A stretch of DNA of 64,000 nucleotides from the NCBI GenBank assembly GCA_030263455.1, contig SZOZ01000011.1:1-64000 (forward strand), written 5' to 3'. The first letter of the stretch is position 1, and each line of letters starts with the position of its first letter. A program made the position numbers and the translations under genes. The notes beneath the pieces are model-generated. The model was not told where the DNA came from and searched no databases. It saw only the letters and a program-made list of their open reading frames with translations. Source of the stretch: Synechococcales cyanobacterium CNB. GTDB taxonomy: Bacteria > Planctomycetota > Phycisphaerae > Phycisphaerales > UBA1924. Shown piece after piece: positions 1 to 64,000 of this stretch.

Positions 1-47
1 GGCGGATCGGCCGCCCATCGCAACCATCACTCGGAGGACCAACGACC

Positions 48-842
48 ATGCAGCCGCTCACCATCGCCGGACGCCCAGCCGCGCTCGCCGCCCTCGCCCT
101 CGTCGCCGGGGCCGCGCACGGGCAGGCCACGCTGACCTACGCCGAGCACCGCGCCCAGGTGGTCATGGAGGTGAACTCGACGAACAACAACGGGCTACAG
201 ACGGACTTCTCCGGCAACGACGTGCTGCTCTACGAGGATCGATGGCTCTTTCACAACGGGTTCGAGGGGAACGCGTGGGCGAAGGACGGCGCGGCTTACG
301 GCCCATCCAGCCCGGGCATCTTCGGCACGTTCAATCAGGTCGATCTCACGGCCTGCACGTCGGCCGCCGTGTACGCCTCGAACATCGGCCCCAACACGTG
401 GGAGAACGCGGATGCGCTCGCGCGTTCGACCATCCACTTCACGGTCTCGACGCCGATGATCTGGGAGTGGGACCTGGGCTGGGGCGGGGTGTCGGACGCC
501 AACGGGTCGTTCAGCCAGGTCTGGGCGGAGCAGTCGCTGTTCGACGTGTCGGGCGGAACGTACCTTGTCAACGAGTTCCGGCACTCGATCATGGGCGTGG
601 GAAACTGGAGCGAGACGATCCCGTTCAGCGGGATCCTCAACCCGGGGTCGTACATCCTGCACTGGGAGTCGTTCTCGGAGCAGGCGGGAGGGAACACGAC
701 GTTCGGCCACTTCCCGTGGTCGCACGGCACCGGCAATGCCTGCATCGAGAGCCAGTTCCGGGTTCGACCGATCCCCGCGCCGGGTGTCATCGCGCCGTTC
801 GCGTGGGTTGCCCTCATCGCGTCACGTCGCCGCCGGGCTTAG
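48..842 (+). CDS. Exported protein with PEP-CTERM-like C-terminal sorting tail
   Basis: The protein (264 aa) starts with a Sec-type signal peptide (hydrophobic run at about residues 12-25, likely cleavage after AHG-Q). The body has no domain I recognise. It ends with a PIPAPG turn, a hydrophobic segment and RRRRA, the architecture of PEP-CTERM/exosortase-type sorting signals. It is probably secreted or held at the cell surface; function is unknown. The start has an upstream GGAGGA about 10 nt away. Its stop overlaps the convergent atpC stop by 4 bp. A second protein with the same kind of tail begins at 12274. Confidence 0.8.
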   Translation: MQPLTIAGRPAALAALALVAGAAHGQATLTYAEHRAQVVMEVNSTNNNGLQTDFSGNDVLLYEDRWLFHNGFEGNAWAKDGAAYGPSSPGIFGTFNQVDLTACTSAAVYASNIGPNTWENADALARSTIHFTVSTPMIWEWDLGWGGVSDANGSFSQVWAEQSLFDVSGGTYLVNEFRHSIMGVGNWSETIPFSGILNPGSYILHWESFSEQAGGNTTFGHFPWSHGTGNACIESQFRVRPIPAPGVIAPFAWVALIASRRRRA

Positions 843-1291
843 ATGCCGCGACCGCGGGCGGCCTGGGCCAGGCGCAGTTTGAGACGGGCACGGGCCTTGT
901 CGGCGCGGAGGCGCTGCAACTGGGCCTCGCGGTCGGGGGCGTCGGCGGGGACGGTCCGCGCTTCGGCCTCGGCGAGTTCGGCCTGGGCCTCGGCCTCGGT
1001 GAGCGTCTCGGTCGGGATCGCCCGGTCGGCGAGGACCGTGAGCGTGTCGCCCGCCATCTGCACGAACCCTCCGTCGACGAGGTAGGACCGGCTTCCGCCC
1101 GCGGCGGACCCGGACTGCGGGAAGGTGAGCGAGAGTTCGCCCAGGCCGAGCCGCGCCATGAGCGGGGCGCGCCGCGGCAGGACGCCGAACAGGCCGTCCC
1201 AGGCAGGGACGGAGGCGTAGGTCACGGCCTCGTCGACGAGTTTCTGCGTCGGCGTCACGAGGCGGCAGGTGAAGGTGTTGGACACGCGCAT
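839..1291 (-). CDS. atpC: F1F0 ATP synthase subunit epsilon
   Basis: This 150-aa protein matches the epsilon subunit of the F1 rotor stalk. It has the N-terminal beta-sandwich pattern (TFTCRLVTPTQKLVDEAV, then GLFGVLPRRAPLMARLG) and a charged alpha-helical C-terminal hairpin rich in Ala, Glu and Arg. The family usually has 130-140 residues. The ATG at 1291 was chosen because homology begins directly after it; the upstream reading frame is a non-coding extension. The gene is not next to atpD or any other atp gene: it is flanked by a convergent exported protein and a divergent FecCD permease, so it appears to be transcribed alone from the 93-bp gap. Confidence 0.9.
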   Translation of the reverse strand: MRVSNTFTCRLVTPTQKLVDEAVTYASVPAWDGLFGVLPRRAPLMARLGLGELSLTFPQSGSAAGGSRSYLVDGGFVQMAGDTLTVLADRAIPTETLTEAEAQAELAEAEARTVPADAPDREAQLQRLRADKARARLKLRLAQAARGRGI

Positions 1292-1384
1292 CTCCGTTCG
1301 GTCTGGGTCTCCCGGCGGGGTCTCGACGCCGGGTCGCCATGATAGACCCCGCCCGCGTCCGCCGGTCGATACCCTCCACCTGTC

Positions 1385-2359
1385 ATGCGACCCCGACAAT
1401 GGGCAACGCTCGCGGTGCTCGCGGCGCTCGCGCTCGCGGCGCTCGCTTTCCGCCTCGGCGCCGGATCGACCGGGCTGGCCTGGCCGGATTCCGAGGCCGT
1501 CTGGTCGCTGCGGCTGGACCGGGCGGCGTGCGGCGTGGTGGTGGGGGCGTCGCTCGCCGTCGCGGGCGTGCTGCTCCAGTCGCTGCTGCGCAACCCGCTC
1601 GCCTCGCCCGATCTGCTCGGGCTTGCGTCCGGGGCGGGCCTCGGCGCGATGGTCGCCGTCTACGCGGGGTTCCTCGCCGGGCACGGCGTCGCGCACCAGA
1701 GTCTGGCCCAGGCGCCGGCCGCGCTGGCGGGTGCGCTGCTCGCGCTCGCGGTGGTCTATGCGCTCGGCCAGCGGCGCGGCGTCATCCAACCGGTCTCGCT
1801 GATCCTCGTCGGCGTGATCGTCGGCGTGATGTGCGCGGGCGGCACGATGTTCGTCCAGTACCTGCTGCCGGACCGCGGCCAGGCGACGGGCCGGTGGCTC
1901 GTCGGGGCGATCAGCGACGACGTGAGCCGCGCGTCGGTGATCGCCACCGGCGCGGTCGCGCTCGCCGCGGTCGCGCTCGGCGCGTGGGGGGGGCCGGCGA
2001 TGGACGCCGCGAGCGCGAGCGACGACGAGGCCCGCACGATGGGCGTGCCGCTGGGTGCGCTGCGGCTCGCGCTCTTCACCGCGTCGGGCGTGCTGGCGGC
2101 GGCGTCGGTGTACCTCGCGGGGCCGATCGGCTTTGTCGGGCTGGTCTGCCCGCACGTGGTGCGTCTTGCGGCCGGGCCGGGCCATCGAACCCTCGTCATC
2201 GGTTCCGCGCTCGCGGGGGCGGCGATGATCGTCGCGGGCGACGCCGCGATCGCGCTCATCGACCTCGGGGGCGGGCGCATGCCGCTGGGCGTGCTGACCG
2301 CCATCATCGGCGGCCCCGCGCTGATCGTGCTGCTCCGCGGGCAGCGAGGCGCGGCGTGA
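1385..2359 (+). CDS. FecCD-family ABC transporter permease
   Basis: A 324-aa polytopic membrane protein of the BtuC/FecD/FhuB permease family, which moves iron-siderophores, haem or cobalamin across the inner membrane. Visible hallmarks are the GASLAVAGVLLQSLLRNPLA stretch near residue 55, the GPIGFVGLVCPHVVR motif that contacts the ATPase, and the C-terminal GRMPLGVLTAIIGGP motif. Length is typical (about 330). No ATPase or substrate-binding protein is adjacent: upstream is divergent atpC, downstream is a convergent unrelated gene. The substrate cannot be told from sequence alone. Confidence 0.88.
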   Translation: MRPRQWATLAVLAALALAALAFRLGAGSTGLAWPDSEAVWSLRLDRAACGVVVGASLAVAGVLLQSLLRNPLASPDLLGLASGAGLGAMVAVYAGFLAGHGVAHQSLAQAPAALAGALLALAVVYALGQRRGVIQPVSLILVGVIVGVMCAGGTMFVQYLLPDRGQATGRWLVGAISDDVSRASVIATGAVALAAVALGAWGGPAMDAASASDDEARTMGVPLGALRLALFTASGVLAAASVYLAGPIGFVGLVCPHVVRLAAGPGHRTLVIGSALAGAAMIVAGDAAIALIDLGGGRMPLGVLTAIIGGPALIVLLRGQRGAA

Positions 2360-2365
2360 GCGCGC

Positions 2366-4306
2366 TCAGCAGCCCGCGGTCCAGTTGTTCAGGAAGAAGA
2401 GGAAGTCGAGCGTGTCCACCTTGCCGTCGAGGTTGAGGTCGGCCTCGGGGTGGCCGCCGGCGAAGAAGTTCAGGAAGACGAGGAAGTCGAGGGTGTCGTA
2501 CGTGCCGTCGCCGTTCATGTCGGCGATGCCGTGCGTCTCGAACGCCGAGGGGTAGGGCGTCGAGTCTCGATCCCCGGAGCCGTTGAACGCGGTGACGCCC
2601 CAGTAGTACGTGGTGCAGGGCTGGAGCTGGCCCGGCTGCAACTGGTACGTTGTCTCGGCCAATCCGGCCGCGCTCACGATAAGGTTCGTCATGGCGGGAT
2701 CGGTGGCGACCCGAACGGTGTACGTTTCAGCGTTCGACGAGGTGTTCCAGCTCAGGATCGCAAGCCGCGAGATGCCGGTCGCGCCGTTGCCTGGGAACTG
2801 GAGCAGGAACGGACCGGGCGGCGGAACCGGCTCGGTGGTGAATGAGCGTGAGAAGGGCGTCGAGCCGGTGTCGCCCGCGGAGTTGTGGGCCGTCACGCCC
2901 CAGTGGTACTGGGTCGAATGGTCGAGCACGCCCGCCGGGAGAAGATAACTCGTGCCGCCGATGCCGGACGCTGAGAAGATCACGTCGCCGAGACCGGCAT
3001 CCTCCGCGATGGTGAGCGAGTAACTCGTCGCGCCGAATGAATCGGACCAGGAGAACGTCGGCCGGAGCGGCTCGTCGTTCGCGCCGTCCTCCGGCGAGAG
3101 AAGCACGAACGCGCGGGGTTCATCCTGGGCGGCGAGGGGAAGGATGAAATCGACGATGACAGGCCTGTGGTCCGAGGCCGCGCCGCTGGCGAGGACGGGG
3201 TTGGGATAGTTGAGGAGTTCGGGAGGGTGCTTGCCGCTCGGGATCGGGGACGAGTTGAAGATCACCATCCGCGCGGGCGTGGCCACGCTGTCCCACCACG
3301 CGATGTAGTCGAGTTTGCTGGTGGAGAAGGTGCTCCTGTTCCCGCTGAAGAACTCGGCCGCGTCGTCGTAGGTCGCGTCGGTGGTGTCGCGGTCGGTGCC
3401 GTCGGACCCTCCGGCGGAGCAGCCCTGCACCATGCGTGCGGCGGGGCCTCGGTACGCGCCGTTCTTAGTTTCGTCCTCGTTCCAATCGCCGCCCCAGATG
3501 ACGGGAGTGTTCGAGGAAAGCACGCTGGTTGCGGGCGGGCTGTCGGAGATCTTGTTGTTCGGGTCCGGGGTGCCCGTGCCCGCGCCGGCGTACCAGTAGT
3601 AGATGTAATACGCGGCCTTGTCCGCCGCGACGGCTCGGTCCTCGACGTCGTTCTGGGTGCTGCCGGACTTGAGGTGGCTGTTGCCGATGACAAGGTCGCC
3701 CGCGTAGACGCCGTCGGGGAGGTCGATCTCGGCGTGCTGGAACCCGCGGATGCCGCCGGTGCCTGCGTTCGAGCACCCGTCCGCCTGCTTGAAGGCGATG
3801 TCGGCATAGAGGGACTTGCCGTCGCCGTTCAGGTCCGCGAAGGGGAACCGGCTGAGGATGACGTTGCGGTTGAAACCGTCGGTGATGGAGCTGACGAAGA
3901 CGTGGGGCAGGTCGAAGTCCGGGGCGTACTTCTGGACGTAGGACGTGACCTGCCCGCCGACGAACGGGTCCGCGCCGCCGTACATGAACAGACCGAGGGT
4001 GGTGGTGAGCGCGGCGACGGAGTCAACGCCCGAGCCGGTGCCGTTGCCGCTGTTGTCGCCCGTTTCCTGGAGGATGAGCACGTCGGGCCGGAGCGAGGCG
4101 ACGATGCACACGAGCGCGTGCCAGTTGCCGTGCTGCTCCTTCTTGCGATCGGAAGTGGAGCAGATGCCGTCGCGGACGTTCCAGGTCATCACGCGCACGT
4201 GGGTCGGGTCGGACTTACGCCACTGGCCGTTGTTCGGATCCCACTGCCCGAGGGCGCACGGAGAGAACAGGGCCAGACCCAGCACGAACGCCATCCGTCT
4301 GCGCAT
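2366..4306 (-). CDS. Secreted endonuclease/exonuclease/phosphatase-fold enzyme with Fn3-like repeats and dockerin-like tail
   Basis: A 646-aa exported protein. After a signal peptide (MRRRMAFVLGLALFSPCALG) comes an EEP-superfamily catalytic domain (about residues 20-400) with the expected blocks: MTWNVRDG, LILQETGDNS, GNSHLKSG, WGGDWNED and the C-terminal SDHRPVIVDF. Family members are DNases, phosphodiesterases or sphingomyelinases; the substrate here is unknown. Two fibronectin-III-like repeats follow (each with SW and TYY/QYHWGVTA(H/F)N patterns), then a duplicated EF-hand-like dockerin module ending in AGC. The ATG at 4306 was chosen over an upstream in-frame start because it leads directly into the signal peptide. 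Confidence 0.85.
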   Translation of the reverse strand: MRRRMAFVLGLALFSPCALGQWDPNNGQWRKSDPTHVRVMTWNVRDGICSTSDRKKEQHGNWHALVCIVASLRPDVLILQETGDNSGNGTGSGVDSVAALTTTLGLFMYGGADPFVGGQVTSYVQKYAPDFDLPHVFVSSITDGFNRNVILSRFPFADLNGDGKSLYADIAFKQADGCSNAGTGGIRGFQHAEIDLPDGVYAGDLVIGNSHLKSGSTQNDVEDRAVAADKAAYYIYYWYAGAGTGTPDPNNKISDSPPATSVLSSNTPVIWGGDWNEDETKNGAYRGPAARMVQGCSAGGSDGTDRDTTDATYDDAAEFFSGNRSTFSTSKLDYIAWWDSVATPARMVIFNSSPIPSGKHPPELLNYPNPVLASGAASDHRPVIVDFILPLAAQDEPRAFVLLSPEDGANDEPLRPTFSWSDSFGATSYSLTIAEDAGLGDVIFSASGIGGTSYLLPAGVLDHSTQYHWGVTAHNSAGDTGSTPFSRSFTTEPVPPPGPFLLQFPGNGATGISRLAILSWNTSSNAETYTVRVATDPAMTNLIVSAAGLAETTYQLQPGQLQPCTTYYWGVTAFNGSGDRDSTPYPSAFETHGIADMNGDGTYDTLDFLVFLNFFAGGHPEADLNLDGKVDTLDFLFFLNNWTAGC

Positions 4307-4373
4307 CACGACGCTCCGTCCCCCGCGCGAGCCTCGACACGGGCGATCATACGGTGTGTTGAGCAAAGACGAA

Positions 4374-4393
4374 CCCCCGCCTTTCGACGGGGG
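4374..4393 (-). terminator. Intrinsic terminator after the 4423-6507 gene
   Basis: Read leftward, a 6-bp GC stem (CCCCCG / CGGGGG, 8-nt loop) is followed by TTCGTCTTTG. It lies 30 bp beyond the stop of the leftward gene ending at 4423 and upstream of the gene starting at 4306, so it fits a Rho-independent terminator separating the two. Confidence 0.6.
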
Positions 4394-4422
4394 CTTGCGT
4401 CGGTCGTTCGGGCCGCGCCGGA

Positions 4423-6507
4423 TCACGGGCAGCCGGCGACGTAGGCGTTGAGGAAGGCGATGAAGTCGAGGGAGTTGACGACGGTGTCGCCGTTGAAGTC
4501 CGCCCTGGGATCCTGGACGACGTAGAGGTTGAGGAAGCAGATGAAGTCGAGGGAGTTGACGACGGTGTCGCCGTTGCAGTCCACGGGGCAGGCATCGGCG
4601 ACTTCCGCGCCCGCGCCGATGAAGAAGGCGACGCGGTAGTTCTCGTCGTTGGTGTTGTCGAAGTTCCCGTCGCCGTTGCTGTCGTAGGTGACGCGGGCGT
4701 TGACGATCAGGCCGCCGAGGGCGCGCGGGTCGGTCGTGCCGTCGAGGTCGGCGGGCGAGATCGCGCCCCAGCAGTCCTCCATGACGTTGCTGGAGTAGAT
4801 GGTGGAGGAATCGATGGAGTTGCTGTCGGCGATCGAAAGGAAGGTGATCATGTAGGGCGTCGCGGAGTTCGCGCCGACGAAGATGTCCCCGGTCGTCATC
4901 AGGAGTTCAAGCTCGTACTTGAAGGAGGCGGGATCGTAAACGGCCCGGACGAGACAGACATCGAAGTCGGAGCCGGACGAGCCGTAGATTTCGGCCGCGG
5001 CGATGAAGTAGATGTTGCCGGCGCAGTCGAAGGAGGGCGACGAGATCGAGGGACCGAGCGGCGAACCGCCGGTGACCTCGTACAGCCCGGCGAGGCGGCC
5101 GACAGCGTTGCCGCCCGGGCCGTCCTTGATCACCTTGCCCTTGGCCGCGATGGCGTCGAAGTACGCGGCGAGCGTCCACTGGGTCTGACCGGTCGAGGGG
5201 TTGAACCTGGCGACGATGATGGCGTTGGTCGGCGTGTCGGGCATGCCGCCGGTGACGTTGTCGTAGGCCTGCGCGGCGGCGAGCCTGTTGCCCTGGGCGT
5301 CCACGGTGAGGGCGACCTGGCCCGTGCCGCCGCGGAAGGGCACTTGGCTCTGGGTGTTGCCCCACAGCCAGTCGCCCGCCGAGGTGATGGTGAAACCGTC
5401 GTCGTTGTCGGTGACGGAAGCGCCTCCGGTGCGCGAAGCGGGGTTCAGCAGCACGACGCCCGGGAGGAGCGGGTTGCCGTTGGCATCCACGTTGTGGATG
5501 GAGAGGGACTCGGTGCGGCTGGCCGCGCTCTGCACCAGGAATCCGGCGGTTCCCGCGGACCCCGGGATATTGAACCACGAACGCGTGGAATAGCCGACCG
5601 TGCCCCGGTGGTCGGGAGCGCCCTGGAGGTGCGAGGACGTGAACGAGAGGATGCCCGCGGCGGACTCGTACACATACTGCTGGACGAAGTTGGCGCCGAT
5701 GAGCAGAGGCCGACCGGCGACGCTCTGCGGGATGACGCCCGGCGTGCTGTAGGTGTCGGCGGAGTTCACGAGCAGGTGGGCGGTCGTGCCTGCGTCGGAA
5801 CCGCCGTTGCTGTCGATGACGTTCAGGACGCCGCACGTGCGTGCGAGCGAGGAGACCCGGAAGAGGTTGTTGCCGGTGAGACGAGTCGCACCGGAGGTGC
5901 CGACGCCGTCGCCGCGGAAGGCGACGTTGCCGTGGGCGTCGATGGCGCCGAGGCCGAACTGCGACAGGTTCGCGCCATCGAACGTCCCGTTCGAGGCGGC
6001 GTGGACGGCCTTGACGTACAGCCGAGCCGGATCGTCGCCCTTGTAGTTCACCACGGCCGAGGAGATGCCGTTGTAGGTGCTGCCGAACTCGGCGAAGGCG
6101 GCGGCGAACTGGAAGCTCTCGCCGGTCGGGCTGGTGCTGCCCGGTGCATCGTTGTTGACGCCGTGCACCCCCTGGCCCGGCTGCGTCCAGACCGCGTACG
6201 AACCGGCGGGGAAGCCGGTCACCGTGCGCAGGTCGCGGCTGATCGCCTGCGAACTGAGCAGGTTGTTGAAGAAGTTGGCCTGGGCCTTGTGCGACTTGAG
6301 GAGCGGGCCTGCCTTGAACTTCGTGCCCCACGAGCCGCTGAGGTCCACGAGATCGACGACGAAGTTGTTGCAGGTTTCGGCGGTTTCCCATGCGCCCGGC
6401 GCGTCGCCGGGAAGAGCCTTGTGCTTGGAGATGCTGTCCTGAGCGCACGCCGCGCCCGCGATCCCGCAGGCCGCAACGACGGTGGCGATCCGTTTCGCCG
6501 TGGTCAT
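4423..6507 (-). CDS. Large secreted protein with duplicated dockerin-like C-terminus
   Basis: A 694-aa exported protein of unknown function. The signal peptide is MTTAKRIATVVAACGIAGAACAQ minus its last few residues, with cleavage likely after ACA. The central 600 residues are rich in Gly, Ser, Asn and Asp with beta-strand-like spacing, and no catalytic motif is evident. The last 60 residues hold two copies of the NGDTVVNSLDFI-x-FLN calcium-loop module and end in AGCP. The start has AAGGAG about 8 nt upstream. A terminator follows at 4374-4393. It is probably attached to or released at the cell surface, like the other four dockerin-like proteins in the window. Confidence 0.78.
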   Translation of the reverse strand: MTTAKRIATVVAACGIAGAACAQDSISKHKALPGDAPGAWETAETCNNFVVDLVDLSGSWGTKFKAGPLLKSHKAQANFFNNLLSSQAISRDLRTVTGFPAGSYAVWTQPGQGVHGVNNDAPGSTSPTGESFQFAAAFAEFGSTYNGISSAVVNYKGDDPARLYVKAVHAASNGTFDGANLSQFGLGAIDAHGNVAFRGDGVGTSGATRLTGNNLFRVSSLARTCGVLNVIDSNGGSDAGTTAHLLVNSADTYSTPGVIPQSVAGRPLLIGANFVQQYVYESAAGILSFTSSHLQGAPDHRGTVGYSTRSWFNIPGSAGTAGFLVQSAASRTESLSIHNVDANGNPLLPGVVLLNPASRTGGASVTDNDDGFTITSAGDWLWGNTQSQVPFRGGTGQVALTVDAQGNRLAAAQAYDNVTGGMPDTPTNAIIVARFNPSTGQTQWTLAAYFDAIAAKGKVIKDGPGGNAVGRLAGLYEVTGGSPLGPSISSPSFDCAGNIYFIAAAEIYGSSGSDFDVCLVRAVYDPASFKYELELLMTTGDIFVGANSATPYMITFLSIADSNSIDSSTIYSSNVMEDCWGAISPADLDGTTDPRALGGLIVNARVTYDSNGDGNFDNTNDENYRVAFFIGAGAEVADACPVDCNGDTVVNSLDFICFLNLYVVQDPRADFNGDTVVNSLDFIAFLNAYVAGCP

Positions 6508-6704
6508 GACTTCTGGCTCCTTCGTTCGTGTGTGCCGTTCTGGTCCGTCCGCGTGCGCCGACGCTCGGCGCGGCAGCGGGCATTTGTGCGAGCGGGGTCG
6601 GCGGGTCTCTCGATCTCCCCCAACGACCCGGTACGAAGACTGCATCAGGCCGATCGGGAGAGGCAGCGTGCCCCCGCCCGAGGCCAGGCGGTCAAGTGCC
6701 GCGC

Positions 6705-6732
6705 ATGGTAGCGAACGCACCAAAACGGACAA
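6705..6732 (-). promoter_or_regulatory. Possible housekeeping promoter for the 4423-6507 gene
   Basis: On the minus strand TTGTCC (6727-6732) and TACCAT (6705-6710) are separated by 16 bp, each matching four of six consensus positions. It lies about 200 bp before the start at 6507, in the 258-bp gap after psuG. The rest of that gap holds nothing I can identify. Weak match; listed as a candidate only. Confidence 0.22.
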
Positions 6733-6765
6733 ATTTTGCGCGGCCGGAATCCCGCCAAGATTCGG

Positions 6766-7677
6766 TCAAACCTGGCTTGCCCAAGTTCCCAAGGCTTTGC
6801 TCGGCAAGCCGATGCGCGAGGCCAAGGCACCGGCGAGACGGGCATTCGACTCGACCAGCCCAAGGTTTGCCCGGAGTGTTGCTCCGTCGGAGACCACGTG
6901 GAGTGCTTCGAGCATGAGAGGCGTCAGGGAGCGGCCGCCCGCGCCAGCCGCCCGTTTCTGCGCCGCGGCCATCCAGCGTGTCCAGTCGGACCGGGCGATC
7001 TCCAGTTCGGTCGGCACGGGGTTGCAGACGAGCACGGCGCACGCGCGTCGGGGCAACTCCGCGACCAGGAACGCGGCGAGATCGTCCTCCGAGTCGAATC
7101 GCCCGTCCACGCTCGTGCCGCCGTCGCGCATGTAGAACGCGGGGAAGCGGTCCGTTCCGTACCCGACGACGGGCACGCCGAGCGTTTCGAGCACTTCGCG
7201 CGTGGCGGGCACGTCGAGGATGGACTTGACACCGCTCGCCACGACGGCGACAGGATGGCGTGCGAGCGCGTGCAGGTCAGACGATACGTCGGGCAGCATG
7301 TGGTACCCGTGGTGCACACCGCCGATGCCGCCGGTGGCGAAGACTCGCACACCCGCGGCCGCCGCCAGTTCGAGCGTCGTGCTCACGGTGGTTGCGCCGT
7401 GCGTTCCGCGGTGCAGGGCGAGGCCGAGGTTGCCCGTGTTCAGTTTCGGCACGTCGTCGGCGGCGAGGAGTTCGGACAACTCGGCATCGGTGAGGCCGAC
7501 AGTCGGCACGCCCGCATAGACACCGACGAACGCCGGCTCCGCACCCTGCTCGCGGACGATCTCGGCGAGCCGTTCGGCGAGGTCCAGCCCCTCGCCGCGC
7601 GGCACCCCGTGCGCCAGCAGCGTGGTTTCGAGTGCCACGCTCCTCGGCCCCGCACGATTCAACAGGTGTGGCGGCAT
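6766..7677 (-). CDS. psuG: Pseudouridine-5'-phosphate glycosidase
   Basis: A 303-aa cytosolic enzyme of the PsuG/IndA family, which splits pseudouridine 5'-phosphate into uracil and ribose 5-phosphate. Family blocks are complete: ALETTLLAHG with Glu17, PKLNTGNLG with Lys78, FATGGIGGVHHGY, and SGVKSILD with Lys151, the expected Schiff-base lysine. NPVPTELE and a C-terminal SDGATLRANLGLVESNARLA block also fit. Length is normal. The partner kinase PsuK, which normally makes the substrate, is not adjacent; the neighbours are a secreted protein and divergent cstA. Confidence 0.92.
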   Translation of the reverse strand: MPPHLLNRAGPRSVALETTLLAHGVPRGEGLDLAERLAEIVREQGAEPAFVGVYAGVPTVGLTDAELSELLAADDVPKLNTGNLGLALHRGTHGATTVSTTLELAAAAGVRVFATGGIGGVHHGYHMLPDVSSDLHALARHPVAVVASGVKSILDVPATREVLETLGVPVVGYGTDRFPAFYMRDGGTSVDGRFDSEDDLAAFLVAELPRRACAVLVCNPVPTELEIARSDWTRWMAAAQKRAAGAGGRSLTPLMLEALHVVSDGATLRANLGLVESNARLAGALASRIGLPSKALGTWASQV

Positions 7678-7844
7678 GTGTGAGTGGGGATGCGCGTCGG
7701 GGTGAGTGGGGGGTGAGTGAGTACCGGGCGGAATCCCTTGAGTCTAACCGCTCCGGACTGCCGCGCAAAGCCCCTTCCCGCCAGTATCATGGCGACCGGG
7801 CGGCTGCGTCAGGGGAGACCCGGCGGCCGACCCCGGAGTTCCCG

Positions 7845-9650
7845 ATGGCCACCGTCATCATCGCGGCCGGGGCGTTTGTTCTCTATCTCGTGGCGTACCA
7901 CACCTACGGCCGCTACCTCGCCCGACGCATCTTCCGGGTCGAGCCGGAGCGGACCGCCCCTTCGGTCGAGCTCAACGACGGCATCGACTATGTTCCCAGC
8001 CACCGCGACATCGTTTTCGGCCACCACTTCACCAGCATCGCCGGCACCGGCCCGATCGTCGGCCCGGCGATCGCAGTGGTCTGGGGGTGGGTGCCCGCGC
8101 TGGTCTGGGTGCTCGTGGGGTCGATCGTCATGGGAGCCGTCCACGACTTCGGCTCGCTGATCGTCTCCATGCGCAACCGCGGGCGAACGATCGCGGACCT
8201 CGCGGGCACGGTCGTGAACGCCCGCGTGCGGCTGCTCTTCCTTCTGGTTGTGGTGGTCGGGCTGTGGATCGTGCTGGCGGTCTTCGGCCTGGTCATCGCG
8301 ACGGTCTTCAAGTTATATCCATCGAGCGTCATCCCGGTCTGGACGCAGATCCCCATCGCCGTCGGTCTGGGGCTGTGGGTGCGTCGCGGCGGCAACCTCA
8401 TCCTCGGCACGCTCATCGCCGTCGGACTCATGTACGGCACGATCGCGTGGTCGGCCTCCATCCCGTGGGCGACGCCGGACAACGCCGAGGGCGTCGCGAT
8501 GCTCCCGGCCGCGCTTACGGCCGTCATCTCGCCGGTCGCGTTCTGGACGCTCCTGCTTCTTGTTTATATCTTCGTCGCCAGCGTGCTGCCCGTGCAGACG
8601 CTCCTCCAGCCGCGCGACTTCATCAACGCCTGGCAACTCCTGATCGCGATGGGGCTGCTCGGCGTCGGCCTCGCGGCGTCGCGCCCCGAGATCGTCGCGG
8701 ACGCGGTGAACTTCACGCCCGCCCCGGCCGCCGAGGGCGCGAAGGTGCCGGGCTTCCTGCCGTTCCTGTTCGTAACGATCGCGTGCGGGGCGATCAGCGG
8801 CTTCCACTGCCTCGTGGCATCCGGGTGCGCGAGTCGGCAGCTGCGCAGCGAGGCCGACGCCCAGTACGTCGGCTACGGCGCGATGCTGACCGAGGGGTTC
8901 CTGGCCGTGCTGGTGATCCTCGCGTGCGTGGCGGGGATCGGGCTGGGGACGGCGGGCGGGCTGACGGGGCGCGAGGCGTGGCTGCACCACTACGCCGTCT
9001 GGGGGGGGGACAAGGGGCTGGGGGCGAACCTCGCCCCCTTCGTCGTCGGCTCGGCGAACATGATCGAGACGATCGGCGTCAGCCACGCCCTGGCGGTGGC
9101 GATCATGGGCGTCTTTGTCGCCTCCTTCGCCGCCACGACGCTCGACTCGGCGTGCAGGCTCCAGCGGTACGTGCTCATGGAGCTCTTCGGGGGGGGGAAG
9201 GAAACCGGCGCGGCCTCGGTGCGCGTGCCCCTGCTCGCCAACCGCTGGGGGGCGACGACGCTGGCCGTCGTCTCGGCGGGCGTGCTCGCCCTGAGCGATG
9301 TGCCCGCGCGCGGCTGGGAGGGAGCGGGCATGGGGGGCCTCGTCCTCTGGCCCGTCTTCGGGGCGACGAACCAGTTGCTCGGCGGACTGGCGCTGCTGGT
9401 GGTAACAGTCTGGCTGGTGGGCCGGCGGCGGCCGGCGTGGGTGACGGCCGTGCCGATGGTCTTCATGCTGGCCATGACGGGCTGGGCGATCGCGGAACTG
9501 ATCGTCGGCTTCTACGCCGCGGGCACCGCCAAGGCGCACCTGCTCGTGGTCAGCGTGCTGATGCTGGGGCTGGAGGTATGGATCGTGGCGGAGGCGGTGG
9601 GGGTGGTGGGGAGGGGGAGGGCGAGAGCGATGGTGGGAGAGAGAATGTAG
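7845..9650 (+). CDS. cstA: CstA-family carbon starvation / pyruvate-peptide transporter
   Basis: A 601-aa inner-membrane protein with about 16 hydrophobic segments. Diagnostic blocks are RIFRVEPERTAPSVELNDGI, DYVPSHRDIVFGHHFTSIAG, GPIVGPAIAVVWGW, GAVHDFGSL, and ATTLDSACRLQRYV. CstA/BtsT proteins are proton-coupled importers of pyruvate or peptides induced on carbon limitation. It is shorter than E. coli CstA (about 700 aa), lacking part of the C-terminal region. The ATG at 7845 was chosen because the first membrane helix starts immediately after it; longer in-frame extensions are not family-like. Confidence 0.9.
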   Translation: MATVIIAAGAFVLYLVAYHTYGRYLARRIFRVEPERTAPSVELNDGIDYVPSHRDIVFGHHFTSIAGTGPIVGPAIAVVWGWVPALVWVLVGSIVMGAVHDFGSLIVSMRNRGRTIADLAGTVVNARVRLLFLLVVVVGLWIVLAVFGLVIATVFKLYPSSVIPVWTQIPIAVGLGLWVRRGGNLILGTLIAVGLMYGTIAWSASIPWATPDNAEGVAMLPAALTAVISPVAFWTLLLLVYIFVASVLPVQTLLQPRDFINAWQLLIAMGLLGVGLAASRPEIVADAVNFTPAPAAEGAKVPGFLPFLFVTIACGAISGFHCLVASGCASRQLRSEADAQYVGYGAMLTEGFLAVLVILACVAGIGLGTAGGLTGREAWLHHYAVWGGDKGLGANLAPFVVGSANMIETIGVSHALAVAIMGVFVASFAATTLDSACRLQRYVLMELFGGGKETGAASVRVPLLANRWGATTLAVVSAGVLALSDVPARGWEGAGMGGLVLWPVFGATNQLLGGLALLVVTVWLVGRRRPAWVTAVPMVFMLAMTGWAIAELIVGFYAAGTAKAHLLVVSVLMLGLEVWIVAEAVGVVGRGRARAMVGERM

Positions 9651-9791
9651 TGCAGTTCAACCGGCCGTGCTGGCTAGGTCGAAGCCACGAAGTCTGGCAT
9701 CCAGCATGGAACGGAGATGAAGTCAAGTCCAGGTTAGCAGGACTTCCCCGAGCCTGTGCAGCCGCTAGTTGATCGACGTACACTCGAAACG

Positions 9792-10619
9792 ATGCCGACT
9801 GCGCCACCGCTGAGTTCCGAAGTCCGAGCGCTCGCGGCGAGCATGGAAGCCTTCGAGGCCTCCGAGAGCATCGCCAACACAGGCACGGGGGCGCGACGGG
9901 AAGGCGAGGATTTCGAGCGACTCATCGCCCGGCTGTGGCTCTCGATCCGAGGTCTTGCGGAGGCCGGCGGGGCCACGGTTTCGGTCGTCGCGGGGGCCCG
10001 CTCGCGCCGGTACGCCAAGTTGACCGTCGGCACAAGGTCCGTGTTCGTTCCCACCTCGGCGTCGGACGGCGTGACGAATCCGAATGCCGAGCAATCGCGA
10101 TGGCTTGAGGTGGTCTTTGGCGTCACTGACCTGATCGCAGCATTTCCGACCGAGGTCGAAGCTGTGCGCAAGTACGCGCCGGAAGCCGGTCCCTACGCAG
10201 GTCCGCGGTATCCGACCATCTATAACGGGCTGACCACGAAGTTTGATGACACGGTCGTCCTTGTGGACGGTGGCGTACTGCGCGAGAAGATCCTGCTGGA
10301 GTACAAGACGGCCAAGTCAAGCGCCGGGAGGCAGATCGACGGGAACGCACACGAGCGGCTCTCCTTCCAGATCATGCAGTACCTGGAGGTCGCGACCCAT
10401 TACACCAAGTGCAGCCTCATGGTCATGGCGAATGGTGCGTTCATCCGCTACCGGAACAAGTACCACGTCAACTTTCACGTCCAGGCGGATCGTCTGAAGA
10501 ACTTCGCGTGGTTCTCGATGGAGCACGCCTGCACGACGACGGAGTACACCAGGTTCCTCACGGGCCTTCTGTCGTGGCTGTTTGAAGGCACGCCGCGCGA
10601 GCAAGGGAGCGTTCGTTGA
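9792..10619 (+). CDS. Putative type II restriction endonuclease
   Basis: A 275-aa soluble protein immediately upstream of, and overlapping by 4 bp, a DNA adenine methylase; this arrangement is what suggests a restriction enzyme. A PD-(D/E)xK-like site is visible: Asp152/Asp153 or Asp159, then Glu170-Tyr-Lys172 in LLEYKTAKSS. A conserved-looking HERLSFQIMQYLEVATHY helix follows. I do not recognise the specificity family. The ATG at 9792 was preferred; a GTG at 9756 would add 12 residues. By eye the GC content and codon use are lower than in flanking genes, consistent with horizontal acquisition. Confidence 0.68.
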   Translation: MPTAPPLSSEVRALAASMEAFEASESIANTGTGARREGEDFERLIARLWLSIRGLAEAGGATVSVVAGARSRRYAKLTVGTRSVFVPTSASDGVTNPNAEQSRWLEVVFGVTDLIAAFPTEVEAVRKYAPEAGPYAGPRYPTIYNGLTTKFDDTVVLVDGGVLREKILLEYKTAKSSAGRQIDGNAHERLSFQIMQYLEVATHYTKCSLMVMANGAFIRYRNKYHVNFHVQADRLKNFAWFSMEHACTTTEYTRFLTGLLSWLFEGTPREQGSVR

Positions 10620-11704
10620 TCAAGTACATCGGTTCCAAGCGCACATTGATCCCGGTGATTATCGAGGCCGTCCGCCGAGCGGCGAACGCTCATTCGGTCA
10701 TTGACCTGTTCTCGGGGACGTCCCGGGTCGGGCACGCGCTCAAGGCCGCCGGCTACCGGGTTCTGTCGAACGACCACAACTCCTACGCCGCCGCGCTCGC
10801 CCGCTGTTATGTGCAGGCCGATGCGGAAGACGTTCTCGATGACGCCAAGAAGCTCGTCCGCGAGTTCAACGCAATGAAGGGCGAACCGGGCTACTTCACC
10901 GAGACATTCTGCGTGAAGTCGCGTTTCTTCCAGCCCAAGAACGGAGAACGCATCGATGCCATCCGCGAGGCCATCGCGGCGAAGGGGCTAGAACCGGAGC
11001 TCGAAGCGGTGCTGCTCGTGTCGCTCATGGAGGCTGCGGATCGGGTGGACTCTACGACGGGCCTTCAGATGGCGTACCTGAAGGACTGGGCGCCACGTGC
11101 CTACAACGATCTGGTGTTGCGTGTCCCCGAGGTGTTGCCCCGCGCCAGGCACGGCAAGGGGCAGGCCACGTGCCTCGACGCGATCGAAGCGGCGAAACTC
11201 CTCGAAGCCGACGTGGCCTACATCGACCCGCCGTACAACCAGCACTCGTACCTGGGCAACTACCACGTCTGGGAGTCGTTGGTCCGCTGGGACAAGCCCG
11301 AGGTGTACGGCGTCGCGTGCAAGCGTGTGGACGTTCGGGGGCGTCAGAGTGTCTTCAACTCACGACCGCAGTTTGCGGGCGTGATGCGGCGGCTTCTCGC
11401 CGCCGTGCGAGCCCCGGTGCTGGTTGTCTCGTTCAACAACGAAGGGTACCTGTCCCGCGAGGCGATGGAATCCATGCTCGCGGCGATGTGGAACGGCGAG
11501 GGCAAGGTCACGACCATCGAGAACGATTTCAAGCGTTACGTTGGCGCACAGATCGGCATCTACAACCCGCAGGGGGAGAAGGTCGGCAAGATCAGTCACC
11601 TGAAGAACAAGGAGTACGTGTACGTGGTCTCGCGCGAATGCTTGGCCGACCGCCTGGCGCCAATGCAGGCCGCACCGGCTGAGCAGATGGGGTTGTTCGC
11701 CTGA
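10616..11704 (+). CDS. D12-class DNA adenine-N6 methyltransferase
   Basis: A 362-aa type II modification methylase. The N-terminus MIKYIGSKRTLIPVI is typical of the D12 (Dam/DpnM-like) class. The SAM-binding motif is DLFSGTSRVG (residues 30-39), and the catalytic motif is Asp204-Pro-Pro-Tyr207 within DPPYNQHSY. The start codon is TTG, which shares TTGA with the stop of the preceding endonuclease gene, so the two are translationally coupled. It would protect host DNA from the partner nuclease; the target sequence cannot be read from the protein. Confidence 0.88.
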   Translation: MIKYIGSKRTLIPVIIEAVRRAANAHSVIDLFSGTSRVGHALKAAGYRVLSNDHNSYAAALARCYVQADAEDVLDDAKKLVREFNAMKGEPGYFTETFCVKSRFFQPKNGERIDAIREAIAAKGLEPELEAVLLVSLMEAADRVDSTTGLQMAYLKDWAPRAYNDLVLRVPEVLPRARHGKGQATCLDAIEAAKLLEADVAYIDPPYNQHSYLGNYHVWESLVRWDKPEVYGVACKRVDVRGRQSVFNSRPQFAGVMRRLLAAVRAPVLVVSFNNEGYLSREAMESMLAAMWNGEGKVTTIENDFKRYVGAQIGIYNPQGEKVGKISHLKNKEYVYVVSRECLADRLAPMQAAPAEQMGLFA

Positions 11705-12273
11705 GTCGCTGCTTACTGACGGCACGCCACCCTGTCGCCTCGGCGATCAGTTTGCGGGTGCAGTCATCCATGACCACAGATGGCGCGGTGTGTTTCTCGA
11801 CCCTGCCCCCGAGGGGCAGGGGAATATCCCGCGATCGCGTGGTGTTCCCGGGCTGCAGACGGTTCCCTGCTCCGCCGCTCCTTCGGGGCGGGGAGAAGAT
11901 GAGGGGAACCCGGTCCCACGGGTTGCGCGTCGGCGGGCTGCGCCGCGCCGCCGCTCCACCCGTGGCTACAGCCCGCCGCCCCTTCGGGGCGGGGGGAGAT
12001 AGTGGGCAGTGGACAATGGACAGTGGACATCAGAGGGGGAACCCGCTCCCTCACGGTCGCGGCTCGTTGAGGCACCGTCGAGGCTCGTTGGGGCGTTGTT
12101 CAGGTCGTCGGGCGTCGGGGCCGGGGGTGTGCCGGTCATGGCGGAATGGGTGGGAGTCCGGGATTTTTCTTGGGCGGGTCGGGACGGGGGTGGTAGCATG
12201 GCGGGCGACTGAGTCGGTCCTGTAGGGGTCGGCCGGAGAGAGAAGTTCCTCACACTTCGAAGGAGAGACACGC
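11705..12273 (+). repeat. Non-coding, hairpin-rich repeat region downstream of the R-M pair
   Basis: I see no credible gene here. There is a perfect 8-bp stem with 3-nt loop (CCTGCCCC at 11802-11809 with GGGGCAGG at 11813-11820). Two diverged copies of a CCGC-CC(T/C)CCTTCGGGGCGGGG hairpin lie at about 11872-11893 and 11975-11996, each followed downstream by a similar GGGGGAACCC(G) string. A short repeat of GTGGACA/ATGGACA occurs at 12007-12029. The two hairpin copies look like members of an interspersed intergenic repeat family. The last 100 bp should hold the promoter of the 12274 gene, but none is clear. Confidence 0.55.
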
Positions 12274-13020
12274 ATGAGAGGGTTTATCGCGTTGGGCGCG
12301 GCGGCATCGGTCTGCATGGCCGCTTCCGCGCAGGTGGCGTACGTGAGCGGGACCGGCGGCGAGCCGTGGGGCATGCCCGGGAACGTGAACGCGTTGAACG
12401 ACGTGTTCGGCGGCGGCGGGTGGACGCGGCTGGACTTCCCGACCGCGGTCGGGAACGGCATCTTCACGAACTACGACTGCATCATCATGGACGGCGGCAA
12501 CGGCGCGGACGCTGAGTTCAACGCCTTCGTCAACGCCAACCGCGCGGCGATGGAGGCCTTCGTCGCGGGCGGGGGCAAGATGCTCATCAACGCGGCCCGC
12601 TGGGGATCGGCCCCGATGGTGCTCGACGTCGGCTTCGGCGTGTTCCTTGACAACAACTTCCCGCACGACTTCGGCAACGCCGTGGACACGAGCCACCCGA
12701 TCTACCAGGGTCCGTTCGGCGTGACGGGCGGGTTCTTCGACGGCGACTACTTGGCGCACGACATCGTGTACGGGAGCGGGCTGACGGACCTGATGTTCGG
12801 CTCGAGCGGGCCGGACGTGATCCTGGCCGAGAAGTCGTACGGCGCCGGCCACGTCGTGTTCGGCGGGCTGACGCTGCCGTTCTTCGGCGAGCACCCCCTG
12901 TGGACCGACAACACGGACGAGTTCCACCGCAACCTGTACTACTACGTGTGTAACGTTCCTTCGCCGAGCGGCCTGGCCGTCCTCGCGCTGGGCCTTCCCA
13001 TGCTGCGTCGGCGTCGCTGA
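12274..13020 (+). CDS. Exported protein with PEP-CTERM-like tail
   Basis: A 248-aa exported protein. A signal peptide (residues 1-20, cleavage after ASA) leads into a domain with alternating beta-alpha pattern (YDCIIMDGGNG, FVAGGGKMLINAARWG, GAGHVVFGGLTLPFF) that resembles a flavodoxin or class-I glutamine-amidotransferase-like fold; this is inference, and no catalytic Cys-His pair is obvious. The end has PSPSG, a hydrophobic stretch and RRRR, a sorting tail like that of the 48-842 protein. A strong ribosome site GAAGGAG lies 9 nt before the ATG, and a terminator follows. Confidence 0.78.
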   Translation: MRGFIALGAAASVCMAASAQVAYVSGTGGEPWGMPGNVNALNDVFGGGGWTRLDFPTAVGNGIFTNYDCIIMDGGNGADAEFNAFVNANRAAMEAFVAGGGKMLINAARWGSAPMVLDVGFGVFLDNNFPHDFGNAVDTSHPIYQGPFGVTGGFFDGDYLAHDIVYGSGLTDLMFGSSGPDVILAEKSYGAGHVVFGGLTLPFFGEHPLWTDNTDEFHRNLYYYVCNVPSPSGLAVLALGLPMLRRRR

Positions 13021-13056
13021 GCGGCGGCGGGTGTGACCCGCGTGACACGCATCACG

Positions 13057-13092
13057 GCGGCGGTTCGCGTTCTGCGGGCCGCCGCTTTTCTT
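13057..13092 (+). terminator. Intrinsic terminator after the 12274-13020 gene
   Basis: GCGGCGG (13057-13063) pairs with CCGCCGC (13079-13085), followed at once by TTTTCTTT. It lies 37 bp after the stop codon on the same strand. Confidence 0.75.
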
Positions 13093-13224
13093 TCCGGATC
13101 GGGCGGGGCGCGCAGGGGGGGCCGATCCCCCGCGCGGGCGCGGCCCGACGAACGCCCGGTGCGGCTCGCAGGGCGAGGGGCGCGGGGGTAATGTGCTGCC
13201 GGGGGGTGGGATGGGAGGCACGCG

Positions 13225-15396
13225 ATGCGGGTGATGAGCGTGATCGCGGCGGCGGCGCTTTGCGGATCGCTCGGAGGCGCGGCCGCGCGACAGGATCGGG
13301 CCGCCTTTGCGCCGGTGGACGAGCTGCCGTGGTGGCCCGCTGCCAAACGCGATGGGTTCGCGGCGTACGAGGCCCGGCTCAACGCGATCCCGGATGCGGA
13401 GCGGCTGTGGGCGTGGCACGACCTGCTCGCGTCGCGGCCGCACGTCGCGGGCATGGAGGGGGACCGGGAGACGATCGACACGCTCGCCGCGGCGTTCGCC
13501 GACATGGGCCTCGAGGTCGAGGTCCACCGCTTCTGGGCCTACCTCTCGCGGCCGATCGCGGCAGAGGTCGAGGTCATCGGGGGGGGGCTGCTCCCGCTCG
13601 GCGAGACGCCCCTGCCCGAAGACCCCGACACCGCCGCCGACCCCGTCGGCTTCGGGTGGAACGCCTACTCGGGCAGCGGCGAGGCGACCGGCGGGGTCGT
13701 CTACGCGAACTACGGACGCAGGGAGGACTTCGAGCGTCTGGCCGCGCTCGGCGTGGACTGCGCCGGCAAGGTCGTCATCGCGCGCTACGGCGGGAACTAC
13801 CGGGGCTTCAAGGCCAAGTTCGCGGAGGAAGCGGGCGCGGCCGCGCTGCTCATCTACAGCGACCCCGCCGACGACGGGTACGTCAAGGGCCTCATGTACC
13901 CCGAGGGCGGGTACCTCAACGACTCGTGCATCCAGCGCGGCTCGATCGTGACGCTCGCCTCGCCCGGCGACCCGCTCACGCCGGGCGTCGAGGCGACGCG
14001 AGACGCCCCGCGCCTGGACCCGGACGCGGTCGCGCTGCCGCGCATCCCGGTGCAGCCGATCGGCTGGGGCGCGGCCCACACGATCATGCGGCGCATGCGC
14101 GGCGATGTCGTGCCGCAGGGATGGCAGGGAGGGCTGCCGCTGCCGTACCGCGTCACCGGCGGCGACGGGCTGCGCGTGCGCGTGAAGGTCGAGCAGGAGC
14201 GGCGGATCGTCGAATCAGCGAACGTGCTGGCGACGCTGCGCGGACGCGAAGAGCCTGAGCGCTTCGTCGTCATCGGGTGCCACCACGACGCGTGGGGCCA
14301 CGGCGCGGCCGACGCGATGTGCGGGATGATCTCGCTCATGGAGGCGGCAAGAGCGTTCAGCGAGCGCGCCGCGGCGGGCGAGCGGCCGCGGCGGAGCATC
14401 GTCTTCGCGGCGTGGGGCGCGGAAGAGCACGGGCTGATCGGCTCGACGGAGTGGGTGGAGGGGAACCGCGATCGGCTGGAGGGCGTGAGCGGGGGTGGGG
14501 CCGTCGCGTACATCAACCTGGACATGGCGTCGATGGGGCCGAACTTCGGGGCCGCGGCGACGCCGAGCCTGCGGCGCGTGATCGCGAGCGCGGCCAAGGC
14601 CGTGCCGCAGGCGCGCGACCCCGAACGATCCGTGTTTGAAGCGTGGGGCGCGGGGGGTGAGCCGGGCATGGGCGAACTCGGCGGCGGGAGCGACCATCTG
14701 CCGTTCGTGGCGCACGCGGGCGTTGCGGGCGCGGGTTTCTCGGGCGGGGGCAGCCCCGGGGTGAACTACCACACGGCGTACGACACGCTGCGGTGGTACC
14801 GCCACGTCGTAGGCGAGGATTACGAGCCTGCGCTGATGATCGCGCGGATGACCGTGGCGACGACGGCCAGGCTCGCGGACGCGCCCCTGCTGCCGCTGGA
14901 CCCCGCGGCGGGCGTGTCGAGCCTGCGCCGGCACCTGCGGGAGATCACGAAGCGCGGCGTGGAGACGGGCGTGTTCGCGGGGCCGGCGGCCGAGAGTGGG
15001 AGGGCGGAAGGGGGGGGAGCGGTGGCTGCGGAGCTGGCCGCGCTGGACGCCGCGGCGGCAGAGTGCGAGGGCGCGCTGGTGCGGGCGCTGGATGCGATGG
15101 AGGCCGCGATGGCGGAAGGGAGGCTGACCGGCGACGACCTCGCGCGCGCGAACGCGGCGTTGTTCGCGGCGCAGCGTGCATGGTCGGACGGGGCGGGCCT
15201 GGCCGACCGGCCCTGGTACAAGAGCCTGTACATCGCGACGGACCCGGACAGCGGGTACGGCTCCTGGCCGCTGCCCGGCCTGCGGCGCGCGGTGGAGGAC
15301 GGGGATGCCGAGGCGGTGCGGCGGGAGGTGGCGAGGTTGAAGGCTGTGGTCAAAATGCTCAGGGCCGTTCCGGCTTCGCTGCATTCAGGCGAATGA
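13225..15396 (+). CDS. Exported M28-family metallopeptidase (glutamate carboxypeptidase II-like)
   Basis: A 723-aa secreted zinc peptidase. A signal peptide (1-22) is followed by a PA-like domain (KVVIARYGGNYRGFKA, about 165-250), the M28 catalytic domain and a C-terminal dimerisation-type helical region. Aligning with GCPII gives a full metal set: His353-x-Asp355, Asp363, the Glu pair in WGAEEHGLIGS, Asp in INLDMASMG and His in NYHTAYDT. The usual DPxSG around the bridging Asp is ADAMCG here. It probably trims peptides outside the cytoplasm. The gene is followed after 110 bp by a zinc-ribbon membrane protein. Confidence 0.87.
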   Translation: MRVMSVIAAAALCGSLGGAAARQDRAAFAPVDELPWWPAAKRDGFAAYEARLNAIPDAERLWAWHDLLASRPHVAGMEGDRETIDTLAAAFADMGLEVEVHRFWAYLSRPIAAEVEVIGGGLLPLGETPLPEDPDTAADPVGFGWNAYSGSGEATGGVVYANYGRREDFERLAALGVDCAGKVVIARYGGNYRGFKAKFAEEAGAAALLIYSDPADDGYVKGLMYPEGGYLNDSCIQRGSIVTLASPGDPLTPGVEATRDAPRLDPDAVALPRIPVQPIGWGAAHTIMRRMRGDVVPQGWQGGLPLPYRVTGGDGLRVRVKVEQERRIVESANVLATLRGREEPERFVVIGCHHDAWGHGAADAMCGMISLMEAARAFSERAAAGERPRRSIVFAAWGAEEHGLIGSTEWVEGNRDRLEGVSGGGAVAYINLDMASMGPNFGAAATPSLRRVIASAAKAVPQARDPERSVFEAWGAGGEPGMGELGGGSDHLPFVAHAGVAGAGFSGGGSPGVNYHTAYDTLRWYRHVVGEDYEPALMIARMTVATTARLADAPLLPLDPAAGVSSLRRHLREITKRGVETGVFAGPAAESGRAEGGGAVAAELAALDAAAAECEGALVRALDAMEAAMAEGRLTGDDLARANAALFAAQRAWSDGAGLADRPWYKSLYIATDPDSGYGSWPLPGLRRAVEDGDAEAVRREVARLKAVVKMLRAVPASLHSGE

Positions 15397-15506
15397 AGCG
15401 TGCGACGCCATGCAGGCTGCTCGCGCCGGCTTCTGTCAGGGACGACCGGAGCAGGCGGGTGCCGTTGATTCGTCGGTCGGCGACGACAGCGAAGGAGCGG
15501 TGGCGG

Positions 15507-15908
15507 ATGCACGCCGCGCTGCAGCGTTCGCCGAGGGCGCGGCGATCAGCGGTGATCGTTCTCGTGCTTGCCTTGCCGGCCGTCTTCCTGCCGGCATTGA
15601 TCGTGCCGTTGGTGACGGGCACGATTCTCGGTTCCCCCCCAGGTCTGACTCCGTCCAGAATCACGCTCGCAATGCTGAGCGGCGCAGCCGTGGGCTTGCC
15701 CGGCCCGTTGGCAATGGCCTTCCTGGCACGGCGGTTCTTCGCGTCGGAGATCGCGCGCTTCATTGTCGGCGCTGGCGCGTGCGCTTCGTGCGACTACCCG
15801 CTGGCGGGAGTGCCGGAAGACGACGACGGCTGCACCGTCTGCCCCGAGTGCAGGGCCGCGTGGCGGAGGGAAACGAGAGCGACAGGCCGCAGGTCGGCAG
15901 GGCGGTAG
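15507..15908 (+). CDS. Small membrane protein with C-terminal zinc ribbon
   Basis: A 133-aa protein with two hydrophobic segments (about 15-40 and 58-80) followed by CASCDYPLAG and CTVCPEC, two CxxC knuckles that would bind one zinc. The pattern recurs in the proteins at 22575 and 29129 (CPRCRYSLRG, CAQCGYSLRG). Function is unknown; I read it as a lineage-specific family. The ATG at 15507 has GAAGGAG about 10 nt upstream, which decides this start over longer in-frame extensions overlapping the peptidase. Confidence 0.7.
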   Translation: MHAALQRSPRARRSAVIVLVLALPAVFLPALIVPLVTGTILGSPPGLTPSRITLAMLSGAAVGLPGPLAMAFLARRFFASEIARFIVGAGACASCDYPLAGVPEDDDGCTVCPECRAAWRRETRATGRRSAGR

Positions 15909-15964
15909 TGGATCGGAAATGAGACAACACGTGCACCGGGCCGGGGCAGCTCATCTGCGGCGGC

Positions 15965-15979
15965 GGGGTGCGCATTGCA
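15965..15979 (+). promoter_or_regulatory. Candidate sigma-54 (-24/-12) promoter for the 16044 gene
   Basis: GG (15965-15966) is followed after exactly 10 bp by GC (15977-15978) with a perfect -12 element TTGCA; the -24 element is only GG plus a matching G. Predicted transcription start is about 15990, 54 nt before the ATG. GG-N10-GC is common in GC-rich DNA, so this alone is weak; it gains weight from the stronger site at 60547-60562 before a similar gene. Confidence 0.32.
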
Positions 15980-16043
15980 TCACGGTGAGGTGCGCGATAC
16001 TCTGCGAGCAGCAAACACTGAGGCGAGCGAGGAGGAGCGTGCG

Positions 16044-17759
16044 ATGAACGGAGCACAAGGGCTGATGCCGGCGATCTGGGTTGCGATCTCCGTGCACGCG
16101 GCGGCGGCCCAGACGGTGTCGCTGTCGTTCGTTGATCGCTCGACCGGGCTTCACCTCCCCGGCATGGAGGGCGGCCGGACGGAGTTCGAGTTCGCCGACC
16201 TGAACGGCGACGGGCACCTCGACCTGGTGTCCATCGGTGATCACGGCAGCCCATTCGTCAACAGCAACCAGTCCGGCATCATGGTCTGGTTCGGCAACGG
16301 GCTTGGCGTCTGGTCGCACTACCAGACCGGATACTTCGGCTACGGAGGCATATCGATCGCCGACGTGAACAACGACGGACTGCTGGACGCCGCGTACGGC
16401 ATGCATCACGACTGGTCCTCGAACGACTTCGGCAACCAGGTGCTCGAGGTTGCGCTCGGCGACGGCACGGGGCGGAACTGGACGCCGTGGGACGACGGGC
16501 TTGGCCAGCACGGCCAATCGTGGGGCATGTTCTCGACCGATCTCGCCGACATCGACAACGACGGTTTGCTCGACGTCGGATCGGTCGCATTCGGCTGCTG
16601 CGACGGCGTCCACGTGCACCGAAACAACGGCGACGGGACGTGGCCGCGCACGTTCGGGTTTCTCGGCGGCAACTCGTCGATGGAGTTCCATTTCGGCGAC
16701 TTCAACGCCGACGGTAACGCCGACTTCGCGGCCTCGCACGGAGCGGGGACCGTGTATCTCGGCGACGGGACCGGGGCGTTCGTGCTCGCGGACGGGAATC
16801 TCGGCGGCGGACCGTGGCGTTCCGGACTGTCGATCGGCGACGTCGACGGGGACGAGCGCGAGGAGATCGCGTGGACTTCGTCAGGCGCGCTGCACGTCTG
16901 GAAGATGATCGCGCCCGGGCAGTGGCAGAATCTGTCAGGCAACCTCTCCTCCATCGGCGTGTCGTACCACCGCACCCAGATCGCGGACATGGACTTGGAC
17001 GGCTCGGGCGAGGTCATCGCCTATCGGCCGGGGCAGGTGGACATCTACGGACGGGACGGGAGCGGCGGGTGGTCGCTCTTCGCGCAGATCGTGACGCCGG
17101 AAGGATGCGGGAACGCGGCCGCGCTGCGGACCGGCGCGGATGCCGACCATAACGGCTACCCGGACATCGTGACGGTGGCGGAGGAGAACTGCCACTGGTG
17201 GACCGGAGGCACGAACCGCCCGCGGTTCTATGCGAACGCCTCGGCGCCGGAGCAGGCGTGGGTGCATCCGGTCTATCCGCGCGGCGGGCAAACGTTCATC
17301 GCGGGTCAGACTCGGTTTGTGCGCTGGCACGCGGCCATTCCGGAGGGCGACCGTGTCGGCGGGATGCCGACCATGACGATCGAGCTCTCGACCGCCGGCC
17401 CGAACGGTCCCTGGAGCGAAGTCGCGGCGGGCGTGCCGAGCAACGGACGGTTCCAGTGGCTGCTGCCCGCGTCGCTCCCCTCGACGACGAACGCACACCT
17501 GCGGTTCACGCTGGCGACGAACCCTCCCGCTTCTGCGGTGACGCCCGGCCCGTTCACGATCCTCGGCGTCGATTGTCCGTCGCCCGACTGCCCCGCGGAC
17601 TGGAACTGCGATGGAGACGTGAACACGCTGGACGTGCTGGCTTTCCTCAACGCATGGGTGAACGGGGACGAGCGGGCGGACCTGAACATGGACGGAGAAG
17701 TGAACACGCTGGACGTGCTCGCGTTCCTGAACTCGTGGACGGCTGGCTGCGGCGGATGA
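16044..17759 (+). CDS. Secreted FG-GAP/VCBS-repeat protein with dockerin-like tail
   Basis: A 571-aa exported protein. After the signal peptide (cleavage after AAA-Q) come repeated FG-GAP/VCBS-type calcium loops such as DLNGDGHLDLVS, DVNNDGLLDAAYG, DIDNDGLLDVGS, DFNADGNADFAAS and DMDLDGSGEVIAY, predicting a beta-propeller. A short beta-domain follows, then the duplicated dockerin-like module (DGDVNTLDVLAFLNAWVNGD and its copy) ending in AGCGG. Probably an adhesive or carbohydrate-facing surface protein. The ATG at 16044 follows GGAGGAG and begins the signal peptide. A possible sigma-54 promoter lies 65-80 bp upstream. Confidence 0.83.
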   Translation: MNGAQGLMPAIWVAISVHAAAAQTVSLSFVDRSTGLHLPGMEGGRTEFEFADLNGDGHLDLVSIGDHGSPFVNSNQSGIMVWFGNGLGVWSHYQTGYFGYGGISIADVNNDGLLDAAYGMHHDWSSNDFGNQVLEVALGDGTGRNWTPWDDGLGQHGQSWGMFSTDLADIDNDGLLDVGSVAFGCCDGVHVHRNNGDGTWPRTFGFLGGNSSMEFHFGDFNADGNADFAASHGAGTVYLGDGTGAFVLADGNLGGGPWRSGLSIGDVDGDEREEIAWTSSGALHVWKMIAPGQWQNLSGNLSSIGVSYHRTQIADMDLDGSGEVIAYRPGQVDIYGRDGSGGWSLFAQIVTPEGCGNAAALRTGADADHNGYPDIVTVAEENCHWWTGGTNRPRFYANASAPEQAWVHPVYPRGGQTFIAGQTRFVRWHAAIPEGDRVGGMPTMTIELSTAGPNGPWSEVAAGVPSNGRFQWLLPASLPSTTNAHLRFTLATNPPASAVTPGPFTILGVDCPSPDCPADWNCDGDVNTLDVLAFLNAWVNGDERADLNMDGEVNTLDVLAFLNSWTAGCGG

Positions 17760-17762
17760 GCC

Positions 17763-18560
17763 TCAGGCGACCCAGCGCCCGCCGTCGACACGGACGATCT
17801 CGCCCGTGACATAGTGCGCGTCGAGGGCGAGCCAGCGCACCGCCTCGGCTGCGTCCTGCGGCGTGCCGGCGCGAGCGAGCGGGACACGCTTGAGGTAGGC
17901 CTTCTGTGCCTCCGGGTCGGCCTCGGCGCCTGACTCGGGCCACGCGACGACGCCGGGCGCGACCCCGTTGACCCGAACGCGCGGGGCGAGTTCGCGGGCG
18001 AGGCTCTGGACCATCTCGGCGAGGGCGGCCTTGGACATGGAGTACGCCGAGTACCCGCGTCGTGGGCGGCCCAGCGAGTGGATGTCCAGCATGGCGACGA
18101 TCGAGCCGCCGCCGGGTCGCGGTGACTCGGCGAGGCGGCCCGCCAGACGCGAAGAGAGCAAGAGCGGCGAGAGCGCATTCACGCGGAAGTGGCGCGAGAT
18201 CGCCTCGGAGGTGATGCGGGCAAGCGGCGTGGGGCCGTACACCGAGGCGTTGTGGACGATCACGTCCAGGCGCTTGAGTTCGACGGCGAGCATCTCGCCG
18301 AGCGCGGCAACCGAGGCGAGGTCTTCAAGATCGAGGCGTTCGAGACGGACGCTGGCGCCTGCCTTGTGCAGAAGCGCGGCGGCCTTGCGCGCGGCGTCCG
18401 CGTCGCTGCGCCAGGTGACGATCAGGTCGCAGCCGGCATCGGCGAGGGCGTGCGCAACCGCAAGCCCGACCCGCCGCACGCCGCCTGTCACGAGTGCAAC
18501 GGGGCGATCCGCGAGCGAACTGGTCGGATCGCCGGCGGTATCGGAATCGGAGCGTGGCAT
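17763..18560 (-). CDS. Short-chain dehydrogenase/reductase (pteridine reductase-like)
   Basis: A 265-aa Rossmann-fold oxidoreductase. The cofactor motif is TGGVRRVGLAVA, whose Arg-rich TGxxRRxG form is typical of NADPH-dependent pteridine reductases such as FolM. The catalytic Tyr-Lys are in YSAYSMSKAAL, and NASVYG supplies the NAG-like motif. The C-terminal YVTGEIVRVDGGR is standard. It may reduce dihydromonapterin or dihydrofolate, but substrate assignment is inference. It is the last gene of a leftward run beginning at 21268 and ends 3 bp from the convergent FG-GAP gene. Confidence 0.85.
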   Translation of the reverse strand: MPRSDSDTAGDPTSSLADRPVALVTGGVRRVGLAVAHALADAGCDLIVTWRSDADAARKAAALLHKAGASVRLERLDLEDLASVAALGEMLAVELKRLDVIVHNASVYGPTPLARITSEAISRHFRVNALSPLLLSSRLAGRLAESPRPGGGSIVAMLDIHSLGRPRRGYSAYSMSKAALAEMVQSLARELAPRVRVNGVAPGVVAWPESGAEADPEAQKAYLKRVPLARAGTPQDAAEAVRWLALDAHYVTGEIVRVDGGRWVA

Positions 18561-18580
18561 CTTCGGTCCTCGGGTGCGCG

Positions 18581-18856
18581 TCAGTCGGAGCCGGGTTCGG
18601 TTGCGGGGCCTTCTTCGAGCGGAACCCTCCGGCCCGCCTCTGCCCAGGCGTCGATCGGCGGCTCGTCGGGGGAGGAAGGGACCTGCGCGCGCGCGAGGCG
18701 GCGACGGCGAGAAACGATCAACGCGAACGCGCCCAGCGCGATGACGACCAGCAACGAGGCAACGAGCACGACCGCGAGCGCGATGAAGGCCACCGCTTCG
18801 CTCTGCGCCGGGGCGGGCGTCTGGGTCGAGACGCCGATGGCGATGGTTCCCGGCAT
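18581..18856 (-). CDS. Small single-span membrane protein
   Basis: A 91-aa protein with one transmembrane helix (about residues 22-45) followed by RRRRLARA and an acidic Pro/Glu-rich tail, predicting N-out/C-in topology. No family recognised. The ATG at 18856 was chosen; a GTG three codons upstream is possible. It sits 20 bp before the dehydrogenase and 32 bp after the preceding gene, so it is probably cotranscribed with the ECF sigma-factor genes. Confidence 0.55.
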   Translation of the reverse strand: MPGTIAIGVSTQTPAPAQSEAVAFIALAVVLVASLLVVIALGAFALIVSRRRRLARAQVPSSPDEPPIDAWAEAGRRVPLEEGPATEPGSD

Positions 18857-18888
18857 GTACGGCACGGGGGACGATAGCCGGGGGTGGG

Positions 18889-19407
18889 TCAGCCGGTCGG
18901 CGCGGCGGGGAGCGCGCCCGGATCGCCGCCCGGCAGGGGCGGGGGCAATGCCGCGGAGCGCACGATCGGGGCGATGGTGACGCGATCGGGTGTGCGGATC
19001 ACGCCCGCCGGCAGACCAGCCTGCGCGAGGGCATCCGCGAGGGCACGGTCGTCAAGAGTCTTGGTGCGCGAAGGCGCGACGACAATCGCGGTGCGCTGGA
19101 GGATGCTGGGGTCGGAGCGAACGATCTCAACACGGGAACCCGGGGAGACAGGGGGCAGGAGCGGTTCGGACGCTCCCTCCGAGTCTCGATGAGCGATCGG
19201 CAGTGGCGCTGGCTTCGGCTGCTGCCGCGTGAGCACGGCTCCTGTCGCGATGGCTACCGCCAGTGGCAGCGCGGCGAGTGCGGCCCGGACTGTGATGCGA
19301 CGGCGCACGCGAGCGCGCAGGGCACCCTGCGCTAGCGAGAGAATCCGGTCGCGACGTGCGAGGCCAGCGGGACTGAGCGCTGTGTTGTCGGTCGGGCCGG
19401 CGGTCAT
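18889..19407 (-). CDS. Single-span membrane protein downstream of ECF sigma factor (possible anti-sigma factor)
   Basis: A 172-aa protein: basic N-terminus, one membrane helix (about 42-62: AALAALPLAVAIATGAVL), then a Pro-rich, probably periplasmic region. It overlaps the ECF sigma gene by 4 bp (ATGA), the usual position of a cognate anti-sigma factor, and the cytoplasmic-helix-periplasm layout fits. However, there is no HxxxCxxC zinc motif and the N-terminal part is short, so the anti-sigma role is inference from context only. Confidence 0.6.
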   Translation of the reverse strand: MTAGPTDNTALSPAGLARRDRILSLAQGALRARVRRRITVRAALAALPLAVAIATGAVLTRQQPKPAPLPIAHRDSEGASEPLLPPVSPGSRVEIVRSDPSILQRTAIVVAPSRTKTLDDRALADALAQAGLPAGVIRTPDRVTIAPIVRSAALPPPLPGGDPGALPAAPTG

Positions 19408-19985
19408 GGGTGTTTCTCCGATGCGGTGTCGCGTAAACGGTTGAGGATGCGCCGCAAGCGGCCGTGGGCGGCATCACCGGTCAGGCCCGCCTGATCGCCG
19501 GACTCGCGCAGCGTGCGCGACCGGCCGAAGCGAGCGTCGATGAGCGAGCGATCTTCGGCGGGAAGTCCGGCGAGGACAGCGCGAAGTCGGTCGATCCGTT
19601 CGAGCACCTCGCAGAGTTCGTCGGGACGAGCGGGCGCTGGTGCAGGCGAGCGTGAGCGTTCACGGAGGATGCGGCGCTTCTCGCGGCGCAGCCGGTCGAG
19701 CGCGGCCGATCGCACAACTCGAACGAACCAGCGTTCGAGTGACTGTTCGTCAGGCAGCGTCGGGATGCGGCGTGCGACTCGGATCATCGCGTCCTGGACC
19801 ACGTCGAGGCAGAACGACTCGTCACGGCCGGTCAGGGATCGGGCGGCGTCAAAGGCGCGATCGAACCAGGCTTCGTAGAAGCAGGCGAGGGCGGAACCGT
19901 CGCCCCTGGAAATGGCGGCTGTCAGATCGCGTGTGGCGTCGCCGCGCTCGGATGGGGCGAGCGCGGCGGGCGCTGGACGCGGCAT
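19404..19985 (-). CDS. ECF-type RNA polymerase sigma factor
   Basis: A 193-aa sigma-70 family member of the extracytoplasmic-function group. Region 2 is visible at about 25-95 (ACFYEAWFDRAFDAARSL, CLDVVQDAMIRVARRI, RWFVRVVRSAALDRLRREKR), and region 4 at about 125-190 (LRAVLAGLPAEDRSLIDARF ... GDAAHGRLRRILNRLR). The helix-turn-helix part of region 4 is rather divergent. The ATG at 19985 was picked; an in-frame GTG at 20003 is an alternative and neither has a clear ribosome site. It is cotranscribed with the exported coiled-coil protein upstream and the membrane protein downstream. Confidence 0.85.
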   Translation of the reverse strand: MPRPAPAALAPSERGDATRDLTAAISRGDGSALACFYEAWFDRAFDAARSLTGRDESFCLDVVQDAMIRVARRIPTLPDEQSLERWFVRVVRSAALDRLRREKRRILRERSRSPAPAPARPDELCEVLERIDRLRAVLAGLPAEDRSLIDARFGRSRTLRESGDQAGLTGDAAHGRLRRILNRLRDTASEKHP

Positions 19986-20041
19986 GGACGGCGTGGGTTC
20001 CACGCGGGCGGGCCGGGCTGCGGCGATGGCGAGCGATGCGG

Positions 20042-21268
20042 TCAGCGTCCCCCTCCGGCCCGGCCTCGGAGCCGGGCGATCTCCTCGCGCATGGCCTTGA
20101 GTTCGGCTTCGAGCGCGGCAACACGCTCTCGCAGCGACAGGTTCTCGGCGGCGAGCCGCGCGGCCGGATCGGTTCCCGCACCCTGCGACGGCGCCCGCGC
20201 GGTCTCGAGCATCGACTGCATCGCCGTCATGCGATGGGCGGCACGCTCGCGCTCGACCTCTGCCGCACGCATCATCGTGACCGCTTCCGCGAGCCGTTCC
20301 TCGCTCTCCCGAAGGTCCGAGGGAGGAATCGCCGACTGCTCGGCCAGTTTCCTGCGTTCGTTGAGTTCCTGCTCGGCAACGGCGACACGCTGCTTTGCAC
20401 GCTCGATCCCGATCGATTGCAGCTCGAAGTTCGCCCGCGCATCGGTGAGTTCCATCTCGAGTCTGGCAGCGTCTGCCATCGAGCGGGACAACTGCGACTT
20501 GACGATCTCGCGCCGGCGGGCAAGGTCCGCGCTGATGGCGTTGATCGCGCTCTGTGCCGCCCCGAGCGCGACCGGCGGCGCGTTCATGATGACAAGACCC
20601 GTATCCTCGTGGAAGCGGACGGCTGGATCGGCGTCGGGGGTGGCCGTGGTGAGCGCGGTCTCGATCGCGGTGAGCACGGCCTCGCGCGGCAGGGGCGAAT
20701 CCGCAGGTTCGCCCGGCAGTGGCGTGATCAGGTCGCGGATCGAGACCACGAGGGTCTCCGCTGGCATGAGACGGCCGGTCTGGAGCGTCCGTCGGCCGGT
20801 CTCCCGTCGGACTTCGATGAGGTAGATCGGTTCTCCCGGTCCCGTGAAGGCGTTGGGGAACGCACCGGGAATCGACAGGTCCACTCGAACAGGCAGATCG
20901 TTGATGGTGTAGGAGCCGGTCACGAGTTCGAGGGCGGACCTCGCGGAGACACGTTCGAGGAACACCTGCGGGATGCGAACGTCATCGGCCTCTCCGCGGA
21001 TGACGACGTTGACCGGGCTGCCTTCGGACGCCAACTTCACGGCCTGGGCATACTCGGGCAGCGAGCCGCCGGGGAACCGGAGCGTGAGAAGGGGAGAGGT
21101 GTCCTGGGTGCGTGACGCGGCCGCCTGCGTGAGGTTCTGTCTCGCTTGCACGGAGCCAGGCTCCGGCTGGGTACTCGGGACGGACTGGGCGGTCAGGAGG
21201 GGCGTGGCGCAAGTCAGAGCGACGGTCGCAAGGGCGAACGGGCGCATCCGGGCATGGTTCGTCGGCAT
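20042..21268 (-). CDS. Exported coiled-coil protein, first gene of the ECF operon
   Basis: A 408-aa exported protein. Signal peptide at 1-26. Residues about 50-110 (LTLRFPGGSLPEYAQAVKLA, VNVVIRGEADDVRIPQVFLE) resemble an STN/secretin N-terminal-like alpha-beta domain. A second mixed domain follows (150-230). Residues about 240-405 form a long heptad-rich coiled coil with many Arg, Glu and Ala. I do not recognise a named family. The start has AAGGAG 7 nt upstream. Position ahead of an ECF sigma factor suggests a role in envelope sensing or structure; that is inference. Confidence 0.7.
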   Translation of the reverse strand: MPTNHARMRPFALATVALTCATPLLTAQSVPSTQPEPGSVQARQNLTQAAASRTQDTSPLLTLRFPGGSLPEYAQAVKLASEGSPVNVVIRGEADDVRIPQVFLERVSARSALELVTGSYTINDLPVRVDLSIPGAFPNAFTGPGEPIYLIEVRRETGRRTLQTGRLMPAETLVVSIRDLITPLPGEPADSPLPREAVLTAIETALTTATPDADPAVRFHEDTGLVIMNAPPVALGAAQSAINAISADLARRREIVKSQLSRSMADAARLEMELTDARANFELQSIGIERAKQRVAVAEQELNERRKLAEQSAIPPSDLRESEERLAEAVTMMRAAEVERERAAHRMTAMQSMLETARAPSQGAGTDPAARLAAENLSLRERVAALEAELKAMREEIARLRGRAGGGR

Positions 21269-21434
21269 GGCGGTCTCCTTGTCGAGCGGCCGTGGCCGTT
21301 CGTGGAGCATGAACGCCGCCGGGGTGGGAGTTCGGCGCGGTCTGACAAGAATATCGGCCCGGTCGTGCGGGGTTGCCGGATCGGGCGAAGCAGGCCGGCG
21401 GTCGGCCTAGAGTCCCGTCCGAGCAGGAGCCGCC

Positions 21435-22560
21435 ATGCACTTCGACGCCCACCAGCCCGTGATCGACGACCTTGAGGCGCGGATCGTAACCATCCGCGAC
21501 TCTCTTTAACTACGAGTCCAAACGCCGCAGGCTGGCGGAACTTGAGACGAAGATGGGCGAGCCGGGTTTCTGGGACGCCCCGGAGGCCGCGAAGGCCACG
21601 GTGGCGGAACTGAAACTGCTCAAGGCCCAGACGGACCCGCTCAAGTCGATCGTTGAGGACTTCGAGAACGCGAGACTCGCGTACGAGATGGCGAAGGAGT
21701 CGGGCGACAAGGACCTGCTCGCCGAGGCCGACGAGTCGTTGCACGGCCTGGTCGGGCGAATGGAGCAGGTCGAGCTGCAGTCGCTGCTCTCGGGCAAGCA
21801 CGACCATCGGAACTGCTACCTGACCATCTCGGCCGGCGACGGCGGCACCGAGGCCAACGACTGGGCCGAGATGCTGCTGCGGATGTACATCTACTACTGC
21901 GAACGGATGGGATGGAAACTCGAAGAGATTTCCAAGACGTTCGGCACGGAGGTTGGGATCGACCACGTGACGCTGCACGTGAAAGGGCCGTACGCGTTCG
22001 GATACCTGAGTTGCGAGCGGGGGACGCACCGGCTGGCGCGGGTGTCGCCGTTCAACTCGCAGGGCAAGCGGCAGACGAGTTTCGCGAGCGTGGACGTGAC
22101 GCCCGAGTTCGAGGATGTTGCGCTGGAAATCCCGGACAAGGACCTCGATATCACGTACTTCGCGCGATCCAGCGGCCCGGGCGGGCAGAACGTCAACAAG
22201 GTGGCGTCGGCGTGCCGCATCGTGCACAAGCCGACGGGGATCATGGTGGTGGCAAGCACCTACCGTGACCAGCCGCAGAACAAGCATCAGGCCATGACGC
22301 TGCTGACGGCGAAACTGGAGCAACTCGAGGAAGAGAAGCGCGAGCGTGAGCTGGCTGAGGCCAAGGGCGCGGAGATGGGCCGCGGCTGGGGGACGCAGAT
22401 CCGCAGCTACGTGTTCTACGACAACCGTGTGAAGGACCACCGGACCGGCTACGAGGAGAGCAACTACGAGAAGGTGCTGCAGGGGTATCTGGAGCCGTTC
22501 GTGGATGCGGAACTGAAGCGGCGGCGGGCTGAGAAGGAGAGGGCGGGGGTGGGGGCGTAG
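21435..22560 (+). CDS. prfB: Peptide chain release factor 2, expressed by programmed +1 frameshift
   Basis: RF2 recognises UGA and UAA stops and triggers peptide release. Translation starts at the ATG at 21435 and runs 24 codons to CTT at 21504-21506. An in-frame TAA (21507-21509) follows; shifting +1 gives AAC-TAC-GAG and the rest of RF2 to 22560, for 374 aa in total (E. coli 365). The junction protein IRDSL-NYESKRRRLAEL aligns with E. coli RGYL-DYDAKKERLEEV. The SPF stop-recognition tripeptide (RVSPFNSQGKR) and GGQ at 249-251 are intact. The recoding stop is TAA rather than the usual TGA, and no Shine-Dalgarno-like stretch precedes CTT. Confidence 0.93.
21504..21510 (+). promoter_or_regulatory. 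Programmed +1 ribosomal frameshift site CTT-TAA-C in prfB
   Basis: CTTTAAC occupies the exact position of the CTTTGAC slip site in bacterial prfB. P-site tRNA-Leu on CUU slips to UUU while the A-site stop is slowly decoded; the next codon read is AAC. In the canonical system RF2 shortage raises slippage because only RF2 reads UGA. Here UAA can also be read by RF1, which should weaken RF2 autoregulation. The stimulatory AGGGGG seen in E. coli is replaced by GCGACTCT. Confidence 0.9.
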
Positions 22561-22574
22561 AAGCAGGAGTCGGC

Positions 22575-22997
22575 ATGACGCGCGAAGAAATGCTGATCGC
22601 GTTTCTTGCGGATCGCGACGTGCCCTGCCCGCGGTGCAGGTACTCGCTTCGCGGCATTGCGGCTCCGAAGTGCCCCGAGTGCGGCGTCGTGCTGCGGCTC
22701 AGCCTGCGTGTCGATGCCGTGCCGTCCGCCGACCCGGACGCCGAGCGCCGTTGGCTCGTGGAGTATCTTGCGAAGCACGGCGCGGAGTGCCCAGAGTGCC
22801 GTCTACGATTGCACGGCGAAGCCGGCTCGGCGTGTCCGGCGTGCGGGGCTTTGCTGACGCTGAGTTCGATCCGGCAGGCGGCGGTCGGGCGGTCCCTCGC
22901 GGTCGAAGCGCGGACAGCGGGGCTGTGGCTGGTCGCGCTGCTGCTGATGGCGATCGCGTTCGCCGCGGTGCTCGTGTTCGTGACGGCGCGGCCGTAG
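22575..22997 (+). CDS. Membrane protein with two zinc ribbons
   Basis: A 140-aa protein. Two zinc-ribbon halves occur: CPRCRYSLRG with CPECG (residues 18-37) and CPECRLRLHG with CPACG (about 72-93), followed by one C-terminal transmembrane helix (about 115-138). It belongs to the same style of protein as those at 15507 and 29129. It begins 14 bp after prfB and may be cotranscribed with it. No function can be assigned. Confidence 0.68.
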   Translation: MTREEMLIAFLADRDVPCPRCRYSLRGIAAPKCPECGVVLRLSLRVDAVPSADPDAERRWLVEYLAKHGAECPECRLRLHGEAGSACPACGALLTLSSIRQAAVGRSLAVEARTAGLWLVALLLMAIAFAAVLVFVTARP

Positions 22998-22999
22998 GG

Positions 23000-23401
23000 C
23001 TATCGCAGGCTGCGCGGCGGGCGAGGGCCTGGGCAGCACCCGATGGGGCGGCCGTCGTCGTCAGGCTTTCGTTGCGGCGGGGGGAAGTGGCCCTCGGCCT
23101 TTGCGGTGAGCAGTGAACCGAGCACGATCGCGGCGAAAGCGGCGAGCGGCACGATCGGCGGCAGGTGGACGCCGAAGCCCGGCAGCACAACGAAGCAGAC
23201 GAAGCCGAGCAGGATCACGAGGCCGAACGCGACGATGAGCCGGAGCAGCAGGCGCCGGCCCTCGCGGCGATTGTGCTCCTCGTCGGCGGCAAAGGAGAAC
23301 GCGGCTGGGTCGGCGCGGCACGGCTCATCGGGGAGGCGTTCGGAGTCGATGCCGGGGCCGATGATGATGACGCTGTCGGACTCGCTCGGATCGCGGGCCA
23401 T
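23000..23401 (-). CDS. Small two-span membrane protein
   Basis: A 133-aa protein with two hydrophobic helices (about 52-75 and 82-100) connected by a short Pro-containing turn, an acidic N-terminus and a Pro/Gly/Arg-rich C-terminus carrying a CC pair. No family recognised. It is convergent with the zinc-ribbon gene (2 bp apart) and lies downstream of nothing obvious; uvrA ends 76 bp away reading toward it on the same strand. Confidence 0.6.
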   Translation of the reverse strand: MARDPSESDSVIIIGPGIDSERLPDEPCRADPAAFSFAADEEHNRREGRRLLLRLIVAFGLVILLGFVCFVVLPGFGVHLPPIVPLAAFAAIVLGSLLTAKAEGHFPPPQRKPDDDGRPIGCCPGPRPPRSLR

Positions 23402-23477
23402 GCGTTGAGATGATAGGAGCGAGGCCGCAACGCGACGCGCACGGCAGGGGAAGCCACGACAAAGAGCGACGCGCTGT

Positions 23478-26591
<3,114 letters not shown>

Positions 26592-26629
26592 CCATCTCCC
26601 TCCGTGGGAGCGATCGTAGGTCGTCGGTG

Positions 26630-26812
26630 TTACTCGCCGGTCTCGGCCGGAGCGGACGGCTGGGGCTGTGGGGCGGTCGCGGCGTGCTTCGCCCGCTGGA
26701 CCAGCCCGAGCATGATGAGACCGATCGCCACGCCCAGCAGGTACAGCCCGAGGCGGCGAGGGAACTCGCCTTTGCGGCGATGTGGGGGCGTTCTCGTTGC
26801 TGCTGGTTCCAC
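26630..26812 (-). CDS. Tiny single-span membrane protein between uvrB and uvrA
   Basis: A 60-aa reading frame from GTG at 26812. It has a basic N-terminus (RRKGEFPRRLG), one hydrophobic helix (LYLLGVAIGLIMLGLV) and a Pro/Ala-rich tail. It fits exactly in the gap between uvrB (19 bp) and uvrA (38 bp) on the same strand, and its composition is membrane-protein-like rather than shadow-like. No homologue known to me; the GTG start lacks a clear ribosome site, so the call is tentative. Confidence 0.45.
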   Translation of the reverse strand: MEPAATRTPPHRRKGEFPRRLGLYLLGVAIGLIMLGLVQRAKHAATAPQPQPSAPAETGE

Positions 26813-26831
26813 GGACCATGCTAGGGGCGAG

Positions 26832-29120
26832 TCAGTGGGGCTTGCGGCGGGTGCGGCGCTCCTTCGCCCTCGGATGCACCCCGGCCATCCCGGGCTTGCG
26901 CCGGCGCTGGCCGCCCTTTGATCGCAGGGCTTCCTCGACCTCCGCGCGTCGGAGCAGGAGCGGTTCGTGAGGCTCGCCATGGGTGGGCAGCCCGGGGGCG
27001 TGGCCGCCGTGCTCTTCGATCAGCCTTCGGATCGTCGCGGCCTGGTCTCGCAGTTCGGCTGCACGCTCGAAGTTCAGCGATTCGGCCGCTTCGCGCATCT
27101 CGCCCTCGATCTCGGCGAGCAGCGTCGCCGCATCGAGCGGGCGTTCGCTGGTGAGCGAGGCCTCGCGGGCCGTGCGGCGGGCTTTGAGTTCACTCTCCAG
27201 CCCCCGCCTGATCGCCTTGCGGATAGTGGTGGGCGTCACGTCGTACTCACGGTTGTAGGCGACCTGCTTGGCACGACGACGCTCGGTTTCGTCGATCGCG
27301 GCCTGCATGGCGGGGGTAACCGAGTCGGCGTACATGACGACCTTGGCGTTCTCGTTGCGTGCCGCGCGGCCCATCTGCTGGATGAGACTCGTAGCGGAGC
27401 GCAGGAAACCCTCCTTGTCCGCGTCGAGGATGCACACGAGCGAAACTTCGGGCAGGTCAAGCCCTTCGCGGAGGAGGTTGACGCCCACGAGCACGTCGAA
27501 CTCGCCCAGGCGCAGGTCGGTGAGGATGCCGACGCGCTCGAGCGTGTCGATCTCGCTGTGCAGATAGCGTACTCGCAGGCCCTGCTGGTCGAGGTAGCCG
27601 GTCAGGTCTTCGCAGAGCCGCTTGGTCAGGGCGGTGATGAGCACACGCTCGCCCGCGGCGGCACGCTCGCGGCAGCGCACCAGCAAGTCCTGCACCTGGT
27701 TCGACGCCGGACGCACCTCGATCTCGGGGTCGAGCAGTCCGGTCGGGCGGATGACCTGCTCGTGGACCGCACCGCTCGTCATGCCGAGTTCGTACGGTCC
27801 CGGTGTCGCGCTGACGAACACGACCTGCGGCACCATCGACTCGAACTCCTCGAACCGCAGCGGTCGGTTGTCGAGCGCGGCAGGAAGGCGGAACCCGTGC
27901 TCGACAAGCACCTCCTTGCGAGCACGATCACCGTTGAACATCGCGCGCACCTGCGGGATTGTGACGTGGGACTCGTCAACGATGAGGAGCCAGTCGCTCA
28001 CGGAGGAAGTGGGGGAGTAACGAAGTGACGGAGTGACGGGGTGTGCGGCTTCTTCGCCTCCAGGCTCGTCACTCTGCCGCTTTGCCACGTCGCCGCGTTG
28101 CGACTGCTCATCCCGCGTCGGAGCGCGCTCGAAGTAGTCGAGCAGAGTGAACGGACGCTCGCCGGGGGCGCGACCGTCAAAGTAGCGCGAGTAGTTCTCG
28201 ATGCCGGAGCAGTACCCGACCTCCTCGATCATTTCGAGGTCGTACTTCGTGCGCGCGAGCAGGCGCTGGGCTTCGAGGAGTTTCCCCTGCGAGCGGAGTT
28301 CCAACACGCGGTCGTCGAGGTCGGTGCGGATCGAGTCGAGGATCGGCTGAATCTCCTCCTCCGGCATGACGTAGTGGACCGCCGGGTACAGGAAGAACTG
28401 CCGCTCTTCGGCGAGCAGGTCGCCGCCGGTGGGGTCGATCAGGTCCACACGGTCGATCTCATCGCCGAAGAGCTCGACACGGACGGCGAAACGTTCGTAG
28501 GCGGGCCACACCTCGACGGCGTCTCCGCGGACGCGGTACGAGCCGCGTTTGAACTCGACGTCCACTCGCTGGTATTGCATGGCGTTGAGGGCGAGGAAGA
28601 AGTTGCGCCGGTTGATGCGGCTGCCGCGGGTGATGCTGAGCACTCGCTGGGCGTATGCCTCCGGCGAGCCGAGGCCGAAGATGCAGGAGACGGAGGCGAC
28701 GACGATGGTGTCGCGGCGGCTGAGGATGCTGCTCGTTGCGGCGAGCCGGAGCATGTCGAGATCGTCGTTGCGACTTGCGTCCTTCTCGATGTAGATGTCG
28801 CGGGCTGGGATGTACGCTTCGGGCTGGTAGAAGTCGTAGTAGGAGACGAAGTAGTTGACGCTGTTGTGCGGGAAGAACTGGCGGAGTTCCTCGTACAACT
28901 GGGCCGCGAGGGTCTTGTTGTGGCTGATGATGAGCGTGGGTCGCTGGAGTGTGGCGATGACGTTCGCCATCGTGAAGGTCTTGCCCGTGCCCGTTGCGCC
29001 GAGCAGGCAGACGTGCCGCGAGCCGGCGCGCAGGTCGCGGCATACGCCCTCGATGGCGTGTGGCTGGTCGCCCGTGGGCACAAAGTCACTGACGAGTTCG
29101 AAGCCACGCGGCGGGGGCAT
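26832..29120 (-). CDS. uvrB: Excinuclease ABC subunit B
   Basis: A 762-aa helicase-like damage-verification subunit that receives DNA from UvrA and recruits UvrC. Walker A is GATGTGKT (41-48). The beta-hairpin YYDFYQPEAYIP is present, as are the VDESH box (382-385), SATPG and the C-terminal UvrC-binding helix pair (LNFERAAELRDQ). It is about 90 aa longer than E. coli UvrB; some 41 extra residues (335-375) lie between DYFERAP and DWLLIVDESH and are encoded by repeat-like DNA. The ATG at 29120 begins family homology. It is 8 bp downstream of the zinc-ribbon gene and upstream of the tiny membrane gene and uvrA. Confidence 0.95.
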   Translation of the reverse strand: MPPPRGFELVSDFVPTGDQPHAIEGVCRDLRAGSRHVCLLGATGTGKTFTMANVIATLQRPTLIISHNKTLAAQLYEELRQFFPHNSVNYFVSYYDFYQPEAYIPARDIYIEKDASRNDDLDMLRLAATSSILSRRDTIVVASVSCIFGLGSPEAYAQRVLSITRGSRINRRNFFLALNAMQYQRVDVEFKRGSYRVRGDAVEVWPAYERFAVRVELFGDEIDRVDLIDPTGGDLLAEERQFFLYPAVHYVMPEEEIQPILDSIRTDLDDRVLELRSQGKLLEAQRLLARTKYDLEMIEEVGYCSGIENYSRYFDGRAPGERPFTLLDYFERAPTRDEQSQRGDVAKRQSDEPGGEEAAHPVTPSLRYSPTSSVSDWLLIVDESHVTIPQVRAMFNGDRARKEVLVEHGFRLPAALDNRPLRFEEFESMVPQVVFVSATPGPYELGMTSGAVHEQVIRPTGLLDPEIEVRPASNQVQDLLVRCRERAAAGERVLITALTKRLCEDLTGYLDQQGLRVRYLHSEIDTLERVGILTDLRLGEFDVLVGVNLLREGLDLPEVSLVCILDADKEGFLRSATSLIQQMGRAARNENAKVVMYADSVTPAMQAAIDETERRRAKQVAYNREYDVTPTTIRKAIRRGLESELKARRTAREASLTSERPLDAATLLAEIEGEMREAAESLNFERAAELRDQAATIRRLIEEHGGHAPGLPTHGEPHEPLLLRRAEVEEALRSKGGQRRRKPGMAGVHPRAKERRTRRKPH
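27996..28118 (-). repeat. Repeat-like in-frame insertion within uvrB
   Basis: This segment encodes the extra residues 335-375 of UvrB. On the plus strand it carries GAGTGACG (28031-28038) and its exact inverse CGTCACTC (28067-28074), surrounded by short reiterated strings such as GAAGTGACGGAGTGACGG. It looks like a small palindromic element that has entered the gene without breaking the frame. Confidence 0.55.
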
Positions 29121-29128
29121 GCGCGATT

Positions 29129-30166
29129 CTACGCGGCGGGGTGGCTGCGCTGTTCCGGCGCTGGTGACGCCTGCCATGTCGCGCCGCAGGCGATGCAGAC
29201 GCGGCAGCCGTCGGGGTCGGGTGGGCGGAGTTCGCCGAGGCAGGCGGCGCAGAGGCCGCGTTCGGTGGTCGCGGACGCGAACCGGCGCGGCGTGATTCCG
29301 AGTTCGCCGGTCAGGACGCTGAACGCGCCGAGACCGAGCGCGAGCGACAGCGCGGCGATGCCGGCAGCGGCGACGGTCCATTCGGAATCTTCGAGGTTCC
29401 CGATCCGGGTGAACAGGCTCAACACCCAGAACGTCGCCACGCCGAGTAGCATGGCAAGCGACCAACGGATCCAACGCCCTTCGCTCCGCACAGCGTGCCG
29501 GAGCGACCGAACCTGCTCTGTTCCGATCGTTTGTCGCCGCGACTTGCCGATGCCGATCAGCCAGGAGTCGGTCCGCCGAACGAGGACGCCGCGGGCGTCG
29601 TTGACGATCGGCGGATTGAGCAGCAACATCCTGAGAACAACCGGGGGCTTCGTCGTCAGCGGTGGTTGAGGGCCGTCCCAGTGGGGACGGGTCACGCGGG
29701 AGGCCGCCCAAGCCGCGCCGCACTCGGGGCAGATGACCGCGCCGTCGGCCTGCCGTTCAAGCCCCCTGAGTGAGTAGCCGCACTGCGCGCAGAATCCGTG
29801 CGCCGTGAGTGTCGCGCCGATACCCCGCCGGATTCTGAGCGTGGCGAGCGCTCGATCGACGTGCTGCATCACGGCGAACGTGATCAGGACGGCGAGCAGA
29901 CCGCCGATCGAGCCGACGCGGCCGCCGAACAGCCAGAGCAGTGTCGGGAAGACGACCACCAGAACGACAAGCGTCGCTGGCATCGCGAGCAGAATCCGTT
30001 GCATCGACCATCGGCGCGATACCTCGTCGCGTACTCGCTTCAGATTCCGTTGCAGCCTGCGAGCCGCATCGCGTTCTGCCTGCGAGTCGGCGCGGAGGGC
30101 CAGTTCCGCCAGGGCGACCGGCTGGTACGGCGCGCCGCGATCGTCAATCGGTGAACGTGGCATCAT
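29129..30166 (-). CDS. Multispan membrane protein with two zinc ribbons
   Basis: A 345-aa protein. It has four hydrophobic helices in two pairs (about 56-80/84-100 and 233-252/265-288). One zinc ribbon follows the first pair (CAQCGYSLRG ... CPECGAAW) and a second lies near the C-terminus (CAACLGEL ... CIACGATW). It belongs to the CxxC-Y-S-L-R-G family also seen at 15507 and 22575. It ends 8 bp before uvrB on the same strand, so it probably leads the uvrB/uvrA transcription unit, though no repair role is implied. Confidence 0.72.
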   Translation of the reverse strand: MMPRSPIDDRGAPYQPVALAELALRADSQAERDAARRLQRNLKRVRDEVSRRWSMQRILLAMPATLVVLVVVFPTLLWLFGGRVGSIGGLLAVLITFAVMQHVDRALATLRIRRGIGATLTAHGFCAQCGYSLRGLERQADGAVICPECGAAWAASRVTRPHWDGPQPPLTTKPPVVLRMLLLNPPIVNDARGVLVRRTDSWLIGIGKSRRQTIGTEQVRSLRHAVRSEGRWIRWSLAMLLGVATFWVLSLFTRIGNLEDSEWTVAAAGIAALSLALGLGAFSVLTGELGITPRRFASATTERGLCAACLGELRPPDPDGCRVCIACGATWQASPAPEQRSHPAA

Positions 30167-30196
30167 CGAGCAGCATACACGCCGCCGGTGGCTGCA

Positions 30197-32944
30197 TCAG
30201 CCGCGCACGGCGGCAAGGAGTTCGCACGGCCTCCGGCGGTTCAGTCGCGCGATCGATGGCGCGGCCGCGCTCAGGCACATCAGCAGCACGAAGCCCCATC
30301 CGGCCGCGATCGGCAGCAGCGGCGGGCGTGGGGTGAGCGACAGGCCCAGCAGCAGGGCGTTGAGCCGCGTGCCGCCCCATGCGCCCTGCGTGCCCATGAG
30401 CGTCCCGAGCAGGCACGCTGCGGACGCGATTAGCAGGGCCTCGCCCGCGATCAGGCGGAGCAGGAGGCCACGTTGAGCGCCGAGGGCACGCAGCACGCCG
30501 AACTCGAACTGGCGTGCCTCGACCCCGGCAACGATGACGTTGGCCACACCGAAGCAGGCGATGAACATGCTCAGCACGGCAAGAGCGCTGACAGCGAGCA
30601 GCGTGCCGCGGATGAACTCCTCGATCTCACGCCGGATCATCCGTCCGCTGCCGGCGTCGAGGATGCCCGCTGCAAAGAGTTCGCGCCGGATGGTGCGAAT
30701 CGCGTCGGCATCGTCGGCGTCGTCGGCCAGATCGATCTGGATCATGTTGATGGCGTCGGAGCCGAAACGCTCGCGCAGGTCGCGCCGGCTCCCGAACACG
30801 GCATGGACGGCCTGCTGGAGGTACTCGTCGCCGACGTTGAAAAACTTGCTGACGACGTCGAGGCCCGGGCTGGTGACGACGCCCACGATCTCGAACTCGT
30901 GCAGCACGCCGTTATCCTCGCAGCGGAAGACGTCGCCGACACCCATCCCCTGGGCGACCTTGAACTCGCGGGCAACGATGACCGCGCCGCCTGCTTCGAG
31001 TCGGCGTTGCGCTGTGGCGGGGTCACCCTCCACCCAGGTGAGATTGGACATGCGAAAGAACGGCTCAGGCTCGAAGGCGATGAAGGTGGTGCGGTAGCGT
31101 TGCAGGGCGCGCACCCCGAAGGCGTCGGTCTCCACCGGGTGCAGCGTGATGGCGCAGGTGTTGGTGACGAAGGGGAGGGCGTCGAGGGCACGCACGCTTT
31201 CATCCGTGAGCGCGAGGCCGGTGACGAACGCGTCGGGAAACTTCAGTTTGCCGAACCAGTCGCGGAGAACCGCGCCGCCCTGGGTCCAGAGCGCGACCAT
31301 CAGGGCAAGGCCGGCCATCATCGCGCCAGCGGTGAAGCCGTATCGGAACGGCGTCGCCCGGATCGTTCGCCCGAGCAGCCTGCGAGGCAATCCGAGCACG
31401 GCGGAGACCACGGGCCCGAAGGCAGCCGATGCGAGGAGCATCGCGGGAAGGCCGAGCAGGAAGTAGCCGGTGAGCATGGCGGGCAGGCCGAGGGTAACGT
31501 AGAGCCAGAAGGCAGTCTGGCCGTCGTTGGGCGTGCCGATCACGATCGCGTGTGTCGCAGCTCCGGCGAGTCCCGCAATGGTGACGGCGACGACGGCTCT
31601 GCGTGTCGGCCTGCGTGCGCGAGCGGCGAGCGCTCGCAGCGGGCTGGTGCGAGAAGCCCGCCATGCCGGTGCGAGCGCGCCGGCAACACCGCTCGCCAGC
31701 GCGCCGGTGAACGCAAGGCAAATACCGAGCGGCAGCACGCGAGGGCCGGCGGGCACCTGCTCCGGAAACGCGGCAATGAGCGACCCCGCGACCAGCAGGC
31801 CGAGCGGGACGCCGATCGACCCTCCGAGACCGCCGACGACGGCGCCGACCAGCAGTTGCGCGCCGCCGAGCTGGCCGCGCGAGGCGCCGATGCACCGCAG
31901 CACGGCGAGTTCTCGCTCGCGCTCAACCGCATCGGTCATCATGCCCGTGAACGTGATGAAGGTGGCGGTGAGGAAGGCGAGGAAGGTCGCCAGCGCGAGG
32001 CCGAGTTGCGTCGAGGCAATGCTGCGTTCGACGCCGGAGGTCACGCGAGCGCTGGTCTGGAGCACGACGCCGGGCGGCATCTCGGAACGGCGTGTCACGA
32101 CGATCTCCTCGGCGCGGTCCGGCTCTCGCAGCACGGCGTCGATCTCGCTGAGCCTGCCCGCGCGCCCGGTGATCGAGCCGAGGCCGTCGAGCGTCATGTA
32201 CGCCTGCGGTCGGCCTCCGAGCGGCGGCTGGGCCGCGATGCCGACGACGGTGAGCCGCACGGGCCGACGGAGAAGCCGGACAATCTCGACCTCGTCGCCG
32301 ACGCGCACGCCGACGCGGCGGTTGATCTCCTCGGCCTTTCGTGCGTCATCCAGGCGATCGGGAACCTCGGGCGCGGAGGTTTCCCAGACTCCAGGCCCTG
32401 CCACGAGCGTGAAACCGCCAAGCGAGGCCTCGGCGTCCCGTGCGGCGAGCCAGGTCAGCCGCTCCGCGAGCGCGGCGTCGATGACGATCTCGCCGGCTTC
32501 GCGTGCCTCGCGTCCGGCGAGGATCGTGATCGGCCGGACCAGCGAATCATCTTCGAAGGAGACGCCGAGCGCGAGAGCGGACGCTCTCAGCGTGAGTTTC
32601 GCCGCCTCGCTCCGGCCGTCCATCTCGGCCAGGAACGCCGTCGTGAAGACGATCGATACGGTGTCCTGCAACCGTCCCGCGGCGGCTTTCGTCTCCGGCC
32701 ACGAGCGGACCGTGCCGAGGAGCGAGGCGTCGAAGGTCTGTCCCGTTCCGGTCGGGCGAACCTGCAGGTCGGCGCGGCCGACCGCGGCATCGAGCCGCAT
32801 GCGCACGGACTCGTTGATCGAAGCCATCGCGCAGGAGACGGCGGCGATGAGTGCGGCCGAGAGGGCGACCGCCGCGACGAGCAGCGCAGTGCGCCTACGC
32901 CGCCCGGACAAACTGCTGGTAGCGAGCCGCCACGCCGGACGCAT
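30197..32944 (-). CDS. MacB/LolC-type ABC transporter permease with two FtsX domains
   Basis: A 915-aa inner-membrane permease. An N-terminal helix and periplasmic MacB-like domain are followed by an FtsX domain (around 330-450, with RERELAVLRCIGASRGQL), a second periplasmic region and a C-terminal FtsX domain (around 790-900, with EFGVLRALGAQRGLLL). Such permeases extract lipoproteins or export lipids and peptides rather than import. The ATG at 32944 lies inside the ATPase gene, overlapping its end by 50 bp, showing tight coupling with the ATPase encoded just upstream. Confidence 0.88.
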   Translation of the reverse strand: MRPAWRLATSSLSGRRRRTALLVAAVALSAALIAAVSCAMASINESVRMRLDAAVGRADLQVRPTGTGQTFDASLLGTVRSWPETKAAAGRLQDTVSIVFTTAFLAEMDGRSEAAKLTLRASALALGVSFEDDSLVRPITILAGREAREAGEIVIDAALAERLTWLAARDAEASLGGFTLVAGPGVWETSAPEVPDRLDDARKAEEINRRVGVRVGDEVEIVRLLRRPVRLTVVGIAAQPPLGGRPQAYMTLDGLGSITGRAGRLSEIDAVLREPDRAEEIVVTRRSEMPPGVVLQTSARVTSGVERSIASTQLGLALATFLAFLTATFITFTGMMTDAVERERELAVLRCIGASRGQLGGAQLLVGAVVGGLGGSIGVPLGLLVAGSLIAAFPEQVPAGPRVLPLGICLAFTGALASGVAGALAPAWRASRTSPLRALAARARRPTRRAVVAVTIAGLAGAATHAIVIGTPNDGQTAFWLYVTLGLPAMLTGYFLLGLPAMLLASAAFGPVVSAVLGLPRRLLGRTIRATPFRYGFTAGAMMAGLALMVALWTQGGAVLRDWFGKLKFPDAFVTGLALTDESVRALDALPFVTNTCAITLHPVETDAFGVRALQRYRTTFIAFEPEPFFRMSNLTWVEGDPATAQRRLEAGGAVIVAREFKVAQGMGVGDVFRCEDNGVLHEFEIVGVVTSPGLDVVSKFFNVGDEYLQQAVHAVFGSRRDLRERFGSDAINMIQIDLADDADDADAIRTIRRELFAAGILDAGSGRMIRREIEEFIRGTLLAVSALAVLSMFIACFGVANVIVAGVEARQFEFGVLRALGAQRGLLLRLIAGEALLIASAACLLGTLMGTQGAWGGTRLNALLLGLSLTPRPPLLPIAAGWGFVLLMCLSAAAPSIARLNRRRPCELLAAVRG

Positions 32945-33629
32945 CGAGTCCCTCCGTGTCGATCTTTCCCTCGACGCGCCCGTCGCGGAGCACGTACACA
33001 CACCGGCAGTGCGTCGCGGCGGCCGGTTCGTGCGTGACCATCACGACTGTCATCGCCCGTTCCGCTGCGAGCGAGGCGAGCAGGCACCAGAGACGGTCGG
33101 CGTTCGCCGAGTCGAGCGCACCCGTCGGCTCATCGGCGAGCAGCACGGGTGGCGAGAAGAGCAGCGCCCGTGCGATCGCCACCCGTTGCTGCTCGCCGCC
33201 TGAGATGGCATCGGGGCGGCGATCGGCAAGGTGTCCTACGCCCAGTTCGTCCAGCAGTTCGCGGCTTCGCTGCGCAAGCGTGTGCGTCGGCTCGCCGGCC
33301 AGCACTCCCGGCAGTTCGACGTTTTCGCGGGCCGTCAGAGTCGGGATGAGGTTGAACTGCTGGAAGACGATGCCGACGCCGCGACGCCGGAACTCAGTCG
33401 CCGCCCGTTCGTTGAGCGTGTGCAGGGGCCGCTCGCCGTGCCAGACTTCGCCGGCGTCGGGGCGGTCGAGCGCGCCGAGCAGGTGAAGGAGCGTGCTCTT
33501 GCCGCTCCCGGACTGCCCCATGATGGCGTAGAAGCCCGGCTCGGGGACGTGCAGGTCCACGCCGCGCAACGCCTCGACGCGCTGCGACCCTGTCTGGTAC
33601 GCCTTGCTGACGCCGACGCACCGGATCAT
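32895..33629 (-). CDS. ABC transporter ATP-binding protein (MacB/LolD-like)
   Basis: A 244-aa ATPase with Walker A GQSGSGKST (about 38-46), Q-loop in FQQFNLIPTLTARENV, signature ISGGEQQRVAIARAL, Walker B VLLADEPTGALD and switch His in MVTHEP. The ARENVELP and GEQQRVAIARAL forms are typical of LolD/MacB-type exporters. It energises the permease encoded directly downstream, forming a complete ATPase-permease pair; no membrane-fusion partner is seen nearby. Confidence 0.93.
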   Translation of the reverse strand: MIRCVGVSKAYQTGSQRVEALRGVDLHVPEPGFYAIMGQSGSGKSTLLHLLGALDRPDAGEVWHGERPLHTLNERAATEFRRRGVGIVFQQFNLIPTLTARENVELPGVLAGEPTHTLAQRSRELLDELGVGHLADRRPDAISGGEQQRVAIARALLFSPPVLLADEPTGALDSANADRLWCLLASLAAERAMTVVMVTHEPAAATHCRCVYVLRDGRVEGKIDTEGLDASGVAARYQQFVRAA

Positions 33630-33678
33630 GCGGCCACCGCCCCTCGCCCGTGCCGTTCGATGCTGGAACGTCGCCGTC

Positions 33679-34059
33679 TCACGCGCCGTACTTGGCGTCG
33701 TAGGCGGCCGCTTCCATCAGGCCGCCAAGCCCTGCCGCGTCCTTGATCCTGATCTTCACGAGCCAGCCGGCACCGTACGGGTCGCTGTTGAGCAGACTCG
33801 GATCTTCGGCGACGGCCGGGTTCGTCTCGACGACTTCACCGGCGCACGCGCAATAGACGTCGCTGGTGGTCTTGACGCTCTCGACTTCGCCGACCGAGTC
33901 GCCGGCACGGAATGCGAAGCCTGGCTTCTTCATCTCGACGTAGGTGACGTCGGTGAGTTGATCCACGGCGAACCGCGTCAGACCGAGCGTGAGCGCGTCG
34001 CCGTCAACCTTGTGCCATTCGTGCGAGTCGGAGTAGCGACGGTCGGACGGGCTTGCCAT
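33679..34059 (-). CDS. gcvH: Glycine cleavage system H protein
   Basis: A 126-aa lipoyl carrier that shuttles the aminomethyl group between the P and T proteins. The N-terminus YSDSHEWHKVDGD and the lipoylation site ESVKTTSDVY with Lys63 are diagnostic, and the C-terminal NSDPYGAGWLVKI fits. Length is normal. The ATG at 34059 follows AAGGAACGC. gcvT and gcvP are not adjacent; the gene stands alone between the ABC exporter and a rightward operon. Confidence 0.95.
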   Translation of the reverse strand: MASPSDRRYSDSHEWHKVDGDALTLGLTRFAVDQLTDVTYVEMKKPGFAFRAGDSVGEVESVKTTSDVYCACAGEVVETNPAVAEDPSLLNSDPYGAGWLVKIRIKDAAGLGGLMEAAAYDAKYGA

Positions 34060-34198
34060 GAGCGTTCCTTCGGAAGTGGGTGGTGTCAGGTTCGGCTCGG
34101 TCGCTTCGGGTCGGGGTGAGCCTGCCCGAACGGGCCGAATGGTATGGGTGACGACCACAAGTGGAAACCCCAAGTCTTTTCTCTACTTGCGGGTCTGC

Positions 34199-34228
34199 TT
34201 GACACGAGTTGAACGATTCCGCTATCGT
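34199..34228 (+). promoter_or_regulatory. Strong housekeeping promoter ahead of a leader terminator
   Basis: A perfect -35 TTGACA (34199-34204) is separated by 18 bp from TATCGT (34223-34228, four of six matches). Predicted transcripts start near 34236. No rightward gene begins until 34376, and an intrinsic terminator lies at 34257-34290, so this promoter either drives a very short RNA or a regulated leader for the TIM-barrel/cmk/plsC genes. The rest of the 316-bp gap after gcvH shows nothing else I can identify. Confidence 0.6.
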
Positions 34229-34256
34229 GGCTGCTTCACGCAGTCTCTCCCCTCCG

Positions 34257-34290
34257 GACGGTCGGTGCCTCACGGCCCGACCGTCTTTCT
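34257..34290 (+). terminator. Intrinsic terminator in the leader of the 34376-36791 operon
   Basis: GACGGTCGG (34257-34265) pairs perfectly with CCGACCGTC (34277-34285), with an inner GCC/GGC pair extending the stem, followed by TTTCTTTG. No rightward coding gene ends before it, and gcvH is transcribed away from it. It therefore terminates a short RNA from the 34199 promoter or acts as an attenuator. Confidence 0.72.
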
Positions 34291-34375
34291 TTGTCTTGCC
34301 CACCCTTCCTGGCTTGTCGTGGCGGTTCAGGGGTTGCTCGGGTAGAGTGTGTCGGCTGGAGGGGTATCCACGGAC

Positions 34376-35239
34376 ATGCTGCTGACGCTGACAGTAACCG
34401 ACGCGCGACCTTTTCTGGCCACGCGCCGCCCGTCTGGAAAGCCGGACCTTCATGCCCTTCCGACCGTCGTGGCCGACGATCTGGGGCTTCACGGCCTGAA
34501 CCTTTCGACCGCCTTGCTTGCCGGTGCGGAGGCACGCGACCTGGAGCGGCTTAGGGAGAGCGCGGACAAGGCTCGTTGCTCGTGCCTCGTGCTGATCGAA
34601 CCCGGCCCGCTCGGCTTCGCCAGCCCGGACGAGGACGAGGGCGAGAAGGTCGTTGAGAGGGCAAAGAGGGTGTTGCAAGCGGGGGCATTCCTCGGCTGCA
34701 ACGCGGTCTCTGTCCGCATCGAAGCGGACGTCTCGGAAGAGAGCGGGGAGATCGTTGCCGAGCGGCTTCGGCCTGTCGTTGAGCGGGCGGAGAAGCTGGA
34801 AATCAACTTGGCCATCAGCCCCGCACCCGGCCTGACAGCCGAACCGAACCGGCTCACTGACCTCATCAAGTCGGTGGGAGGATTCCGGATCAACACCATG
34901 CCCGACTTCCAGGCCGCGGCGGCGTCCGCCGAGCCGGTGCAATACCTGCGCAGGCTGACTCCCTACGCAGCGGCGGTCTCTGCCTCCACTGTCGCGTTTG
35001 CCGTGCCCGCTGGGTCCAGACCGCGCAAGAAGGCGGCGCCGGAGGCGGAAGCATCGGAAGGATTGGTGCCGCCTGAGCACACGGCCTACCCCCTCGACCC
35101 GATGGTTCGGGCGGTCGTGTCCGTGGGGTTCGAGGGCAATCTTGCCGTGGAGTACCGGGGCGAAGGAGACGCTACACTGGGCGTAAAGATGAGCCGCGCG
35201 GCCTTGGAGGATGCGATCCGCCGGGCCGTTCAGGCATAG
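34376..35239 (+). CDS. TIM-barrel protein of the sugar-phosphate isomerase/AP-endonuclease-2 fold
   Basis: A 287-aa protein. Alternating beta-alpha blocks (LPTVVADDLGLHGLNLSTAL, CLVLIEPGPLGF, AGAFLGCNAVSVRIEAD, LEINLAISPAPG, GGFRINTMPD, VVSVGFEGNLAVEYRGEGD) fit a xylose-isomerase-like TIM barrel. The full His/Glu/Asp metal set is not evident, and Cys residues replace some expected positions, so it may be a non-catalytic or divergent member. The ATG at 34376 follows GGAGG; GTG at 34349 is possible. It is 30 bp upstream of cmk and likely cotranscribed. Confidence 0.6.
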   Translation: MLLTLTVTDARPFLATRRPSGKPDLHALPTVVADDLGLHGLNLSTALLAGAEARDLERLRESADKARCSCLVLIEPGPLGFASPDEDEGEKVVERAKRVLQAGAFLGCNAVSVRIEADVSEESGEIVAERLRPVVERAEKLEINLAISPAPGLTAEPNRLTDLIKSVGGFRINTMPDFQAAAASAEPVQYLRRLTPYAAAVSASTVAFAVPAGSRPRKKAAPEAEASEGLVPPEHTAYPLDPMVRAVVSVGFEGNLAVEYRGEGDATLGVKMSRAALEDAIRRAVQA

Positions 35240-35269
35240 TGCCTTTGCCGACGGGGGTTGGGCCGAGCG

Positions 35270-36013
35270 ATGGATTCACGCGGCGCAACGATCCCGACCC
35301 GCCCCCGACCACGGATCGCCGTGCCTGCCGACCTGCCCATCATCATCACGATCGACGGCCCCGCGGGAACGGGCAAGTCGTCCGTCGCCCGTGCCCTCGC
35401 GTCGCGGCTTGGGCTGGATTTTCTCGACACCGGGGCGATGTACCGGGCCGCGGCGGCCATCGTGATCGACCACGGCATCCCGCACGATGACTACGGCGCC
35501 ATCGTCGAGAAAGTGCGGAGCGCGGACCTGCACTTCGACTGGTCCCGGGATCCGCCAGCCATGCTGGCGTGGGACAGACCCATCAACGGTCGCATCCGCG
35601 AGCCGGACGTGACCGCGATCGTCTCCCCGATCTCTGCGATCCCGGAACTGCGAGCGCACATGGTGCAGAAACAGCGGATCATCTGGCACCAGCACCCTCG
35701 GCTGGTCTCAGAAGGGAGGGACCAGGGGTCGGTGGTCTTCCCGGATGCAGCGGTGAAGTTCTACCTGGACGCTGACCCGGCAGAGCGTGCCCGTCGCCGC
35801 GCCGACCAACTTCGTACGGCAGGCCTGCCCGCTGACGAGGCCGACTTGCTTCGGGACATTGTCGAACGGGACCGGTCTGATTCCACCCGGCCGGTCGGGC
35901 CGCTTATCTGCCCGCAGGACGCTGTCCGGGTGGACACGACGCGGCTCTCCTTTGACGAGGTCGTGGACCGGCTCGAAGACGAAGTCCGAGCGCGGATCGC
36001 CGCCCTGCTCTGA
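35270..36013 (+). CDS. cmk: Cytidylate kinase
   Basis: A 247-aa enzyme that phosphorylates CMP/dCMP with ATP. The P-loop is DGPAGTGKSS (29-38), followed by the CMP-binding DTGAMYRA motif. REPDVTAIVSPIS and VSEGRDQGSVVFPDA blocks match the family (the latter usually EGRDIGTVVFPDA), and RRADQL lies in the lid. The N-terminus has about 20 extra residues. ATG 35270 was chosen over TTG 35258. The cmk-plsC order is common in bacteria. Confidence 0.93.
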   Translation: MDSRGATIPTRPRPRIAVPADLPIIITIDGPAGTGKSSVARALASRLGLDFLDTGAMYRAAAAIVIDHGIPHDDYGAIVEKVRSADLHFDWSRDPPAMLAWDRPINGRIREPDVTAIVSPISAIPELRAHMVQKQRIIWHQHPRLVSEGRDQGSVVFPDAAVKFYLDADPAERARRRADQLRTAGLPADEADLLRDIVERDRSDSTRPVGPLICPQDAVRVDTTRLSFDEVVDRLEDEVRARIAALL

Positions 36014-36059
36014 CGGCTGGCATGGCGCGTGGGAAACGCCGGACCGGTACCCTCCGCTC

Positions 36060-36791
36060 ATGTTCACAAGGCTGCGGGCCAGGCGCCCGGGAACCACACT
36101 GGGCAACCTGTTCGTCTACGAGACGATGCGGCGGCTGCTGTCGCTGATCCTCCGCGTGCTGTACCGCCCTGTTGTGCAGGAAGTTACGCGTGTACCGCCG
36201 ACGGGGCCGGTCCTGCTTGCCGCCAATCACCAGTCGTTTCTCGACCCTCCCGTGATCGGATTCGCGGTTCGGAACCGGCATCTGGATTACGTCGCCCGAG
36301 CGGGACTTTTCGCCTCACCCGCGTTCGGTCGGCTGATTCGTGCTCTGAACGCGATCCCGATCAGCGAGGAGGGCGCGGACGCGGTCGCCATCCGCGAGAT
36401 TCTCAGGCGGCTGGAAGCGGGGCGGGCGGTGCTCATCTTCCCGGAAGGCTCGCGCACGCCGGACGGGGCGATGCACGAGTTCAAGCGGGGGGTCGCCGTT
36501 CTTGTCCGCCGGTCATCGTGCCCCGTCATGCCCGTGGCGATCGAGGGTGTCTACGACATCTGGCCTCGTTCGTCGAAATGGCCGCGCCTTTTCGGGTGTC
36601 GTGTCGCCGTCCGCTACGGCAATCCGATTCCCCACGACGAACTGCTTCGCCACGGCCCGGACGCAGTGCTGGACCGACTACGACGGGAGATCGACGCGAT
36701 GCGGCTCGAACTACGCGCGGAACTGCATCGTCGCTCAGGGGGGAGGTTCCCCCCGTCAGGGGCGGGAGATCAGGGTGTTGAGGCTGCCTGA
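36060..36791 (+). CDS. plsC: 1-acyl-sn-glycerol-3-phosphate acyltransferase
   Basis: A 243-aa membrane-associated acyltransferase of phospholipid synthesis. The catalytic NHxxxxD box is NHQSFLD (56-62), and the substrate motif FPEGSRT lies at 127-133, with the PVAIEGVYDIWPR block after it. It follows cmk by 46 bp, suggesting a shared transcript. The C-terminal 20 residues are Gly/Arg-rich and not family-like. It ends 7 bp before the convergent agmatinase-family gene. Confidence 0.92.
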   Translation: MFTRLRARRPGTTLGNLFVYETMRRLLSLILRVLYRPVVQEVTRVPPTGPVLLAANHQSFLDPPVIGFAVRNRHLDYVARAGLFASPAFGRLIRALNAIPISEEGADAVAIREILRRLEAGRAVLIFPEGSRTPDGAMHEFKRGVAVLVRRSSCPVMPVAIEGVYDIWPRSSKWPRLFGCRVAVRYGNPIPHDELLRHGPDAVLDRLRREIDAMRLELRAELHRRSGGRFPPSGAGDQGVEAA

Positions 36792-36798
36792 TGGGCAC

Positions 36799-37830
36799 TC
36801 ACTTGGCCGTTGAGCGTCCGACGACGCCGCAGAGCCGGTAGAGGATTCTGGCACCGACGTTGGCGTCCCACTCGTCGCCGTCCGGGCCGGGCGCAACCTC
36901 GACGAGGTCGAACCCGACGACCCGTCTCCCGGATGCCGCGAGCGTCGCCAGGAGGAGCGAGACTTCGCGCCACGACAGGCCACCGGGCACGGGGGTCCCG
37001 GTGTGGGGGCAGAGGGCGGGGTCGAGGCCGTCGATGTCGAAGGTGACGTACACGCGCTCGGGCAGGGCCTCGACGATCCGTCGGCAGCGCTTGGCGAATG
37101 AGCGGGCGTCGGCCAGACGGTCGAAGAGGTCGTCGTCGTAGTGGACGATGACACGGCGCTCGTCGCTGCTACGCAGGTCGGCGTAGGCCTCCTCTCGCTC
37201 GCCGAAATCGCGGATGCCGACCTGCACGACGCGCTTCACGCGAGGCTCGTCCTCGAGCACGTTGAACATGACGGAGGCGTGCGACCACCGGAAGCCCTCG
37301 AAGCGGTCACGCAGGTCCATGTGGGCGTCGATCTGCAGTACGCCGATGTCGCCCCAGCGTTCGGCGCACGCGCGGATCGCCCCATAGGAGACGCTGTGCT
37401 CGCCGCCGATGACGCCGGGCACTCGGCCCTCTTCCAGCGCAGCGAACACGCGTTCGGCGACGAGGGCGTTCATCTGCGAGCCGACCATGTCCACCCTGCC
37501 GACGGCTTCCTCATCGCCCGGCCCCGCGCCGCCGTGCTGGATGATGCGACGCGCGTGCTCGCGGGCCTCGTTTCCCCAGAGGCGGAAGCGGGCGTCCTCC
37601 TCCTCCATGAAGATGCCGTGGTGCCAGACGGGTCCGAATCGTCGATCGTGCAGGTCAACCTGTGCCGACGCGGCGCGGATCGCGTCCGGGCCGTGCTCGG
37701 TGCCCCCGCCGTAGGAGGTCGTGGCTTCGAAGGGCACGGGGATGAGGACAATGCCGGCGTCGTCGCGTGCCGTCGGCAGGCCGAACACGCCCGCGCCCGG
37801 CGCGACCGCCGCGTCTGGGTCGAAGGTCAT
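36799..37830 (-). CDS. speB: Agmatinase/ureohydrolase-family enzyme
   Basis: A 343-aa binuclear manganese hydrolase of the arginase/agmatinase/formiminoglutamase family. Metal ligands are visible as His145 in GGEHS, Asp168-Ala-His170-x-Asp172 in DAHMD, and Asp265-x-Asp267 in DIDGLDP. The N-terminal PVPFEATTSYGGGTEHGP is typical of agmatinases, which make putrescine and urea, but GAH or arginine derivatives are alternative substrates. Length is about 40 aa above E. coli SpeB. Confidence 0.88.
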   Translation of the reverse strand: MTFDPDAAVAPGAGVFGLPTARDDAGIVLIPVPFEATTSYGGGTEHGPDAIRAASAQVDLHDRRFGPVWHHGIFMEEEDARFRLWGNEAREHARRIIQHGGAGPGDEEAVGRVDMVGSQMNALVAERVFAALEEGRVPGVIGGEHSVSYGAIRACAERWGDIGVLQIDAHMDLRDRFEGFRWSHASVMFNVLEDEPRVKRVVQVGIRDFGEREEAYADLRSSDERRVIVHYDDDLFDRLADARSFAKRCRRIVEALPERVYVTFDIDGLDPALCPHTGTPVPGGLSWREVSLLLATLAASGRRVVGFDLVEVAPGPDGDEWDANVGARILYRLCGVVGRSTAK

Positions 37831-37922
37831 CTCGTCGCTCCTCTTGCGCGGGCGTCCGCCCGACGGGGCACGATAGCCGAACGGCTATCCTCCGGTATCC
37901 CAACAACCAATCGGGAGCCGAC

Positions 37923-38618
37923 ATGAGCGACGCCACCGAGTCCGGCAAGTCCAGGCCCGAGGAATCCGGCCCGATCCCGCTCGGTCCCGAGCCGGAGCCG
38001 ACCAGGCCCGCGCCATTCAAGGAAGGCTTGCTCGACGACTTTGACGAGGATGCGGACCTGCTGAGCGATCCCGAGGTCGAAGCAGCGATCAAGGGCAAGC
38101 CGAAGACCGACAGGGCGAAGCCAGACGACGAGAAGCCGAAGGAGCGGCTCGATTTCGTCCTGCCGATGCCCGGCGGCTGGAGATTGCCGGCGATCCTGGG
38201 AACGGTCGCGCTCGTCGCCGCGCTGGTCTTCAACGGCCTGAACACGCCGCTCCGCCCCGTCGCGCTCGCGGTCGTGAAGACGCTCTACGAGACGCTGATG
38301 CACACGGGCACGGGCGTCGCGGCCGTCATGGTCGCGTCGCTGCTGACCGAGCGACGCTTCTCCCGCTTCGAGCAGGCCGCGGGGCGGATGTTCCTGGCGG
38401 TATCGGCGTTCGCACTGGTCGTGAACCTGAAGGTGCCGATTCCCGGGCACATCGACGAGTTCGTGCTCGCCGCGGTGGCGTACGCGGGCGTGGTGTGGTC
38501 GTTCTTCCGCCTGCCGCCGCGGGAGACGCTCATCCTGATGGCGTGCCACTTCGGGATGTGGCTGGCGGTCGCGGCCGGTGGGCTGCTGGGGGGCGCGCTC
38601 AAGCCGGTGGCGGCGTAA
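37923..38618 (+). CDS. Polytopic membrane protein with acidic N-terminus
   Basis: A 231-aa protein of unknown function. Residues 1-80 are hydrophilic and rich in Glu, Asp, Pro and Lys; then come four to five transmembrane helices (about 85-105, 120-140, 150-170, 178-195, 203-228) with a short positively charged loop (TERRFSRFEQAAGRM). No transport or enzyme motif recognised. It lies divergently from the agmatinase gene and is convergent with the peptide transporter (7 bp apart). Confidence 0.65.
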   Translation: MSDATESGKSRPEESGPIPLGPEPEPTRPAPFKEGLLDDFDEDADLLSDPEVEAAIKGKPKTDRAKPDDEKPKERLDFVLPMPGGWRLPAILGTVALVAALVFNGLNTPLRPVALAVVKTLYETLMHTGTGVAAVMVASLLTERRFSRFEQAAGRMFLAVSAFALVVNLKVPIPGHIDEFVLAAVAYAGVVWSFFRLPPRETLILMACHFGMWLAVAAGGLLGGALKPVAA

Positions 38619-38625
38619 GGGCGCT

Positions 38626-40272
38626 TCAGCGGGCGTCCGGCGCTTCCGCTTCAGCCATGGGCGCGGCATCCTCGGGCGGGAGGCCCTGGATGAACGTCTT
38701 GCCCCGGTAGAAGAACTTCGCAAAGACGACGTACGCGACGGACGTCGCCGCCATCAGCCCCGCGAAGAACCAGTAGTAGTCCACGGGGCCGAGCCTGGAA
38801 CCCGCGGCGGTGATCACTTCGTTCGTCGCCGAGTCGCGCACCTCGGGAATCTCGATGACCTTGTTGACCGCCGCCGTCACGAGATTGCCGAGCGACACGC
38901 CGAGGAAGTAGACGCCCATGATGAACGATTTCATGCGGGCGGGCGCCTGGGTGTAGGCGAACTCGAGGCAGACGATCGACACCATGACCTCGGCGGACGT
39001 CAGGACGACATAGGCGAGGAACTGCCAGCCGATGTTCGGCATCTCGCCCATGTACTGCTGCACGCGGGTGTCGTGCCAGCCCGCCTCGGCCGCGGCGCGG
39101 AGCGCGGCGTTCAGGTCTCCGGCTCCCGCGATGCCGGCCTCGTTCAGCGCGGCCCAGAGCGCGGCGGCGGCCTCGGGCGCCAGCTCCTGGATGCCCATCT
39201 CGATCCAGGCCGAAATCACGAACGAGAAAGCCGTGAGGGCAAGCCCTAGACCGATCTTGCGGAGCGGTGTCGGCTCGAAGAACCTGCCCATCAGCGGGTA
39301 CACGCCGTAGGTGAACGTCGGGATGAGGATGAGGATGAGGATCGGATTGACGGCCTGCACCTGGGATTCGAGCCAGGTCACACCGAGGAACTCGAGGTCC
39401 ATCGCTCGCGCCTGGAGCACCCACGCCGAGCCGGTCTGGTCGAAGATGCACCAGAACATCGGCACGAAGACGAGGAAGAGCGGAGCGAGGCCCGCGATCG
39501 CCCGCAGCCCGTCGGGGCTGAATGTCTCCTCACGGAACCGTGCCCACCCCGCGGGCGCGATGTGAACGAACCGCTTGCGCCCGAGCCAGAAGACGAAGGT
39601 GGCGACGCCCATGAGCACGCCGGGGACGCCGAATGCGAGCCACGGTCCGCCGAACGTGCGCAGCACCTCGCCGGTCGCGGGGTCCTTCTCCAGCGGGATG
39701 CCCGCGAGAAAGACGGGGGTCAGGAGCGAGCTTGCGGTCGCGCCGAGGTTGATCGAGAAGTAGAACCAGTTGTAGACCTGGGTGAGCAGCCGCTTGTTGC
39801 CCTTGCCGAACTGGTCACCGACGTGGGCCGAGACACATGGCTTGATGCCGCCCGCGCCGATGGCGATGAGGATGAGGCCGGCAAAGAGCAGCGGCTTCAT
39901 GTCCCACGCGCCGGTGATCGGGCCGAGGTCCATGAGCGCGAGGCAGCCGTGACCGACGCAGTACATGAGCGAGATGAGCAGGATGGTGCGGTACTTGCCC
40001 CAGAGGATGTCCGACACCAGTGCGCCGAGGATCGGGAAGAAGTACGCGGCCGCGCTGAAGAGGTGGTACCACTGCTTGGCCTGCTCGTCGGACATGAACG
40101 CGGGCTGCCCCGCCGAGTCGAGCAGGTGCTTGGTCATGAAGACGGTCAGGATCGTCTTCATGCCGTAGAACGAGAACCGCTCGGCCAGCTCGTTCCCGAT
40201 GATGTACGGGACGCCCGGCGGCATCGTCGTGCGGGTCTGGTCGGGCGACGAGCGGTACTTCGAGGATGCCAT
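38626..40272 (-). CDS. POT/PTR2-family proton-dependent peptide transporter
   Basis: A 548-aa MFS-type di/tripeptide symporter. The proton-binding N-terminal motif is [11 protein letters not shown] (27-37), with [20 protein letters not shown] and [10 protein letters not shown] as the two PTR2 signature regions. About 14 helices are expected, with an extended region near residues 340-400 typical of this family. The ATG at 40272 follows GGAAGGGA; longer in-frame extension is not homologous. Its divergent neighbour is an AbgT-type transporter, 129 bp away. Confidence 0.92.
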
Positions 40273-40401
40273 CGGCGTCCCTTCCTGCTTCGGGTGGGGC
40301 GGCGGGGAGGATAGCGGATCGTCCTTGCGGATGCGGCGCTTGTGGCCGGACGCGGGAGGCCGTACCTTGACCGCCCGACCCGCGACGCAGGAGAAACCCC
40401 G

Positions 40402-42126
40402 ATGTCCGACGCCGCCCCCGCCCGCCGCAAGGGCCTGCTCGACATGATCGAGTGGGTGGGCAACAAGCTGCCCGATCCTGCCTTCATCTTCGTCTTCGGG
40501 GCCGTGCTGGTGATGGCCCTCTCGGCGATCGGGCACTCCGCCGGTTGGGCGGTGCAGCCGAAGATGCTGCGGCCGGTGGTCGAGACCGTGCTGGACAATG
40601 AGGGCAGGCCGGTGCTCGACGCGGAGACCGGACGGCCCGTCACGCGCCCCGTCCTGGACGAGCAGAGCAGGCCGGTTCTGCAGCTCGTCGATGACCTGAG
40701 CCGCAACGACGGCCGGCCGTTCCGCACGCGGAACCTGCTCTCGGCGGACGGGCTGTACTACGCGATCTCGAGCATGGTGGACAACTTCGTCAACTTCCCC
40801 CCGCTGGGCGTCGTGCTCGTCGGGATGCTGGGCATCGGACTGGCGGAACGGTCAGGGTTCATCGGGGCCGCGCTCAAGGCGATGATGGTCGTCGTGCCGA
40901 AGCAGCTGCTGACGCCCACGATGATCTTCCTCGGCATCATGTCGTCGCTGGGGACGGACGCGGGCTACGTGGTGCTCCCTCCCGTCGCCGCGGCGTTGTA
41001 CAAGTCGGTCGGCCGCTCGCCGCTGGCGGGGATCGCGGCGGTCTTCGCCGGCGTGTCGGCGGGCTTCAACGCGAACCTGCTGGTGACGAGCCTCGACCCG
41101 CTGCTCGCGGGCTTCAGCACCGCCGGGGCGCAGGTCGTCGACCCGGGCTACGCCGTCGCCCCGACCTGCAACTGGTGGTTCATGATCGCGTCCACCATCG
41201 TCATCACGGGGGTGGGCTGGGTCACGAGCGACTTCCTCGTCGAGCCTCGCTATGCGCGCAAGGCGGCCGCGGAGGGCGGGCCTTCGCCGGTGACGGCCGA
41301 GGACGCCGCGGCGCAGCGGCTGCGCCCGGAGGAGATTCGCGGGCTGTTCTGGGCGTTCGGCGTGCTCGCCGCGGCCACGCTGCTCTTCGTCTGCTTCAAG
41401 CTCATCCCGGGCTGGCCGTTCGACGACGCACGGGGGCGCATGGGCGCGATCCCCGGTCTCAGCCGCGCGGGCGACCACTTCGACCGATGGGTCGAGGCCA
41501 TCGTGCCCCTGCTCTTCATCCTGTTCCTGCTCCCCGGCGTCGTGTACGGGGTCGTGGTCGGGACCGTCCGCAACAGCGGCGACGCGGCGCGGCTCATGGT
41601 CGAGTCCATGGCGGGCATGGCGCCGATCATCGTGCTCGCGTTCTTCGCGGCCCAGTTCATCGAGTACTTCAAGTACTCGAACCTCGACAAGATGCTCGCC
41701 TACACCGGCGGCGAGTTCCTCGCGGGGGCGAACCTCAGCCCCGCGGTGCTCATGGTCGCCTTCGTGCTGCTGACGGCCGTCTTCAACCTGTTCGTCGGCT
41801 CGATGAGCGCGAAGTACGCCATGTTCGCCCCGATCTTCGTGCCGATGTTCATGATCATCGGCGTCAGCCCGGAGCTGACGCAGGCCGCCTACCGCATCGG
41901 CGACTCGACGACGAACATCATCACGCCGCTGAACGCGTACCTCGTCATCATCCTCGTCGTGATGCAGAAGTACGCGCCGAAGGCGGGGATGGGGTCGCTG
42001 ATCTCGATGATGCTGCCGTACACGGTCACGTTCACGATCGTCTGGCTCGTGCTGCTGCTGCTCTGGATGAACGCGGGCTTCAGCCTCGGGCCGGGCGGGC
42101 CGCTCGTCTACGAAGTGCCGCACTGA
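40402..42126 (+). CDS. AbgT-family transporter
   Basis: A 574-aa membrane protein of the AbgT family (p-aminobenzoyl-glutamate import or sulfonamide export). Family blocks are [16 protein letters not shown] near the start, [61 protein letters not shown] and [19 protein letters not shown]. Residues about 55-100 form an extra soluble loop with repeated (D/E)xxxRPV units ([20 protein letters not shown]) not typical of the family. It starts after GGAG at 40390-40393 and is convergent with guaD. Confidence 0.9.
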
Positions 42127-42130
42127 TCGC

Positions 42131-43357
42131 TCAGACGCGCGCGGGGACGGGCCTCCCCGCCGCGAGCGTCGCGGTGATCCACCGGTCGTCCCAGGCGTAG
42201 AGCAGCCGCGCCAGCGGGTCCGGGGCGTCGCGCCACGGCACGTCGGGCGTGACGACGACGAGATCGGCCCACGCCGTCGGCGCGATGCGGCCCGAGTCCT
42301 TCCATCCGAGGGCATCCGCGTTGCCCGCCGTGATCTGCCGCCAGCAGTCCGCGGCGGTGGGGGGGGTGTCGCCGCGCGCCTTCGCGGTTTCGAGCATCGC
42401 CCGGGCGACGCGGACCATCGAGCGGTCAGGCCCGCCGGCGATGTCGCTGCCGAGCGCGAGGCGGACCCCGTCGCGCAGCAGCCCGGCGCGGTCCATGCTC
42501 CCGGATCGCAGGAAGGTGTTGGCGGTGGGGCAGTGGGCGACGACGCTCCGCGTGCGCGCCAGGGCGGCGCGCTCGCGGCCGTCCAGCCGGATGCCGTGGC
42601 CGAGGATCGTCCGATCGCCGAGCAGCCCGGCGCGGGCGTAGACCTCGGTGTACGGCGTGCCCGCGAAGAGTTCCGCGACCCTCCGGCACTCGGCCTCGGT
42701 CTCGGCCAGGTGCGTCTGCACCGGCGCGCGGGTCCGCTGTGCCAGCGCGCCAGCGCCGGCCAGCAGCTCCGGCGTGCACGAGACCGCGAATCGGGGCGTC
42801 ACCGCGCCCTCGACGCGGGCCGTGCCGCGGAGCGCGTCGAGAAACGCCCCGGTCTCGGCGAGCAGTTGCAGCGCGGGCCGGACCAGCTCGGCGGGCGCCC
42901 CGCGGTCCATGAGCGTCTGCCCGAGGATGGCCCGCACGCCGAGATCGTTGACGGCGCGCGCGGCCGCGAGCGAGCCTTCGTAGTGCACCGTCAGGTACGC
43001 CGCGATCCCGGTGGTGCCGAAGGAGGCCAGCTGCCGGCAGGCCCGCAGGGCCATCGCACCGGCGACGTCCGGGTCGGCCCATCGGGCCTCGGCCGGGTAG
43101 ATCACGCGGTCGAGCCATGTCAGCAGCTCCATGCCGTCCGCGCCGATGGAATCGAACTGCGGCAGGTGGACGTGGGCGTCGATGAAGCCGGGCAGGATGA
43201 GGGCGTCGTCGCCGCCGAGGTCCGGCCTGTCGGCGCGGTCGCCCTCGCGCACCGCCACGATGCGGCCGTCTCGAACGACGATGCTGCCGTCGGCGAGGCG
43301 CAGGCCGTGCCCGCCCTCGCGCGGGTCGGGCAGGAGCATCGTGCCGGTGATGAGCAT
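42131..43357 (-). CDS. guaD: Guanine deaminase (amidohydrolase superfamily)
   Basis: A 408-aa zinc enzyme predicted to turn guanine into xanthine. The metal-binding entry motif is PGFIDAHVHLPQ with His62 and His64; RFAVSCTPELL, QTHLAE and the guanine-deaminase hallmark AHCPTANTFLRSG follow, with the catalytic Asp in LGSDIAGGPDRSM. Length is close to E. coli GuaD (439). The two-residue SxS change around HCPTxN is minor. It is convergent with the AbgT gene (4 bp) and divergent from the sugar dehydrogenase. Confidence 0.85.
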   Translation of the reverse strand: MLITGTMLLPDPREGGHGLRLADGSIVVRDGRIVAVREGDRADRPDLGGDDALILPGFIDAHVHLPQFDSIGADGMELLTWLDRVIYPAEARWADPDVAGAMALRACRQLASFGTTGIAAYLTVHYEGSLAAARAVNDLGVRAILGQTLMDRGAPAELVRPALQLLAETGAFLDALRGTARVEGAVTPRFAVSCTPELLAGAGALAQRTRAPVQTHLAETEAECRRVAELFAGTPYTEVYARAGLLGDRTILGHGIRLDGRERAALARTRSVVAHCPTANTFLRSGSMDRAGLLRDGVRLALGSDIAGGPDRSMVRVARAMLETAKARGDTPPTAADCWRQITAGNADALGWKDSGRIAPTAWADLVVVTPDVPWRDAPDPLARLLYAWDDRWITATLAAGRPVPARV

Positions 43358-43442
43358 GGGCCGATCTCGCGTCCGCCGCGCTCGCGGGGTACAGTGCGGC
43401 GGCCCAACGGTAGCCCTTGCGCCGCCCGTGGCCCGTTCGTGT

Positions 43443-44804
43443 ATGACGACTCACCCCGACAGCACGCTGCCGCCCCAGGCCCGCGCCGCGATCGCCCGCT
43501 TCAACGATCGGTCGGCCACGGTCGCCGTCGTCGGGCTTGGCTACGTCGGTCTGCCGCTCGTGCGGGCGGTGCACGACGCGGGCTTCCGCGTGGTCGGGTT
43601 CGACGTTGACGCCGCCAAGATCGCCATGCTGCGGCGCGGCGAGGCGTACCTGAAGCACCTCGGCGAGGGTTTCGTGCGCGGCCTGGCCGCGTCGGACCGC
43701 TTCGAGGCGACGGACGACCCCGCCGGCCTCGCCCGCGCGGACGCGATCGTGCTCTGCGTGCCGACGCCGCTCTCGCCGGAGCGCGAACCGGACCTGTCCT
43801 TCGTGGAGCGTTCGACCGCGCTGGCGGCGGCTGGCGTGCGCGCCGGGACGCTGGTCAGCCTCGAATCGACGAGCTACCCGGGCACGACGCGCGAGGTCTG
43901 CCTGCCCATCGTCGAGCGGGCGGCGCGGGCGCGCGGCCTGGAATGCGGGCGCGACTGGTTCCTCGTCTTCAGCCCCGAGCGCGAAGACCCCGGCAGCGCG
44001 ACGCACTCGACGCGCACCATCCCCCGGCTCGTCGGCGGCGTCGACCCGGCCTCGACGGCCGTGGGCGTCGCGCTCTACGCGGCCGCGCTGGAGCGGGTCA
44101 TTGCCGTCGAGTCGGCGGAGGTCGCCGAGGCGGCCAAGCTGCTGGAGAACGTCTACCGCGCCGTCAACATCGCCCTCGTGAACGAGCTCAAGCCGGTGCT
44201 GGCCGCGATGGGCATCGACGTCTGGCAGGTCGTGCGCGCCGCGGCCACCAAGCCCTTCGGCTTCCAGCCCTTCTACCCCGGGCCGGGGCTGGGCGGGCAC
44301 TGCATCCCGATCGACCCGTTCTACCTCGCGTGGAAGGCCCGGCAGGTCGGCGAGCGGACTCGCTTCATCGAGCTGGCGGGCGAGATCAACAGCCGGATGC
44401 CCGAGCGCGTGGTCGATCGCGTGGAGGCCGTGCTGCGCGACGAGGGCCGCGCTCTGCGCGGGGCGGACGTGCTCGTGCTCGGCCTGGCGTACAAGCCGAA
44501 CGTGGACGACGTGCGCGAGACGCCCGCCGCCGAGATCATCCGGCTGCTCTCGGAGCGCGGCGCACGCGTCGCGTACCACGACCCGCACGTCCCCGCGTTC
44601 CCGCGGATGCGGCGCTACCGCTTCGAGCTGGCGTCGGAGCCGCTCACGCCCGGGCGCCTCGCCCGGGCCGACTGCGTGCTCGTGGTCACGCACCACGACG
44701 CGATCGACTGGCAGCTCGTGGCGGACCACGCCCGGCTGGTCGTGGACACCCGCGACGCGATGGCGCGGGCGCGCCCGTCGCGGGCGCGGATCGTCAAGGC
44801 GTAG
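43443..44804 (+). CDS. UDP-N-acetylhexosamine / nucleotide-sugar 6-dehydrogenase
   Basis: A 453-aa NAD-dependent dehydrogenase that oxidises the C6 hydroxyl of a UDP-sugar to a uronic acid for polysaccharide synthesis. The NAD motif is VVGLGYVGLPL (29-39), the catalytic Cys287 is in GPGLGGHCIPIDPFYLAWKA, and SPEREDPG is characteristic of the WbpA/WbpO subgroup acting on UDP-GlcNAc or UDP-GalNAc. YKPNVDDVRETPA marks the C-terminal UDP-binding domain. No other polysaccharide genes are adjacent. A GCCCCG/CGGGGC hairpin lies 20 bp after the stop. Confidence 0.9.
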   Translation: MTTHPDSTLPPQARAAIARFNDRSATVAVVGLGYVGLPLVRAVHDAGFRVVGFDVDAAKIAMLRRGEAYLKHLGEGFVRGLAASDRFEATDDPAGLARADAIVLCVPTPLSPEREPDLSFVERSTALAAAGVRAGTLVSLESTSYPGTTREVCLPIVERAARARGLECGRDWFLVFSPEREDPGSATHSTRTIPRLVGGVDPASTAVGVALYAAALERVIAVESAEVAEAAKLLENVYRAVNIALVNELKPVLAAMGIDVWQVVRAAATKPFGFQPFYPGPGLGGHCIPIDPFYLAWKARQVGERTRFIELAGEINSRMPERVVDRVEAVLRDEGRALRGADVLVLGLAYKPNVDDVRETPAAEIIRLLSERGARVAYHDPHVPAFPRMRRYRFELASEPLTPGRLARADCVLVVTHHDAIDWQLVADHARLVVDTRDAMARARPSRARIVKA

Positions 44805-44966
44805 GTCGCGCGGATCGGGTGAAGCCCCGCCCTCCGGGGCGGCCCGACGCGACGCGGCGGCGCCGTGCATCCCGTGCGCTTGCCCCCGGCGCCGGGTTCC
44901 TGCCGCCCGGACGCGGCCGATCGCGCGGCCTTTGCGCCTCTGGACGCCCCGGAAGCCCCCGCAGGC

Positions 44967-45073
44967 CGTGCCCGCGCGCCTCGGGCACGGGTCCGAACGG
45001 CTGCGGCACGTGCCCGCGCGCCTCGGGCACGCGTCCGAACGGCTGCGGCACGTGCCCGCGCGGCCCGGGCACG
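44967..45073 (+). repeat. Tandem 42-bp hairpin repeat between convergent genes
   Basis: Three copies at exact 42-bp spacing (hairpins at 44967-44989, 45009-45031 and 45051-45073). Each contains CGTGCCCG, a 7-nt loop and CGGGCACG, a perfect 8-bp stem. The spacer between hairpins, GTCCGAACGGCTGCGGCA, is nearly identical in copies 1 and 2 and diverges after copy 3. The whole gap 44805-45158 lies between two convergent stops and has no believable gene; also present is a GCCCCG/CGGGGC stem at 44824-44840. A terminator or boundary role is possible. Confidence 0.65.
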
Positions 45074-45158
45074 GGTCCGCGAGCCCGGGACACGCGCCCC
45101 GACGACGGCGGCGGCGGCCGTCCGGGCGCGGGCGGCATGGAACGCCTCCGGCGCGGGG

Positions 45159-47084
45159 CTACGGCCGCGCTTCGGCGTGCGGGTCGTCGGCATCGGTCGG
45201 CCCCGAGGACGCGGCGGCGGTCTCGGAACGCCCCGGCCACGGCTGCCCGAGCCACGACTCGTACACCGCGACCTGCGGGTCCGTCGGCTCCTTGACGCGC
45301 GTGAGCGTGTACCCGCCCGGCCTCGGCTCGGCGGCCTTGAAGCGCGTCTCGCGCAGCTCGTCGCGGCGGATGAACGCGATGAGCACGTCCTGCCCCGGCT
45401 CGATGCGCCGCAGCCGCCGGTCGAGGTCCGCGGCCCGCAGGCGCATCCCGTCCAGCGCGACGATCTGGTCGCCCGCGATCAGGCCCGCGGCGTAGCCCGG
45501 GCCGTCCGCGCGGGCCGCGGCGACGACGGCGAAGTCCCCCTCCTGGCGCAGGTCCAGGCCGAGGTACGACTTCGGGTCGTCGTCGCGGGGCTTGCGCGGT
45601 TCGAGCGTCAGGCCGGCGACGGCGCAGGCGGCTTCGAGGTCCAGCGGCTCGACGCCGGTGACGTACCGCTCGAAGAACTCGTCGAAACTCGTGCCCGTGT
45701 GCCGCTCGAGCGCGGCGAGCAGGTCCGCGGTCGTGAAGCCGCCGGACTCGACCGTGTGGCGGCGGTACAGGTCAGCCATCACGACGTCGAGCGAGGCGGC
45801 GTTGTCCGTCAGCCGCCGGACCTCCATGTCCAGCATCAGGCTCACGAGCGCACCCTTCGAGTAGAACGAGACCGTCGCGTTCACGGAGTCCGGCGTCGAG
45901 CGGTTGAACTTGATCCAGGCGTCGAACGAGGACTCCGCGAGGCTCTGCACGCCGATCCCGGGGCGGGCGCGCTCGCTCGCCACGCGGCCGGCCGTGTCGC
46001 GCAGGTAGTCGTCCGGCCTGACCAGCCCGGCGCGCACGAGCGTGACGTCGGTGTAATACGTCGTTGTGCCCTCGGCGACCCAGAGCAGGTCGGTGTAGTT
46101 CTCGCGCAGGTAGTCGTAGGGCACCAGCCCCGCGGGCCGCAGCCGCTTCACGTTCCAGGTGTGGAAGAACTCGTGCGAGGCCAGGCCGAGCAGGCGGCGG
46201 TAGGCGTCCCCCCCCTCGACCGCGGCAGGCGTCGTCTGCATGATGGTCGAGTTGAGGTGCTCGGTGCCGCCGCTGCCGCCGGGGTAGGCGTGGATCAGGA
46301 AGACGTAGCGGCCGTAGGGCAGATCGCCGAAGATGTCGCGCTGCGCGGCGACGATCTTCGCGAAGTCCTCGCGGAGCCTGTCCGCCGCCGGCTCGCACCG
46401 GCCCCAGATGACGATCTCGTGCGGCACGCCGTCCACCTCGAACTCGACCAGGTGGTGCAGGCCGACCTCGACGGGCGAGTCCACGAGCACGTCGTAGTCG
46501 CGCGCGATCCACGAGCGGTCGAGGCGCGGGTCGGGGTCGAGGCCGGTGGCGACGCGCCAGCCGTCCGGCGCGTCGATCGTGACGCGGACCGGCTCGGCGC
46601 GGCGCTCTTCGGCGTACATGAAGACCGAGGAGCCGCTCAGGAAGGCGTGCGTGTCGTCGGCGTGGCGGGTCCGGTCGGCGAGCGAGTTGGCGTACAGGTC
46701 GTAGTGGACACGGACGGTCTTCGCTCCCGCGGTTCTCACCCGCCAGGACGACTTCGCGGTCTTCTCGATCGCCAGAGCGCGTCGGTCGCCGTCCTCGGCA
46801 CGCACGCGGCGCACCGTCCCCGCGTGGTCGTTGATGGCGTACCGCCCCGGACGCCAGACGGGCAGGTGCAGGTCGATCGTCTCCGCGTCGACGGCGTCGA
46901 GGATGAGCGTGACCTCGACCGTCTGCGCGTGGGCCCGGGCGAGCGAGACGACGTACTCCGTGCGCACGCGATCGGCCCACGCCCGCGCATCGTCGCCCGC
47001 GACCGGTTGGGCCGTCGCGCACCCGGCAATCCACACGGCCGTGTGCAGCAGCGCGGCCACCATCAACGCAGGCCCATGTCGCAT
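45159..47084 (-). CDS. M61-family glycyl aminopeptidase with PDZ domain, probable lipoprotein
   Basis: A 641-aa secreted peptidase. The N-terminus ends in a lipobox-like WIAGC (Cys22). A beta-rich domain precedes the catalytic core: GGTEHLNS, the zinc site HEFFH (304-308) followed by TWNVKRLRP, ENYTDLLW and AEG with Glu338. A PDZ-type domain lies near residues 520-600 (GYAAGLIAGDQIVALDGMRL). M61 enzymes cleave N-terminal glycine and similar residues. The gene starts 15 bp after the HD-domain gene on the same strand. Confidence 0.9.
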   Translation of the reverse strand: MRHGPALMVAALLHTAVWIAGCATAQPVAGDDARAWADRVRTEYVVSLARAHAQTVEVTLILDAVDAETIDLHLPVWRPGRYAINDHAGTVRRVRAEDGDRRALAIEKTAKSSWRVRTAGAKTVRVHYDLYANSLADRTRHADDTHAFLSGSSVFMYAEERRAEPVRVTIDAPDGWRVATGLDPDPRLDRSWIARDYDVLVDSPVEVGLHHLVEFEVDGVPHEIVIWGRCEPAADRLREDFAKIVAAQRDIFGDLPYGRYVFLIHAYPGGSGGTEHLNSTIMQTTPAAVEGGDAYRRLLGLASHEFFHTWNVKRLRPAGLVPYDYLRENYTDLLWVAEGTTTYYTDVTLVRAGLVRPDDYLRDTAGRVASERARPGIGVQSLAESSFDAWIKFNRSTPDSVNATVSFYSKGALVSLMLDMEVRRLTDNAASLDVVMADLYRRHTVESGGFTTADLLAALERHTGTSFDEFFERYVTGVEPLDLEAACAVAGLTLEPRKPRDDDPKSYLGLDLRQEGDFAVVAAARADGPGYAAGLIAGDQIVALDGMRLRAADLDRRLRRIEPGQDVLIAFIRRDELRETRFKAAEPRPGGYTLTRVKEPTDPQVAVYESWLGQPWPGRSETAAASSGPTDADDPHAEARP

Positions 47085-47099
47085 CGCGTTCCTCCGGGT

Positions 47100-47678
47100 T
47101 CAGGCGGGCGAGGCGGAGAACTCCGGCACGCGCGTCCGGATCGCCTCGACGCAGGTCTGAAAGTGGGCGGACTCGTCGAAGCCTTCCGGCAGGAGCGGCA
47201 GGAGTTCCTCGAAGCCGATGCGGACGTCGTCGCGGTTGACCGCCGCGGCGAAGGCCTTGTCCTTGAGTTTCTTGCGCACGCTCTTCGGTTCGAGCCCCGC
47301 GAAGCCGTCGGGCCGCACCCTGGCGCAGGCCACGAGGAACCCCGCCAGTTCGTCCACGGCGAAGAGGGCGCGGGCCATCGGTGAACGCCTGGGGACGCCC
47401 GAGTACTCCGCGTGGCCGAGGATGGCCTCGCGGATGTCCGCGTCCACGCCCAGCGATTCGAGATGCCGCACGCCGACGAATGGATGCTCCTCCTTCGTCG
47501 GGTGGCGCTCGTAGTCGAAGTCGTGCAGCAGTCCGGCGACGATCCAGCGGTCCTCATCGCTCGCGTCGAGGAGGCGCGCGTAGGCCCCCATGCACGCCGC
47601 GACGCACTCCATGTGCGTTCGGAGCGAGGGGGACTGCGTCCACTCGTGCATCAGGGCGCGGGCCTCGGCGGGCATCAT
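47100..47678 (-). CDS. HD-domain hydrolase
   Basis: A 192-aa cytosolic protein of the HD superfamily of metal-dependent phosphohydrolases. The conserved pieces are HMECVAA, VAGLLHDFDYERHP (the HD pair), HPFVGVRHLESLG and AILGHAEYSGVPR. The size fits small YedJ-like or predicted hydrolases; the substrate is unknown, possibly a nucleotide. The start is one of two adjacent ATGs at 47678/47675. It is probably cotranscribed with the M61 peptidase gene. Confidence 0.85.
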   Translation of the reverse strand: MMPAEARALMHEWTQSPSLRTHMECVAACMGAYARLLDASDEDRWIVAGLLHDFDYERHPTKEEHPFVGVRHLESLGVDADIREAILGHAEYSGVPRRSPMARALFAVDELAGFLVACARVRPDGFAGLEPKSVRKKLKDKAFAAAVNRDDVRIGFEELLPLLPEGFDESAHFQTCVEAIRTRVPEFSASPA

Positions 47679-47754
47679 GGCGGGAGTGTAACATCCCGAG
47701 GGCGCGGTGACGCGCCGTCCGCCCGTGGCGCCGGGCAAGGGGGAGGAACCGAGA

Positions 47755-48567
47755 ATGGCGAACGGTTGGTGGCCGCTGCGGCCGAAGGCGCTCGTCGGGA
47801 TGGTGCACGCCGGGGCATTGCCCGGCGCACCGTTCAATGAAACGACGGTGGAGATGCTGGCCGTGCAGGCGGCGGGGGAAGCCCGCCTGCTCGCCGAGAC
47901 CGGCTTCGACGCGATCATCGTCGAGAACATGCACGACCGGCCGTACCTGCACGGTCGGCACGGGCCGGAGGTCGCGGCCGCGATGACCCGGATCGCGCTC
48001 GAGGTCGCGGACGCGACCGACCTGCCGCTCGGCGTGCAGGTGCTCTCGGGCGGCGAGCGCGAGGCGCTGGCGGTCGCGCTCGCCGCGGGGGCGAGGTTCA
48101 TCCGCTGCGAGAACTTCGTCTACGCGCACGTGGCGGACGAGGGCCTGCTGCCGGACGCCGCGGCCGGGCCGTTGCTCCGCTACCGGCGTTCGATCGGCGC
48201 GGAGGCGATCGCCATCATGTGCGACGTGAAGAAGAAGCACGCGTCCCACGCCATCACGGCGGACGTGTCGCTGGCGGAAGCGTGCCACGCCGCGGAGTTC
48301 TTCGGGGCGGACGGGCTGGTGGTCACCGGCCGGTTCACGGGCGAGGCCGTCGCGCCGGACGATCTCGCCGAGGCACGGGGCGCGACCCGGCTTCCGGTTT
48401 GGGTCGGCTCCGGAGCGACGCCCGAGTCGCTCGCCGCGCTCTATCAGCACGCGGACGCGGTCATCGTCGGCTCGTGGATCAAGCAGGCAGGCGTCTGGTC
48501 GAATCCGCCTGATGCCGACCGTTGCCGGGCGATGGTCGAGGCTGCGCGGCGTGCCCGCGCGGAGTAG
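47755..48567 (+). CDS. BtpA-family TIM-barrel protein
   Basis: A 270-aa protein of the BtpA/SgcQ family. Features are ALVGMVHAGALPGAPF, the AIIVENMHDRPY block, LPLGVQVLSGG, the IRCENFVYAHVADEGL region, MCDVKKKHASH and VWVGSGATPE near the phosphate-binding end. Family members are linked to photosystem assembly in cyanobacteria but in other bacteria occur near sugar catabolism genes, which fits the glycosidase and sugar ABC genes that follow. The ATG follows GGAGG. The true reaction is unknown. Confidence 0.82.
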   Translation: MANGWWPLRPKALVGMVHAGALPGAPFNETTVEMLAVQAAGEARLLAETGFDAIIVENMHDRPYLHGRHGPEVAAAMTRIALEVADATDLPLGVQVLSGGEREALAVALAAGARFIRCENFVYAHVADEGLLPDAAAGPLLRYRRSIGAEAIAIMCDVKKKHASHAITADVSLAEACHAAEFFGADGLVVTGRFTGEAVAPDDLAEARGATRLPVWVGSGATPESLAALYQHADAVIVGSWIKQAGVWSNPPDADRCRAMVEAARRARAE

Positions 48568-48597
48568 GACGCCAGCCCGGACGCTACAGTTCGCCCC

Positions 48598-51411
48598 ATG
48601 CCCGCCGACTCGCTCGAGTTGCTCCGTCGCTGGTCCGTTCGTCACGATCCGAACGACGCCGGGCTGTGCGAGCGATGGTGGGAACACCCGCCGCGGGACG
48701 GATGGGTCTCCACCCGCACGGACGAGCCCTGGCAGATCGGCCTCGGCGAAGCGACGACCGGGATCGCCTGGTACAGGCGGCGTGCGAGGCTGCCGGCGCG
48801 ATGGCTCGCGCCCGGCCGGCGCGCGTGGCTCCGTTTCGAGGCGGTCGCCACCGACTGCACGGCCTGGGTCAACGGCGTCGAGGTCGGCTCGCACTCGGGC
48901 GACTATCTGCCGTTCCAGTTCGACGTCACGGAGGCCATCGCGGGGAGCGAGCGGGTCGAGATCGTCTGTCGCGTCGACCAGGTGGTCGGCCGTCGCCCCG
49001 AGAAAGTCGGCGAGGAGCCGTGGATCGGCCACGTCACCAAGGGCTTCCACGACGTCATCAGCCTCCAGCACGCGGGCATCTGGGGCGGCGTATCTGTCCG
49101 ACAGACCGGGTCGCCCGCGATCAGGCCCGACGGTTTGGCGGTGTTTGCCGACCCGTCGTCCGGCACCGTTCGGCTGCGAGTCGAACTCGAGCCCGGGCAC
49201 GAGGGCGGGCGCGCGGTCTTCCGCGCTCGTGCGCCAGGCACGGGCGAGGCCGTTGAAACAGAAGCACGCTTCGAGCCGGGCGCGACGACGATCGATGCGA
49301 ACATGCGGGTGGCGAGCGTGGCCAGGTGGTCGCCGACCGATCCGCACCTCGGCGAGGCCGTCGTGATCGTCCGGGGCAGGGCGCCGGGGCCGCCGGACAT
49401 CGACCGCGTGCGGTTCGCGTTCCGCACGATCGAGACGGGCGGCCCGGGGAACACGCGCGTTCTGCTCAACGGTCGCCCGCTGCTTGTTCGCGGCGTGCTC
49501 GACTGGGGGCACGAGCCGACGCACATCGCCCCCGCGCCGCGCCCGGACGAGGTTCGCGAGCGCTTCGCCCGCCTGCGAGAGATGGGCTTCAATGCCGTGT
49601 GCATGTGCATGTGGTATGCGCCGCGGTGGTTCTACGACATCGCCGACGAGACGGGGATGCTGCTCTGGCAGATTCACCCGGTCTGGAAGTCCGACATGGA
49701 CGGGCGGCTGCTGCCGGAGTACCGCCGGCTGCTCGCGGCGTTCATGCGGCGCGACCGCCGGCATCCGTCGGTCGTGATCGTGAGCGCGACCTGCGAGCAC
49801 GAACGGTTCCACCCGGACCTTGCCGCGTGGTGGTGGGAGACGGCACGCGCCGAGCTGCCCGGCCGACTGCTCCAGGTGCAGACCGGGTTCCTCAACTGGA
49901 GCGACGGTGCGCGGACCGACCTGCACGACGAGCACACCTACGACAACCCCGGCCGCTGGCCCGCGTACTTCGACGACCTGGGTGCCGCGCTCGGCGCGAT
50001 GAAGCCGAGGCCGTTCGTGATGGGAGAGACCATCATCGGCACCTCGTGGCCGGACACCGCGGGGCTGCTGGCGGCGGTGGGGGGGGCACGCCCCTGGTGG
50101 CTGCCGAAGCAACTCGACCGCTTCGTCGAGTTCGAGCGACGCGCGAGCGAGCGGTTCGGCATCGACGCGGCGGCCGTGCTGCGTCGGCGGGGCGATCGAT
50201 TCAATCTCCTGTTGCGGAAGTGGCAGTCGGAGGTGTTCCGCGAGGATCCCTCGCACGCGGGCTGGGTGATGAACCACCTGCGCGACGTGCCGGTCTGCCA
50301 GTGCGGCTTCGAGGACGACCTCGGGCGGTGGCGGTTCGCGCCGGAGCGGACGCGGCCGTGGCTCGCGGACGCCGCGCTGCTGCTGCGCACGCCGGACCGG
50401 ATGACGGGCGTGCTCGCGCGCCGCTCGCTCAGGCTCGAAGCGGGCATCAGCAACTCCTCGGATCGGGCGGTGAACGCGAGCGTGCGGATCGTCTCGGAGG
50501 TCGAGCACGATGCGCCGCGTGCGGGCGAAACCGGGTTCCTGCGAGTCGGAGAGGGCGAGGTCGGGTTCGCGTCGGTCAACCTGCCGGTGCCGAGCGTTGA
50601 CACGCCGACGCGGCTCACGATCCGCGCCGAGGCCGAGGGAGTCGAGTCGAACGGGTGGGATCTGTGGGTGATGCCCGATCGCTTGCGACTGCCGACGGGC
50701 GTTGCGTGCATGGACGGACTGCCTTTCACTGATGCCGAGCGCGAGCCCGCATTCGAGGAACGGGCGTACAGCAGCGGGTGGGCGCTGCCGTGCCGATCGT
50801 GGCGGCCCGCGCTGCCGGACACCGCGGCCCTCCTGCCCGACGCAGAGCCCGTCGCACCGGCGCGGGTTGGCGCGGGCAGGTGGCGCGTGCTTGCCGCGCA
50901 CAGGCTGACGCCCGAAGTGGTTCGGGCGGTCGAGTCGGGTCGCCGTGTGCTGCTTCTCGCGTCGAAGGCCGCGGGTTCACCGCCGAACGAGCCGGTCAAT
51001 CTCTACGGCCAGGTTCCGCTCGTCCTGGACAGCCGCCCGGGCGGGCCGCTCGCGCCGGGTGAGGGTGATTGGATGGCGGATTGCCTGCTCCACGACCTGA
51101 ACCGCCGCGTCTGCCGCGCCGTGCCGACCGCTCGCCTTGGCCTCGACGATCGTGTCGAGCCGATCGTCCGCCTCGTGTTCACGCACGATCGCGGCGGGCC
51201 CGAGCCGTTCGATCAGCTCTTCGCTGCACGGGTCGGCGCCGGCGTGCTGGCGGTCTCCACGCTCGACCACGCCAGCCCCGCGGGCCTGTACCTGCTTCAT
51301 CGCATGATCGCGTGGCTCGCGTCGGACGATGCGCCGGCATGGGTGCGCGGTTCCATCGAGACCGGCACCGTCTCGACATGGGCAACCACGCCGAATGAGC
51401 CGCGACCGTGA
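48598..51411 (+). CDS. Glycoside hydrolase family 2 protein
   Basis: A 937-aa protein without a signal peptide, so probably cytoplasmic. It has the GH2 order: N-terminal sugar-binding jelly roll (about 50-170, WYRRRARLP, AWVNGVEVG), immunoglobulin-like domain (175-285) and TIM barrel (290-560). Candidate catalytic residues are the acid/base Glu400 in HPSVVIVSATCEHE and the nucleophile Glu477 in FVMGETI. The residue before the acid/base Glu is Cys399 instead of the near-invariant Asn. The C-terminal 350 residues are beta-rich and unassigned. Substrate class (galactoside, glucuronide, mannoside) cannot be told. Confidence 0.8.
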   Translation: MPADSLELLRRWSVRHDPNDAGLCERWWEHPPRDGWVSTRTDEPWQIGLGEATTGIAWYRRRARLPARWLAPGRRAWLRFEAVATDCTAWVNGVEVGSHSGDYLPFQFDVTEAIAGSERVEIVCRVDQVVGRRPEKVGEEPWIGHVTKGFHDVISLQHAGIWGGVSVRQTGSPAIRPDGLAVFADPSSGTVRLRVELEPGHEGGRAVFRARAPGTGEAVETEARFEPGATTIDANMRVASVARWSPTDPHLGEAVVIVRGRAPGPPDIDRVRFAFRTIETGGPGNTRVLLNGRPLLVRGVLDWGHEPTHIAPAPRPDEVRERFARLREMGFNAVCMCMWYAPRWFYDIADETGMLLWQIHPVWKSDMDGRLLPEYRRLLAAFMRRDRRHPSVVIVSATCEHERFHPDLAAWWWETARAELPGRLLQVQTGFLNWSDGARTDLHDEHTYDNPGRWPAYFDDLGAALGAMKPRPFVMGETIIGTSWPDTAGLLAAVGGARPWWLPKQLDRFVEFERRASERFGIDAAAVLRRRGDRFNLLLRKWQSEVFREDPSHAGWVMNHLRDVPVCQCGFEDDLGRWRFAPERTRPWLADAALLLRTPDRMTGVLARRSLRLEAGISNSSDRAVNASVRIVSEVEHDAPRAGETGFLRVGEGEVGFASVNLPVPSVDTPTRLTIRAEAEGVESNGWDLWVMPDRLRLPTGVACMDGLPFTDAEREPAFEERAYSSGWALPCRSWRPALPDTAALLPDAEPVAPARVGAGRWRVLAAHRLTPEVVRAVESGRRVLLLASKAAGSPPNEPVNLYGQVPLVLDSRPGGPLAPGEGDWMADCLLHDLNRRVCRAVPTARLGLDDRVEPIVRLVFTHDRGGPEPFDQLFAARVGAGVLAVSTLDHASPAGLYLLHRMIAWLASDDAPAWVRGSIETGTVSTWATTPNEPRP

Positions 51412-51447
51412 AGGGAGCGGTTTCGGACGTCCTTCGCGCGAGATCGC

Positions 51448-52899
51448 TCAATCCGGCTTCCTTCCGCGCTCGACCTTCGGCAGCCCCTTGGCGGCCCTGT
51501 CGCGGTCGATCACGTCATGCACCGCCCTGGCGGCACGGGCCAGCGCGTCCTCCGCCGTGGGGTTGGTCGGGTGGCGGAGGACGTCGTGCAGGAGCGCGGA
51601 TATCTCGTTCTCGAGCGCGCGCTGGTAGAGCGATACCGGGACGAAGGCCGGCGCTTCGCCGGAATCCCCTCGCGGCGTCATGCCGTAGCGCAGCCACTCT
51701 GCGTAGCGAGCGAACTCGTCCTCCCGCATCGGCGGCACGAGGTACCGCCCCGGCTCGCGCTCGGACTCGATGCCCGACGTTCGCGTGAACGCCTCGGAGT
51801 TGACCACGGCGAGGTTGGCCGGCGGCGCGACGCGGAGCGTGTCCCAATACCGGAGCGCCTGCGGCTCGTCCACGAGCCACCGGATCATCCGCCATGCGTC
51901 CCGCTTGTGCTTCGCGTGGACGGAGATGCCCCACAGGCACGCGCCGGCGCAGACCGCCTCGACGCGGCCGCGCGGCACGGGCGCGACCGCGAAATCGAGC
52001 GAAGGGTTGCGCAGCTGAAAACTCGGCGCCATCCACGAGCCGTCCAGGAACATCGCCGTTCGCCCTTCCGCGAACCGCGAGTGCGGACCGGTCGCCTGCT
52101 GCTCGCCGAACGCGGGGACGAACGAGCCGTCCTCGAAGACCATGCTCCTGACCAGCGCGATCGCCTCGACGCCGGCCGGCGAGTCGATCAGCGTTGACAG
52201 CCCGTCCTCGCTCCAGAGGGCGCCGCCCGCCTGCGCGAAGAAGTTCATGAAGGGCCACTGCCAGATGAACATGTCGAAGCCGTAGACCTCGACGCGACCG
52301 CCTTCACGCCGGGTGAGTTTTCGGGCCGTTTCACGCAGGTCGTCCCACGTCCATCCCTCGCGTGGATACTCCACCGGGTCGTTGGGATGTGCCGCGTTCC
52401 AGGCGTCGAAGATGGCGCGGTTGTAGTACAGGCCGATCTGCGCCATGTCCTGGGGCAGTGCGTACAACCTGCCGTCAACCCGGAGCGCGTCGAGCATCTC
52501 TGGTGGGATCGCCGCCAGAGCCGCCTCGTTCATGCCGTCCACGGGATCGTCGATGTACGCATCCAGCGGCTCCAGCATCCCGCGATCGACCATCTGGTGA
52601 TAGTCGGTTACCTGAATCCGCATGACCTCCGCGCCGATGCCGCGGGCGTGCCAGGCGGTGTACTTCGCGGTCACGTCCGGGAAGCGGCGGTACTCGACGC
52701 GCAGACCCGGCTCATCGGCCTCGAAGCCGCGGGCGTAGCCGTCCTCGAACAGGCGGTCCTCAAACGGCATTCCCCAGACGGTGAACAGGATCTCGCGCGA
52801 CCTGGTGTCGGCGCGGTCAGGGGCGAGGATCGCCGTCGGCGCGAGAACCGCTGCTGTGCCCGCCGCGATGCCGAAGAGGACAACAGCCGATGACCGCAC
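51448..52899 (-). CDS. ABC transporter extracellular sugar-binding protein
   Basis: A 483-aa MalE/UgpB-like substrate-binding protein. A signal anchor (residues 4-25) has no lipobox Cys. The body shows family patterns: PRDM-like ALPQDMAQIGLYYNRAIF, GWTWDDLRETARKLT, GGALWSEDG and GRTAMFLDGSWMAP. Start is GTG at 52899 with GGAGG 7 nt upstream, 17 bp after the permease gene. It captures the imported oligosaccharide for the two permeases encoded upstream. Confidence 0.88.
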   Translation of the reverse strand: MRSSAVVLFGIAAGTAAVLAPTAILAPDRADTRSREILFTVWGMPFEDRLFEDGYARGFEADEPGLRVEYRRFPDVTAKYTAWHARGIGAEVMRIQVTDYHQMVDRGMLEPLDAYIDDPVDGMNEAALAAIPPEMLDALRVDGRLYALPQDMAQIGLYYNRAIFDAWNAAHPNDPVEYPREGWTWDDLRETARKLTRREGGRVEVYGFDMFIWQWPFMNFFAQAGGALWSEDGLSTLIDSPAGVEAIALVRSMVFEDGSFVPAFGEQQATGPHSRFAEGRTAMFLDGSWMAPSFQLRNPSLDFAVAPVPRGRVEAVCAGACLWGISVHAKHKRDAWRMIRWLVDEPQALRYWDTLRVAPPANLAVVNSEAFTRTSGIESEREPGRYLVPPMREDEFARYAEWLRYGMTPRGDSGEAPAFVPVSLYQRALENEISALLHDVLRHPTNPTAEDALARAARAVHDVIDRDRAAKGLPKVERGRKPD

Positions 52900-52916
52900 G
52901 CCTGCCTCCGTCTGGA

Positions 52917-53771
52917 CTATTCCTTGAGTCCGGTGAGGGCCACGCCCTGGACGAAGGCCCGCTGCAGAACAAGGTAGACGACCACCATGGGAAAGACCAT
53001 GATCGTCGCGGCGGCCATCTGCACGGGCCACGAATCCACGTACAGCCCAGCCGAGAGGTCCGCGAGCGCGAGCGGAAGTGTTTTCGACCGCTCGGAGTCG
53101 ACGACGATCAGCGGCCAGAAGAAGTTGTTCCAACTGAAGACGAACGTGAAGATGCCCAGCTCGCTCATGGCGGGCCAGACCGTCGGGCGTACGACGTGCC
53201 AGAACAGGTCGAACTCGGACATGCCGTCGAGCCGACCTGCTTCGAGCAGCGAATCCGGTACGGTGAGCGTCGCCTGGCGCATATAAAAGATCCCGAACCC
53301 CGACGCGAGAAACGGCACGACCAGCGCCTGCACGCTGTCCACGTACCCCAGCCAGGTGCAGAGCAGGTACGCGAAGATGAAGTAGACCTGCACGGGCACC
53401 ATCATGGTCGCCATCGCGACGCCGAGCAGCGCGCGACGGCCACGGAATCGGAGTTTCGCGAAGGCGTAGCCTGCAAGGGCGTTGTGCGCGACTCCCAGCA
53501 CGGTCGTCAGCACGGCGGCAAGCGTCGAGTTCAGGTAGTACCGCTCGAGGCGGGCCGACTCGAACGCCCTCGCGTAGTTCGCCCACTGCGGCGCATCGGG
53601 TAGCAGGGTGGCGAACGTCGGCGACGCCCCGGCCTCGGCCTCGGTCTTGAGCGACGTGACGACCATCCAGAGCAGCGGCAGAGCCATCGTGGCCACCCCC
53701 GCGTAAACGAGCGTGTGCACGAGCAGCACGATCGGCATCGGCGGGCGGTGGTGGCGCGCGGCCCGGCGCAC
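52917..53771 (-). CDS. Sugar ABC transporter permease, MalG type
   Basis: A 284-aa inner-membrane permease with six helices. The ATPase-contact EAA loop is EAGRLDGMSEFDLFWHVVRP (about 185-204), and the C-terminus QRAFVQGVALTGLKE is the classic MalG-type ending. It starts with GTG one base after the stop of the MalF-type gene, so the two are coupled. It pairs with that permease to form the translocation channel. Confidence 0.92.
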   Translation of the reverse strand: MRRAARHHRPPMPIVLLVHTLVYAGVATMALPLLWMVVTSLKTEAEAGASPTFATLLPDAPQWANYARAFESARLERYYLNSTLAAVLTTVLGVAHNALAGYAFAKLRFRGRRALLGVAMATMMVPVQVYFIFAYLLCTWLGYVDSVQALVVPFLASGFGIFYMRQATLTVPDSLLEAGRLDGMSEFDLFWHVVRPTVWPAMSELGIFTFVFSWNNFFWPLIVVDSERSKTLPLALADLSAGLYVDSWPVQMAAATIMVFPMVVVYLVLQRAFVQGVALTGLKE

Positions 53772-53772
53772 G

Positions 53773-54675
53773 CTACACCCCCCTCCCGCGCACGCCGTAC
53801 CACGCCAGTTGCGCCAGTGTCGCCAGGATGGTGATCGTAAAGATGACGACGCCGACAGCGGATGCGTAGCCGAGCTGACCGTAGCTGAACTGGCGGTAGA
53901 CGTACAGGTTCAGCACGTTGGTGCGGTCGCTCTCGACCTGGCCGGTCATCACGAAGACAATGTCAAAGACCTGCAGCGCGCCGATGACGCCCGTGATGAG
54001 GAGAAAAGCCGTCGTCGGCGCGACCTGCGGCCAGGTCACGTGCCGCACGACGGACCACCCGCTTGCGCCGTCCACTTCCGCGGCCTCGTACAACGAGCGG
54101 CTGATCGACCCGAGCGAGGCGAGGTACAGCACCATGCAGAAGCCCACGCCGCGCCAGACCGAGACCAGCACGATCGACGCCATCGGCCACCATCCGTCGT
54201 TGAGCCAGTCCGGCGGGCGCTCCACGCCGAAGCCCCGCAGCGTCCAGTTCACCAGTCCCGCCTCGGGGTCGAGCAGCCAGCGCCAGATGAAGCCGATGGC
54301 GACGATCGAGAGAATCGTGGGCAGGAAGTATGCCGTGCGCGCCGCCGTCCTGCCGACGAACCAGCGTGCGTGCACGGCGACGGCGAGCAGGAACCCGATG
54401 ACGACCGTCGGCGGCACGCTGAGGGCGACGAACAGCAGCGTGTTCCGCAACGCGGGCCGGAACTTCGCGTCCGTCCACAGGTCCGCGAAGTTGTGCAGAC
54501 CGACGAACCGCGGCGTGCCCCCGCCGTCCCAAGCGAACAGGCTCAGCCCCAGCCCGGCGACGGTCGGCGCAAGCGTGAACAGGAACAGCGCAGCGAGAGG
54601 GAAGGCGATGAAGCCGTAGGCCGCGCTGGAGGAGCGGTGGCGCATTCTCCTTTCCACCATATACCACCTCGACAT
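53773..54675 (-). CDS. Sugar ABC transporter permease, MalF type
   Basis: A 300-aa permease with six helices. Family blocks are FIAFPLAALFLFTLAPTVAG, RFVGLHNFADLWTD, ALRNTLLFVALSVP, and the EAA loop EAAEVDGASGWSVVRHVTWP (about 208-227). It lies 7 bp after the GH172 gene and 1 bp before the MalG-type gene. No ABC ATPase is encoded anywhere in this cluster. Confidence 0.92.
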   Translation of the reverse strand: MSRWYMVERRMRHRSSSAAYGFIAFPLAALFLFTLAPTVAGLGLSLFAWDGGGTPRFVGLHNFADLWTDAKFRPALRNTLLFVALSVPPTVVIGFLLAVAVHARWFVGRTAARTAYFLPTILSIVAIGFIWRWLLDPEAGLVNWTLRGFGVERPPDWLNDGWWPMASIVLVSVWRGVGFCMVLYLASLGSISRSLYEAAEVDGASGWSVVRHVTWPQVAPTTAFLLITGVIGALQVFDIVFVMTGQVESDRTNVLNLYVYRQFSYGQLGYASAVGVVIFTITILATLAQLAWYGVRGRGV

Positions 54676-54682
54676 GGGGCTC

Positions 54683-55786
54683 TCAGCGCGGCAGCCGCTC
54701 GTTCAGCCCCGCCAGCGACGGCACGCTCGCCGCCGGGGACTGGTACCAGAACGCGGTCGAGGCGATGTCGTCGGTCAACGGCTGGTACCGACCGCTGGGC
54801 CACCACCCGAGGGCCTGCACCGTCACACGCAGGTCGCGATCAAACCGCACCGGGTCAGGGACGTGCCAGCGGTACAGCCCGTGCGAGGGTGGGCGCGGCC
54901 CAACACGAGGCGTCGCCTCATAGACCGCCTGCGGGTACCCGAGGAACGCCGTGGAGTAGGTCGTCGGCCGCAGGTCCGCAGCGTGGTCCATGACAAACCC
55001 CCATGCGCCACCGAAGTAGTCCTCGGTGCCCGTGCCGCAGATGGTCGGGCCCTCGGGTGCGTCGCCGTCAATGAAGAACTTGACCTCGCCCTCACCCCAC
55101 CAGCCGGTGGAGAGCTGATTCCAGACGAGGTAGGTGCCGACGTAGTGTCCCCGTCCGCGCACTCCGTCGAGAATCACGTGCTCCGGCCGCTCGCGGGTGG
55201 TCAGCGCACGCCGCCAGCAGGCGTGCAGGTATGCCGCGTCGTCCGGAACAGGCTCCAGGGTGTAGTCGATCTGGTAGAAGAACTCGCTGATGCGTTCGCG
55301 GCCGTCGTTCGTCACCTCGACGCGCACGCCCTTGCGGAAGGGCATCGGCCAGTAGGAGTTCATCCCCCCCTTGGGGTTCACCGCCACAGGGAGCGAGTTC
55401 ACGAGCGCGGCCCCGTCCAGCCCGTTGGCGAAGAAGTCGCCGAGAGGCACGTCGATCGAGGGCAGCTCGCTGTCGTCGTAATAAACGCGCAGCCGCACCC
55501 AGCGGTGCACGGCGTGCAGCACCGTGCACCAGACGTGGCGGATCACGCCCGGTCCCTCTATCTCAGCGAGCGTCAGCGTCTGCCCCGGCTCGAAGTTCCG
55601 CAGGCAGGGCCGGATCTTCCAGCCTCGGCCAAGGTCGCGCCCCGCCTCCGAGCAGTGGGGGTCATCGCCTGGAGCGACGTGTGCGCCCGCACCCTTTCCG
55701 CCTGTCGGATTCTCCGCCGAGATCGACCTGCTCCTCGCCGACGAGAGCATGGCCAGGGCCAGCCCGCCGAACCACGATCCGTTCAT
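54683..55786 (-). CDS. GH172 (DUF2961) family glycoside hydrolase
   Basis: A 367-aa protein of the DUF2961 family, now CAZy GH172, whose characterised members act on alpha-D-fructofuranosides or alpha-D-arabinofuranosides. Family blocks are GPGVIRHVWCTVL, VPLGDFFANG, LPVAVNPKGGMNSYWPMPF, and the likely catalytic Glu234 (WGEGEVKFFIDGD) and Glu255 (CGTGTEDYFGGAW), 21 residues apart as in the founding member. A weak signal peptide is possible. It is the first gene of the leftward sugar-transport operon, 69 bp after the metal ATPase gene. Confidence 0.88.
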   Translation of the reverse strand: MNGSWFGGLALAMLSSARSRSISAENPTGGKGAGAHVAPGDDPHCSEAGRDLGRGWKIRPCLRNFEPGQTLTLAEIEGPGVIRHVWCTVLHAVHRWVRLRVYYDDSELPSIDVPLGDFFANGLDGAALVNSLPVAVNPKGGMNSYWPMPFRKGVRVEVTNDGRERISEFFYQIDYTLEPVPDDAAYLHACWRRALTTRERPEHVILDGVRGRGHYVGTYLVWNQLSTGWWGEGEVKFFIDGDAPEGPTICGTGTEDYFGGAWGFVMDHAADLRPTTYSTAFLGYPQAVYEATPRVGPRPPSHGLYRWHVPDPVRFDRDLRVTVQALGWWPSGRYQPLTDDIASTAFWYQSPAASVPSLAGLNERLPR

Positions 55787-55855
55787 CCGTTCGCCTCCGG
55801 TCGCGGTCGCTGCCGCGGGCGGATTCTGACGCGGGGAAGCTGCTTCCGCAACCGC

Positions 55856-57832
55856 TCACCGGAACCAGAGGAGCCGGAGGGAGTTGACGACGACGAGGAT
55901 GGTGCCGCCTTCGTGGGCGAGGACGCCGACCGACAGCGGCACCTGAAGCCCGGTTCGTGAACCGATCAGCGTGACCAGCCCCATGACCACGATGACGGAG
56001 AGGGCGAAGGCGATGTTCGTCTTCACCGTCGTTCGCGTGCGGCGAGCCAGGCGGATCGCCCACGGCACCCGTTCGAGGTCTTCGCCCAGCAGCACGATGT
56101 CCGCCGACTCCATCGCTGCGTCCGAGCCGATGGAGCCGATGGCGATCGAGACGTCGGCCGCGGCGAGGGCTGGGGCGTCGTTCACGCCGTCACCGATGAC
56201 AGCGACGGCGAGTTCGCGTCCCTGATCGCGTGCTTCGAGCTTCGTCGTCTCCACCGCTGCTACCTTGTCCTCCGGAAGCAGCGAGGCGTCCCACCGATCG
56301 ATGCCGAGCTCGTTGGCTACGCGCTCGGCCACGATCCGGTCGTCGCCGGTGAGCATTCGTACGGGGCGGATGTTCAGGGTGTGCAGGCGATCGACAAGGC
56401 CTTTCGCCCCTGGTCGAACTTCGTCGCGCAACAGGATGACGCCGGCGCGTCCCCCAACAGCCACGACCACGCCGAGCATCCCCGCCGTGCGGGCGTTGTC
56501 GAGGATCGACCGGATCTTCGCAGCATCGTTCTCCGACAGCAGCCCCTCCATGTGGGCGAGGCTACCAACGCGGGCTTCGTGCCCGTTGATTCTCCCGGTC
56601 ATGCCGCGTCCAATGACCGCCCGAGGCTCGTCCGCTCGCGGGAGCGTGATACCTTCGGTCTGGGCGGCGGAAACGATCGCCGAGGCCGTCGGATGAGTTG
56701 AGTCGGCTTCGAGCGCCGCTGCCGTGCCGAGCGCGCTCTCCCGGTCCAGCCCGTCGAGCGTCACAACGTCCGTTACGGTCGGGCGTCCGCGTGTGAGCGT
56801 GCCGGTCTTGTCGAAGCAGACCGCGCCGGTGCGGCTGAGGCGATCGATCGATTCGCCGCCCTTGAACAGGACGCCCGCTCTCGCCCCGCGCGCGATCGCC
56901 GCGAGTGTCGCCGTGGGCGTCGAGATCACGAGGGCGCACGGCGACGCCACGATAAGCAACGTGACGGCGACATACGCGGCGCGGGCAGGCGCGTCGCCGA
57001 AGCCGAGCCACCATACGACGAATACGCAGAGGCTCGTCGTGATGACGCCGAGCGTGTAGGGCTGCCCGATGCGGTCGATCACACGCTGCAGCGGCTCACG
57101 CTGCTCGCGGGCAACGGTGACCAGTTCCAGCACTCGCCGCAGGCTGGACTCTGCGACGGGCCTCTCGACTTCGGCGACCAGCACGCCCTCGCCGTTGATC
57201 GTGCCGGTGAACACCTCGTCGCCCACGCCGACGGAGCGAGGCACGCTCTCGCCGGTGAGCAGGGACTCGTCGACGGCGGACGATCCCTCGACAATGCGGG
57301 CGTCGGCCGGCACGCGGTCGCCCGGTCGGATGCGGACGCGATCGCCGGGGTGCAGCGACTCCGGCTCGCACGCCTGCCAGGCGCCGTCGCGCCACACGAG
57401 GGCTTCGGTCGGCATGAGCGCGTGCAGCGCCTCGATCTCGCGCCGGGTCCGCTGCATGGCCAGTTTCTCCAGCGCGCCGGCGAGCACGAACAGGAAGAGC
57501 AGCAACGCCCCCTCTTCCGGGTGCCCTATCCCGGCCGCAAGCCCCGCGCCGAGGACCATGAGCACGTCGATATCCACTCGCTGGTCCGACAGCGCGACGA
57601 TCGCTGCTCGCACGCCGTAGACCATGCCGATGGCGAGGCTCGTCCACGCAAGCACGACGGCATCCGCGTAGCCACCGAGGTGTTCGCCCGCCACGGCCCC
57701 GCCGAGCAGCGTCCCGGCGACAATCGATGCCCACAGTTCCACACGCGGTTGCCAAAGCCACGCGGCCGCCGAGGTCCGCGTACTCGGAGCAACCCGGGTG
57801 GCCCGCTCGATCGCGGTCGCGTCGGTCTGCAT
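55856..57832 (-). CDS. P1B-4-type heavy-metal-exporting ATPase (Co/Zn/Fe)
   Basis: A 658-aa P-type ATPase. The phosphorylation site is Asp341 in DKTGT; TGES and GDGVNDAPAL complete the cytoplasmic domains. The membrane metal site is Ser297-Pro-Cys299 instead of CPC, and the last helix contains His640-Glu-Gly-Gly-Thr, the SPC plus HEGGT pair that defines the P1B-4 group (CoaT/CtpD/PfeT-like). There is no N-terminal metal-binding domain, as usual for that group. ATG 57832 was preferred to an upstream TTG at 57877. It probably exports Co2+, Fe2+ or Zn2+. Confidence 0.9.
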   Translation of the reverse strand: MQTDATAIERATRVAPSTRTSAAAWLWQPRVELWASIVAGTLLGGAVAGEHLGGYADAVVLAWTSLAIGMVYGVRAAIVALSDQRVDIDVLMVLGAGLAAGIGHPEEGALLLFLFVLAGALEKLAMQRTRREIEALHALMPTEALVWRDGAWQACEPESLHPGDRVRIRPGDRVPADARIVEGSSAVDESLLTGESVPRSVGVGDEVFTGTINGEGVLVAEVERPVAESSLRRVLELVTVAREQREPLQRVIDRIGQPYTLGVITTSLCVFVVWWLGFGDAPARAAYVAVTLLIVASPCALVISTPTATLAAIARGARAGVLFKGGESIDRLSRTGAVCFDKTGTLTRGRPTVTDVVTLDGLDRESALGTAAALEADSTHPTASAIVSAAQTEGITLPRADEPRAVIGRGMTGRINGHEARVGSLAHMEGLLSENDAAKIRSILDNARTAGMLGVVVAVGGRAGVILLRDEVRPGAKGLVDRLHTLNIRPVRMLTGDDRIVAERVANELGIDRWDASLLPEDKVAAVETTKLEARDQGRELAVAVIGDGVNDAPALAAADVSIAIGSIGSDAAMESADIVLLGEDLERVPWAIRLARRTRTTVKTNIAFALSVIVVMGLVTLIGSRTGLQVPLSVGVLAHEGGTILVVVNSLRLLWFR

Positions 57833-57958
57833 GGCGGACACGATACCGCTCCGTCCATAAAAGTCGATTGATACCAAATCTCAGTTGCGGCCTAGGATTC
57901 AGCTGATCGCAGGATCGCCTGTATCGTGGCGGTTCGTCCCGTGTGAAGGAGGCTGACC

Positions 57959-59089
57959 GTGCGGCATCGATCGCTTCCCGTGGCTGCCCTCGCGGCCGTT
58001 CTTCTTGTTCCCGTCGGCACAGCGAGTGCGCAGACGCGCGGCTCTCAGCGTCAGCAACCCGCGCAGCAGGTGAATGCTTCCGATCCCGGACCGGCGGCGT
58101 GGCGTGATCGCGGCGATCCTCCCTCGCGCCGTCACTGGGACACACTCGAAGGCAAGCCCGCTTCGTCCCTCGACGGCCTGACCACGTGGATCAACACCGA
58201 CGCTCGCTCGTGGGCCGACCTGCGCGGCAAGGTCGTGCTCCTCGACTACTGGGCGACCTGGTGCGGCCCATGCCGCGCTGCGCTGCCGAAACTGCGCGAG
58301 CTGCACGCGAAGTACGAGGACCGCGGCCTGGTCATCCTCGGCGTACACTCCGCCCGCGGTTGGGAGCAGATGGACCCCTTCGTCCAGAAGGAGCAACTCC
58401 CGTGGGCGTTCGCCGCGGACCCTCAGCGGAAACTCTCCTCCCAACTCGACGTCAAGTTCATTCCCAGTTACTTTGTGATCGACCGCAACGGCGTCATGCG
58501 CGTCGCCGGTGCGGACCGGAACAAGCTGGAGGAGATCGTCAATGCTCTCCTCTCCGAGCCGTACGACGCACCGGGGGCGCGGACGATCGAAGGCGGTTGG
58601 CCCGCCCCGGCCGAGAAGAAGTTGTACGGTCAGGACTTCCGCGGCAAGCCCGCGCCGGACTTCGTGGTCGAGGAGTGGTTGACGAACCAGCCCGACACGA
58701 AGGAGAAGGTCGTCATCATCGACTTCTGGGCGACGTGGTGCGGCCCGTGCCGGAAGGCCATCCCTGAACTCAACGAGATCCAGGCGAAGTTCCGCCACGA
58801 CGTGGTCGTGATCGGCGTAAGCGACGAGACAGCCGAGAAAGTCCGCGAGTTCATGGCATCGAACGACATGTACTACCCGCAGGCGATCGACACGCAGAAG
58901 CGCATGTCCAACGCCGTCGGCGTCGAGGGCATCCCGCACGTGCTGGTCATCAGCAGCGACGGTGTTGTGCGTTGGCAGGGCTATCCGCTCGATACGAGCG
59001 ACCCGCTGACGCATGAGATCGTGGAACAGATCGTCACTGCTGACCCGGGCGTGCAGGCGCGGCGGGCACGCAGGTCGGGCGGGGGCTGA
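57959..59089 (+). CDS. Exported protein with two TlpA-like thioredoxin domains
   Basis: A 376-aa exported protein. After the signal peptide (cleavage after ASA) are two thioredoxin-fold domains in tandem, with active sites WCGPC at Cys102/Cys105 and at Cys261/Cys264. Each has the TlpA/AhpC-TSA layout (VVLLDYWATWCGPC, cis-Pro in FIPSYFVID and GIPHVLVIS). It should reduce or isomerise disulfides in the periplasm, or help metalloenzyme maturation. Start is GTG after AAGGAGG. It is divergent from the metal ATPase. Confidence 0.9.
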   Translation: MRHRSLPVAALAAVLLVPVGTASAQTRGSQRQQPAQQVNASDPGPAAWRDRGDPPSRRHWDTLEGKPASSLDGLTTWINTDARSWADLRGKVVLLDYWATWCGPCRAALPKLRELHAKYEDRGLVILGVHSARGWEQMDPFVQKEQLPWAFAADPQRKLSSQLDVKFIPSYFVIDRNGVMRVAGADRNKLEEIVNALLSEPYDAPGARTIEGGWPAPAEKKLYGQDFRGKPAPDFVVEEWLTNQPDTKEKVVIIDFWATWCGPCRKAIPELNEIQAKFRHDVVVIGVSDETAEKVREFMASNDMYYPQAIDTQKRMSNAVGVEGIPHVLVISSDGVVRWQGYPLDTSDPLTHEIVEQIVTADPGVQARRARRSGGG

Positions 59090-59202
59090 TCAGCATGGGA
59101 ATGCCGGCCGCCCGCGGGGGGAGCGAGCGACCGGCCGAGAGTGACTTCAATCGCCCCGGCCGGCCTTTCGACCTGCCGGGGGTGGGTGCGCCCGGCATGC
59201 GA

Positions 59203-60486
59203 TCACGCGCAGCCGGCGTTGTAGAGGTTCAGGAAGGCGATCGCGTCGAGCGAGTTGATGACTGTGTCGCCGTTGACGTCGGCGGACGGATCACCGCTCG
59301 TGTAGGCGTTCAGGAAGGCGAGCACGTCCAGCGAGTTGACCACCGTGTCGCCGTTGAAGTCCGCGGGGCAGGGCGGAGCGGCCGCGTTCAACAGGACAGT
59401 GACGGAGTTGCTGTCACGGTTGCTGACGGCGATATCCGGCGTGCCGTTGCCGGTGAGATCGTGCATGGCGAGGTGCTGCGGCGTCGCACCGACGGCGAGT
59501 TGCATCGACGCTCCGAACGCGCCCGTGCCGTTGTTCGCGAGCAGCGAAACATTGGCGGAGTCCTGGTTCACGGTTGCCAGGTCAGCGTCGCCGTCGCTGT
59601 CGAGGTCGCCCACGGCGATGGAAACGGGGTTCGCCCCGCCGATGGCGTAGTTGGCGGGGCCTGTCAGGCCGCCTGCGGTGTTGACGAACACGCTCGCGAA
59701 GTTCAGGCCGTTGCCCGAGGTAGCGGCGGCGAGGTCGGTGTGGCCATCGCCTGTGAGGTCGCTCGCGACGAGGCCGTCAGGGCGGAGCTGCGCCCCGACG
59801 GAGAGGGTGGCGGCGAGCGTCAGCCCGCCCGTGCCGTTGTTGGCGAAGATACCGATCGTGCGGTCGTCATGGTTGGCGACGGCGGCGTCCGAGTCCCCGT
59901 CGCGGTCGAAGTCGCCGAGGGCGACGGATCGCGGGTCCGCGCCGACCGCCACGGTGGACGTCGTGAAGGAACCCGTCCCGTCGTTGAGCAGCACGGTCAT
60001 CGAGTCGTCGCCCCGGTTGATGACGGCCATGTCGAGGTCGCCGTCGCCGTCAAGGTCGCCCGTGGCGATCCATCGAGGCTCGTCGCCGACGGTCGTGTTG
60101 CTTCCTGCCGAGAACGTCCCGCCGGTGTTGACGAGCACGCGCACGACGCCGATGTTCTTGAGCGCGACAGCCACGTCGAAGTCGCCGTCCCCGTCGAAGT
60201 CGCCGACGGCGACGAAGCCGGGTCCGGTGCCGCCCCCGGTGAGGACGTTCACCGGTGCAGCGAAGGTGCCGTCGCCGTTGTTGAAGAGGAACGACACCTT
60301 GTTCGGGGTCTCGGTGGCGACGGCGAGGTCGGCGAAGCCGTCGCCGTTGAAGTCGGCCGCGGCCACACCGTCGGGGCGCTCGGGGGCTGGGTAGCCGATG
60401 CCTGCATTGAAACTGAACTGGGCGATCGCGCCCTGCACGAGCGCGCCGACGATCGCCGCGCCGAGCGCGGTCCTCTGAGCGTTCAT
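59203..60486 (-). CDS. Secreted FG-GAP repeat protein with dockerin-like tail
   Basis: A 427-aa exported protein. Signal peptide 1-21 (cleavage after AIA), then about seven FG-GAP/VCBS repeats with calcium loops such as DFNGDGFADLAVA, DFDGDGDFDVAVA, DLDGDGDLDMAV, DFDRDGDSDAAVA and DLDSDGDADLATV, predicting a beta-propeller. The tail has two dockerin-like copies (NGDTVVNSLDVLAFLNAY and NGDTVINSLDAIAFLNLY) ending in AGCA. The start follows AGGAGGT. A near-consensus sigma-54 promoter lies 61-76 bp upstream. Confidence 0.87.
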   Translation of the reverse strand: MNAQRTALGAAIVGALVQGAIAQFSFNAGIGYPAPERPDGVAAADFNGDGFADLAVATETPNKVSFLFNNGDGTFAAPVNVLTGGGTGPGFVAVGDFDGDGDFDVAVALKNIGVVRVLVNTGGTFSAGSNTTVGDEPRWIATGDLDGDGDLDMAVINRGDDSMTVLLNDGTGSFTTSTVAVGADPRSVALGDFDRDGDSDAAVANHDDRTIGIFANNGTGGLTLAATLSVGAQLRPDGLVASDLTGDGHTDLAAATSGNGLNFASVFVNTAGGLTGPANYAIGGANPVSIAVGDLDSDGDADLATVNQDSANVSLLANNGTGAFGASMQLAVGATPQHLAMHDLTGNGTPDIAVSNRDSNSVTVLLNAAAPPCPADFNGDTVVNSLDVLAFLNAYTSGDPSADVNGDTVINSLDAIAFLNLYNAGCA

Positions 60487-60546
60487 CTGGAACCTCCTGC
60501 CAATCGGTGGATGAGTCGCGGCCACGATGCCGCCGCAGCCTTGCTA

Positions 60547-60562
60547 TGCAGCGCGTGTGCCA
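60547..60562 (-). promoter_or_regulatory. Sigma-54 (-24/-12) promoter for the FG-GAP gene at 60486
   Basis: The minus strand reads TGGCACACGCGCTGCA. The -24 element TGGCAC is perfect, the -12 element CTGCA differs from TTGCA by one base, and GG and GC are exactly 10 bp apart. Predicted start is about 60536, 50 nt before the ATG. A sigma-54 activator of the NtrC family is encoded 1.6 kb away. Upstream activator-binding sites were not identified. Confidence 0.65.
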
Positions 60563-60665
60563 GCGGTACAACGCCGCTTCCGATGAATGCGGGATGGTTT
60601 TCGTTGACGGGTTGATGCGGGTTGGCCAGGTCTGGCGGCCGTCGCGGCCAGTGCGGTACGTTCGG

Positions 60666-62144
60666 TCAACCCTGGACCCACTCGTTCAGGAACGCGATGA
60701 AGTCGAGTGTGTTCACGACCTGGTTCAGGTCGAAGTCGGCGGCCGGATCGCCCGCCACCCAGGCGTTCAGGAACGCGATGAAGTCCAGCGTGTTGACGAC
60801 GCCGTTGCCGTCGAAGTCCGCCGGCTTGCCGTACACGCGGAAGTCGTCAAGATTGACGACCGTGTCCCCGTTGAGGTCGTAGAGGCTGAAGTTCGGGCCT
60901 GGGTCCACGATGACCACCCGGCCGTTGACCATACCGTCGGCGTCCTGCGCTCCGCCGTCCAGGTCGTAGACGGCTTCGCGGAGCAGCGTCTTGTCCGCGG
61001 CCGTGGCGTAGCCGTTAGCGTTCAAATCGCCGAGGCACTCTCCCATCCCCGAATCAGTCCAGACGAAGGTTGCGCCCGCCTGCTGCTCCGCGTACGGCAT
61101 CCCGAAGAGCGCGCTCACGGCCCATTCCGTCGGGTCGAGATAATCGAACGGGTCACGCCCCTTCCAGCCCTTGATGAGTTCCCAGACAGGCTCGCTCAGC
61201 CCGCCGGCGTCCGCGCCGTCGATAACGTCCGAGAGCGCCTCGACGATGCTCACGTGATCACCGACGTTGTAGTTGATCGGCTGCTCCGGCTGACCTGTCA
61301 GCATGGCCGCGCCGGTCATGTCGAGCGCGAAGACCAGCGTGATGGTTGTTTCATCGGCGTGTGTGTCGTGTGAAAACCGCACGTTGACGTAAGGGTCATA
61401 GGTGCCGAACCCGCTCCCGCCCCACGCGGAACTCGCTTCCTGATACCCGTTCGTGCGCTGGAACAGCCGGCCGCGCACGATCCATGACTCGCCCTCATCA
61501 AAGACACCGTTGCCGTTACCCCCTTCGCTGACGACGGTCAGTCCCCAGCACCCGCAGAAGACCAGCGCGAAGTCCGCGCCGGTCCGCTCGTATTGCGGCG
61601 GCGTGCCGAAGTTCCAGTCGTAGTCGAACGCGGATGTCGCGACTCTTTCGGAGATCGAGCCGTAGGGCAGCCGCCCGAATCGGGCCACGTTCGCGAGGTA
61701 CCGCGATCTCGCCGCGGAGCCGAGTTCACCGCCCGTGTTCTTCGAGTCCACGTCGATGTCGAGGTAGCCGATGACGGGGCTTGGGCCGTGCCGGAAGGGG
61801 TCGTAGGGTTGCCCGTAGAACCCCAGCGGCCCGGGCGGGTTGACAACTCCGGCGAAGACCAGGTCCAGTTTGAACAGGTGCGCGTCGTCCGGATCGACCG
61901 TGTTCCCCGTGTACGGATCGGCCACGGGGTCCGTAGGCTGCCAGGCGCACAGGCTCACCCGCACCACGTCGGGCAACGTCGCGCCGGGCATGATCGGGCC
62001 GTCGTTACCCGGATCGGTGCGGCGGATCACGGCGTCGCCGCGCGGATCGACCCACGTGGCGCAGTCTCTGCTGAGCGTGAGGGCATCGGCGGAGAGGCCG
62101 CACGCGACAGCCAGCACGCCCGCGCTCCAGGCACTTCGCCTCAT
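60666..62144 (-). CDS. Secreted protein with dockerin-like tail, coupled to an NtrC-type regulator
   Basis: A 492-aa exported protein of unknown function. A signal peptide (1-21) leads to a beta-rich region with calcium-binding-like acidic loops. Then come one degenerate EF-hand-like block (DLNANGYATAADKTLL) and a duplicated dockerin module (DFDGNGVVNTLDFIAFLN and DFDLNQVVNTLDFIAFLN). The second loop lacks some acidic ligands and the terminal Cys is missing (ends EWVQG). Its ATG overlaps the regulator's stop (ATGA), showing direct coupling to the two-component genes. Confidence 0.78.
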   Translation of the reverse strand: MRRSAWSAGVLAVACGLSADALTLSRDCATWVDPRGDAVIRRTDPGNDGPIMPGATLPDVVRVSLCAWQPTDPVADPYTGNTVDPDDAHLFKLDLVFAGVVNPPGPLGFYGQPYDPFRHGPSPVIGYLDIDVDSKNTGGELGSAARSRYLANVARFGRLPYGSISERVATSAFDYDWNFGTPPQYERTGADFALVFCGCWGLTVVSEGGNGNGVFDEGESWIVRGRLFQRTNGYQEASSAWGGSGFGTYDPYVNVRFSHDTHADETTITLVFALDMTGAAMLTGQPEQPINYNVGDHVSIVEALSDVIDGADAGGLSEPVWELIKGWKGRDPFDYLDPTEWAVSALFGMPYAEQQAGATFVWTDSGMGECLGDLNANGYATAADKTLLREAVYDLDGGAQDADGMVNGRVVIVDPGPNFSLYDLNGDTVVNLDDFRVYGKPADFDGNGVVNTLDFIAFLNAWVAGDPAADFDLNQVVNTLDFIAFLNEWVQG

Positions 62145-63589
62145 CGCGTCAACTCCTGCACGAGCTCGTGGAGGTTGTAGCGTTCGATCCGGTAGCGCAG
62201 GCTGCTCCGCTGCATGGAGATAAGCCTTGCGGCACGCGACACGTTGCCCCGCGTGCGAGCCAGAGCCTGAATGATGAGCTGCTTCTCAACTTCTTCGGCG
62301 GTGTGAACGCCGTTGTCGAAGTCGAACACGAGACCACCCTGCTTCGGTGCGGCAGGCTGAGTCGGGATCGGCCTTGCCTTGAGCGGCCCGACACGCACGC
62401 CGGCCAGTCCCAGCGTGGCGGGTCCGATCTCGTCGCCTTCGCACAGCAGCACGGCCCGCTGCACGGAGTTGATCAGTTCGCGCACGTTGCCCGGCCAGCC
62501 GTGCCCGCGCACCGCGGTCTCGGCCTCCGAGGAAAGCCGTGTTCCAGCGCGACCGAACTGCCTCCCGAACCGCGCCGCCATCTCGCGAGCGATCAGCACC
62601 GCGTCCTCGCCTCGCTCGCGCAGCGTGGGGATGGTCACGGTGAAGGCGTTGAGCCGATAGAAGAGGTCGCGTCTGAACTCGCCGCGCTCGACGCGATCGG
62701 CGAGGTTGAGATTGGTCGCGGCGATCACGCGCGCCCTGACCCTGCGCGGCTTGGAGCCGCCGACGCGCCGGAACGCCCCTTCTTCGAGCACCGTCAACAG
62801 CTTCGCCTGCAGGTCCGCGGGCATGTCGCCGATCTCGTCGAGGAAGATCGTGCCGCCGTCCGCCATCTCGAAGAGCCCCTCGCGTGCCGTCTTCGCATCG
62901 GTGAAGGCCCCACGTTCGTGTCCGAACAACTCCGACTCGACGAGATTCGCCGGCAGCGCGGTGCAGTTGACGTGCACGAATGGAGCGTCCGGCGACTCGG
63001 ACGAGCGATGCACGTGCCGCGCGAGCAGTCCCTTCCCCGTCCCCGTTTCGCCGAGCAGGAGCACCGTCGGCAGCGAGACGCCCTCGGCTTTCGGGAGCGG
63101 CAGCTTTGCCAGCCGTTCTGCCAGCCGTACCGTCTCGCGCCACGCAGGGCTTTCGCCGAGCAGTTCTCGCTGGGCCTCGCGGGTGGATTCGAGCCGCTGG
63201 TACAGCCTCAGTCTCGTCTGGACCCGCCTCCCCTCGAGCAGGCGTTCCAGCAGCAGGCCGAGTTCTTCGAGGCTCACGGGCTTGAGAAGGTAGTCATCCG
63301 CCCCCTGCTTCATGGCCGTGACCGCGCCCTCGACGCTGCCGTACCCCGTGACGACGACGATCGCGCCTTCGAATCCTCGCTCACGCACCTGTTTGACGAC
63401 GGAAAGCCCGTCCGCGCCCGTACCGAGGTTCACGTCCGAGATGAGAGCATCGAACACGCCTTCCTCGACAGCCGCCAGCCCTCCCGCGGCCGTCGCCGAT
63501 TCGTCGACCTGGTGACCCGCTCTTTCGAGCGCCCGGCGCATGGAGAATCTCAGGTTTTCCTCGTCCTCAATGATCAGCACCCTCGCCAT
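62141..63589 (-). CDS. NtrC-family sigma-54-dependent response regulator
   Basis: A 482-aa regulator with three domains. The receiver (1-120) has Asp9/Glu10, phospho-acceptor Asp52, Thr81 and Lys103. The AAA+ domain has Walker A GETGTGKG (180-187), the sigma-54 contact loop GAFTDA (227-232; usually GAFTGA) and Walker B ending DE at 251-252. The C-terminal Fis-type helix-turn-helix includes ARTRGNVSRAARLISMQRSS. Phosphorylation should trigger ATP-driven opening at -24/-12 promoters. It overlaps the upstream kinase by 23 bp and the downstream secreted protein by 4 bp. Confidence 0.94.
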   Translation of the reverse strand: MARVLIIEDEENLRFSMRRALERAGHQVDESATAAGGLAAVEEGVFDALISDVNLGTGADGLSVVKQVRERGFEGAIVVVTGYGSVEGAVTAMKQGADDYLLKPVSLEELGLLLERLLEGRRVQTRLRLYQRLESTREAQRELLGESPAWRETVRLAERLAKLPLPKAEGVSLPTVLLLGETGTGKGLLARHVHRSSESPDAPFVHVNCTALPANLVESELFGHERGAFTDAKTAREGLFEMADGGTIFLDEIGDMPADLQAKLLTVLEEGAFRRVGGSKPRRVRARVIAATNLNLADRVERGEFRRDLFYRLNAFTVTIPTLRERGEDAVLIAREMAARFGRQFGRAGTRLSSEAETAVRGHGWPGNVRELINSVQRAVLLCEGDEIGPATLGLAGVRVGPLKARPIPTQPAAPKQGGLVFDFDNGVHTAEEVEKQLIIQALARTRGNVSRAARLISMQRSSLRYRIERYNLHELVQELTR

Positions 63590-64000
63590 GGTCTGGTCCT
63601 GTCTGGCCACCACTGGCCGTACCTGCCGCCACTCCGAGCGGCAACCTGAGCGTGAACACGGCCCCCGGTCCGTTCCAGCCCGCCGCTCCCGACCCATCGG
63701 GGCGGTTCTCGACCCAGACACGCCCGCCGTGCTGTCCAACGACACGCCTGACACTGGCAAGACCGATGCCAGACCCTCCCGGCTTTGTTGTGAAGTATGG
63801 ATCGAATATGCGCTCCCGCAACTGATCCGGCACTCCCCCTCCCTCATCCTCGACGATGACACCCCACCACGACCCGTCCGAGAATGCCCGAGCCTGAACG
63901 CGACCCCCCGTCGGGGTCGCCTCCAGCGCGTTCGTCAGCACCGCGACGACGGCCTGCTCCAAATGCTCTCGATCGAACACCGCGCTGCCTGGGGCTGCGC
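63567..64000 (-). CDS. Sensor histidine kinase, C-terminal part (truncated by window edge)
   Basis: The visible portion (about 144 residues) is the HATPase domain of a histidine kinase, open at the window's right end. The N-box is LTNALEATP, the G1 box EDEGGGVP, the F-box FDPYFTTK and the G2 box GGSGIGLA. This subgroup usually partners NtrC-type regulators. Its stop lies inside the regulator gene, so both are read from one message. The sensing and dimerisation domains lie beyond the window. Confidence 0.9.
   Translation of the reverse strand, partial: AAPGSAVFDREHLEQAVVAVLTNALEATPTGGRVQARAFSDGSWWGVIVEDEGGGVPDQLRERIFDPYFTTKPGGSGIGLASVRRVVGQHGGRVWVENRPDGSGAAGWNGPGAVFTLRLPLGVAAGTASGGQTGPDHGEGADH

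Follow-up and report, generated by a model that had tools for sequence, protein, structure and literature searches.

A candidate family of small RNA genes with a conserved anti-Shine-Dalgarno-type pyrimidine tail in the Phycisphaerales

Organization of the locus

The window, i.e. the whole stretch of 64,000 nt that was analysed, contains between two divergently transcribed genes a short element made up of a promoter, a pyrimidine stretch and a terminator-like hairpin. The features of the locus are as follows.

33682-34059, minus strand: gcvH (glycine cleavage H protein; Pfam GCV_H, 6.2e-36), divergent neighbour
34199-34228, plus strand: sigma-70-type promoter TTGACA-N18-TATCGT of the putative small RNA (sRNA), with a transcription start inferred near 34235
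34235-34292, plus strand: putative type 1 sRNA of roughly 55-60 nt, its extent inferred from the positions of promoter and terminator
34244-34255, plus strand: pyrimidine tail TCTCTCCCCTCC, unpaired in the predicted RNA, its CCTCC end being the anti-Shine-Dalgarno (anti-SD) core of 16S rRNA; proposed seed
34256-34286, plus strand: terminator hairpin, from folding and from pair conservation across 54 distinct copies
34286-34292, plus strand: TTTCTTT, T-rich run of the intrinsic terminator, from the sequence
34343-34348, plus strand: TAGAGT, candidate -10 box for the TIM-barrel operon, 3' of the sRNA terminator, starting 33 nt before the ATG
34376-35239, plus strand: xylose-isomerase-like TIM-barrel gene (Pfam AP_endonuc_2, 1.1e-12), downstream neighbour lying outside the element

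A preliminary description of this DNA had placed a promoter at 34199, and the sequence bears this out: TTGACA occupies 34199-34204 and TATCGT 34223-34228, with a spacer of 18 nt, and this is the sole sigma-70-like site found by a promoter scan of both strands from 32000 to 37000, a region in which 0.2 such sites are expected from shuffles. The hairpin begins 27 nt beyond the promoter and reads GGACGGTCGG-U-GCC-UCAC-GGC-CCGACCGUCU, with 13 pairs (the closing G-U included) and one bulged U. It had been described as long and perfect; strong it is, and followed by the T-rich run, but the bulge leaves it only nearly perfect. The segment from 34234 to 34300 folds at -25.4 kcal/mol (z -3.9), a value equalled by 1 of 200 shuffles. 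In the terminator scan of 32000-37000 this hairpin is absent from the list, because the bulge probably pushes the loop past the 8-base maximum of the search pattern. The 12-nt pyrimidine stretch between promoter and hairpin had gone unremarked; to judge from the comparisons given below, it is the most conserved part of the element. The covariance model R2, which has the window copy in its training set, matches 34239-34297 with an E-value of 8.3e-11.

Between the promoter and the ATG at 34376 the list of open reading frames contains only short mechanical ORFs and no leader peptide, in agreement with the earlier statement that no coding gene intervenes there. Since gcvH is divergent, the hairpin cannot terminate an upstream gene, and the possible users of the terminator from upstream are limited to a transcript starting in the gap or one running antisense through gcvH.

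Conservation of the element ahead of the TIM-barrel gene

Loci were fetched by homology of the TIM-barrel protein, and thus independently of the element. Matches were obtained in 38 of 41 genomes and the best 30 loci were used. A terminator-like hairpin above threshold is present upstream of the TIM-barrel gene in 15 of these 30 loci and absent from the same place in the other 15. In all but one of the hairpin-bearing loci (14/15, the exception being L023) a C-rich tail ending in CCTCC lies directly 5' of the hairpin; it reads TCTCCCCTCC in 12 cases, TCTCTCCTCC in one and GCCTCCCCTCC in one. Three of the 14 (L001-L003) belong to the window's own genus. Where the hairpin is missing, gcvH adjoins at 110-271 nt in 12 loci and at 401 nt in L010, and is non-adjacent in two; the gap is 283-632 nt in loci having both the element and an adjoining gcvH. 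Among these loci the tail is thus common property, and the stem changes.

Of 201 genomes belonging to the order, 19 contain the pattern TTTCTCCCCTCCNGACGG, in a single copy each, and none contains its reversed control; the window copy reads TCTCTCC, with C at the second position, and is therefore not counted among them. All 19 loci have a divergent gcvH upstream, and 17 have the TIM-barrel gene downstream. A narrower pattern retrieved 37 stretches from the GTDB genome collection, with titles naming Phycisphaer- (25), 'Planctomycetota bacterium' (4), Tepidisphaera (1) or others (7). A hairpin is carried by 32 of the 37, and among these gcvH lies within 400 nt in 29 and the TIM-barrel gene downstream in 29. 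Loci L114, L118, L125, L130 and L143 were taken as chance matches, having no element-like hairpin below -15; the three loci without gcvH within 400 nt are L119 and L121, where the element lies at the edge of the stretch, and L126, where gcvH is 3 kb away. Two of the records, L142 ('Cyanobacteria bacterium CYA') and L146 ('Leptolyngbya sp. PLA1'), carry gcvH, the element, the TIM-barrel gene, cmk and plsC, an arrangement otherwise seen in Phycisphaerales; these metagenome-assembled records appear to be misnamed or mixed.

Covariation of the stem and conservation of the tail

In an alignment of 55 copies (54 distinct rows), standard pairs fill 97.2% of the cells in the 10-pair stem, a count that leans towards this structure since the alignment was fitted to it. 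Changes on both sides are seen in 9 of the 10 stem pairs among the 54 distinct rows, and the covariation score of the stem is 0.626 compared with 0.207 in shuffles, none of 500 shuffles scoring as high. The covariation analysis that had been suggested in the preliminary description thus shows that the stems covary in relatives. For type 5 (the types are described below), 15 of the 19 copies were aligned and folded independently; they share a 14-pair stem with double changes in 7 pairs, each carried by 1-3 sequences. Alignment A4 is a rebuild of A3 with a stricter cut, by which three antisense hairpin artefacts, and also L150, were dropped.

The tail ends in CCTCC in 55/55 aligned copies, in 42/42 matches of one set and in 18/20 weaker matches, whereas a random 11-nt stretch of the own genome contains CCTCC in 1.1% of cases; part of this invariance is a selection effect, the tail having been the query, or a component of the model, by which most loci were found. 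The uninterrupted tail is mostly 11-18 nt long and consists purely of pyrimidines, UCUC and CUCC are separated by a variable number of Cs, and in types 3 and 5 the tail is largely a run of UC dinucleotides. The 3' end of 16S rRNA in the own genome is GGATCACCTCCTTTCT, in which CCTCC forms the anti-SD core. An unpaired stretch containing CCUCC is thus conserved while the stems diverge, as is expected of an sRNA with an anti-SD seed.

Promoters of the family

Of 34 distinct type 1 loci, 22 have an upstream sigma-70 score of at least 8/12 (shuffles average 3.4 and peak at 9), and a promoter of at least 8/12 that includes TTGAC precedes the tail in 19 of the 34 (shuffles: mean 0.2, maximum 2). In these counts identical cores were counted once, and the second match of L199, in which no motif was found by regular expression, was left out. 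The preliminary description had held that its proposal would fall if hairpin and promoter were not conserved; both are conserved, yet 12 of the 34 distinct type 1 loci are without a good sigma-70 promoter. As read from the sequence, type 1 has its own promoter and its own terminator independently of its neighbours.

The other types differ in this respect. In type 5, 14 of 19 distinct copies have an upstream TANHNT box whose end is 6-9 nt away from the tail (shuffles: mean 0.8, maximum 4), from which it follows that the RNA would start almost at the tail; type 5 shows no TTGACA box, and its full sigma-70 mean best score is 6.7 against 6.3 in shuffles. By eye, the sequence upstream of several type 5 copies (e.g. 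L172, L189, L191 and L208) reads GAAC or GCAAC, then CCGAT or CGAT, then a TATACT-like box, a pattern that is perhaps the site of another sigma factor or of an activator. For types 2 and 3 the upstream sequence yields no sigma-70 promoter in excess of shuffles.

Types, copy number and taxonomic range

The covariance model built for type 1 gives weaker full-length matches elsewhere in the order, some ahead of the TIM-barrel gene and others not, in which the same kind of tail precedes quite different terminator stems. We distinguish five types, a grouping of our own. Type 1, beside gcvH, has RGACGG stems. Type 2 has CUUUCUCCCCUCC-GCCCCGUU stems; in the scanned loci it follows a gene for an amidase, a ROK kinase or a glycosyltransferase. 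Type 3, with CUCUCUUUCUCCCUCC-GGGCG stems, follows an HDOD gene in the own genome and homologues of this gene elsewhere. Type 4, CUCUCCCCUCC, occurs in the own genome on contig C14, with a weak match on C1, 8 nt behind a secretin gene, and type 5, with GAUCUCUCUCUCCUCC-AGCGGGG stems, has varying neighbours.

With model R2 and a threshold of E<=1e-5, the own genome has four members, at C11:34239 (the window copy), C9:223195, C14:1937 and C2:580894. A possible fifth one, C1:233340, has an E-value of 0.056 with model R1 and is absent from the R2 matches at E<=0.05; its counterpart in genome G001 (C16:192840) reaches 5.7e-6 with R2. At E<=0.05, R2 has a match in 38 of 40 genomes of the order, some of them to the hairpin only. 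Such hairpin-only weak matches are probably ordinary terminators and were not counted as members, but are included in the raw tallies of 38/40 and 40/41. When full-length R2 matches at E<=1e-4 are considered, at least one is present in 37 of the 40 genomes and at least two in 27. The E-values of R2 are not independent, because many of its later matches were already among the 47 copies used for training.

A sample of 199 genomes from the phylum gave, at E<=0.001, 12 genomes with a match, 9 of them order members and 3 others; the three out-of-order matches are weak and two of them cover only the hairpin part. Among the non-matching genomes listed, which begin with other orders of the class, there is no member of the order. 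The bare 13-mer CTTTCTCCCCTCC is present in 54 of 294 genomes phylum-wide, against 32 for the reversed pattern by count of the listing; 9 of the 15 order members listed match it and none shows the reversed control. Of the 25 loci outside the order (L080-L104), 3 have a following hairpin that passes -8 kcal/mol, one of them below -15, whereas a terminator follows CTTTCTCCCCTCC in 5/5 loci from order members (L105-L109), four of which are sites already known. Occurrences of CTTTCTCCCCTCC outside the order, mostly with no terminator after them, were treated as chance and not as family members. In L080 and L081 (family f78, outside the order) CTTTCTCCCCTCC is followed by a similar hairpin and a T run, by chance or as a distant relative. 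Judging by these matches, the family appears to span the order Phycisphaerales, usually with several copies per genome.

Possible function of the element

The preliminary description had left two readings side by side, an attenuator or a gene for an sRNA of 50-60 nt, and had the element control the TIM-barrel, cmk and plsC genes. Sequence comparison favours the sRNA gene and does not support the attenuator. The layout of promoter, tail and terminator is kept in many relatives, elements of this kind recur elsewhere in the genomes, and some of the genes downstream are convergent. The independence of the unit (best seen for types 1 and 5), the conserved tail, the covarying stem, the recurrence and the restriction to the order together support an independent sRNA gene family, whose existence we regard as very likely. 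That its members are trans-acting sRNAs of the anti-SD type, each a unit with its own sigma-70-type promoter and intrinsic terminator, seems to us the better-founded reading, with a sizeable margin of doubt.

According to this proposal, the RNA of about 55-60 nt would consist of an unpaired 5' pyrimidine tail ending in CCUCC with the terminator hairpin directly after it. The tail would act as a base-pairing seed that recognises, in a subset of mRNAs, purine-rich Shine-Dalgarno regions with GGAGG or extensions of it, the pairing would block ribosome entry in trans, and the hairpin would serve both termination and stability. We propose pairing in trans with purine-rich start regions because the element resembles the alpha-r14 sRNAs, in which a conserved unpaired anti-SD stretch is likewise combined with freely changing stems. 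For the tail as an anti-SD seed, taken by itself, we put the chances at about even.

A search for targets was made with 258 predicted start regions from 464 kb of the own genome, with the first ATG or GTG in each long frame used as the start, a simplification that blurs the test. The type 1 seed has a mean of -8.03 at these regions, the same as shuffled seeds. Sites at or below -13 kcal/mol number 24 for type 1 (27.9 with shuffled seeds), 32 for type 3 (44.6), 45 for type 5 (63.7) and 60 for type 4 (64.0). The real 16S tail, used as a yardstick, gives 35 versus 33.5, and since it fails too the test has little power. When start regions are compared with gene-internal ones, the numbers of sites are 24:21 for type 1, 32:18 for type 3, 45:37 for type 5, 60:49 for type 4 and 35:16 for 16S. 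Shine-Dalgarno motifs belong to a minority of the 258 start regions and show modest enrichment there, with GGAGG in 22 (10.2 when shuffled) and AGGAG in 18 (4.2 when shuffled). No genome of 41 has a match to Hfq over the cut-off and one, G017, has a sub-threshold match; the control search is positive in 5 of 14 known genomes. On this evidence the putative sRNAs do not qualify as Hfq-dependent.

What speaks against a leader of the operon is found between the terminator and the TIM-barrel gene. There, 36 of 53 distinct loci have a conserved -10-like box, TACAGT or TAGAGT (searched as TA[CG]A[GCT]T or TAGATT), whose first base lies 8-35 nt ahead of the TIM start codon, against an average of 0.5 loci and a maximum of 3 in shuffles. 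Of the 39 loci that carry the element 27 have this box, and of the 14 that lack the element 9 have it. The TIM-barrel gene therefore most likely has its own promoter, and the control of TIM-barrel, cmk and plsC genes by the element, as first supposed, is not borne out. A cis-acting attenuator or leader of this operon would account for the position of type 1, usually about 93-330 nt upstream of the TIM-barrel gene on the same strand, and the order of promoter, then intrinsic terminator, ahead of a gene is indeed that of transcription attenuators and leader terminators. In the window a long leader fold pairs CCCCUCC with the GGAGGGG Shine-Dalgarno sequence of the TIM-barrel gene, but with a z of only -1.4 and 21 of 200 shuffles as good; this pairing is possible in the window's genus and, by eye, is not kept in the TIM upstream sequences of most other genera, so that it was rejected as an antiterminator. 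The antiterminator alternative that had been envisaged among relatives did not appear either, no conserved alternative fold being seen. Unlike attenuators, moreover, copies of the element exist without a co-directional gene directly downstream: the next gene is convergent in L115 (CHRD domain, at the same place as in L063), in L124 (LigT-like phosphoesterase, whose open frame crosses the element on the other strand) and in L065 and L119 (DNA gyrase B, gyrB), and elements with the same tail adjoin unrelated genes. With the box beyond the terminator persisting at loci devoid of the element, we hold an attenuator to be very improbable, the least probable of the readings considered.

If the copies were ordinary intrinsic terminators, the pyrimidine-rich stretch would be incidental and there would be no regulatory RNA. 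This would suit types 3 and 4, the copies of which sit about 8-220 nt behind same-strand genes and could be pieces of 3'-UTRs, and also the failure of a sigma-70 promoter to stand out for types 2 and 3. It would leave the conservation of the tail and its CCTCC without a reason, as neither is known to play a part in intrinsic termination; and type 1, placed after a divergent gene and with its own promoter in most loci, has consequently nothing to terminate but itself. We therefore regard this explanation as improbable. The main rival is another one, namely that the RNAs are decoys and the tail is the ligand of a pyrimidine-binding protein such as Rho, ribosomal protein S1 or a cold-shock protein. 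UC-rich pyrimidine runs resemble the preference of Rho for its primary sites, and a purely pyrimidine tail, the UC runs of types 3 and 5, the varying C count between UCUC and CUCC and the seeds' failure to exceed shuffled ones at start regions (a weak test) would all fit. Against it, CCTCC in 55/55 tails is more exact than a protein reading composition would need, even if the gathering models favour CCTCC, and the uninterrupted tail, mostly 11-18 nt, is short. A decoy thus seems unlikely to us, less so than the other two alternatives.

The TACAGT or TAGAGT box, which in many loci lies about 14 nt from the start codon of the TIM-barrel gene, suggests near-leaderless mRNAs, and to judge from the sequence the mRNA would be nearly leaderless at such loci. 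A few other genes in a sample of the own genome share the layout with a box at about 14 nt (4 versus 0.9 in shuffles). At this point we may only speculate that, in bacteria with no recognisable Hfq and with many mRNAs devoid of a Shine-Dalgarno sequence or a leader, the order-wide anti-SD RNAs form a switch that silences the minority of Shine-Dalgarno-led mRNAs and spares the near-leaderless ones, differently regulated siblings setting the mode of translation; we consider this a long shot.

Relation to known small RNAs

With Rfam 15 there was no match in the window, and none on the element in six loci at E-values up to 1; the lone match at E<=1 is to a snoRNA model, elsewhere in L160 and far below the gathering score, and was discarded. 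The CcsR or cuckoo RNAs of alphaproteobacteria are multicopy small RNAs with conserved CCUCCUCCC-type motifs, and their architecture and genomic setting differ from those of the Phycisphaerales element. C-rich motifs aimed at Shine-Dalgarno regions are a feature of LhrC1-5. The element is like LhrC1-5 of Listeria in having several sibling sRNA genes per genome, as far as the available parts of the published accounts go (PMC4132741, PMC5880928), but the lineage is unrelated and the likeness is one of description.

The closest parallel is with the alpha-r14 sRNAs of rhizobia. In the portions available of the papers describing them (PMC10746234, PMC3927594), these have an unpaired conserved anti-SD stretch alongside stems that change freely, and NfeR1, an alpha-r14 sRNA, silences mRNAs via anti-SD motifs. 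On that partial account, an ultraconserved unpaired anti-SD motif (CCUCCUCCC there, UCUC(C/U)nCUCC here), divergent stems and a trans-encoded location are common to both, whereas the alpha-r14 RNAs have three hairpins, each with CCUCCUCCC, and the element has one motif, in a 5' tail on a terminator alone, with several stem types. With one hairpin and the motif outside it, the element falls outside alpha-r14; the phyla differ, and the resemblance would be one of working. By titles and abstract openings, the part of the literature covered, on small RNAs of planctomycetes or Phycisphaerales and on anti-SD sRNAs, held nothing recognisable as this family. We therefore file it as a new sRNA family, smaller in architecture than the known anti-SD sRNAs whose way of working it would share, and as a member of no named family. 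Sequence alone thus reveals a family that spans the order in several copies, combines a fixed, seed-like tail with freely varying stems, and gives testable predictions on how translation is controlled where Hfq is not recognisable and Shine-Dalgarno sequences are used sparingly. If the proposal is true, a minimal regulator made of a tail and a terminator has evolved convergently with the rhizobial anti-SD sRNAs in a different phylum.

Tandem and repeated copies

Locus L043 contains a tandem pair of type 2 elements, at 1501-1559 and 1686-1743, 185 nt apart. In genome G032, four near-identical copies (L200, L201, L202 and L203) with a CTTTTTTTCTCTCCTCC-type tail and a longer hairpin lie near contig ends and adjoin different genes, among them one for a DUF1501 protein (L201) and one for an Fe-S protein (L203); they resemble a repeated or mobile variant of the element.
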